This document shows positions 1 to 29,250 of a stretch of 29,250 bases of DNA, piece by piece (positions within the stretch are counted from its first letter, which is position 1; each line of letters starts with the position of its first letter). The translations under genes were made by a program, and so were the position numbers. The stretch comes from a virus. Where the stretch lies: IMG/VR virus record IMGVR_UViG_3300018024_000368, positions 1-29,250 of that record; one strand, written 5' to 3'. The notes under the pieces are model-generated. The model did no database searches. It was not told the DNA's origin and was given only the letters and a program-made list of their open reading frames with translations.

Positions 1-74
1 CGGCGCTGGGGTTGGGCACTGGCGCGCTCCTCATCCTGCTGATCGGGCTCCTCCGCCGCCGCCAGGGGGGCTGA
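1..74 (+). CDS. C-terminal end of a membrane protein (partial)
   Basis: The window opens inside a gene. The frame from base 3 reads a hydrophobic stretch (ALLILLIGLL) followed by three arginines and a short tail, ending in TGA at 72-74. This is a transmembrane helix with a positive cytoplasmic end, so the protein probably finishes with a membrane anchor. The next gene starts 2 bases downstream, so the two are probably co-transcribed. Too little is present to assign a family. Confidence 0.6.
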   Translation, partial: ALGLGTGALLILLIGLLRRRQGG

Positions 75-75
75 G

Positions 76-2343
76 GTGTCCCTGGCCGGCCCCGTCCTCG
101 CGCTCACCTCGGGGGGCACCGCATCTGTCCCCGCGCCCAAGGTGCCGACCCCGCCCTGCACCGTCCTGCTCCAGAATGTGTCGCCGTACGCCCTCCAGGC
201 CCAGATCCAGGGCGGCACGGTCTGGATCCCCCCCTACACCCAGCAGAGCGTTCCCTGGTCGAACAGCGTGGGGGTCACGGTCAGCGCGGAGCCGGTCATC
301 ACCAGCCCCAGCGGGGCGCCGGCGAGCCTCCTGGTCACCTTCTACAACCAGGGCGAGGTGGTGCCGCCCAACGGGCCGATCACCGGCTACACCTCGATCA
401 CGGGCGCGGTGGTCAACGCCACCATCAGCGGCCCGGTGACCGTCTCCGGCACGGTGGCGATCTCCTCAGGCACGGTGGACGTCGGCACCGTCGCCGGGTC
501 CATCTCCATCGCCGCCGGCCAGGTGGTCCAGGTGGAGAACGTCCCCGCCGGCACGGTCGTGGTCGGCGGCACGGTGGCGATCAGCTCCGGCACGATCAAC
601 GTCGGGACGATCTCCGGCTCCATCTCCATCGCCGCCGGCCAGGTGGTCCAGGTGGAGAACGTCCCCGCCGGCACGGTCGTGGTCGGCGGCACGGTGGCGA
701 TCTCCAGCGGCACGGTCAACATCGGCACGATCTCGGGATCGGTGACCATCGCCAGCGGCTCAGTGGACATCGGCTCCGGCAACATCACCATCGTCGGTGG
801 CCAGGGCGGGCTGACCAACGTCGGCACCTACCTCCCACCCGTGTCGCTCTGGACACTCGACCCGCTGACCACCTCGCCGACGACCAAGACCGTGGCGCTG
901 CCCGTCGGGACCCAGGCCGTCAAGGTGACCTTCTGGGACAACTGGGCGAGCATCGGCAACGTCACCATCCTGACCGTGCGGGGGACGACCACCAGCACCT
1001 ACTACCTGGACGCCCCCCTACCGGGCGAGGACGTGATCATCCTCTCGATCGACGCCATTACCGACCCGTCCGTGACCTTCGTGGTGCAGGGCGCCGTGGG
1101 GGGGGGCGGCATCACGGCCGTCGCCCTCATCGGCAACGCCGCCATCGACGTGGGCGACAGCCCCAACGATCCGCTCTGGGTCCAGACCTCTCCCAACCTA
1201 CCGCTCGCCGTCATCGGACCCGATGGCACCGTGATCCTGACCACGGGGACGCTGCCCGTGGAACTCGGAACCCTGTCCATGGCGAACGGGCAGCAGGCTG
1301 TCTCTGGGTCGTACACCCTGCCCGCCAATGGGGCTGGCGTGCTCGTCGTGACGCCCGCCAACGCGACCGCGAATGGCAGCCAGGTGCTCATCGTTGGTAT
1401 CAACGGAGGCCCTTCCGTCAGCAAGAGCTTCCTGGCGAACGGCGGCGGTGACACCTTCCTTACGCTCGCCGGGGCTACCGAGAGCCCCGTCACCGTCGTC
1501 GTGACGTGGACCAGCAAAAACCTCACCGGCAGCCCGATCCCGGCGGCCACCGTCTATGCGCTCATCGTCCCCAACACCGTGGACATCGGCTCCGGCAACA
1601 TCACGGTGGTCGGTGGGCAGGGCGGGCAGACCAACGTCTCCATCGACGCTCCGCCCGTGTCGATAGGAACCCTCACGATTCTCAGTGGTCATAACACCGC
1701 GACGCTGACGGCCAACCTCGGTAACAACTGGACCGGCATCGTCGTCCAGGTTGTTGATGAGGGCGACACCGGCATCCTCCAGTTTGGTGTCGAGATCGTC
1801 GTCTACGACGCGGCTGGGGGTCCGGTCTACGGGGATACGTGGTCTTTGAAGTCCGCAGGCAACGCTATTGTTGTGCCCATAACTGGCAACATCGACGGTG
1901 GGACGGGGACTTTCACAGTGACCGTGGGCACGGGCGGATACGCTGTGGTCACGAACACGGTGGTAGCTCATGTGGGGGCGCTGCTCGGGACTGGTATTCA
2001 GTACGTCACTACTCCGCCCTTGCAGGCGATAAACGTGGTTCCCGGGCTGGGTAACGGTGTTGTGAACTGGGCTAACTACCAACCCGTAGCAGCGCTGACG
2101 TGGTATCAGGTCCTTGCCTTCAACAGCGTTAGACGAGGACTGCTGCTGTACGCCAACTGGACCAACGCCGCCCACTGCGCCATTGGAATCGGCTCTAACT
2201 TTCCTAGTTACTTCCTCGGGCCGGGAGCCTACTACGAGATGCCGCTGCCGATTCAAACCGCCTCCATTGCTGCTTACTGGGACATTCTACCTACGGGTGG
2301 GCTTGTCACGACTGCCGGGCTCCTCAACACGGAGGTCACCTAA
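76..2343 (+). CDS. Repetitive beta-rich fibre/spike-like structural protein (755 aa)
   Basis: A long Gly/Thr/Val/Ser-rich protein with almost no charged helices, as expected of an extended beta-structured fibre or spike. Residues about 110-245 are built of roughly 40-residue units with the recurring words GTVAISSGT and ISIAAGQVVQVENVPAG. A second motif, VDIGSGNIT, starts at about residues 230 and 502, so the protein carries two larger related blocks. The GTG start lies two bases after the upstream stop. A tail-collar gene follows directly, so a role as tail fibre, spike or adsorption protein is inferred from context. G+C falls from about 75% in the repeat region (60-bp line at 541) to 53-57% near 1861-2220, hinting that the C-terminal part was acquired separately. 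No family was recognised for the C-terminus. Confidence 0.75.
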   Translation: MSLAGPVLALTSGGTASVPAPKVPTPPCTVLLQNVSPYALQAQIQGGTVWIPPYTQQSVPWSNSVGVTVSAEPVITSPSGAPASLLVTFYNQGEVVPPNGPITGYTSITGAVVNATISGPVTVSGTVAISSGTVDVGTVAGSISIAAGQVVQVENVPAGTVVVGGTVAISSGTINVGTISGSISIAAGQVVQVENVPAGTVVVGGTVAISSGTVNIGTISGSVTIASGSVDIGSGNITIVGGQGGLTNVGTYLPPVSLWTLDPLTTSPTTKTVALPVGTQAVKVTFWDNWASIGNVTILTVRGTTTSTYYLDAPLPGEDVIILSIDAITDPSVTFVVQGAVGGGGITAVALIGNAAIDVGDSPNDPLWVQTSPNLPLAVIGPDGTVILTTGTLPVELGTLSMANGQQAVSGSYTLPANGAGVLVVTPANATANGSQVLIVGINGGPSVSKSFLANGGGDTFLTLAGATESPVTVVVTWTSKNLTGSPIPAATVYALIVPNTVDIGSGNITVVGGQGGQTNVSIDAPPVSIGTLTILSGHNTATLTANLGNNWTGIVVQVVDEGDTGILQFGVEIVVYDAAGGPVYGDTWSLKSAGNAIVVPITGNIDGGTGTFTVTVGTGGYAVVTNTVVAHVGALLGTGIQYVTTPPLQAINVVPGLGNGVVNWANYQPVAALTWYQVLAFNSVRRGLLLYANWTNAAHCAIGIGSNFPSYFLGPGAYYEMPLPIQTASIAAYWDILPTGGLVTTAGLLNTEVT
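499..702 (+). repeat. Exact 84-bp direct repeat, 120-bp period
   Basis: Bases 499-582 and 619-702 are identical by eye and 120 bp (40 codons) apart. They encode two copies of the ISIAAGQVVQVENVPAG unit of the fibre-like protein. Identity at synonymous positions means a recent duplication or ongoing gene conversion; copy number could vary between relatives by recombination. Confidence 0.9.
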
Positions 2344-2344
2344 G

Positions 2345-2920
2345 ATGCCCCTCTTCGCGCCACCCGAGCCCATCCCGATAGGGGCCATCTTCATGTTTCC
2401 GGTCTCGGTGTCGCTGCCCGGCTGGCTGCTCTGCAACGGCAGCAGCTTCAGCAGCGCTTCCTATCCCGCCCTGTACGCGCTGCTCGGAGGCACGACGCTC
2501 CCCGATCTGCGGGGCCTGGCCCCCATGGGGGCGGGGGCCAACGGCATCGCGCTGGGGGTGTCGAACGCCAATGGTCAGGCACCGGCCCACACCCACAACG
2601 ACACCGGCCACACCCACGGCTCGGCAGCCCACTCGCACTCTGACAGTGGCCACTCTCACAGCCATGCTCACGGTACGAACCTCGGCGGCAACTTCCTGAC
2701 GGCTGGGTCTTCCAACCCGATTGGGGGTTACGCCTCGGGAAGCAGCAAGTTCGCTTCGGATCCCAGCACGAACACCAACGCCCAAAGCGGCAGTGCCAAC
2801 ATCCAAAGCACCACCCCGGGCAACACAGGGACGGGCTATGCATCCCTCACCGGCTCGGGCAGCGGTACCGCCAACATACCTCCCTTCCTGGGGGTGGCCT
2901 TCTACATCAAGGCGGCGTAG
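2345..2920 (+). CDS. Phage tail-collar domain protein with HxH heptads
   Basis: Residues about 9-63 match the phage tail-collar pattern: PIGAIFMFP, then PGWLLCNG, then YPALYALLG, then LPDLRG. In tailed phages this domain sits in short tail fibres or baseplate tips. It is followed by an exceptional His block at residues 82-109, with HxH pairs at 82/84, 89/91, 96/98 and 103/105 (exactly seven apart), plus 107/109. HxH motifs in the T4 long-fibre tip bind iron along the trimer axis; a similar metal-threaded trimer is inferred here. The C-terminus is Gly/Ser/Asn-rich. The ATG at 2345 has a GGAGGT ribosome site at 2331-2336 inside the end of the upstream gene. Expression with the upstream fibre-like gene is likely. 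Confidence 0.88.
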   Translation: MPLFAPPEPIPIGAIFMFPVSVSLPGWLLCNGSSFSSASYPALYALLGGTTLPDLRGLAPMGAGANGIALGVSNANGQAPAHTHNDTGHTHGSAAHSHSDSGHSHSHAHGTNLGGNFLTAGSSNPIGGYASGSSKFASDPSTNTNAQSGSANIQSTTPGNTGTGYASLTGSGSGTANIPPFLGVAFYIKAA

Positions 2921-2941
2921 AGTGGCCGCTGGAGGTGGCCG

Positions 2942-3187
2942 GTGAGCGTGTTCTCTGAGGAGTTTCGGGCGCGAGCCGCCCGCGAACCCTTCGCGCCGCT
3001 GGGGGACGGCATGTGCGCAGGCTGCGTGGTCGCCGGACAGGTCGCCGCGCTTGAGTACATCGAGGCGGCGATGAACGCGCGCATGGCCCGCGGCGGCGAC
3101 GGCGCCGACCAGGCCGTCGATCCCGTATTCGCTCCCGCCCTGAGCCCGCCCCCGCAGCGCCACGCCCGCCTGAGAGGAGGGCTATGA
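2942..3187 (+). CDS. Small hypothetical protein (81 aa)
   Basis: GTG start with GGAGGT at 2931-2936. The N-terminal half (SEEFRARAAREPFAPLGDGMCAGC) is helical with one CxxC pair at about residues 25-28; the tail is Pro-rich. No family recognised. The stop overlaps the next start (ATGA at 3184-3187), so translation of the two is coupled. Its place directly after the fibre genes suggests a tail-related accessory or chaperone, but that rests on context only. Confidence 0.65.
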   Translation: MSVFSEEFRARAAREPFAPLGDGMCAGCVVAGQVAALEYIEAAMNARMARGGDGADQAVDPVFAPALSPPPQRHARLRGGL

Positions 3188-3489
3188 TGGCTCCCATGCC
3201 GCGACCACCGAAAGCGCCAGCCGGGGTGCCAGCGGGAACCCATCCCCAGCCGAGGCACATCCCGCCGTCCCCTGCCAATGCTCCCGCGAACCTGGAGATT
3301 CCCTCCTGGCTCGCCCAGCAGATCGGCCTGCGCGAGGTGCAGCACATGCGCGACGCCACCGCCCTCGCGGAGCGCGTTGAGCAGCTCCAGATGAAGCTGA
3401 CGATTGCGGAGCATCGGATCGCCTATCTGGAGGGGCAACTTGCTCCCTCTGAGCCTGAACCTGCGTCGGAGGAGGAGGCGGCCGAATGA
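3184..3489 (+). CDS. Pro-rich protein with C-terminal coiled coil (101 aa)
   Basis: Residues 1-40 are Pro/Ala-rich and probably disordered. Residues about 45-88 form an amphipathic helix with heptad spacing (LREVQHMRDATALAERVEQL and onward), followed by an acidic Glu-rich end. The coiled coil suggests oligomerisation. The start overlaps the preceding stop and the stop overlaps the next start at 3486, so this is the middle gene of a coupled trio. No family recognised. Confidence 0.7.
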   Translation: MMAPMPRPPKAPAGVPAGTHPQPRHIPPSPANAPANLEIPSWLAQQIGLREVQHMRDATALAERVEQLQMKLTIAEHRIAYLEGQLAPSEPEPASEEEAAE

Positions 3490-3782
3490 GGTGGGCCTTC
3501 GGCGCCAGCACGAAGCCCGGAGAGCCCATCGACCAGACGCTGCGGAGCACCTGGGCGAACCTCAAGAGAACTCAGGGGCTCACCCCCGGCGAACTCACCG
3601 AGAGCCATGTGGCCCAGGCCATCGTGACCGCCGCCGCCCTGATCGGGACCGGCCTCTTCGGCACGCGCCACTCGGTGGGGGTGGCCGGGACGACGGTCGC
3701 CCCCGGGGAGCCCGTGAGCGCGCCTCCTGAGCTCCACCAGATCATGGTCTCGGTGGCCCAGCTGCCGGATCCGCCCGGCTGA
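3486..3782 (+). CDS. Hypothetical protein (98 aa)
   Basis: Begins MRWAFGASTKPG, followed by a possible helical segment (LRSTWANLKRTQGL) and a moderately hydrophobic stretch AIVTAAALIGTGLFG at about residues 45-59 that could be a membrane-contacting helix. Last gene of the trio coupled by ATGA overlaps; 40 bases then separate it from a leaderless promoter. No family recognised. Confidence 0.65.
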   Translation: MRWAFGASTKPGEPIDQTLRSTWANLKRTQGLTPGELTESHVAQAIVTAAALIGTGLFGTRHSVGVAGTTVAPGEPVSAPPELHQIMVSVAQLPDPPG

Positions 3783-3809
3783 GGGTGGCCGTCCCTGCAC
3801 GCAGCCGGG

Positions 3810-3815
3810 TACGAT
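3810..3815 (+). promoter_or_regulatory. Leaderless -10 box TACGAT
   Basis: TACGAT lies 7 bases before the ATG at 3823, and no ribosome-binding sequence precedes that ATG. A TANNNT box 6-8 bases ahead of the start codon is the usual form of a leaderless promoter in high-GC Gram-positive and related bacteria. The same layout recurs at 6653 on this strand and at 9042, 19637, 20760, 24863 and 4633 on the other. Confidence 0.55.
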
Positions 3816-3822
3816 ACGGTCG

Positions 3823-4026
3823 ATGAAGCCCCGGTGCGAGGCGTGCCAGGCCCCCGACCCCGTCTCCCTGCGCCAGCTCCTGGAGCTCGGCCTGCAGGAG
3901 AAGCCCGACCCCGAGGACTCCGCGTTCAAGGCCCCCGACCTCTGCCCGCGGCACCGCCGCGCCCTGGCCGCCTTCGCCGCCCGGCTGGGCGACGACGGGC
4001 GCGTCCTCGAGGCGAGCGCCGGGTGA
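3823..4026 (+). CDS. Small Cys/His protein (67 aa)
   Basis: Contains CEACQ near the N-terminus and LCPRHRR at about residues 46-52, a CxxC plus CxxH pair able to bind one zinc. The region between is a short acidic helix. It starts at a leaderless promoter and its stop overlaps the GTG of the SCP2-like gene (GTGA at 4023-4026), so the two form a coupled pair. Function unknown; nucleic-acid or protein binding through the zinc site is the simplest guess. Confidence 0.65.
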   Translation: MKPRCEACQAPDPVSLRQLLELGLQEKPDPEDSAFKAPDLCPRHRRALAAFAARLGDDGRVLEASAG

Positions 4027-4358
4027 GCCCGCTCACCCTGGACGAGATCGTGACCCGCTTGGACGCCCGCCTGGCCCGCGCCCCCCGAGCCCAGGCGCAG
4101 CGCCTCGCCTCACTGCGCTTCCGTCTCTCCGGCGAGGGCGGCGGGGATCTCTATGTGGCCGTCGGCAACGGCCTGGCCATGGCCAGCGAGAGGCAGGGGC
4201 CGCTCCCCGTCGACTGCACCATCCGGCTGAGCGTCACCGATGCCGAGGATCTCCTCGAGGGACGCCTGGACGCCGTCAAGGGGTACTTCAGCGGCCGGAT
4301 CAGGATCTCGGGGGACATGGGCCAGGCGATGCGCCTCGGGGATCTGCTCAGCGGCTGA
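4023..4358 (+). CDS. SCP2-like sterol-carrier domain protein (111 aa)
   Basis: The whole protein matches the SCP2 layout: beta strand LRFRLSGEGGGDLYVAV, turn GNGLAMASERQG, then CTIRLSVTDAEDLLEGRLDAVKGYFSGRI and a terminal RISGDMGQAMRLGDLL. In the family the ISGD-type turn and the following helix close a tunnel that holds fatty or lipid-like ligands. Stand-alone SCP2 domains are rare in phage genomes. It is coupled to the small Cys/His gene and ends in a palindromic terminator. Ligand and role cannot be read from the sequence; lipid binding or a membrane-linked function is inferred. Confidence 0.7.
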   Translation: MSPLTLDEIVTRLDARLARAPRAQAQRLASLRFRLSGEGGGDLYVAVGNGLAMASERQGPLPVDCTIRLSVTDAEDLLEGRLDAVKGYFSGRIRISGDMGQAMRLGDLLSG

Positions 4359-4376
4359 CCCCCCCTCTTCAGCCGC
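4351..4376. terminator. Bidirectional palindrome holding both stop codons
   Basis: GCGGCTGA (4351-4358) and TCAGCCGC (4369-4376) form a perfect 8-bp stem around a 10-base C-rich loop. The left arm ends with the TGA of the plus gene and the right arm holds the TGA of the minus gene, so the convergent genes finish symmetrically. A bidirectional terminator is inferred. Confidence 0.7.
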
Positions 4377-4620
4377 AGGTGCACACCCCATCGGCGTTCA
4401 CGCTGAACGCACAGCCGGCGGGGCCGATCCCCGCCCCGCCCGGGCCGCAGCAGATCTCGTTGCAGGAGTAGGTCTCCGTGCCCGTGGGGCCGATGGGGGG
4501 CGTGGGGGGCGCGGGCGGCGGGACCGATCCTCCCCCACCTCCGCTGATGGCCGCTGCGGGCACCAGGACGGCCGCCAGGAGCCCCGTCGCGATGAGGGCG
4601 CCCCATTCCATGCGATCCAT
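4369..4620 (-). CDS. Small secreted or anchored Cys-rich protein (83 aa)
   Basis: Residues about 5-24 are one hydrophobic segment (ALIATGLLAAVLVPAAAI), a signal peptide or anchor. It is followed by a Gly stretch, a Pro linker (VPPPAPPTPPIGPTG) and a domain with Cys at CNEICCG, GPAGC and VCTCG. Six closely spaced cysteines after an export signal suggest a small disulfide-bonded extracellular domain. The ATG at 4620 was chosen over an upstream GTG at 4629 because a TAGCGT box sits exactly 7 bases before it. The gene lies between the G-rich array and the palindromic terminator. No family recognised. Confidence 0.7.
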   Translation of the reverse strand: MDRMEWGALIATGLLAAVLVPAAAISGGGGGSVPPPAPPTPPIGPTGTETYSCNEICCGPGGAGIGPAGCAFSVNADGVCTCG

Positions 4621-4627
4621 GCCCCGC

Positions 4628-4662
4628 ACGCTACCAGCCCATTCTGGGCGGCGGGGAGATCA
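4628..4662 (-). promoter_or_regulatory. GATCTC-type promoter upstream of the Cys-rich gene
   Basis: Reading the minus strand: GTGATCTCCCC (GATCTC at 4661-4656), then 22 bases, TAGCGT (4633-4628), 7 bases, ATG at 4620. The same box and layout occurs before the genes starting at 19623, 20748 and 24850, there with 23 bases between. Confidence 0.6.
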
Positions 4663-4665
4663 CGG

Positions 4666-5234
4666 AGTGGCGTGGTTCGGTCCGGTTCGTCGGTCCGGGG
4701 TGGCATGGCTTGTCGGCGAGGTCAGGATCGTCGCTGTCGGTATGGACTGGGTTGTCGGGGAGGACAGGAAGGGACGGTCACGGTGGCGCGGAGTGGTATG
4801 GATTGGATCGTCGGAGAGGATGGAGCGGGGACGGATCGTCGGAATGGGTAGGTCTGGTATGTCGGCTGGGCTGGGGCGGGGACGGGTTGTCGGGACGGCT
4901 CGGGGTTCGGTGGGGTGGGGTGGGGACTGGATAGTCGGAGCGGAAGGGACAGGCGAGCACCGGATCGTCCGCAGGCAGGGATTGGATCGTCGGCGGGGCC
5001 GGGGTAGGCTCGTCGGGATGCTCGGTGCGGGAGGGTGCGATCTGACACGGCGGATCGGCAAGGGGAGGGTGGGGTCGTCGGGACGGCTGGGCGAGGGACG
5101 GGTTGTCGGTATGGGCTGGGGCGGATTGTCGGTATGGACTGGCTTGTCGGTGCGGGTCGGACGGGTTGGTCGGCAGGGTCCGGGTTGGGCGGACACGGAA
5201 GGGAGTGTCGGAGTGGTCGGGTACGGATAGTCAG
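4666..5234. repeat. 570-bp phased GG-N3 array with 19 GGNNNGTCGG motifs
   Basis: The plus strand is a near-continuous run of five-base steps ending in GG (such as TCCGG, GGTGG, CATGG). It is broken at intervals by an 8-base step NNNGTCGG. Exact GGNNNGTCGG copies start at 4684, 4707, 4749, 4805, 4833, 4856, 4884, 4929, 4984, 5007, 5072, 5100, 5123, 5141 and 5202; one-mismatch copies start at 4725, 4962, 5164 and 5225. The middle N is T in 17 of 19. Thirteen of 18 spacings are 18, 23, 28, 33 or 38, that is 8 plus a multiple of 5. Strand skew is strong: 28 G against 7 C in 4801-4860. The five-base phase argues against coding. The array starts just upstream of a promoter and ends on the stop codon of the RAMP-like gene. 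Iterons, a centromere, G-quadruplex DNA or a repetitive RNA are all possible. Confidence 0.85.
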
Positions 5235-5881
5235 ACCGGCCCGAAGCTGTCGATGGTGAAGGTGCCCGAGCCCTGGCTGCGGTCGCTGCCGATCCCGTTG
5301 AAGCGCATGTACTCCAGCATCTCGCGGAGCTGCTCCTCGGTCCCCACCTTGTTGACGCCATCGTCCAGGACCCGGATGGTGAAGCTGAGCGGCACGCTGT
5401 CGGCGTACTCGAAGCGCTTGATCGAGGTCCGGGGACCCTGCATGGTCATCACGGTGAGCGGCCTATCGTCCACCTGGATCGGCACCGTGATCGGCACCAC
5501 CTTCTCCAGCACGAAGACGCGCTCCGCCACCTTGGACCGGAACGCCTTGACCCGGACGGCGTCCTTCAGGATGTTGGCCGCCTCTTTGAGCGCCCCCTTG
5601 AGGCACCGCCCCTCATAACAAGGGGTGCCATCGGGGAGGCGGTAGAAGACGACCCCGTGAACCTCGGCCACGTCGAGTTGGGCGGCGGTGGCGCTGTGCT
5701 CCTCCCGCGCCGCTGAGGGCGTGAGCGGCACCGAGGCAAGCTCCGCCGGCATCTCGGCGGGCGCCTTCATCCGGGCGGCCCTGGTCTCCAGCCAGATATC
5801 CAGCATCTTCTCCTTGGCGGGCACCCCGGCGACCAGGCGATCGACGGTGATGGCGAGGCGGTAGTCGATCCAGGTGAACAT
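5231..5881 (-). CDS. RAMP-like phage protein (216 aa)
   Basis: Two landmarks of the RAMP fold (Cas5/6/7 relatives) are present: CLKGALKEAANIL at about 93-105, like the SLKG-type segment of Cas7-group proteins, and a C-terminal glycine loop GIGSDRSQGSG at 196-206, followed by a strand TFTIDSF. Between them, MQGPRTSIKRFEYAD (148-161) and the start VAGVPAKEK resemble, from memory, an uncharacterised family common in tailed phages that includes QGPRVTLxRSDY and GLGxxRxxGxGRF words. RNA binding is inferred from the fold only. ATG at 5881 has AAGGAGGG just upstream. It is the last structured gene of the minus operon from 6585, and its stop codon overlaps the final motif of the G-rich array, which would be transcribed by read-through. 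No CRISPR array or other cas gene is visible. Confidence 0.65.
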   Translation of the reverse strand: MFTWIDYRLAITVDRLVAGVPAKEKMLDIWLETRAARMKAPAEMPAELASVPLTPSAAREEHSATAAQLDVAEVHGVVFYRLPDGTPCYEGRCLKGALKEAANILKDAVRVKAFRSKVAERVFVLEKVVPITVPIQVDDRPLTVMTMQGPRTSIKRFEYADSVPLSFTIRVLDDGVNKVGTEEQLREMLEYMRFNGIGSDRSQGSGTFTIDSFGPV

Positions 5882-5917
5882 GGTTCCCTCCTTGAGGGCT
5901 TGAGGATCTGCGAGCCG

Positions 5918-6175
5918 TCAGCGGCCCGATGACTCGCGGGTGATCTCCCTGGTCCGCCGACGCACCCGCCTGATCTGGCGCTCAAAGCGGATGTCCACCA
6001 CGCCCCAGCCCACCAGGGCGGCGAGGTAGGCGAGCCAGAGCCATGCAGTGGCACCCCAGAGGTCGATGAGGCTGGCCACCGCAAGGAAGATCAGGAGCAT
6101 GGCGATGGTGACGCTCACCGCCTGCCTGCGTCGGTGGAGCATCTCCAGCACATCGTCACGGGGTGGGGGTGTCAC
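5918..6175 (-). CDS. Two-span membrane protein (85 aa)
   Basis: Two hydrophobic helices at about residues 20-39 (SVTIAMLLIFLAVASLI) and 43-60 (ATAWLWLAYLAALVGWGVV), then an Arg-rich cytoplasmic tail (RFERQIRRVRRRTREITRE). The GTG at 6175 overlaps the stop of the upstream gene (GTGA), which decides the start. A small helical-hairpin membrane protein could be a holin, but nothing in the neighbourhood supports lysis specifically. Confidence 0.7.
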   Translation of the reverse strand: MTPPPRDDVLEMLHRRRQAVSVTIAMLLIFLAVASLIDLWGATAWLWLAYLAALVGWGVVDIRFERQIRRVRRRTREITRESSGR

Positions 6176-6585
6176 GCCCCGGCCTCCGACCAGGGCATGG
6201 GCATGTCCTCCACCTCTCGGCGATCCGTCATGAGACGCCCGCACCAGCGCTCGCGGTAGGCGTGGGGGAGGGGCCTCTCCAGTGGCACGCCCATGCCCAT
6301 GACCGCCCCACCGGGATTCAGGCCGAGGGCGTTCACGCGGGTCAGCGCGTCGACCAGGCCGAAAGCCTCCACCATGATCGTGCCCACCCACTGGCTGCCC
6401 TTGGAGCGCTTGGGATCGGTGAAGCTGAGCGTCCAGAGGTCAACCTGGCCGGTCCCGATCTCGTCGGCGAGCATCTCCACGCCCCGGGTGATCGCGTCCA
6501 CCTCGGGAGCGGAGACGGTCACCCGGCAGGGCGTCACACCGCGTCGGGAAACGCTTGGCTGCCGCCCCCCCTCGGGGTCATCCAT
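6172..6585 (-). CDS. Hypothetical protein (137 aa)
   Basis: Mixed alpha/beta protein with the run VEAFGLVDALTRVNALGLNPGGAVMGMGVP in its second half. An NPGG turn of this kind occurs in other phage hypotheticals I recall, without assigned function. The ATG at 6585 follows GGGAGAG at a suitable distance; an in-frame TTG at 6600 is less likely. First gene of the operon leading to the membrane and RAMP-like genes, with a TATGAT box at 6624-6629 as likely promoter. Confidence 0.65.
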   Translation of the reverse strand: MDDPEGGRQPSVSRRGVTPCRVTVSAPEVDAITRGVEMLADEIGTGQVDLWTLSFTDPKRSKGSQWVGTIMVEAFGLVDALTRVNALGLNPGGAVMGMGVPLERPLPHAYRERWCGRLMTDRREVEDMPMPWSEAGA

Positions 6586-6623
6586 CCCGATCTCTCCCAA
6601 AGCGCCGGATTTCCTGGTCGGGA

Positions 6624-6658
6624 ATCATAGCGCACTCCCGGACGGGTTGCCGTACACT
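6624..6658. promoter_or_regulatory. Divergent promoter pair TATGAT (-) and TACACT (+)
   Basis: On the minus strand TATGAT (6629-6624) sits about 40 bases before the ATG at 6585, leaving room for a leader with a ribosome site. On the plus strand TACACT (6653-6658) lies 7 bases before the GTG at 6666, a leaderless arrangement. No good -35 match was found for either. The 80-bp gap thus drives both directions. Confidence 0.5.
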
Positions 6659-6665
6659 TTCGCCC

Positions 6666-7136
6666 GTGGACGGGATCCAGGCGGCGGCGGAGCGAGGCAC
6701 AGAGCCCCTACCCACCCCTGATCCCGCCCGGGTGGCCGAGATCAGACGGGCCATAGCCGCCTTCCAGTCCAACCTCGAGGCAGCGGTCAGTCGGCGGGAG
6801 CGGCTCGTCAACGGGGCGTGGTTCAGGTACGGCGAGGAGATGGGGCGCGGTGACGACGAACTCCTGGTGGCGGCCGCCGCAGCCCGGCGGGATCAGGGCG
6901 TCGCGGGCGCGTGGGCTGAGTTCTCCGCCATCATGGCCGCCACCTGGGAGGCGAGCTGCAGATCCACTCGCACCGCCCCGCAGCGGCAGCGGCCGGGATC
7001 CCCGCCCCGGTTGGGTGCCCCGGGGACGTGGCCCAGCGCCCCGGCCTGCTGCTGGTCGTCCAGGCCGCCGCCGCGGCCAGCTGTGCCCCGGTGCTCGCAG
7101 CCAGGGTCACCGCCCTCCCAGGCGCCGGTGCCGTAG
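6666..7136 (+). CDS. Hypothetical protein, probably with a scrambled C-terminus (156 aa)
   Basis: The GTG start follows a TACACT box by 7 bases. Residues 1-98 look like a genuine helical protein (ARVAEIRRAIAAFQSNLEAAV, then AWAEFSAIMAATWEAS) with codons ending mostly in G or C. After about base 6957 the frame turns into a Pro/Arg/Ser-rich string that is the complement of the methylase fragment on the other strand. The original gene therefore probably ended or was cut near 6957, and the rest is read-through into the neighbour. Not recognised. Confidence 0.5.
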   Translation: MDGIQAAAERGTEPLPTPDPARVAEIRRAIAAFQSNLEAAVSRRERLVNGAWFRYGEEMGRGDDELLVAAAAARRDQGVAGAWAEFSAIMAATWEASCRSTRTAPQRQRPGSPPRLGAPGTWPSAPACCWSSRPPPRPAVPRCSQPGSPPSQAPVP

Positions 7137-7273
7137 TCGCGGAGGCCCCAGTACGCAGGGCTGGTCACCACGCAGTCCACGCTCGCCGCCGGCAGCTCGC
7201 GCAGCACCGCCAGGGCGTCGCCCTGGTAGCAGGTGGCCAGGCCGTCCGAGTAGGCGGGCTGGAGGAGGGTCAC
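6893..7273 (-). pseudogene. Truncated N4/N6 DNA methylase, N-terminal fragment (126 aa)
   Basis: Residues 1-60 match the start of beta-class N4-cytosine/N6-adenine methylases: LATCYQGDALAVLRELP, VDCVVTSPAYWGLRDYG (catalytic motif IV, here TSPAYW where TSPPYW is usual) and WEGGDPGCEH. A CRCGAVRVDLQ segment follows near residue 92. In complete relatives this continues into the rest of the catalytic domain, including the FxGxGT S-adenosylmethionine loop. Here the protein stops about 25 residues later, and no other part of such an enzyme is visible in the window. It is therefore expected to be inactive. The GTG start overlaps the stop of the 68-aa gene (GTGA), so the 5' end is still embedded in the methylase operon. 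Confidence 0.75.
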
Positions 7274-7476
7274 CCGACGGCCTCCTGCGGGAGGCGCCGC
7301 GCCTGCTCCCTGGCCAGCCAGCCGAGGACATCCCAGATTGATGGCACCTCCAGCGCGTTCCACATCATCCAACCCCCGGTCTCGGGCATGTGGCACCACC
7401 ACGTCGGCACGCCCTGCGCCGTCTCGGCGGGCCGGAAGGTGATCTCCACCTCGGTGAACGGGGCGAGCGCCATCAT
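7270..7476 (-). CDS. Hypothetical protein (68 aa)
   Basis: A Trp-rich small protein (TWWCHMPETGGWMMWNALEV) with a beta-looking N-terminus and a helical end (IWDVLGWLAREQARRL). Start and stop overlap the neighbours by four bases each (ATGA at 7473-7476, GTGA at 7270-7273), so it is translated between the C5 methylase and the methylase fragment. No family recognised and no nuclease motif seen. Confidence 0.65.
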   Translation of the reverse strand: MMALAPFTEVEITFRPAETAQGVPTWWCHMPETGGWMMWNALEVPSIWDVLGWLAREQARRLPQEAVG

Positions 7477-8816
7477 CGTCCCTCCAGGGTCATGGCCATG
7501 GCGGTGAGACGCCTACCGATCCACTCGACCACCGGCACCGCCACGGCGTTGCCCAGCTGGCGGTACCGCGCCGAGTCCGACTGGCCGTCCGTCCACCCGT
7601 CGGGGAACCCCTGGAGCCGCTCGCACTCGAGCGGCGTCAGCCGACGCACCGCCATCCCCTCGCGGATCGCCTGGTAGCCCTGGCCGGGCTTGCCCCCGCC
7701 CACCTGGAGCGGATCGGTCGTCGAGTTCTCAGTGACCCCGTGCGCCCCCTCGGTGAGAGCCAGCAGGCCGCCCTCGGCGCCACCGCTGTCGGAGTAGGGG
7801 CGAGATCGCAGGGGTTGGGCCACCCCCGCCGTGCCCAGGGTGTCCACGGTGTAGGCAACGGCCGCCTCGGAGACGCCCAGGCCGTGCTGATCCTTGTCCC
7901 GGCCGGAGGTGTCCTGGAGCGTAATCAGAGTGGCGTGGGCCACCCCCAGGACGATCTCGTCCTTGCCGCTCTGCCCGGCGGCACCGGCATCGTGGCCCAT
8001 GGCGGCGGTCAGGGTGGGCAGGATCAGCGTCCCCTTGTTGGCCCCGTAGTCCTGGCCTCCGCCAACGCCTCCAAGGCTGCGCGCAATGCGGCTGGCAGCA
8101 ATCGCCCCCGCTTCTCCGCCCGGCGCAGGATGCCCAGCGCCGCCCTCGGGCTCAAGCAGTACCGCGCCAGGTGCGGACCAGGGGGCTCCAAGATGTCCGA
8201 CAAAGTAGAGGCGACGGCGGCGCTGGGGGACTCCGAAGTGCTGAGCGTCCAGCACCCGGTAGGCGTACCCATACCCGAGTTCTCCCAGCGTCCCGAGGAC
8301 GGCCGCCATGTCCCGTCCGCGATGGTCGGGGCGGATCGCCTGAGCGGTCGTCTCCTCGTCCTCGAGGGGATCAGCTCCAGCTGCGCGGGCGGCGGCAGAG
8401 AGGGCTCCGGAGCACTCAGGGCAGCCGCAGGACGTGAGAAGCCCGGGGACGTTCTCGGCGAGGATCCAGGCGGGAGCGAGCTCAGCACAGAGGCGAGCGA
8501 GCTCATAGAAGAGCCCGCTCCGCGCTCCGCCCAGGCCAGCACGGCGTCCAGCGGTCGACACATCTTGGCACGGGAATCCCCCGCAGACCAGGCGAGCGGG
8601 AGGGAGGCACCCATCGCAGCGTCCGCCGCACCGTCTGGCTGCGTGGACACCCCTCACATCCCCGTGGCGGGGGACATCGGGGAAGTGGCGCTCGAGCACC
8701 GCCCGGGCCTGGGGGTCGATCTCCACCTGGGCGACGCAGTGCCAGCCCAGGCGCTCGAGCGGGAGGTCGAAGCCCCCGATCCCGGAGAACACCGAGACGA
8801 AGGTGTCATCCTCCAT
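7473..8816 (-). CDS. DNA (cytosine-5) methyltransferase, 447 aa
   Basis: All main C5-methylase motifs are present in order: I FSGIGGFDL (10-18), IV GFPCQDVS with catalytic Cys83, VI ENVP (121-124), VIII QRRRRLYFVG (198-207), IX RLTPLECERLQGFP (392-405) and X RQLGNAV (419-425). The target-recognition region spans roughly 210-385. Extra cysteines at 63, 67, 70, 78 and at 130, 132, 135 could form a metal site in two small insertions. The enzyme transfers a methyl group from S-adenosylmethionine to C5 of cytosine in a specific site. No restriction enzyme is recognisable beside it, so it is most likely a protective orphan methylase against host restriction, though the regulator before it recalls restriction-modification control. 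Start overlaps the regulator gene by 11 bases. Confidence 0.95.
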   Translation of the reverse strand: MEDDTFVSVFSGIGGFDLPLERLGWHCVAQVEIDPQARAVLERHFPDVPRHGDVRGVHAARRCGGRCDGCLPPARLVCGGFPCQDVSTAGRRAGLGGARSGLFYELARLCAELAPAWILAENVPGLLTSCGCPECSGALSAAARAAGADPLEDEETTAQAIRPDHRGRDMAAVLGTLGELGYGYAYRVLDAQHFGVPQRRRRLYFVGHLGAPWSAPGAVLLEPEGGAGHPAPGGEAGAIAASRIARSLGGVGGGQDYGANKGTLILPTLTAAMGHDAGAAGQSGKDEIVLGVAHATLITLQDTSGRDKDQHGLGVSEAAVAYTVDTLGTAGVAQPLRSRPYSDSGGAEGGLLALTEGAHGVTENSTTDPLQVGGGKPGQGYQAIREGMAVRRLTPLECERLQGFPDGWTDGQSDSARYRQLGNAVAVPVVEWIGRRLTAMAMTLEGR

Positions 8817-9030
8817 CCGCGCCTACGGCCACGCCGGCGGGCAGGATCTCCTCGAGGGGCACCCCCAGGGCGCGGGCCACGGCGAGCGCCGAGGCCACCA
8901 GGGGCTGGCGCTTGCCCCGCTCCCAGCGGCCGATGATGGAGTCGTCCACGCCGGAGCGCCGGGCCAGCTCCAGGATCGTCCAGCCCCGAGCCATGCGGAG
9001 CGCCCGCAGCCGGTTGGCGGTGGCCTCCAT
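8806..9030 (-). CDS. Xre-family HTH regulator, C-protein-like (74 aa)
   Basis: Almost the entire protein is a Cro/C1-type helix-turn-helix: LRALRMARGWTILELARRSGV, then DSIIGRWERGKRQPLVASALAVARALGVPLEEIL. Size and position directly before a DNA methylase resemble the controller proteins of restriction-modification systems. The ATG at 9030 was chosen because a TATGAT box lies 6 bases upstream (leaderless) and the longer frame upstream is not protein-like. Palindromic sites between it and the divergent gene at 9151 are likely operators for this protein, allowing it to control both itself plus methylase and the rightward gene train. Confidence 0.88.
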   Translation of the reverse strand: MEATANRLRALRMARGWTILELARRSGVDDSIIGRWERGKRQPLVASALAVARALGVPLEEILPAGVAVGADGG

Positions 9031-9036
9031 GCCGCC

Positions 9037-9101
9037 ATCATATCGCGACCCCGCTGCCACTTGACAGTCACCCAGTCCGGGGAGGAGAATGTCAGATGAC
9101 A
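9037..9101. promoter_or_regulatory. Divergent promoters with TGACA/TGTCA palindromes
   Basis: Minus strand: TATGAT (9042-9037) six bases before the regulator's ATG. Plus strand: TTGACA (9061-9066), 18 bases, GAGAAT (9085-9090), a fair promoter for the gene at 9151. Two dyads overlap these elements: TGAC-A-GTCA (9062-9070) over the plus -35, and TGTCA-GA-TGACA (9090-9101) just after the plus -10. They share the TGACA half-site and are placed where a dimeric HTH protein could repress rightward transcription and tune its own. Confidence 0.6.
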
Positions 9102-9150
9102 GACAGATGGGGTACGCGCCAGCCCCCAATACGGCGCAGAGGAGATCCAG

Positions 9151-9726
9151 ATGGCCCGCACATCCAAGGTCCCGGTGGCCGTGGTCGCCAGCATCACGCT
9201 CCCCGCCAGCCTGCTCGAGGCACCCAACCGGGACTGGATCGTCACCTCCTACAGTGGGCACCGGACTCATGAAGGGATCGCGTACCGCGCCACCCTGGCC
9301 TGGAAGGGCACGGTGGTCGGCAGCATCGAGGATGCTGGCGACGGGGGCATGATCCGGGTTCACATCGACTATCTCGGGGATCCGTTCAGGATCGTCCCCA
9401 AGGCGTGGGGGGCCTTCGTCGCTGCTGTACCCCTCGCTTCCCTGGCACGGCTGATCGGCGAGAGCATCTCCGATGAGACGCTCCAGGCGAGCCGGGAGGA
9501 GACGGTCGCCCTCATGTTGGTGGAGGAGCAGCAGTTGCGCCAACGCCTCGACCGTCTCGTGAAGCGAGGTTCCACACCCTTCCTCGCCCCCGGCGAGAGT
9601 GTCTACCCAGGCGGTGCCTTCCGAGTCGTCAAGGCTTCGCGCGATACCGCCCTTGAGACGCTCGACCGCAAGTATCCTGCGCCCTGCCTGGTCTGGACCA
9701 TGGGCGTCGGCTGGGAGTCCCTATGA
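9151..9726 (+). CDS. Hypothetical protein (191 aa), first gene of the rightward train
   Basis: Beta-rich N-terminal half (VPVAVVASITLPASLL, then GIAYRATLAWKGTVVGSIEDAGDGGMIRVHIDYLG) and a helical middle (SDETLQASREETVALMLVEE). It has a GAGGAG ribosome site before the ATG and the divergent promoter about 60 bases upstream. The GC content is a little lower than that of its neighbours. No family recognised. Being first behind a regulated promoter, it may be an early gene. Confidence 0.75.
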   Translation: MARTSKVPVAVVASITLPASLLEAPNRDWIVTSYSGHRTHEGIAYRATLAWKGTVVGSIEDAGDGGMIRVHIDYLGDPFRIVPKAWGAFVAAVPLASLARLIGESISDETLQASREETVALMLVEEQQLRQRLDRLVKRGSTPFLAPGESVYPGGAFRVVKASRDTALETLDRKYPAPCLVWTMGVGWESL

Positions 9727-9890
9727 GCACCCGCGCCGAGGCTATGGCCAACCGTGACCGGATCATCGCGCTCTGCGAGCGCGCGGAGCGCGAGCGCACC
9801 CGACGTGTCTGCCCGTGCGGGGTGGTGGTCCTACGGGGCCGCTGCCCCGCCTGTGGCCGCCCCGACCCGCAGCGGAGGGCTCGCTCATGA
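9723..9890 (+). CDS. Small zinc-ribbon protein (55 aa)
   Basis: N-terminal basic helix (NRDRIIALCERAERERTRR) and a compact C-terminal ribbon, VCPCGVVVLRGRCPACGRP, with CxC and CxxC knuckles that would bind one zinc. Start and stop overlap the neighbours (ATGA at 9723 and 9887). Codons end in G or C as in adjacent genes. Probable nucleic-acid or protein adaptor; function unknown. Confidence 0.65.
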   Translation: MSTRAEAMANRDRIIALCERAERERTRRVCPCGVVVLRGRCPACGRPDPQRRARS

Positions 9891-10246
9891 GCGATGTCGC
9901 CGTGGATGAGCCCGACTTCACCATCACCCTGACCTCGCGGCCGCCGATCCGCATCGTGAGGGCGATCTGGCCGATCCTGGCCGGTTCCGCCGTCGATGTC
10001 GGCGACCAGACGGCCACCCTCACCGTGCGCCAGCGGGTGGACGGTGACGGGGCCATCGTGTACGGGGTGCTCCGTCCCAGCGCGTCGACGCCAGGGCGCC
10101 GCCGGGGGGTGCTCCTGGAGCGCCCCCTCATCATCCCCACCGCCTGCCGAGGCGTGGCCCTGGATCTGCTCCCCGACCACCCCCAGACCGCCTCCGACCT
10201 CGCCGAGGCCGTCATCGCGAAGCTCCCGGCGGAGAGGCTGCCATGA
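9887..10246 (+). CDS. Hypothetical protein (119 aa)
   Basis: Beta-rich start (FTITLTSRPPIRIVRAIWPILAGS), a DGDGAIVYGVLRP turn and a basic RRRGVLLERP segment. The C-terminal third is helical (TASDLAEAVIAKLPAERL). Small phage proteins with a FTI-T--PP---- opening occur, but I cannot name a family with certainty. Coupled at both ends by ATGA overlaps, which fix the start at 9887. Confidence 0.7.
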   Translation: MSDVAVDEPDFTITLTSRPPIRIVRAIWPILAGSAVDVGDQTATLTVRQRVDGDGAIVYGVLRPSASTPGRRRGVLLERPLIIPTACRGVALDLLPDHPQTASDLAEAVIAKLPAERLP

Positions 10247-10356
10247 CCGCCCTGGTCAGTGCCGCCGCCGTCCTCATCGTCACCACCGTCGGGCTCGCCG
10301 CCGCCCTCATCACGGCCCTCGCCGTGCTGGATCGGCGCTTGGCCCACCACCACTGA
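10243..10356 (+). CDS. Single-span membrane mini-protein (37 aa)
   Basis: Almost wholly one hydrophobic helix (about residues 4-28, rich in Ala, Val, Leu and Thr), then DRRLAHHH at the end. The start overlaps the stop of the preceding gene (ATGA), and a GAAAGG ribosome site for the next gene follows its stop. The coupling and clean hydrophobic span argue that it is translated. Confidence 0.55.
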   Translation: MTALVSAAAVLIVTTVGLAAALITALAVLDRRLAHHH

Positions 10357-10367
10357 AAGGCACCGAG

Positions 10368-11024
10368 ATGTTCAAGATCCTCACCGGACTCGTCCTCGCC
10401 GGGCTCGCCCTGGCGGGCTTCAACCTCGTGGGCGGCCACCCGCCCTTCCAGCCCTTCTACACCGGGCCGCTGCCCGTCCTGAGCAGTCCCAGCGCGACCC
10501 CGACGCCCGCCCAGGCGCCCGCCGCGCCGCAACTGATCGCCCCGACGGGGGGGGCGTCCTCCACGGCAAAGGCAGCGCCGTCGCTGATCCCGCTCAGCCC
10601 CTCCGCCGCGCCCGTGATGAGCGTCGCCTGGACGGCGGCGGACTGCTCCTGGGCGGCCGCGACCCTCGGCCAGGACGCCAGCCTGGACAGCGCCGAGGCG
10701 GCCGCGCTGCAGGCGGGCACCGACACCCGCTACCCACTCTCCGACATCCCCTACTACCGCCAGGAGGCGTCCGACTGGACGACCCTGGCGGGCTGGATCG
10801 CCACCGCCTGCCAGAGCGGGCAGTACCCGACCCGGACTGACATCGCCGAGGCGGCCGGGTGGGTCACCCAAGCCCTGGCCAGCCACGAGAACGACGCCAG
10901 CCTGTACCCCCAGGACGCCGCCTGGGACACGCAGTGGGAGCAGAATTACGACCGTCTCATCGGGATGCTGGGCACCGCCCTTGACGCCTCCTGCGCCGAC
11001 GGCGCTGCCTGCGCGCAGTCATGA
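10368..11024 (+). CDS. Secreted or membrane-anchored protein (218 aa)
   Basis: Residues 2-20 are a signal or anchor helix (ILTGLVLAGLALAGFNLV). A Pro/Ser/Ala/Thr linker spans about 33-85. The folded domain after it contains two likely disulfide cysteines (DCSWAAATLG and IATACQSG) and ends CADGAACAQS. The ATG at 10368 is preceded by AAAGG. Extracellular localisation is inferred from the export signal and linker; no enzymatic motif is seen. Coupled to the following zinc protein by ATGA. Confidence 0.72.
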   Translation: MFKILTGLVLAGLALAGFNLVGGHPPFQPFYTGPLPVLSSPSATPTPAQAPAAPQLIAPTGGASSTAKAAPSLIPLSPSAAPVMSVAWTAADCSWAAATLGQDASLDSAEAAALQAGTDTRYPLSDIPYYRQEASDWTTLAGWIATACQSGQYPTRTDIAEAAGWVTQALASHENDASLYPQDAAWDTQWEQNYDRLIGMLGTALDASCADGAACAQS

Positions 11025-11368
11025 GTGTGGAGACGATGGAGCGGAGGGACAGGGCTCAGCCCTGCGCCTGGTGCGGGCGGCAAGCCTCCCTCCGCTTCCG
11101 CTGGGTGGCGCCGCCCGGCCAGGAGCACCCGTGGCGGCCCATCTGCGACGGCTGCCTCGGCGGCCTGGAGACGGTCGACAGCGAGAGGCAGCTCAAGCAC
11201 GATAGGGAGCAGGCAGAGGCCGACGCCCGTCGCGACCTCGCCTACCGCCTCGCCGCCGCCACCGGGATCTCAACCCCCGATTCTCCCTTCCGCTACTACG
11301 CCTACTTCACCATGTCCGACGATGACCTCCTGGCCCTGGTCGAGTGGTGCGAGCGGAGGACGGGGTGA
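11021..11368 (+). CDS. Zinc-finger-like protein (115 aa)
   Basis: CAWCG at about residues 15-19 and CDGCL at about 42-46 form a CxxC-x23-CxxC site. A charged helix follows (SERQLKHDREQAEADARRDLAYRLAAA), and the C-terminus is YYAYFTMSDDDLLALVEWCERR. Position in a run of similar small Cys-pair proteins suggests one of several host-takeover factors; this is inference. Confidence 0.7.
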   Translation: MSVETMERRDRAQPCAWCGRQASLRFRWVAPPGQEHPWRPICDGCLGGLETVDSERQLKHDREQAEADARRDLAYRLAAATGISTPDSPFRYYAYFTMSDDDLLALVEWCERRTG

Positions 11369-11529
11369 TGAATGACCTCAGCAGATGGCGACGCCGACGC
11401 CGACGCGATGCCATCATCGGCTGGGCCGGGGCGATCCTCTTCGGCATCGCCTTCTGGGCCGTCCTGATCTGGGCGATCATCCGCTGGGTGAGCACGGGAA
11501 ACCCCCTCTGGGGTCAGGGTCTGCCATGA
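11368..11529 (+). CDS. Small basic membrane protein (53 aa)
   Basis: An Arg block (RWRRRRRRD) precedes one transmembrane helix (AIIGWAGAILFGIAFWAVLIWAII), then a short outside tail. The arginines predict an N-in orientation. Its ATG shares a base with the previous stop (TGATG). Unknown role. Confidence 0.65.
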   Translation: MNDLSRWRRRRRRDAIIGWAGAILFGIAFWAVLIWAIIRWVSTGNPLWGQGLP

Positions 11530-11735
11530 GGGCGCTGACCATGAGCGGGCTCGCGCGGCGCGCCGCCGGGGCGTTCCCGGTCATCGTGCTCCTGGTCGCG
11601 CTCGCCTTCCTCGCGACGCTGCTCGCCTGGGAGGCCCTGACCCCCGTCCACGCGGTGGGCTGGGGCACCCCGACCCCGTCCCCGCCGCCCTGCGGGTCGG
11701 CCGCCTCCACCCCCCTCGGGGAGTGCTGGACATGA
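11526..11735 (+). CDS. Small signal-anchored protein (69 aa)
   Basis: An N-terminal basic start (RALTMSGLARRAA) and hydrophobic helix (FPVIVLLVALAFLATLLAWEAL) are followed by about 27 residues ending in a Pro/Ser stretch with two cysteines (PPPCGSAASTPLGEC), perhaps an extracellular disulfide. Overlaps both neighbours by ATGA. Confidence 0.62.
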   Translation: MRALTMSGLARRAAGAFPVIVLLVALAFLATLLAWEALTPVHAVGWGTPTPSPPPCGSAASTPLGECWT

Positions 11736-12202
11736 CCCGCCCATGGGGTTGGCCGGTCGTCTCAGAGGGTAGGGGGGGCGCCGTCACCATCGTCCAGGAG
11801 TTCCCCGCCGTCACTGCACCAGGCGCCTTGCCCCGGCGCCCCTACATGGACCTCGGCGATGTCTGCATTCTCTTCTCCGAGGACGGCTTCGCCCGCGCCT
11901 ACGATGTGATCGGCCTCGCCTCCTGGATCGCTGAACGGGCCGTCGGCTTCCACTACCGGCTCTTCCCGGTGGCCGCCCCCCTCCGGGAGGCCGCCCTCTT
12001 CGGGCGACTCGTCGGCATCCCCCAGGGCTGCTCCCTCGAGAGCGTCTTCCTCGTCGGCACCGCAGCGGTTCCGCGTCTCTGGTGGCCAGCGCTGAGCGCG
12101 ATCAGAGAGACGCACCAGCGCCTCGCCGAGGCACGGGACACGCTCCGCCACTGGACCGAGGAGGTCGCGTCCCTGGATCGGTTTGTGGAGGGGCTCCCGT
12201 GA
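11732..12202 (+). CDS. Hypothetical protein (156 aa)
   Basis: Globular alpha/beta protein with DVCILFSEDGFARAYDVIGLASWIAER in the centre and a C-terminal amphipathic helix (IRETHQRLAEARDTLRHWTEEVASL). The ATG at 11732 overlaps the upstream stop and is preferred to a GTG nine bases earlier. Its stop overlaps the ASCH gene's GTG. No family recognised. Confidence 0.7.
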   Translation: MTRPWGWPVVSEGRGGAVTIVQEFPAVTAPGALPRRPYMDLGDVCILFSEDGFARAYDVIGLASWIAERAVGFHYRLFPVAAPLREAALFGRLVGIPQGCSLESVFLVGTAAVPRLWWPALSAIRETHQRLAEARDTLRHWTEEVASLDRFVEGLP

Positions 12203-12648
12203 AGGCGCTGACGCTTACCCAGCCGTGGGCATCGCTGGTCGCAGCGGGGGACAAGAGCGTCGAAACGCGCTCCTGGTCGACGCGCTACCGTGGCCCGCTG
12301 GCCATCCACGCTGCCAGGGGACGGCCCACCTCGGCCTATTTCGACACCCAGCGCCACCTCGCCCAGTTGTACATGGGCGTCGATGTCGATGCCCTCCCGA
12401 CTGGCACGGTGGTCGCCGTCTGTGTACTGCGCTGCTGCCTCTCTGTCGATAACTCCTCCGTCCGCTCACTCCTCCGTGCCCGCCCGTTGGAGGAGCCACT
12501 GGGCGACTACGGGCCGCAGCGCTGGGCGTGGCTCCTCGCCGACATTCATCGCCTGGAGAGACCGATCCCGGCCGTGGGCCATCAGCGGCTCTGGGAGTGG
12601 ACGCCACCCGATGGCCTACTCGTCTCCTGGACTCCACGCGATGGGTGA
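12199..12648 (+). CDS. ASCH-domain protein (149 aa)
   Basis: Opens with the ASCH signature: KALTLTQPWASLVAAGDK at 2-19, ETRSW at 22-26 and YRGPLAIHAA at 30-39, where the GxKxxExR segment lines the RNA-binding groove in family members. A later YGPQRWAWLLADIHRLERPIPAVGHQRLWEW completes the PUA-like barrel, as in small stand-alone ASCH proteins. ASCH domains act in RNA binding, and some cleave RNA or hydrolyse modified nucleosides such as N4-acetylcytidine. The substrate here is unknown. The GTG start overlaps the previous stop. Confidence 0.88.
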   Translation: MKALTLTQPWASLVAAGDKSVETRSWSTRYRGPLAIHAARGRPTSAYFDTQRHLAQLYMGVDVDALPTGTVVAVCVLRCCLSVDNSSVRSLLRARPLEEPLGDYGPQRWAWLLADIHRLERPIPAVGHQRLWEWTPPDGLLVSWTPRDG

Positions 12649-13015
12649 GATGCTCCCGCCGCACCAGTGCGGGCTGCGCGGCTCCTGCCGCGACGGCATC
12701 CACGTCGATCACATCTGGGTGGCCACCCGCACCGGCGCCGAGGGCACGTTCGCGCTGCCCAGCCCGGAGCAGTGGAATGAACTCGGCACCCAGCTGATCC
12801 AGCGCGAGGGTGTCTTCCCGATCCTGCTGGAGCTGCTCCCCAACATGCGCCCAACCCCACCCACCGCAGCGGTGGGGTCAGTGTGCTGGCGCGTCACCTA
12901 CGCCGACGACCTTGAGGTGGCGCGCCGTCACGCCGCCTACCTCAGCCAGGCTGGCCTCTCGGAGGGGTACAACTTCCCGCCCGACCAGGAGGGATCCGAT
13001 GTCCACGATGTTTGA
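12641..13015 (+). CDS. Hypothetical protein (124 aa)
   Basis: Contains HQCGLRGSCRDG near the start (two Cys) and a middle helix (PEQWNELGTQLIQREGVFPILLELL). Near the end is WRVTYADDLEVARRHAAYLSQAGLSEG, which looks like a small alpha/beta fold. It overlaps the ASCH gene by 8 bases and the next gene by 17. No family recognised. Confidence 0.65.
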   Translation: MGEMLPPHQCGLRGSCRDGIHVDHIWVATRTGAEGTFALPSPEQWNELGTQLIQREGVFPILLELLPNMRPTPPTAAVGSVCWRVTYADDLEVARRHAAYLSQAGLSEGYNFPPDQEGSDVHDV

Positions 13016-13559
13016 CCTCGTCTTTCCGGGAGGGGCACGGGACGCCCCCCGCTCCGATGTCGTGCTCCTCCTGGTCGGGCTGCGACCCGACGACGTGGGA
13101 CGCTTCCGCGACGCCTGGGTGGAGCGCACGGAGCCGGGCCAGCTCCGGGTCGCCGTCTACACCCGCAACGGCGGCGGCAACCGCGACCACTGGGCGCTCA
13201 GCTACCCCGAGACCTCCGAGGGGCCGTACTGCGTGTGCCCCGGCTGCATCATCACCCACCGGCTGCCCAGCAACCCGCTGTACCTCAGCGACGAGGACGA
13301 CGACTTCGACTCGACCTATGCGACCGTGTACTTCCGCCTCCCCACCGAGGCCGAGGCCGCCGCCTTTGGGCTCCGCGCCGATGTCATCCGCGCCGCCGCC
13401 GAGACGCTGGCCGGTCCCGTGGTGGACATGGATGAGCGGTGGAGCGAGGCACTGGAGGCCCTGCGGACGGCCCCGCTGCCCGACGGGCTGCGCCACCTTG
13501 GCGACCGCATCCAGCGGGCCGAGGCGGGGTTGATCATCACCATCGGCGAGGACGGGTGA
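12999..13559 (+). CDS. Hypothetical protein (186 aa)
   Basis: The ATG at 12999 has AGGAGGG 5 bases upstream. The protein has a Rossmann-like opening (DVVLLLVGLRPDDVGRFRDAWVE), a CVCPGC Cys cluster at about 76-81 and an acidic loop (SDEDDDFDSTYATVYFRLP). The helical C-terminus contains VDMDERWSEALEALRTAP. The Cys cluster may bind metal. Function unknown. Confidence 0.7.
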   Translation: MSTMFDLVFPGGARDAPRSDVVLLLVGLRPDDVGRFRDAWVERTEPGQLRVAVYTRNGGGNRDHWALSYPETSEGPYCVCPGCIITHRLPSNPLYLSDEDDDFDSTYATVYFRLPTEAEAAAFGLRADVIRAAAETLAGPVVDMDERWSEALEALRTAPLPDGLRHLGDRIQRAEAGLIITIGEDG

Positions 13560-13858
13560 TGGCCGGTCCCGAGATCTCCCGGTACGGGGTCCTCTACCCG
13601 CCCGGCTCCTGGCCGTGCAACGACGACGGCGTCCAGGTGCCGAGGCGCACCGAGGGCAGCCGAGCCACCGGGTACGGCTTCCAGGACTTCGCCCTGGTCT
13701 GCCGCATCTGCGGCGACGAGTGGGAGAACACGGAGCAGATCGGGATGGTGGCGGCACACTTCCACCACCACCACCCCGGCGAGTCCAAGGTCAAGATGGC
13801 ACTGCTCTGGCTGGGCCGTGGCCCGGCCCCGGGCTCACCCCGGAGCCACCTTCGATGA
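13559..13858 (+). CDS. C2H2-like zinc protein (99 aa)
   Basis: The segment CRICGDEWENTEQIGMVAAH, followed by further histidines (FHHHH), resembles a C2H2 finger: CxxC, a 15-residue spacer and an H-x-HHH cluster. The N-terminal half is Gly/Pro-rich. The start overlaps the previous stop (TGATG) and the stop overlaps the next ATG. Nucleic-acid binding is inferred from the finger only. Confidence 0.7.
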   Translation: MAGPEISRYGVLYPPGSWPCNDDGVQVPRRTEGSRATGYGFQDFALVCRICGDEWENTEQIGMVAAHFHHHHPGESKVKMALLWLGRGPAPGSPRSHLR

Positions 13859-14118
13859 GGTTCCCCTGGTCGCGTCCCGCGCCCCCTGCGCCCGATGCTC
13901 CCGTGATCGAGGAGGAGATGTGCTCCGACTGCGGCCGCTGCCTGGTGCGGTTCCACACCGACGGCACCTTCGACCTCGATGAGCAGGCCGGGGTGTCGCT
14001 AGCCGTCACGGGGAAGGTCCTCCGCGAGGCGGCTGAGCGGGCTCTGCCGTTCCGGCTGTCCGCCGTGCCCGGCACCGCCCGCTGCTACCGCTGCCACCCC
14101 GACGGAGAGCGTGGATGA
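13855..14118 (+). CDS. Small zinc-ribbon protein (87 aa)
   Basis: CSDCGRC at about residues 23-29 and CYRCHPDG near the C-terminus form the two halves of a zinc ribbon around a beta-rich insert (LVRFHTDGTFDLDEQAGVSLAV). Tightly coupled to both neighbours by ATGA. Role unknown. Confidence 0.65.
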   Translation: MRFPWSRPAPPAPDAPVIEEEMCSDCGRCLVRFHTDGTFDLDEQAGVSLAVTGKVLREAAERALPFRLSAVPGTARCYRCHPDGERG

Positions 14119-14468
14119 TGACCGCCGTCCTCCGTGGCCTGCTCATGATCTTGGCCATCCTGGTCGTGGCTGGCGTCGTGGTGCTGGTGATCTGGGATCT
14201 CGGCCCGGGCTCTCCGCTCGTGGTGCAGCTGGCCACGCCCAGCCTCACGCCCTCCGGCACCTGGACGGGGCCGACCTACGCCCCGGTGCCCAGCTTCACG
14301 TTCGGCACCCCGACGCCGACGCCGTATGCCACCCCCGCGTGCTCCAGCTGGCCGCCGCCCGCCGGATCGTCGCCCTGCGCCGGCGTCTACCTCACCACCC
14401 CGCTGCCAACGGCGGAGATCCCGCCGCCCTCCCTCTATCCGCTCACTACCGCAACCCCATCACCGTAA
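14115..14468 (+). CDS. Signal-anchored Pro/Thr-rich protein (117 aa)
   Basis: Residues about 5-28 are a strong hydrophobic helix (VLRGLLMILAILVVAGVVVL). The remaining 85 residues are a low-complexity Pro/Thr/Ser chain with only two cysteines (ACSSW and PCAGV). It looks like an extracellular stalk or linker anchored in the membrane. The composition matches the exported proteins at 10368, 11526 and 22685. Confidence 0.62.
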   Translation: MMTAVLRGLLMILAILVVAGVVVLVIWDLGPGSPLVVQLATPSLTPSGTWTGPTYAPVPSFTFGTPTPTPYATPACSSWPPPAGSSPCAGVYLTTPLPTAEIPPPSLYPLTTATPSP

Positions 14469-14481
14469 AGGGAGATCCTCA

Positions 14482-14772
14482 ATGCTCGCCGTGTTCAAGT
14501 ACCCGCTCATGCTGGACGGGGTCACCACCGTGCGCCTCACCCATCCGCCGCTGTACTGCCGGGAGCGGGGCGGCACCGTCTGCATCTGGGCGCTCCACGG
14601 GGATGCCCTCCCCGAGACGGAGCACCACTACCTCTGCATCAATACCGGACAGGAGATCCCGGCCTCGCTGCGGATTGTCAGGAGCATCGGGATGGGCCAT
14701 CTCATCGGCGGGCTCATCATCGTCCACGTCTTCGAGGTCGCCCCCGCCATCAGCGCCGAGGTTCCGGCATGA
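14482..14772 (+). CDS. DUF7352-like protein (96 aa)
   Basis: Pattern of strands resembles the small DUF7352 family found in phages and plasmids: an opening FKYPL, then VCIWALHGDALPETEHHYLCINTGQEIP, closing with GLIIVHVFEV. The function of the family is not known. An AAAGGGAG ribosome site precedes the ATG at 14482, unlike the coupled neighbours, so it is initiated independently. Recognition is from memory of the pattern. Confidence 0.65.
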   Translation: MLAVFKYPLMLDGVTTVRLTHPPLYCRERGGTVCIWALHGDALPETEHHYLCINTGQEIPASLRIVRSIGMGHLIGGLIIVHVFEVAPAISAEVPA

Positions 14773-15335
14773 ACGACGCTGATCTCCTCTCCCTGGACGC
14801 CGCGATTCTCGGGGTGACCGAGGGGCAACTGATCGCCTGGCGAACCCGCTGCCGCCCTGCCCATCAGGCCGCTGCCGCTGCGGGCCGTCACGACGCTGAG
14901 TGTGAGCACCACCGCGCCCTTCGCGACGTGGGCACCTGCCCCCTCTGCGGCATCGACTGCCAGGATCGGCCTGGTAACAGAGACGCCGAGGAATGGCGCA
15001 CCATCGCGGAGACGCTCACCGAGGAGGTCACGCGGCTCCAGGGCGAGGTAGACCGGCTCTCCGCGCTGGGCGGCGGCATGAGCGCCGAGGAGATCGGCAC
15101 CCCGCCGTTCGTCCTCACCCCGCCGTCCGAGGAGTACCGGGCGCTCTACGTTCGCCTGGGGCTCGGCCCCGGAGAGATCGGCCCGGCGTGGAAGGAGGCC
15201 CGCATGGGCCGCTGCCCGTCGTGTCACGGGAAACTGGACGGCGAGGGCGGCGAGGACAATCCCTGGCGGCTCTGCGCGCCGTGCGCCCTGGAGTGGGCCG
15301 CCGAGCCCGATAGCTTCGGAGTGCGAGAGACATGA
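14769..15335 (+). CDS. Zinc-ribbon protein with central coiled coil (188 aa)
   Basis: CPLCGIDC lies at about residues 57-64, followed by a helix with heptads (AEEWRTIAETLTEEVTRLQGEVDRL). CPSCHGKL and LCAPCALEW form a C-terminal CxxC-x15-CxxC ribbon. His residues near CEHHRAL could complete a further site. Two metal sites joined by a coiled coil suggest a dimeric adaptor. Function unknown. Confidence 0.68.
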   Translation: MNDADLLSLDAAILGVTEGQLIAWRTRCRPAHQAAAAAGRHDAECEHHRALRDVGTCPLCGIDCQDRPGNRDAEEWRTIAETLTEEVTRLQGEVDRLSALGGGMSAEEIGTPPFVLTPPSEEYRALYVRLGLGPGEIGPAWKEARMGRCPSCHGKLDGEGGEDNPWRLCAPCALEWAAEPDSFGVRET

Positions 15336-15658
15336 GCGAGCGCGTGGTTGCCATTTTGAGCGCTGACGATGATGAGGTGCGCCTGATCGGCTTTGGTGAG
15401 TATGTCGGAGACGATTACCCGCCTGGAGAGATCGGAGATTATCTACGCCTCGTCAAGCACCCAAACCCCAAGATCGTGCTAGAGGATGGATCGGTTGTGT
15501 GGGGTTTCCAGTGCTGGTGGCACGCGGCAGACGACTTCAATGCGTTTGTCGCTGGTCGTCGGGTGGTTCAGGCAGCGGTACCCCCAGAGTCCGCCGAGGT
15601 GCTCGCCTTCTTTGGCGCTGATAACACCGCTGGAAGCAGAGATTCCCATGAGCACTGA
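15332..15658 (+). CDS. Hypothetical protein (108 aa)
   Basis: Alpha/beta protein, with RVVAILSADDDEVRLIGFGEYVG, WGFQCWWHAADDFNAFVAGRRVV and an end SRDSHEH. G+C in 15361-15420 is about 57%, lower than neighbours, suggesting a later arrival. The end of the gene carries the first copy of a repeated junction word (GCAGAGATTCCCATG, 15636-15650). Confidence 0.68.
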   Translation: MSERVVAILSADDDEVRLIGFGEYVGDDYPPGEIGDYLRLVKHPNPKIVLEDGSVVWGFQCWWHAADDFNAFVAGRRVVQAAVPPESAEVLAFFGADNTAGSRDSHEH

Positions 15659-16102
15659 CGCATGACCCTGATGTGCGCCTGCGCGGACAAGGACGCCAAC
15701 TGGCGCGGCCACGGCCTCAATGCCTCCTACGTCTGCACCTGCCAGGGGCGGACGGTGTCGCGGCTCGGGCTGCATTGGGCGCCCCTGACACCGCCCCCAC
15801 CCGAGGGATATGTGGATCGCCTCTACATCGTGAGCAGAGATCCCCATGCCTAACCTCAGACTGCCCGACCTCTTGCGGCGCGCAGCTGATCGCATAGAGG
15901 GCGACCCCCAAGCCACCTTCCTCGCTGCCTTCAATCCTCCAGTAGGGGAGCCCGTTGATTTGCCCCTCTTTGTACGGACGGTGAAAACGGTGGCGAAGTT
16001 GATGGGCGGGCTCCCCGTGGATGTGCCGCTGGGATCATCCCCGGCTGTAGTGGCCGCACTGAGAAGGCAAGCTGAGCGTGAGCCTCACCTGAGCAGAGAT
16101 TC
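15636..16102 (+). repeat. Dispersed 15-bp junction repeat GCAGAGATYCCCATG
   Basis: GCAGAGATTCCCATG at 15636-15650 and GCAGAGATCCCCATG at 15834-15848, plus a 10-base partial (GCAGAGATTC) at 16093-16102. In each case it encodes SRD near the C-terminus of one gene, and in the first two it supplies the ATG of the next reading frame. The spacing of about 200-260 bp matches one small gene each. Confidence 0.7.
15662..15853 (+). CDS. Small Cys-pair protein (63 aa)
   Basis: CACAD near the start and CTCQG at about 25-29 give two CxC pairs that could bind a metal. The rest is short and ends IVSRDPHA. The ATG overlaps the TGA of a five-codon frame (15648-15665) that begins at the repeated junction word, so translation may be relayed. 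No family recognised. Confidence 0.55.
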   Translation: MTLMCACADKDANWRGHGLNASYVCTCQGRTVSRLGLHWAPLTPPPPEGYVDRLYIVSRDPHA

Positions 16103-16136
16103 AGCGGACCAACCGAGGGATGTCACACATGACTGA
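15846..16136 (+). CDS. Hypothetical protein (96 aa)
   Basis: Helical opening (LPDLLRRAADRIEGDPQATFLAAF) then a mixed region and a C-terminus SRDSADQPRDVTHD. Starts at the ATG of the second junction word (15834-15848). No family recognised. Confidence 0.6.
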   Translation: MPNLRLPDLLRRAADRIEGDPQATFLAAFNPPVGEPVDLPLFVRTVKTVAKLMGGLPVDVPLGSSPAVVAALRRQAEREPHLSRDSADQPRDVTHD

Positions 16137-16788
16137 GACGCCGAGCGCCGACGAAATCGTGGCCTATGAGACGCTCCAGTGGGCCTTCGGCGGTCTGGTC
16201 GATGGCCGGCCGCTCCACGAGGTCTGCCTCGTCGGGGCGACCCACCACGGGACGCCGGGGCCGACGCTATGCGGCAAGGATCGGTTCGCCAAGGGCGGGC
16301 CCGGGTGGTCACTCGGCGGTGGTTGCACCGACCCTGACGCACTGTGCTGCCCCGGCTGCCTCGCCGCCTGCCTGGCGGATCAGAAGCCCGTGGAGGGCAT
16401 CTTCCACGCCCTCTACGCAGCGGCGGGTGCCCCCACCCACCACTCGCACTCGGCCGATAACCCGGCACGCAACAGGAGATTCTCGGGAAGGGCGGTGACG
16501 AATCCTGCCAACCCCGGAGCGGTTGCCGAGATCACCATGCTCCAGCGCCAGGTGCACGACCTCGTGGCCCAACGGGATGAGCTGATCCGCCTCGCCGCCC
16601 GTCGGCGGTCGCTCCTTGAGGCGTGGGAACCCCGCGTCACCTGTCCCCAGTGCGGGGAACGGTACAGCGCGACGGCCTGCGGCCCAACCCATGCCCTCGT
16701 GCATGACGCTGTGACCTCGCGCCCCGATGAGCTGATCGCTGCGATGGGCAAGGGCGGTAGGGAGGCTCGGGAACGGCCGAATGGGTGA
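16129..16788 (+). CDS. Cys-rich protein with coiled coil and zinc ribbon (219 aa)
   Basis: N-terminal domain with Cys at CLVGATHH, LCGKDRF and CTDPDALCCPGCLAAC, resembling a zinc or disulfide cluster. A helix follows (EITMLQRQVHDLVAQRDELIRLAA), then CPQCGERYSATACG. The ATG at 16129 is preferred to one at 16120 because GAGGG lies at a workable distance from it. Probable zinc-dependent binding protein, function unknown. Confidence 0.65.
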   Translation: MTETPSADEIVAYETLQWAFGGLVDGRPLHEVCLVGATHHGTPGPTLCGKDRFAKGGPGWSLGGGCTDPDALCCPGCLAACLADQKPVEGIFHALYAAAGAPTHHSHSADNPARNRRFSGRAVTNPANPGAVAEITMLQRQVHDLVAQRDELIRLAARRRSLLEAWEPRVTCPQCGERYSATACGPTHALVHDAVTSRPDELIAAMGKGGREARERPNG

Positions 16789-17155
16789 ACTCCGCGAGCG
16801 CTACTTCCCACTCAGAGAGATCATGGAGGCGTGCCGCTTCGCGGCTGACGGGGGCGTCGCCATCCACGAGAACCTTGACTACAGCGGGACCGTGATCGGC
16901 GGGAAAGCCAGGCGCGGGCCGTTCCTGCACGTCATGGCTGAGCTACCCGTGCTCCGCGACTGGGGCGAGCGGGAGGGGATGAGGGCGTCGTGGATCCAGG
17001 AGGCTCACGGTTGGTTCCCGCCTCACTTCGATGCCTTCGGATCACGGGCAACACGCATCCTGGCGCGGCTTGGGCACCCTGAGCGGCCAGAGAGCGCGGC
17101 GGCCGCTGCGCGCGACCTCTTCAATGACGCGACGAGCGGTCCTGACGACGACTGA
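16781..17155 (+). CDS. Hypothetical protein (124 aa)
   Basis: Globular mix of helix and strand (REIMEACRFAADGGVAIHENL, GWFPPHFDAFGSRATRILARL) ending in an acidic tail. Overlaps the upstream gene by 8 bases. No family recognised. Confidence 0.65.
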   Translation: MGELRERYFPLREIMEACRFAADGGVAIHENLDYSGTVIGGKARRGPFLHVMAELPVLRDWGEREGMRASWIQEAHGWFPPHFDAFGSRATRILARLGHPERPESAAAAARDLFNDATSGPDDD

Positions 17156-17167
17156 TGGCGGCCACGG

Positions 17168-17374
17168 ATGAGTCCCATCTGTTTCTGCTCCGCCGGGTGC
17201 GCCACCTCTGAGGGTGCCCGCGAGCACGACTTGCCGTGGCACGGGCTGCCGCCCTGCCCCTGCTGGTGCCACTGGGCGCCGACCCCCTCCGGTCGGCGCC
17301 ACCCCGCGATACTCAGGCAGGCGGCAGGGGGCGAGGAGCGGGTCCCCGCCCCCTCCACCGAGGTCAAGCGGTAA
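17168..17374 (+). CDS. Small Cys-rich protein (68 aa)
   Basis: CFCSAGC at 5-11 and CPCWCHW at about 30-36 give six cysteines in two clusters, with a His between, suited to one zinc or two. The tail is basic. No clear ribosome site, but its stop codon lies symmetrically inside the palindrome at 17371-17389, which supports the frame. Last gene of the rightward train. Confidence 0.55.
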   Translation: MSPICFCSAGCATSEGAREHDLPWHGLPPCPCWCHWAPTPSGRRHPAILRQAAGGEERVPAPSTEVKR

Positions 17375-17389
17375 CCGGAGGCCGGTTAC
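17371..17389. terminator. Bidirectional palindrome holding both stop codons
   Basis: GTAACCGG-AGG-CCGGTTAC is a perfect 8-bp stem with a 3-base loop. It contains the TAA of the plus gene (17372-17374) and the TAA of the minus gene (17386-17388). Flanking CAAGCG and CGCTTG extend the symmetry with a small bulge. Same design as at 4351-4376. Confidence 0.75.
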
Positions 17390-17505
17390 TTGCGCTTGAA
17401 CTGGCCGAGGCGGTTGCGCGGCTGACGCGCCCGGCTCCGGCCCTTCTTGTGGCTCTTGTGCCCCTTCTTGCCCATGTGCTTATGGGGGTGGGAGTGGGTG
17501 TACAC
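17386..17505 (-). CDS. 39-aa His/Lys/Arg-rich basic protein
   Basis: Starts MYTHSHPHKHMGKKGHKSHK, then an Arg/Gln-rich half ending LGQFKRK. It has about 18 Lys and Arg residues plus 7 His, and no acidic residue. GGAGGT (minus strand, 17515-17510) lies 4 bases before the GTG; an internal ATG would give 29 residues. Such a composition suits binding to DNA, RNA or packaged genome. The stop sits inside the shared palindrome, which supports a real gene. Confidence 0.6.
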   Translation of the reverse strand: MYTHSHPHKHMGKKGHKSHKKGRSRARQPRNRLGQFKRK

Positions 17506-17600
17506 GGCGACCTCCGACGACGCCCCGTCCCGCAAGCGCTGCCCCCCGCACCGTACCACGCCCCGGCCGCCCCGGGGAGCATCGACGGTGCGGTGTCCGG

Positions 17601-18011
17601 TTAAGGGTGGAGCCCTGAGAACGCCCCCACCAGCCCCCCCACCGCTCCCGCCACCACCGCGATGAGGAGCGGCACCCAGAGCTGCCAGGTGAGCCGCCGC
17701 CGCCGGCTGGGGCCTGCCTGCTGGAGCTCGCCGACGGTGGTGACCAGGCCATGCACCTCGTCGCGGATGTCGCCCAGGATGCCCTTGAGGCCGATGGTCG
17801 GGTCGCCGAGGAGGTCACGGCGGAGGGTCTCCTGGTCCAGCCGCACCATGCCCACGGCCCCGTTCAGGTCGTGCGCGCGCTCAAAGTGGCACTGACTGTC
17901 CGCCTCCAGCAACTCCATGCGGTAGGCGAGGTCGGACTCGCGCGGGCGCTTGGGGCGGCGGTGGGGTCGTGGCGTCAGCGGGATCGCGACCGGCAGGCCC
18001 TCGCGGAGCAC
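17601..18011 (-). CDS. Tail-anchored coiled-coil membrane protein (136 aa)
   Basis: Basic N-terminus (RPHRRPKRPRESD), then helices with heptad character (LAYRMELLEADSQCHFERAH, then LDQETLRRDL and GILGDIRDEVHGLVTTVGELQ). After RRRR comes one transmembrane helix near the end (WQLWVPLLIAVVAGAVGGLVGAF). The arrangement resembles tail-anchored phage membrane proteins. GTG follows the upstream stop by one base. Confidence 0.7.
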   Translation of the reverse strand: MLREGLPVAIPLTPRPHRRPKRPRESDLAYRMELLEADSQCHFERAHDLNGAVGMVRLDQETLRRDLLGDPTIGLKGILGDIRDEVHGLVTTVGELQQAGPSRRRRLTWQLWVPLLIAVVAGAVGGLVGAFSGLHP

Positions 18012-18012
18012 T

Positions 18013-18201
18013 TCAGCACCCAGCGTCGGGCGAATCGTCCACGGGCGGTGGGCACCGGAGCCGCGATCTCTCCACCTCGCGAACCGCCCGGCTCACATGG
18101 ATGTCCAGGCGGCGCAGCCGGTCGCTGATCTCGCGCAGCACCTCGTCGCGGTCGCGGTGTGGGCGCAGCAGGGGGGCCAGGGCCACCAGCTTCACGTTCA
18201 C
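18013..18201 (-). CDS. Small helical protein (62 aa)
   Basis: After a short strand (MNVKLVALAPLL) comes a charged amphipathic helix (RDEVLREISDRLRRLDIHVS, then RAVREVERS), probably a coiled coil. The GTG at 18201 overlaps the upstream stop (GTGA), which decides the start against a longer Pro/Arg-rich frame. May pair with the coiled-coil membrane protein encoded next. Confidence 0.62.
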   Translation of the reverse strand: MNVKLVALAPLLRPHRDRDEVLREISDRLRRLDIHVSRAVREVERSRLRCPPPVDDSPDAGC

Positions 18202-18593
18202 GGTGCCCGCCTCCGCAGCCGCCCGGCCCGCCGGCGGTACTGGCGGGTGGCGTGGCGCTCCGCCCGCCGCTCGCAGCTGCCGCCCCGGCACTCCTCGGTC
18301 GGGTGCTGGAAGTGCCAGTCCTCGTGGCCCGCGCTCTTGGCGAGCTGCTCCTTCCAGGTCCTGGCCCCCACCTGGGGGTAGCGGGAGGGCGGGTCCAGCC
18401 AGATCCGGATCGGCTGGGCGCTGTCGAACGGGGTGAAGGCCAGGTCGCCAGCCGGGTTGCGCTGAGGGAGCACGATCACCCGGGGAGGCTTGGCCCGCCG
18501 CCCCACCATGCAGCGCTGGATGATCGCCCGCACCTCGGCGGTGGGGTACCGGGTGCGGTTGTCAACCTCCACCCCGGGTCGGAGGAGCGGCAT
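18198..18593 (-). CDS. Small HExxH protein, putative metallopeptidase-like (131 aa)
   Basis: HEDWH at 90-94 fits HExxH. It is followed by H97, paired Cys at 102 and 107, and acidic residues E108 and E112 that could act as the third ligand (CERRAERHATRQY). Upstream are a strand PRVIVLPQRN and IRIWLDPPSR. Minimal zincins often have this size, but the residues before HE (AKSAGHEDW) are not typical, so structural metal binding is an alternative. The ATG at 18593 has GGAGGG 5 bases upstream. It lies directly downstream of the AAA ATPase gene, and a pairing of ATPase and protease-like protein is inferred only from order. Confidence 0.6.
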   Translation of the reverse strand: MPLLRPGVEVDNRTRYPTAEVRAIIQRCMVGRRAKPPRVIVLPQRNPAGDLAFTPFDSAQPIRIWLDPPSRYPQVGARTWKEQLAKSAGHEDWHFQHPTEECRGGSCERRAERHATRQYRRRAGRLRRRAP

Positions 18594-18606
18594 CCCAGCC
18601 CTCCGG

Positions 18607-19623
18607 TCAGGCTGGCGCGGCGGCCCGGGGCCGGGGCTTCGGCGGCTTGGGCGCAGCCTTGCGGGTTGCAGTGCGTGCAGTGCGCGGTGGTGCGGTGCCC
18701 GGCGGCACGGCCGCCTCGGCGCCGCCAGCACGCCGGCGGATCCGCTCCGTCATCTCGCGGGCGAGCGCCGGGTTCTCCTTCTCCGCCCAGGCCACCTGCT
18801 CCGCATCCCGGATAGAGGTGGAGTGGGGGGCGACCTCGCTGGCGATCCGCTCCGCATCCTCCTCAGCCACCCCGTGGCGGGCCTGGAGCACCTTGCTCAT
18901 CACCTCGCGCCGCTGGGGGAGGCTGTAGTGGGGGAGTTCGATCTCGATGAAGCGGTCGCGGAGTGCCGCCGACATCCGCTCCGGGTCGTTGGCGGCGGCG
19001 ATCACCCGCAGATCCTTGACGATCTCCTGGATGTTGCCCACCTTGGCCGTGGACACCCGGCCCAGCATCAGCTCCAGGAGCGACTCCTGGGCATCCCGAT
19101 CCGCCTTCTCGATCTCGTCAATGAAGAGCACCCGGACGCGCGGGTCGGCGACCACCTTGGCGAGCGCGGCCGGGGTCATCTGCTTGCCGTCGATGTACTT
19201 GCCCTCCTCGGGCAGGGCCTCGCGGGTCGCCTGCATGAGGATGGACTTGCCGGTGCCGGGGTCGCCCACCAGGAGCACCGACTGGGGCGCCTCGCCCTCC
19301 ACGCACATCCGGACGATGCCCCGCTCGTAGTCGAGACCGACGACGGTGTCATAGACCCCGGGGGGCAGGGTGATCCGCTGGCCCTCGAGGTCGGCCGCCT
19401 CCTGCTCCGCGATCACCGTCGCCCCGATGGTGTCGCCCAGGTGGACGCTCTCGCTGAGCGGCGGCAGCGGGCCGTACCGCTTCCCGTCCACCTCCTCGGT
19501 CACGAAGCTCCCCGTCATCCGCCCCGCCAGGGCGCCGCGGGCGGCCTCGCTCACCAGCGTCAGCGCTCCCCGGGTGACGAAGGTCGCGACCTCGCCGGCC
19601 GCATCGGGATCCAGACCGGCCAT
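18607..19623 (-). CDS. MoxR/RuvB-like AAA+ ATPase (338 aa)
   Basis: Walker A GDPGTGKS at 120-127, Walker B VLFIDE at 165-170, sensor-1 AAAND at 209-213 and the arginine-finger region LRDRF at 221-225 are all intact. The lid domain follows (LPQRREVMSKVLQARHGV, then SIRDAEQVAWAEKENPALA). Residues about 300-338 are a Pro/Arg/Lys/Ala tail suited to nucleic-acid or protein binding. MoxR-type ATPases remodel or activate partner proteins, usually with a von Willebrand A protein; none is seen here. The leaderless TACGAT promoter at 19637 starts this gene. Confidence 0.9.
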   Translation of the reverse strand: MAGLDPDAAGEVATFVTRGALTLVSEAARGALAGRMTGSFVTEEVDGKRYGPLPPLSESVHLGDTIGATVIAEQEAADLEGQRITLPPGVYDTVVGLDYERGIVRMCVEGEAPQSVLLVGDPGTGKSILMQATREALPEEGKYIDGKQMTPAALAKVVADPRVRVLFIDEIEKADRDAQESLLELMLGRVSTAKVGNIQEIVKDLRVIAAANDPERMSAALRDRFIEIELPHYSLPQRREVMSKVLQARHGVAEEDAERIASEVAPHSTSIRDAEQVAWAEKENPALAREMTERIRRRAGGAEAAVPPGTAPPRTARTATRKAAPKPPKPRPRAAAPA

Positions 19624-19631
19624 CGCGCCCT

Positions 19632-19666
19632 ATCGTACCCGCCCGGTGGCGGGTGGCGGTGAGATC
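19632..19666 (-). promoter_or_regulatory. GATCTC-type promoter of the AAA ATPase gene
   Basis: Minus strand: GATCTC (19666-19661), 23 bases, TACGAT (19637-19632), 8 bases, ATG. The box begins 4 bases past the stop codon of the upstream gene. Confidence 0.65.
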
Positions 19667-19669
19667 GCG

Positions 19670-20212
19670 TCAGCCGAGCCCGATGTCCACGTGCACCATG
19701 CCGCCCTCGGCGCCGCTCTCCACCGAGGTCACCCCGGGCAGCCCCGCGAGCTCCTCCGAGAGCGGCTGCGGAGCCCGCCCCGTCTCGATGGACACGGGGC
19801 CCTCCAGCCTCACGGAGCTCACCGGAGGGGGCGCTGGGGGAGGGAGCGGCGGCGCGGGGCGGCGGGTCTGGGCGGCCCGCTGCAGGCAGAAGACGGCCAG
19901 GGCCAGGCCCGTGCCGGCCAGGTTCACCACCTTGAGCGGCGCCCCCACCTGGCCGAGGTTGGCCCCCACCACGGACCAGGAGCCCTGGATCGAGAGCAGG
20001 GCTGTCTCCAGCCCGTACGAGTCGGCGGTGAGCCCGGCCTTGACGCACAGCGACGCCAGCGCGAGCGCCGCCGCCGCCCCGCTCACCACCTTGGCTGAGA
20101 CCCCGAGGCTGGGCAGCTGGGCCGCCACGATGGCCCACACCTGGAGGAGGGTGCACAGCGCCCCCTCGGCCGACTTGAGGTCGCGGGCGATCTGGGCGCG
20201 GAGCGCAGTCAC
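19670..20212 (-). CDS. Membrane protein with Pro linker and C-terminal domain (180 aa)
   Basis: Several hydrophobic helices in residues about 20-110 (LLQVWAIVAAQLPSLGV, AAAALALASLCVKAGL, GTGLALAVFCLQRAA), then a Pro stretch (PAPPLPPPAPPP) and a small beta-like end (VSSVRLEGPVSIETG and GMVHVDIGLG). The ending GVTSVESGAEGGMVHVDI recalls ferredoxin-like heavy-metal or SPOR-type folds, but not firmly. The GTG at 20212 overlaps the previous stop. Confidence 0.62.
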   Translation of the reverse strand: MTALRAQIARDLKSAEGALCTLLQVWAIVAAQLPSLGVSAKVVSGAAAALALASLCVKAGLTADSYGLETALLSIQGSWSVVGANLGQVGAPLKVVNLAGTGLALAVFCLQRAAQTRRPAPPLPPPAPPPVSSVRLEGPVSIETGRAPQPLSEELAGLPGVTSVESGAEGGMVHVDIGLG

Positions 20213-20748
20213 TTCCTGGGGTAGCGGAGCGCAGTCACGGCCACCCGCCGGGCGTGGGGCGGCCTCGGGTACTTGCCGCGCCGCTCCAGGGCGTCGATGC
20301 CGACCGCGATGGCGAGGATGCCCACCCCGGTCCCCAAGAGCCCCCAGAAGATGAGGTTGTCGCCCTTCCAGGCCTCCGCCTGGCCCTGCGCCCACTCCGC
20401 GATGGGCTCCAGGCGGATCTCCACGAGAGCCCCCTGCAGCGGCAGGAGTTGCTGGCTCTGGAAGTCCCCGAGGCTCATCCCGCCCGGCACCGTCCCCGCC
20501 TGGGTGAGGCCGCGCACCTGGGCGAGCACCGCACCGCAGACCGCCGCCGCCGGGCCGAGGCCGGCCGCCTGGTAGTCGGCGCAGGCCCACTCCAGCCACT
20601 CCTTCACCTGCCAGAGGGCGGCGAAGCACTCGTCCTCATACTGGGCGTGGATCGCCTCCTCGAGGTACACCTGGGCGGCCACCAGATCGGCGGAGGCCCC
20701 CGCCAGGGCGTCGGCGGGCAGCGGCAGCGTCACCAGGGCGTCGCTCAT
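20209..20748 (-). CDS. Helical protein with one transmembrane span (179 aa)
   Basis: Helices with Cys and Trp (YLEEAIHAQYEDECFAALWQ, EWLEWACADYQAAGL) form an N-terminal helical domain. A transmembrane helix lies at about residues 130-150 (NLIFWGLLGTGVGILAIAVG), and the tail is basic. First gene of a coupled pair under a GATCTC-type leaderless promoter. No family recognised. Confidence 0.68.
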   Translation of the reverse strand: MSDALVTLPLPADALAGASADLVAAQVYLEEAIHAQYEDECFAALWQVKEWLEWACADYQAAGLGPAAAVCGAVLAQVRGLTQAGTVPGGMSLGDFQSQQLLPLQGALVEIRLEPIAEWAQGQAEAWKGDNLIFWGLLGTGVGILAIAVGIDALERRGKYPRPPHARRVAVTALRYPRK

Positions 20749-20754
20749 GGGCCG

Positions 20755-20801
20755 ATTATGACCCTGTCAGAGCGCCACTGCGGGAGATCACACCGATCTC
20801 C
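20755..20801 (-). promoter_or_regulatory. GATCTC-type promoter with full dyad
   Basis: On the plus strand GGAGATC-ACACC-GATCTCC (20783-20801) is a perfect 7-bp inverted repeat. The promoter-proximal GATCTC (minus, 20789-20784) is 23 bases before CATAAT (20760-20755), which lies 6 bases before the ATG at 20748. The dyad may bind a dimeric activator just upstream of the -35 position. Confidence 0.65.
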
Positions 20802-20815
20802 TGACGCCTCGTCAG
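20801..20815. other. Second small palindrome, CTGACG-CCT-CGTCAG
   Basis: Perfect 6-bp inverted repeat with 3-base loop directly joined to the GATCTC dyad, between the tRNA 3' end and the promoter. It could be part of the tRNA terminator or a second operator. Confidence 0.45.
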
Positions 20816-20851
20816 ACCTCCTCAGACGGTGTCACAAGAGCACATCTGACA

Positions 20852-20926
20852 TGGTCTGGACGGGAGGGCTCGAACCTCCGACCCCGTGCGCCCGAGGCAC
20901 GTGCGCTACCGCTGCGCCACGCCCAG
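20852..20926 (-). tRNA. tRNA-Pro(CGG) with encoded CCA
   Basis: A full cloverleaf folds on the minus strand. The acceptor stem is CTGGGCG with CGTCCAG plus A and CCA. The D arm is GCGC-AGCGGTA-GCGC, the anticodon arm CGTGC-CTCGGGC-GCACG, and the T arm GGAGG-TTCGAGC-CCTCC. The anticodon CGG (20894-20892) reads proline codon CCG. The bases around D and T arms match typical bacterial proline tRNAs. The gene sits alone between two minus-strand gene blocks. Confidence 0.93.
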
Positions 20927-20935
20927 GTGGGGAAC

Positions 20936-20991
20936 GGCCCGCCCGCAAACGTGAGCCGTCCCGGCGGGCCGCGATCCTCGCTCGCAGTGTA
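20936..20991 (-). promoter_or_regulatory. tRNA promoter TACACT and leader hairpin
   Basis: Minus strand: TACACT (20991-20986), then a leader of about 55 bases. Within the leader GGCCCGCC (20970-20963) pairs perfectly with GGCGGGCC (20943-20936) around a 19-base loop, ending 9 bases before the tRNA. The hairpin could be the terminator of the operon ending at 21000 or a processing signal for the tRNA. Confidence 0.5.
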
Positions 20992-20999
20992 CCGCCCGC

Positions 21000-21320
21000 T
21001 CAGACCTCGCGCCAGGAGTGGCCCTCGTCCAGGTAGCCGTGCCAGCTGCCGTCGGGCTCGCGCTCGCTGATGAAGCCCTGGTGGAGGATGCTGTTGCGGA
21101 TCTCCAGGCTGCCGTCGGCGCACTCCCGGAAGGTGTGCGGCGGCGAGACGACGTGGTGGGGGATGTCGCCGGGCCGGCCGTTGGGGAGCAGGTAGAAGAC
21201 GGCGGGCTTGTCGCCCGTGAAGCCGAGGAACGGTCCGCAGTAGTCGCCGGGCCGCTCGAACTCGGGAGGCCGCGCGATGCCGTCCTCCCCCACCACCGGT
21301 TGCAGCCGCCGGCCGATCAT
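21000..21320 (-). CDS. DUF6527-like protein (106 aa)
   Basis: The second half shows the pattern VSPPHTFRECADGSLEIRNSI, then WHGYLDEGHSWREV, seen in small DUF6527-type phage and mobile-element proteins (a beta sandwich ending in HGYL or HGFL). Earlier, YCGPFLGFTGDKPAVFYLLPNG is beta-rich. The function of the family is unknown. The ATG overlaps the upstream stop (ATGA), supporting 21320 as start. Confidence 0.6.
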   Translation of the reverse strand: MIGRRLQPVVGEDGIARPPEFERPGDYCGPFLGFTGDKPAVFYLLPNGRPGDIPHHVVSPPHTFRECADGSLEIRNSILHQGFISEREPDGSWHGYLDEGHSWREV

Positions 21321-21844
21321 CGGCGCTCGAGCAGCGTCCACCCGCCGGCCTTCGGCCCCAGCGCGTAGACCGTGGCGGGGGCGTCCCACTCCTCGTCGGT
21401 GCCCATGTCGATGTCCGCGCGGGTCAGCGCGTACGCGGCGGCGCCCGAGCAGAAGTCGGTCCCCTGGAGGCCGAGGCGGAGTTTGGAGCCGGTCAGGAAC
21501 ATCAGCACCTCGCTCAGGATCCCCACCCAGCCGTAGCCCTCGCGGTGGGCGGCCAGCTCGCGCATGGCGGCGACGCACGGGGCAGCGCCGGCAGGCCCGT
21601 ACGGGGGCATCCACGCCTCCCAGGCCACCCAGCCCACCTCCCGATCCAGCGCCCAGGGCACCACCCCACCCGGCCGCGCCTCGATCACCTCGCCGGGGGC
21701 CACGCAGACGGCCACATGGTTCCAATAGGCGGGGTCGCCTGGCCCCCGCCCCCGCCCGTACCGGCGACTCTCGCCAAGCCGGATCAGCGCCGGCCCGATG
21801 CCCGCGTTGCGGACGAAGATGATGGCTCCCGGCATGACGCTCAC
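21317..21844 (-). CDS. Permuted NlpC/P60 (YiiX-like) cysteine hydrolase (175 aa)
   Basis: The permuted papain-like triad is visible: PGAIIFVR at the start, His43 in YWNHVAVCV, Glu55 in GEVIEARPGGVVPWAL, and Cys132 in TDFCSGAAAYAL. In this family, His precedes Cys in sequence, and members cleave amide bonds in peptidoglycan peptides or lipid-linked substrates. In a phage setting a cell-wall or virion-entry role is likely. No signal peptide is present. The GTG at 21844 overlaps the preceding stop; an ATG three codons later is also possible. Confidence 0.78.
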   Translation of the reverse strand: MSVMPGAIIFVRNAGIGPALIRLGESRRYGRGRGPGDPAYWNHVAVCVAPGEVIEARPGGVVPWALDREVGWVAWEAWMPPYGPAGAAPCVAAMRELAAHREGYGWVGILSEVLMFLTGSKLRLGLQGTDFCSGAAAYALTRADIDMGTDEEWDAPATVYALGPKAGGWTLLERR

Positions 21845-22350
21845 GGCAGCCGGAGCGCCTCGCCGTGGGTCAGCCCCCACTCGCCAGCGAACCGCTCCAC
21901 CCGGCCCAGGTCGGCGGTGGCGGGGACGGGCAGCAGCATCACCCCGTACCGCTCCGCCAGGCGGTGCTCCAGGGGGCTGTCGCCGAAGAGGGCGAGGATC
22001 TCGGCCCGCCGCGCCCGCCACCCATGGCCGCAGAGTTGCACCGTCCCGAGGCCCCCCACCACCGCGCAGATGGGTGGGCGCAGCAGCGGCGGGCGCTGGC
22101 GCTGGGCGTCTAGGTAGTGCTCGAGCGCCACGAGGTGGGCGAAGGCGTGGAAGCCGCAGCCGAGCCGCTGCGGCCGCCCGCCGGCAAGGGCGGTGGCGAC
22201 GGGGTGCAGGGCGGGCGGGCCCGGGCAACCGGGGTGGTCGCAGGAGGCGGCGTTGACACCGATCTGCCACACCCGAAAGAACGCCCAGGAGCGGAGCTCG
22301 CCGCCGTGCACATCCGCCGCCTCAAAGGCGCGAAAGCCCACCACCCTCAC
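21841..22350 (-). CDS. Hypothetical Cys/His protein (169 aa)
   Basis: After a beta start (VVGFRAFEAADVHGGELRS) come CDHPGCPG and LGCGFHAFAHLVALEHYL, then a GTVQLCGHGWRARRAEILALFG segment. This order (opening strand, Cys cluster, GCGFHAF helix, HGWRAE helix) recurs in uncharacterised actinobacterial plasmid and phage proteins as I recall them. The cysteines and histidines likely bind zinc. The GTG overlaps the stop of the 38-aa gene. Confidence 0.65.
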   Translation of the reverse strand: MRVVGFRAFEAADVHGGELRSWAFFRVWQIGVNAASCDHPGCPGPPALHPVATALAGGRPQRLGCGFHAFAHLVALEHYLDAQRQRPPLLRPPICAVVGGLGTVQLCGHGWRARRAEILALFGDSPLEHRLAERYGVMLLPVPATADLGRVERFAGEWGLTHGEALRLP

Positions 22351-22463
22351 GCCGGCACCCGCTCTGGATCCGCCTCCGGCTCCGGCTGCCGCACCGGCTC
22401 CTCCGGCTCAGCGGGCTTCTCCTCGGGCAGCTCCACGGTGCGGAGCGGCTCGCCGATGTCCAT
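22347..22463 (-). CDS. 38-aa acidic Pro/Glu mini-protein
   Basis: Reads MDIGEPLRTVELPEEK and continues as a Pro/Glu repeat ending ERVPA. It starts three bases after the upstream stop and its stop overlaps the next GTG. The acidic, proline-rich chain would be disordered. Supported by tight spacing and lack of any gap for another gene. Confidence 0.5.
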   Translation of the reverse strand: MDIGEPLRTVELPEEKPAEPEEPVRQPEPEADPERVPA

Positions 22464-22466
22464 GCC

Positions 22467-22676
22467 TCAGCCCCGCTGCGGCGAGGCCCGGCCCCGGATG
22501 ATGCCGCCCGAGGCGATGAGCAGCGCCGCCACCGTCCCCAGCGGGATCGCCTGCTCCACCGCCTGCGCCTCCGTCTGCGGCGCCCGGCGCGTGAACACCC
22601 GGGCCGCCTCGAGGGCGATGAGCAGGAGCCCCATGGTCATCAGGCCGTCGCCCGCCACCTGCTGGCGCGTGGCCAC
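22467..22676 (-). CDS. Two-span membrane protein (69 aa)
   Basis: Hydrophobic helices at about 11-28 (GLMTMGLLLIALEAARVF) and 45-61 (IPLGTVAALLIASGGII) flank a short polar loop with Arg and Glu. Small double-span proteins of this type are common in phages. GTG start 8 bases past the upstream stop. Confidence 0.62.
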   Translation of the reverse strand: MATRQQVAGDGLMTMGLLLIALEAARVFTRRAPQTEAQAVEQAIPLGTVAALLIASGGIIRGRASPQRG

Positions 22677-22684
22677 GTTCGGCC

Positions 22685-23602
22685 TCAGAGGATGCCCGGC
22701 GCCGACACCGCCATCCCGGAGGCGATCACGTCACCGGTGGCCACGTCGTTGACCCACCCCAGCTGGCTGTAGGTGAACGAGGCGTAGTACGGACCCTGGC
22801 CGCTGTACATCGCCTCGCCGACGATGGTCAGGATCCCGTTGCTCGACCAGGAGATGCTCGTGATGCTCACCCAGGCGCCCGCACCGGCGGGGAGGATGTG
22901 CCAGGGACCCACGCACCCGCCCAGGGTATCCCCCCAACTCTGCTGGGTGAGCCGCCCTGAGTTGTCGATCCACCAGTAGTCCCACCAGTTCGCGTAACTC
23001 GGAGCATTGGCGGGACGCTTCACCGCCCAGGCCGTGGCCGGCACCCCGGCGCAGAGGAAGCCGCCCAGGCTCGCGGCCGGAGGGGTGGGCGCGGTCGTGG
23101 TCGAAGGTGGGGCGGGCGCGGGGGCGGATCCGGGAGTTGCGGTGGCGCAGGTCCCGTTGCCGGAGTAGGGGCAGCACTCCCAGGGGTTGCCCGAGGAGCA
23201 GGGGGCGACATCGGGGCCGATGGGGCAGTTGGCCGTCCCCTGCCAGGCCACGAAGCCGGTGTAGCAATACTCGCAGAGGGTCATGTCCGCCTCGGACGGG
23301 ACATGGCATAGCTGGCCTGCGGAGTTGACGACGTAGATGGCGCCCGTCGAGGGGTTCTGGGTCATCTGGCCCGGGCTATACGGGCAGGTGCCCGCCGGGG
23401 TGGGCGCGGGCGTGGGCGCGGGCGTGGGCGCGGGCGGGGTTGGGGCCGGAGTCGGAGTCGGAGTCGGCACCGGGGTTGGCGTCGGTGTCTCAGGTGGGGG
23501 TGGCACGGGGGCTGCGGAGGAGTGCGAGGCCACCATGAGGACGGTGAGCGCGGCACCTCCGCCTGCAGCCATGCCGATGGCGAACTTCCCTACCGCGTTC
23601 AT
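22685..23602 (-). CDS. Secreted or anchored multi-domain protein with Pro-Thr linker (305 aa)
   Basis: Residues 6-30 are a signal or anchor helix (FAIGMAAGGGAALTVLMVA). Residues 32-71 are a Pro/Thr/Ala linker. A Cys-rich domain follows (SPGQMTQNPSTGAIYVVNSA, CEYCYTGF, ECCPYSGNGTC). After a second Pro/Thr linker, the C-terminal beta domain is Trp-rich (NWWDYWWIDNSGRL, then WHILPAGAGAWVSITSISW) and ends ASGMAVSAPGIL. Both the GAIYVV segment and the last residues are echoed in the protein encoded just upstream. Likely surface or virion protein; enzyme motifs not seen. GAGGT precedes the ATG. Confidence 0.72.
   Translation of the reverse strand: MNAVGKFAIGMAAGGGAALTVLMVASHSSAAPVPPPPETPTPTPVPTPTPTPAPTPPAPTPAPTPAPTPAGTCPYSPGQMTQNPSTGAIYVVNSAGQLCHVPSEADMTLCEYCYTGFVAWQGTANCPIGPDVAPCSSGNPWECCPYSGNGTCATATPGSAPAPAPPSTTTAPTPPAASLGGFLCAGVPATAWAVKRPANAPSYANWWDYWWIDNSGRLTQQSWGDTLGGCVGPWHILPAGAGAWVSITSISWSSNGILTIVGEAMYSGQGPYYASFTYSQLGWVNDVATGDVIASGMAVSAPGIL
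23401..23436. repeat. Three perfect 12-bp tandem repeats in the Pro-Thr linker
   Basis: TGGGCGCGGGCG is repeated three times exactly, encoding the linker of the secreted protein on the minus strand. A run of GGAGTC hexamers follows just after it. Such runs change length by slippage and may vary linker length. Confidence 0.8.
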
Positions 23603-23608
23603 GCCACC

Positions 23609-24850
23609 TCAGAGGATGCCCGGCGTGGACACCGCGAGTGCCGCCGAGGCCACCATCCCCGCCGGCTCATAGTCCGCGCAGCCGCTGACCCCCGGAGAGC
23701 AGGAGATCGGGTTGCCGACATTGAAGGTCACCCGGTCGCTGAACTCGGGCTGCATGCAGAACTGCCACACGAGGCGCTCAGGACCGGACAGGGTCTCGCC
23801 GCTCGGCTCAGTCCAGGGCGTCTCATAGAAAGAGCGCCAGGTGTCCAGCAGGGAGGCTGGCGCGCCCGTCCAGTTGCGGTTGAAGACGATGTTGAAGGCG
23901 GCGGCGATGAAGCAATCCTCTGCTGGGTTGGGGCTGCCCGCAAAGGCGCCACCCGCCTGGTACTGGTCGGCGAGGTGCTGGACGTCGCTGACCAGCTCCT
24001 GGCCGCTGTCGCTGACGATGCGGAAGGCGACCATCTGGAGCGGCGTGTAGCCGCAGCAGGGGGCATTGTAGATGCTGGTCCAGTGCTGGTCGGTCGGCTC
24101 GGTGCAGTCCCAGCGGCCGAGCAGCATGGCGACCACCGTGGAGGCGATCTGGGTTGCCTGGGAGGCCTGCGACCACCAGTACGGGGTCACCGAGAGGTCG
24201 TTGTCAGGATCTGTCCCGCAGGCGCCCACCGGGGTCGCTGGCGGCTGCGGGGTCACCGGGCAGAGGGCCGGACCCAGCACGCAGGTGCTCGCCCCGTCCA
24301 CGTCGGCGCCCTGGCTGCAGGAGGTGAGGAGCTGCTGCATGGTCGCGTCCGACACCTGGGTGACGTGGGAGGCGTCGGTGCAGTACCCGCAGGCGGCGAG
24401 CGCGGCCGTGGAGGTGATGTAGTGCATCACCCCGCCCTGGTCGACCGCGTACAGAGCGCCGCTCGAGGCGTCCTCGATGATGCTCCCGGCGGGCGGGCAG
24501 ATCGGCGTGAGCACCGGGATGGGCGCGCAGCCAGACTGGTCACTGAGCGGCTGCTGGCCCGAGGGACAGGAGACGCACTGCGAGATCGGCATCCCAGAGG
24601 AGCGCACCGTGCCCGACGGGCACTGAACGCACCCCGGGGCCCCCGTCGGGAGGTACTGCCCCGGGGGGCACGATGAGGGGGAGGTCGGCGACCTCGGCCA
24701 GAGCAGCCAGGCGAGCAGGGCGGCCAGGCCCCCCACGCCCACGCCGAAGGCCACCTCCTCGCCCGTCTGGGAGCTCGGCCGGTTGACCGGCTTGCGGCCC
24801 CGGGAGGGGGTGAGCGGCGGCGGAGCGAGGGCGACGGCCGACTCGGGCAT
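23609..24850 (-). CDS. Large membrane-anchored Cys-rich protein (413 aa)
   Basis: A short cytoplasmic start of 32 residues, one transmembrane helix at about 33-51 (VAFGVGVGGLAALLAWLLW), then repeats CPPGQYLPTG, CVQCPSGT and CVSCPSGQQ at 61-108, like GCC2/GCC3 or TNF-receptor type cysteine repeats. At about 129-150 SSGALYAVDQGGVMHYI resembles the segment in the neighbouring secreted protein. The rest is a large unknown domain (DCFIAAAFNIVFNRNW, WRSFYETPW) ending MVASAALAVSTPGIL. ATG at 24850 follows a leaderless TACCAT box by 7 bases. Probably displayed on the cell or particle surface; adhesion is a possible role. Confidence 0.72.
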   Translation of the reverse strand: MPESAVALAPPPLTPSRGRKPVNRPSSQTGEEVAFGVGVGGLAALLAWLLWPRSPTSPSSCPPGQYLPTGAPGCVQCPSGTVRSSGMPISQCVSCPSGQQPLSDQSGCAPIPVLTPICPPAGSIIEDASSGALYAVDQGGVMHYITSTAALAACGYCTDASHVTQVSDATMQQLLTSCSQGADVDGASTCVLGPALCPVTPQPPATPVGACGTDPDNDLSVTPYWWSQASQATQIASTVVAMLLGRWDCTEPTDQHWTSIYNAPCCGYTPLQMVAFRIVSDSGQELVSDVQHLADQYQAGGAFAGSPNPAEDCFIAAAFNIVFNRNWTGAPASLLDTWRSFYETPWTEPSGETLSGPERLVWQFCMQPEFSDRVTFNVGNPISCSPGVSGCADYEPAGMVASAALAVSTPGIL

Positions 24851-24857
24851 CGCGCCG

Positions 24858-24892
24858 ATGGTACCCCCGAGAGGCGATCTCGCAGGGAGATC
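24858..24892 (-). promoter_or_regulatory. GATCTC-type promoter of the anchored protein gene
   Basis: Minus strand: TGATCTCCC (GATCTC at 24892-24887), 23 bases, TACCAT (24863-24858), 7 bases, ATG at 24850. A second, inverted copy GAGATC (24881-24876) follows five bases after the first. The box overlaps the stop codon of the upstream gene. Confidence 0.65.
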
Positions 24893-25613
24893 AGTCCGCC
24901 GCGCCGCCCAACTCGCGGAGCTGGCGGCGGAAGTGCGCCTCATCGCCGGGGCGGTCGGGATCGCCATGATTCCGGGGCTGGGCCGCGACCTCCTGGTACC
25001 CCGGCGCCCCGAATGGCATCACCGGCTGCTGCTGGAGGACCATCATCGGCGGCTCCGAGATCACCCCCAGGAAGCAGAACTCCTCGCGGCCGGCGCGGAG
25101 ATCCCGGCTGGCCAGCATCGACAGGACCAACCGCTGGGTGGGGGCGATGTAGACGGGGTTGAAGTACCCGACCCGCTGCGACGGGTAGCGGAGCACGCCG
25201 TTCTCGTCGCGCTCGTCGGGGGGGTAGGCGTAGAGGGGGGCCAGCTGGAGCTCAGCGAAGGTCACGGCACCGGTGCCGAGACGCATGGCGTCGATCCGGG
25301 GCCAGCGGCTGAGCGCCTCATAGCCGTACAGGGCGATGCCCGCCCGAGGCTTGGCCTCGGTCCCCCGGTACACATCGTGCGCCCAGGTGTCGGCCCGCAG
25401 CGCCACCGGGTTGCGGAGCCGCGCCACCGCCCGCGCACCTCCGATCCCCCCACCGGAGAACAGATCCGCCGGGCTCACCGCCCGCGACACAAGATCCCCG
25501 CCCCCGTTCGCTGCGTGGGCGAGTTGCTGGGCTACCTGCTGCGCCGTGTTGCGGAGTTGGTACACCTGCTGCGGGGTCACCTCGGCCCGGGGCACGACGA
25601 TGATGGTGGCCAT
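24891..25613 (-). CDS. Hypothetical, possible structural protein (240 aa)
   Basis: Mixed protein with an N-terminal helix (TPQQVYQLRNTAQQVAQQLA), a Gly-rich loop, and a beta-rich middle (GAVTFAELQLAPLYAYPP, then VGYFNPVYIAPTQRLVLSML). The Gln/Pro-rich stretch MMVLQQQPVMPFGAPG precedes a charged tail. The fold could be a minor virion component, judged by composition and by neighbours encoding exported or membrane proteins. ATG overlaps the upstream stop. No family recognised. Confidence 0.6.
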   Translation of the reverse strand: MATIIVVPRAEVTPQQVYQLRNTAQQVAQQLAHAANGGGDLVSRAVSPADLFSGGGIGGARAVARLRNPVALRADTWAHDVYRGTEAKPRAGIALYGYEALSRWPRIDAMRLGTGAVTFAELQLAPLYAYPPDERDENGVLRYPSQRVGYFNPVYIAPTQRLVLSMLASRDLRAGREEFCFLGVISEPPMMVLQQQPVMPFGAPGYQEVAAQPRNHGDPDRPGDEAHFRRQLRELGGAAD

Positions 25614-26314
25614 CAGCGCCGGGCATGGACGAGGCCGACGCGCAGGAACCTACCGGGATCGTGCTCCAGCATCAGTTTGGTGCTGAGCAGGGTGTCACTC
25701 TCCGGTTGGACCACCCGGGGCACCACGCAGAGCGCGAACGGCAGCGCCGTGCCGTCCTCGCCCAGCGGGCTCGCGGCCAGCCCGTACAGGCCGGGCACCC
25801 GCCAGCGCCGGTACCAGAAGTCGGGCCGCCAGGCCTCGGGCAGGGTCACCGTGAAGTAGCCGTGGTTCCCAAAGCTCCTCCGTTGCTCATCGCTCAAGTG
25901 GCGGATGAGGAGGGCGCGGGCCACCCGCTCCGCCTCCGCCGTCCACATCCCACCGTGCCCGTGGGCTGGATCGAGGTGGCCCCGCAGCATCTCCGGGAGG
26001 CCCGCATCGAGCGCTCCGGCGGGGATGTTGCGGAAGCGCCCCTCCGGCTCCGCCGCCGCCACACCGGCCGCCTGAGCCGCCTCTCTGCGGATCTCGTCAA
26101 GGGTCGGAGGCGCACGGCGATGACGACGGTGCGGCCAGCCGAACTCTGAGCACCAGCAGACGACGGCCAGCACCGCACCCGCCACCGCGACGGCTATGAA
26201 CAGCGCCCGGGGCCACGGCCACGGCCACGCGGTGGTGGCACCCGTGAGCGCGGCTCCCCCGGTCACCAGCTCCGCCATGCAGAAGCCCAGCAGCAGTCGA
26301 TCCGACCGCTCCAT
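25613..26314 (-). CDS. Two-span membrane protein with soluble C-terminal domain (233 aa)
   Basis: Hydrophobic helices at about 7-28 (LLLGFCMAELVTGGAALTG) and 36-55 (ALFIAVAVAGAVLAVVCWC) precede a basic loop (PHRRHRRAPP). The soluble part of about 165 residues contains WTAEAERVARALLIRHLSDEQ and VPGLYGLAASPLGEDGTALPFALCVVPR. No family recognised. Coupled to the next gene by ATGA. Confidence 0.65.
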   Translation of the reverse strand: MERSDRLLLGFCMAELVTGGAALTGATTAWPWPWPRALFIAVAVAGAVLAVVCWCSEFGWPHRRHRRAPPTLDEIRREAAQAAGVAAAEPEGRFRNIPAGALDAGLPEMLRGHLDPAHGHGGMWTAEAERVARALLIRHLSDEQRRSFGNHGYFTVTLPEAWRPDFWYRRWRVPGLYGLAASPLGEDGTALPFALCVVPRVVQPESDTLLSTKLMLEHDPGRFLRVGLVHARR

Positions 26315-26323
26315 CGGCCGGGC

Positions 26324-26551
26324 TCAGCCCCCCTGGACGGGGGCGATGATGGTGGTCTCGACGGCCTGGGGATCGAACTCCTTGACCCTGGTGCTGACCC
26401 CGTCGCCGTAGTCGGCGAAGGCAGCGTGGCCCCTGCCCATCAGGCGGTCGAACACCGCCCGGGCGGCGTCCACCTCCGCCGGCGCCTCTGGGTCAAAGGT
26501 GATGGGCGCATCCCCACGACGCCCCAGGACACGGATCACATGCTGAGCCAT
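26324..26551 (-). CDS. Conserved small phage-type protein (75 aa)
   Basis: Pattern ARAVFDRLMGRGHAAFADYGDG, then KEFDPQAVETTIIAPVQGG, resembles small proteins seen repeatedly in tailed phages (helix, basic turn, FDP and a terminal hydrophobic strand with GG). Function unknown. AGGAGG lies 6 bases before the ATG at 26551; a further ATG at 26557 touches the ribosome site and is unlikely. Confidence 0.68.
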   Translation of the reverse strand: MAQHVIRVLGRRGDAPITFDPEAPAEVDAARAVFDRLMGRGHAAFADYGDGVSTRVKEFDPQAVETTIIAPVQGG

Positions 26552-26561
26552 GGTCATCCTC

Positions 26562-27449
26562 CTACTGACGAAAGCGGACGGCCCGCGCGACCCCCTCCTC
26601 GATGGAGATCTGCGGGGTGTAGACGCTCTGGAGCAGTGTGACATCGGCCACCCGGTAGGGGACCCCCACCGGCCGGTCGGTGCGGTGGAGGAGCGGCCGC
26701 TCCCGGCCCGCCGCCCGCATGGCCAGGCGGGCGACCTCGTCCACCGACGTGCCCACCCCCGTACCGATGTTGACCGGCCCGTCGACGCCGCCATCGGCGA
26801 GCGCGAGGACGGCCGCCACGCAGTCATCGACGTGGACGAAGTCGTGGGTCTGGGTGCCGTCGCCCCACACCTCGAGCGCCTGGGCCGGGGAGACGGCCCG
26901 CTCCGCGAACACCGGCACGACGTGGCTGGTCTCCTGATCGCTCCCATACACGCTGAACGGGCGGACGATGGTCACCGGCACCCCGGCGGAGCGCACGGAC
27001 TCGGCGAGCACCTCGCCCGTGAGCTTCACCCAGCCGTAGGTGGCGTCGGCCTGGCCGTGGTAGTCGCGCACCTGGGCATCGGCCTCGGAGAGCCTCCGGC
27101 CGGGACGCTGGATGTGCAGCGGGTAGACGCAACTAGAGGAGAAGGACACGATCCGCTGGGGCCGGGTGCGGAGCGCCCACTCGAAGAACGCCCCGTCGAG
27201 CTGGGCGTTCATGGCCCCGATCTGCGCCGGGAACCTCGTGATCCCCTCGATGCCGCCCGTCAGCGCTGCACAGTGGAGGGCGAGGTCGAAGCGCTCCCTC
27301 ATCTGGGGCAAGCGGATCCGGCAGTCGCCGCCAGATCTGATGTCCAGCCCCGTCACCGCTGCGCCAGCGTACCGGTCCCGACATGCAGCCAGAAGGTGCC
27401 GACCGATGAAGCCGCCGCTGCCCGTGACCAGGATGGTGCGCGGCCTCAC
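26562..27449 (-). CDS. NAD-dependent sugar epimerase/dehydratase (295 aa)
   Basis: Extended short-chain dehydrogenase. The Rossmann loop is VTGSGGFIGRHL (8-19), an acidic residue follows in LDIRSG (35-40), then SFSSSCVYP (102-110) and the catalytic YGWVK (Tyr138, Lys142). Later are VRPFSVYG and the DFVHVDD segment typical of nucleotide-sugar enzymes. It oxidises and re-reduces a nucleotide-linked sugar, altering its stereochemistry or removing water; the exact substrate cannot be read. In a phage it could modify a surface glycan, glycosylate a virion protein or act on modified DNA. No glycosyltransferase is visible nearby. GTG overlaps the Xre gene's stop. Confidence 0.9.
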   Translation of the reverse strand: MRPRTILVTGSGGFIGRHLLAACRDRYAGAAVTGLDIRSGGDCRIRLPQMRERFDLALHCAALTGGIEGITRFPAQIGAMNAQLDGAFFEWALRTRPQRIVSFSSSCVYPLHIQRPGRRLSEADAQVRDYHGQADATYGWVKLTGEVLAESVRSAGVPVTIVRPFSVYGSDQETSHVVPVFAERAVSPAQALEVWGDGTQTHDFVHVDDCVAAVLALADGGVDGPVNIGTGVGTSVDEVARLAMRAAGRERPLLHRTDRPVGVPYRVADVTLLQSVYTPQISIEEGVARAVRFRQ

Positions 27450-27712
27450 TCTGTCGGCCTCCGCCGCGCCGCGCGCTCCGCCTGGACGCCCAGGAGATCG
27501 TGCTCCACCACCATCTGATCCACCGCCCGGCAGCGCTCATAGAGCACCGCGCGGATCGCCTGGGCCTGGCTCCGCATCGCCCGCCGACTCACCCGGTGGC
27601 GATTCTCCACACTCTGCGCCACCGAGACGTGCACCTGAAGTTGCTGGGCGAGTTCCTCGAGGCTCACCCCGGCCAGCAGCCGCAGCGCCCTCAGCACCGC
27701 GCCGTCGATCAT
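27446..27712 (-). CDS. Xre-like HTH protein (88 aa)
   Basis: LRALRLLAGVSLEELAQQLQV, then VAQSVENRHRVSRRAMRSQAQAIRAVL, forms a Cro/C1-type helix-turn-helix with atypical recognition-helix residues. The last 25 residues include VEHDLLGVQAERAA. It is coupled on both sides by ATGA/GTGA overlaps, so it is not placed as an autonomous regulator at a divergent promoter. A candidate for controlling the GATCTC-type promoters, though nothing directly links them. Confidence 0.75.
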   Translation of the reverse strand: MIDGAVLRALRLLAGVSLEELAQQLQVHVSVAQSVENRHRVSRRAMRSQAQAIRAVLYERCRAVDQMVVEHDLLGVQAERAARRRPTE

Positions 27713-28059
27713 GCCTCCGCCTCCAGCGCCGAAGCGGCCCGCTCCGCCGCACGGTCATCTGCGCACTCGGGGCAGGGCACCTCGCCGGTCTCATGGCAAT
27801 GCTCGCACGGGGCGGTGTGCTCATTGCCGCAGAAGCACTCGCACTCCACCTCGCTCGTGCCCTCGCAGTCGGGGCAGTCGATCATGCCCCGACCCCCGCA
27901 CTCCTCGCAGCCTGATCCGGGATGCTCGCTGGCGGAGATGAGGATCAGCCGGCGGTGCTCCGCCATGTCCAGCCCGTGGTGCCTCGCCCAGTCGTCCACC
28001 GCTGGCACGCTGGCCAGGGCTACGGGTACGGGCCGCCTGGGTCTCACGGCACCGCTCAT
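27709..28059 (-). CDS. DnaJ-type cysteine-rich zinc protein (116 aa)
   Basis: Cys pairs at 51/54, 62/65, 85/88 and 96/99 with CEECGGRG, CPDCEGT, CEHCHETG and CPEC words match the DnaJ cysteine-rich repeats. An extra CECFC lies in the middle. There is no J domain or client-binding region. Such isolated zinc domains appear in phages and may bind unfolded protein or DNA. The ATG at 28059 overlaps the previous stop. Confidence 0.8.
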   Translation of the reverse strand: MSGAVRPRRPVPVALASVPAVDDWARHHGLDMAEHRRLILISASEHPGSGCEECGGRGMIDCPDCEGTSEVECECFCGNEHTAPCEHCHETGEVPCPECADDRAAERAASALEAEA

Positions 28060-28697
28060 CGGGTGGCCCGCGCCTCCTCGATCTCGATTGCCCATTCCCG
28101 GAGGTCATGCTGCATCTCGTCGCCCGGCTCTATCGGCTCATGGAGCGCATCCCCCAGCATGCGGAGGTGGGTGTCCATGAGATCCAGGAAGTCCGCGATC
28201 CGGCGTAGTTTCCTGGGCTCGATCTCCTCAATCCGCTCCAGGGCGCGGAGGCGTGGGGGGGCCGCCAGGCTGAGCGCCGCGAGCCGCGCTGAGCGCTCCT
28301 CCCGGGTGTGTTCGTCCCACGGCCGCGCATCCGTCTGGAGGTGGGCGAAGAGGGGCAGATCCGCCTGCGCGATGTGCCAGGAGACCTGGCCGGTGGGGAG
28401 GGCGATGTAGACGACCGGCCACCCGACCTCATCGGGGTCGAACCCCAGCCAGGCGGGGAAGAGGCTGGACAGCGCCGCCGCCACCTCATTGCGTTCCCGG
28501 TACGCCTGGTCGCGGCCCGCCTCGCCCGCCATCCGTCCCCTCTCAATGGCGTTGGCGAACCAGCCGAGGAGGGTGTGCTCCTGGTCGTCGTTGCGGACCT
28601 GGATCGGGAACCGCTGCCGGAAGGCCCGCGCCCACACCTGGGCGTCGGTGGTCGCGGTCAACTCCCGGTCACTGATCGGGCGCGTATCAGTGGACAT
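28056..28697 (-). CDS. Phage-type hypothetical protein (213 aa)
   Basis: Central VVYIALPTGQVSWHI with following LPLFAHL and WDEHTREE occurs, as I recall, in phage proteins of unknown function (PTGQVSWHI, then WDGHxTxEKYRR). The N-terminus is helical and the C-terminus an amphipathic helix bundle (LRRIADFLDLMDTHLRMLGDAL). Overlaps the upstream gene by 11 bases. Confidence 0.68.
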   Translation of the reverse strand: MSTDTRPISDRELTATTDAQVWARAFRQRFPIQVRNDDQEHTLLGWFANAIERGRMAGEAGRDQAYRERNEVAAALSSLFPAWLGFDPDEVGWPVVYIALPTGQVSWHIAQADLPLFAHLQTDARPWDEHTREERSARLAALSLAAPPRLRALERIEEIEPRKLRRIADFLDLMDTHLRMLGDALHEPIEPGDEMQHDLREWAIEIEEARATR

Positions 28698-28947
28698 GGA
28701 TGCCTCCGGCGCGGACCGCCGGGTCGATCACGTCGGGCGGCCATGTCCAGCCGGGAGGGACGCGGCCAAGTGGACGGTCCGTCTCCATCGCCTCCCGCGA
28801 GAGTGACTGGTACCCCTCGCAGCCCGAGTGGCCGCAGTGGCAGGGTGCGACCACGCGGCCGAGGAGGCGGAGGCGCTCAACGCTGATCCCGCTCCGCTCC
28901 GCATAGCCCCGCTCAAAGGCCAACGCCCGGAGCGTCTGCCTGCTCAT
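28687..28947 (-). CDS. Small Cys-cluster protein (86 aa)
   Basis: Helical start (LRALAFERGYAERSG) and a compact metal site VVAPCHCGHSGCEGYQS with three Cys and a His, as in other phage small proteins with CxCGxxxCEG. The Pro/Trp-rich tail may be unstructured. Start overlaps the upstream stop by ATGA. Confidence 0.65.
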   Translation of the reverse strand: MSRQTLRALAFERGYAERSGISVERLRLLGRVVAPCHCGHSGCEGYQSLSREAMETDRPLGRVPPGWTWPPDVIDPAVRAGGIHVH

Positions 28948-29234
28948 GTCGCCCCCGCCCGCGCCGTCACGAACTCCTGGATGGCCTCGTGGTAGAGGGC
29001 GATGGCGGCACGGGATGCCCGGACCTCGGCGAGCAGGGTCAGCGTGTCGCGTGCCGCCAGCCTCCTCGCCTGATTGGGATGAGTGCCACTGACGATCTGC
29101 TCCCGCATCTCGAGCGCATCGAGTTCGCCGTCCGTCAACACCGGACGGTCGGGTTCGCCTCGCAGCCTGAGTGCCTCGGACAGCCTCTCCATGAAGCCGT
29201 CGAACTCCTGCCGCTCTTCCGCACCCACGGTCAC
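28944..29234 (-). CDS. Small helical protein (96 aa)
   Basis: Mostly helical and acidic-basic (EERQEFDGFMERLSEALRLR, LTDGELDALEMREQIV, ARDTLTLLAEVRASRAAIAL). The GTG at 29234 follows GGGGGAGAA, a good ribosome site, but the frame stays open to the window edge, so a longer protein is possible. Confidence 0.6.
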   Translation of the reverse strand: MTVGAEERQEFDGFMERLSEALRLRGEPDRPVLTDGELDALEMREQIVSGTHPNQARRLAARDTLTLLAEVRASRAAIALYHEAIQEFVTARAGAT

Positions 29235-29250
29235 CTTCTCCCCCCGACCG

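Follow-up and report, generated by a model that had tools for sequence, protein, structure and literature searches.

A conserved gene for a stand-alone SCP2 domain on an apparently circular, virus-like element of about 70 kb

Described SCP2 systems and the viral locus

The SCP2 family (PF02036) is represented among solved structures by rabbit SCP2 (1c44), Aedes SCP2-like-2 (3bdq), and Thermus TT1886 (1wfr). Bacterial stand-alone members, such as those of a Polyangiaceae MAG (L037), Methylocystis (L038), and the Methylosinus plasmid pMSC49a (L035), are single-domain proteins of 107 to 109 amino acids (aa), and methanotroph SCP2 genes have a Rieske-protein gene on one side and an AMP-binding gene on the other (by annotation, and by eye in Methylocystis). 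SCP2-fold domains are also built into enzymes: the protein described here has Eis acetyltransferases and alkylsulfatases as fold matches, and lipid carriage is not the recognized job of the domain within these enzymes. According to one report, SCP2 domains in general bind lipids non-specifically, whereas that of UbiJ has been proposed as a binder of the ubiquinone tail; UbiJ, at 201 aa, also has a C-terminal coiled-coil part (PMC9499169).

Here, we describe an SCP2-domain gene in a 29,250-nucleotide stretch of viral DNA (positions 1 to 29,250 of IMG/VR record IMGVR_UViG_3300018024_000368; hereafter, the window). Its product has the whole domain and the fold in common with the PF02036 examples and is a single-domain protein, with 16 to 22% identity to 1c44, 3bdq, and 1wfr in structure alignments, and in length and architecture it resembles the bacterial stand-alone proteins. 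With UbiJ it shares the SCP2 fold (6h6p, Z 11.6) but not the coiled-coil part. Unlike the PF02036 examples, the gene lies on a virus-like element and begins with a GTG that overlaps a gene for a small Cys/His protein. The features of the window referred to below are as follows:

3486–3782, plus strand: gene directly upstream, 98 aa, before the promoter-like box; no family match
3810–3815, plus strand: TACGAT box, a leaderless-type −10 element, 7 nt before the ATG at 3823
3823–4026, plus strand: Cys/His protein, 67 aa (CEAC ... CPRH), overlapping the SCP2 start by 4 bases (GTGA)
4023–4358, plus strand: SCP2-domain protein, 111 aa, GTG start, complete stand-alone domain (Pfam, PDB, and model)
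4369–4620 (ORF 4369–4629), minus strand: convergent gene; by eye, a hydrophobic N-terminus followed by a Cys-rich tail
20852–20926, minus strand: tRNA-Pro (CGG) gene

The SCP2 domain and its predicted fold

The original prediction for this DNA placed an SCP2-like lipid-binding domain at 4023 to 4358, and the domain is borne out by both a profile search and a predicted structure, with lipid binding itself an expectation from the fold. The ORF is intact with GTG as its start, and its product matches PF02036 with an E value of 3e-12 and 47.2 bits (curated cut-off, 21.3); the alignment covers profile positions 12 to 100 of 101 and, thus, essentially the full SCP2 domain. Among PDB sequences searched with phmmer, the top match (E = 1.2e-07) is 4uei, an SCP2 domain from an insect; SCP2 or SCP2-like domains, all at E ≤ 0.0041, make up 9 of the 13 sequences listed, and the nearest solved structures by sequence are eukaryotic SCP2 domains. 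A five-sequence profile of the protein reached 17 PDB sequences at E ≤ 0.01 (best, 1.6e-23). Besides SCP2 proteins, these are a yeast fatty-acid-binding protein, the archaeal AF_1534, and SCP2-like domains from peroxisomal multifunctional enzymes; some of the latter are listed under the name of the enzyme and were counted as SCP2-like because of their titles in the Foldseek results.

An AlphaFold2 model built from five sequences (mean pLDDT 73.6, pTM 0.68, with pLDDT below 50 at residues 23 to 26 and 50 to 53) orders its elements H-E-E-E-E-H-H-E-H, which is the SCP2 alpha/beta fold. Foldseek matches of this model reach an E value of 4.7e-07, and every one of the 46 PDB chains found at E ≤ 1e-3 belongs to an SCP2 protein or to a protein with an SCP2-like domain. 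These matches include UbiJ, Thermus TT1886, and alkylsulfatases; in YjcS/SdsA-type sulfatases, the match falls on an SCP2-like part. A second structure aligner gave its highest score to Aedes SCP2-like-2 (Z 14.2), with Z 13.2 for rabbit SCP2 (1c44) and Z 12.2 for Aedes SCP2 with a bound C16 fatty acid (1pz4; 104 residues, 3.0 Å). By sequence and model, we regard it as confirmed that the ORF encodes a complete stand-alone SCP2 domain. The protein is without a hydrophobic segment (its 19-residue Kyte-Doolittle mean peaks at 0.54).

The sole NCBIfam match of the SCP2 protein is to UbiT (NF047962; E = 0.031), and at 14.6 bits against a cut-off of 46.9 this identity was rejected: the protein is not an UbiT. 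This weak match, together with the place of the UbiJ SCP2 fold among the structural matches, would suit an auxiliary metabolic gene, i.e., an accessory that resembles UbiJ or UbiT or handles acyl-CoA and diverts the quinone or fatty-acid metabolism of the host. Besides the sub-threshold UbiT score, no quinone or lipid enzyme is represented in the 24 Pfam families obtained from the scanned ORFs of the complete-looking relative G001 (see below); we consider an auxiliary metabolic role quite unlikely.

A coupled partner gene and a leaderless-type box

The coupled Cys/His gene that had been predicted exists: its stop (TGA, 4024 to 4026) overlaps the GTG of the SCP2 gene (4023 to 4025). A comparison of flanking homologues places it beside SCP2 in each of the four contigs spanning the locus, i.e., the window and the relatives G001, G002, and G003, and a viral-contig scan recovered it, again adjoining SCP2, from these three relatives only. 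By eye, the Cys/His protein is zinc-ribbon-like, and it matches nothing in Pfam, PHROG, or NCBIfam; between the window and G003, its gene has a dN of 0.057 and a dS of 0.27. G003 differs by roughly 10 to 20% in its DNA across both genes, yet the box, the overlap, and both reading frames are kept, and the GTGA overlap, like the box, is kept in all four contigs. A weak GAGG ahead of the SCP2 GTG is lost in G003 while the overlap persists, which favors translation of SCP2 coupled through the GTGA overlap.

As for the leaderless promoter that the pair was predicted to own, the box is there and is conserved, whereas leaderless expression is what we infer from it. TACGAT is retained in the window, G001, G002, and G003, despite a different spacer in G003. 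TANNNT-N7-ATG is over-represented in the window, with five sites where 100 shuffled sequences averaged 1.12 and never reached five; at four of the five sites (3196, 3823, 4620, and 24850) the ATG is in frame in an ORF, and the fifth falls within a G-rich array. A sigma-70 scan found no −35/−10 promoter in 3000 to 6000, a null result that says little, since only 0.1 would be expected there by chance.

The genes on either side of the pair match no known family: neither the 98-aa upstream protein (81% aa identity to its G003 counterpart, dN 0.126, dS 0.577) in Pfam, PHROG, or NCBIfam, nor, above the cut-offs of these collections, the product of the convergent gene, whose ATG at 4620 has a TANNNT-N7 box of its own (4618 to 4633).

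Tight coupling to a small Cys/His protein, the two being together in all four contigs, could also point to an SCP2 fold that has been re-used for protein binding with this partner, for example against a host function, without lipid. The GDMG stretch that follows G97 in the window protein reads GSRD in G003, a partial loss of the usual SCP2 motif that also speaks for such a re-use. Against it, most conserved SCP2 positions are retained relative to bacterial SCP2 proteins (G91, G97, and L105 are invariant in both alignments, F89 and A102 are kept in one and L108 in the other), with no large insert or loss, and we rate a lipid-free role as rather improbable.

Distribution and selection within the virus group

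A profile search found SCP2 in four of nine records of the virus group. The SCP2-free records are G004 to G008, whose alignments to G001 stop before the locus: G007 starts at the equivalent of window position 5231, G004 ends about 500 bases before the SCP2 locus, and G005, G006, and G008 cover other parts of the element. Since these five do not reach the locus, the gene is present in every contig that spans it (4/4), and by this comparison it appears to be a conserved, fixed gene of the virus group.

The DNA of the SCP2 gene is identical in the window, G001, and G002 (336/336 bases), as is that of the Cys/His gene (204/204), and the estimate of selection thus comes from one diverged pair. Between the window and G003, the SCP2 gene has a dN of 0.115 and a dS of 0.602 (dN/dS of ~0.19), with its 62 differences split 14/14/34 by codon position, which indicates purifying selection. 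That the ORF might be miscalled, or a functionless passenger, is a reading that would accommodate the 336/336 identity, by itself uninformative on selection; set against the codon-position pattern and dN/dS of this one diverged pair and the significant match to PF02036, we give it almost no credence.

Compared with G001 and G002, the window matches at 202 of 260 positions over 3483 to 3742 and at 79 of the next 80, and it is fully identical from 3823 to 4662. With an identical pair beside a left neighbor at 202/260, the block that holds the pair has been exchanged or inherited apart from that neighbor, which hints at a recombination event immediately to the left of the promoter-like box.

Nature of the element

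The relative G001 bears an exact 127-base repeat at its ends and is, therefore, taken as complete at ~70.5 kb; judged from its sequence, the element appears to be a circular, virus-like element of ~70 kb. G001 encodes a D5-type primase, an AAA protein, a resolvase, several DNA methyltransferases, glycosyltransferase-type proteins, a nucleotide-sugar epimerase, and an RNA ligase. For Pfam and PHROG searches, 71 ORFs (70 distinct) were picked from the 118 ORFs of at least 110 aa that passed a composition filter, five of the 118 being left out of the selection; this set gave 24 Pfam families (the complete list) and 51 PHROG families, of which 25 were listed. A separate Pfam scan covered ten G001 proteins (one a fragment), six of them also in the 71-ORF set.

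Pfam searches of the scanned G001 ORFs returned neither a terminase, portal, or HK97 capsid family nor any tail family. Across records, of which those besides G001 may be fragments, terminase PF03237 was found in 0 of 4, and PF03354 (terminase), PF05065 (HK97 capsid), and PF04860 (portal) were each found in 0 of 5, a search that very divergent versions could escape. A Collar domain at window positions 2381 to 2524 was present in 1 of 5 records, sits in a variable stretch, and is missing from G001, G002, and G003; G007, also without it, does not reach that place. Of the "phage setting" in the original prediction, the virus-like element stands, whereas terminase, portal, and HK97 capsid are missing by profile and the Collar domain is confined to the window, leaving a tailed phage unproven.

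The absence of these families from a complete-looking genome would fit a tailless, membrane-containing virus in which SCP2 supplies or sorts lipids for an internal membrane. Also in keeping with such a virion are strongly hydrophobic segments in 11 of 101 picked G001 ORFs, the scarcity of Walker A patterns (three among the 381 ORFs with a length of 80 aa or more, the two credible ones being the D5 primase and the AAA protein), and two adjacent candidate structural proteins. The first, of 197 aa, is 93% identical in G003 and was modeled as a beta-sandwich with TNF-like jelly-roll matches; the second, next after it, has 270 aa and is 85% identical in G003; and the pair resembles, in order and size, the small and large capsid proteins VP16 and VP17 of the Thermus phage P23-77. 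On the other side, the 197-aa model is poor (pLDDT 46.5), with no Foldseek match at E ≤ 0.001 and a best Z of 6.3, to unrelated beta-sandwiches; neither protein shows a sequence relation to VP16 or VP17; and no FtsK-like packaging ATPase was seen in the Walker A screen or in Pfam searches of the scanned G001 ORFs. We regard a virion-lipid factor as unlikely, and the fuller proposal, that the element represents a lineage, not yet described, of tailless viruses of ~70 kb that contain a membrane and use an SCP2 carrier of their own to load or select its lipids, as very doubtful.

P23-77-like viruses (Matshushitaviridae) are marked by two single-jelly-roll capsid proteins and a packaging ATPase. 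The comparison with them yielded the weak jelly-roll model and, against VP16 and VP17, hhalign probabilities of 0.2 and 0.3 of 100 from shallow profiles. No match was seen between the 197-aa and 270-aa proteins themselves, and neither has one in the PDB (by profile for the 197-aa protein); the 197-aa protein has one weak match among phages (tblastn, E = 0.4), and the structure tables for it list no P23-77-like capsid protein, which excludes nothing. When the 101 G001 ORFs were compared with P23-77 by tblastn, seven short matches appeared at E ≤ 0.05. The one that ranked first, with 31 aa and E = 0.001, comes from the counterpart of the 98-aa gene at 3486 to 3782 and was rejected: it lies inside the coordinates of VP16 but not in its frame and is, thus, taken as chance. 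Elsewhere in the window, a paralogue of the 197-aa protein (24891 to 25613, minus strand, 36% identical) means that the element seems to carry two.

Several other features of these genomes can be recorded. A variable spike module at 76 to 2920 has a repeat-rich, fiber-like ORF followed by the Collar-domain ORF. At 4671 to 5230 lies a G-rich non-coding array, in which 19 GTCGG words (4689 to 5216) are set among NNNGG pentamers and 11 of the 18 spacings between these words are 3 mod 5 (13, 18, 23, 28, 38). G003 has an array of the same style at the same place, with a different sequence and 14 words, and both G007 and G004 have a contig end next to the array or within it. The array could be an iteron- or centromere-like site. 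Adjoining it is a conserved 216-aa protein (5231 to 5881, minus strand; 88% identity in G003, dN/dS of ~0.21) that carries GIGSDRSQGSGTF near its end. A RAMP/CRISPR reading of this gene was rejected: NCBIfam Csm4 reached only E = 0.0036 and 16.7 against a cut-off of 55, the RAMP profile PF03787 was found in 0 of 5 records at E ≤ 1, and PDB searches returned only repeat-protein noise. In G001, an ORF of 634 aa (L005:14342–16243, minus strand) looks by eye to be interrupted by an intein (CLTPDARVL ... LSHNC) and has no Pfam or PHROG match at E ≤ 0.01.

Rarity among viruses and origin

That SCP2 domains are unusual in phages, as had been supposed, agrees with the searches: tblastn of the viral protein against 50,697 phage records returned no match at E ≤ 1, a bacterial SCP2 query found none among phages, and no PHROG family matches the protein. 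Scans of IMG/VR viral contigs with SCP2 queries yielded only three other contigs, all of the same virus group; because these scans depend on short conserved peptides, and one of the three recovered only two of the three known contigs, distant viral SCP2 genes may be missed. One or two viral models nevertheless share the fold. A viral structure library contains a clear SCP2-fold protein of an uncultured Caudovirales phage (A0A6J5RY02; E = 4e-05, TM 0.71), which at 109 aa has a length similar to that of the viral SCP2 protein and the same predicted fold, with 20% identity, and a second, weaker one (E = 1.5e-03). A literature search for SCP2 with phage or virus, whose sources took in few subscription journals, found no relevant paper. 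Going by these searches and models, SCP2 is rare in phages but perhaps not unique.

As for the further suggestion of a host-derived function, there is no sign of a recent host copy: under limited sampling, the nearest full-length cellular relatives found are 25 to 30% identical over the alignment, with 26 to 30% for the proteins of the Polyangiaceae MAG, Methylocystis, and pMSC49a. A single-sequence genome scan for a host or donor of the gene found nothing, a four-sequence profile scan found three cellular relatives with 26 to 31% identity in their best segments, and tblastn against plasmids found three methanotroph plasmids with 35 to 36% identity over about half of the SCP2 length. A near-identity search with window positions 3001 to 28000 had no match in phages or plasmids.

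Proposed role and significance

On balance, we slightly favor a soluble SCP2-fold carrier produced from a coupled two-gene, probably leaderless transcript. This transcript would cover the 67-aa gene and the SCP2 gene, with translation of the latter coupled behind that of its partner, a putative zinc binder. Judged from its fold, the SCP2 protein would enclose a single hydrophobic molecule (an acyl chain, phospholipid, isoprenoid, or quinone precursor) in an inner cavity and shuttle it between membrane and client, and this transfer might serve host membrane lipids or virion lipids during infection. Counting against a carrier are the modest mean pLDDT of the model, the GSRD variant in G003, the occurrence of SCP2-fold domains within enzymes, and the absence of any lipid-synthesis family from the proteins scanned. 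By analogy with what other SCP2 proteins do or are proposed to do (PMC9499169), carriage of a single hydrophobic ligand between membranes or to a partner is the most likely activity; we infer ligand binding, coupling, leaderless expression, and a lipid role in infection alike.

To our knowledge, lipid selection by membrane-containing viruses of prokaryotes is poorly understood, and a conserved viral lipid-carrier gene would offer a single protein with which to test how virion lipids are selected. Even without a membrane virus, and in a group with no recognizable tailed-phage machinery by the profiles used, the gene is a clear example of how a lipid-binding fold of cells has become fixed among viruses.
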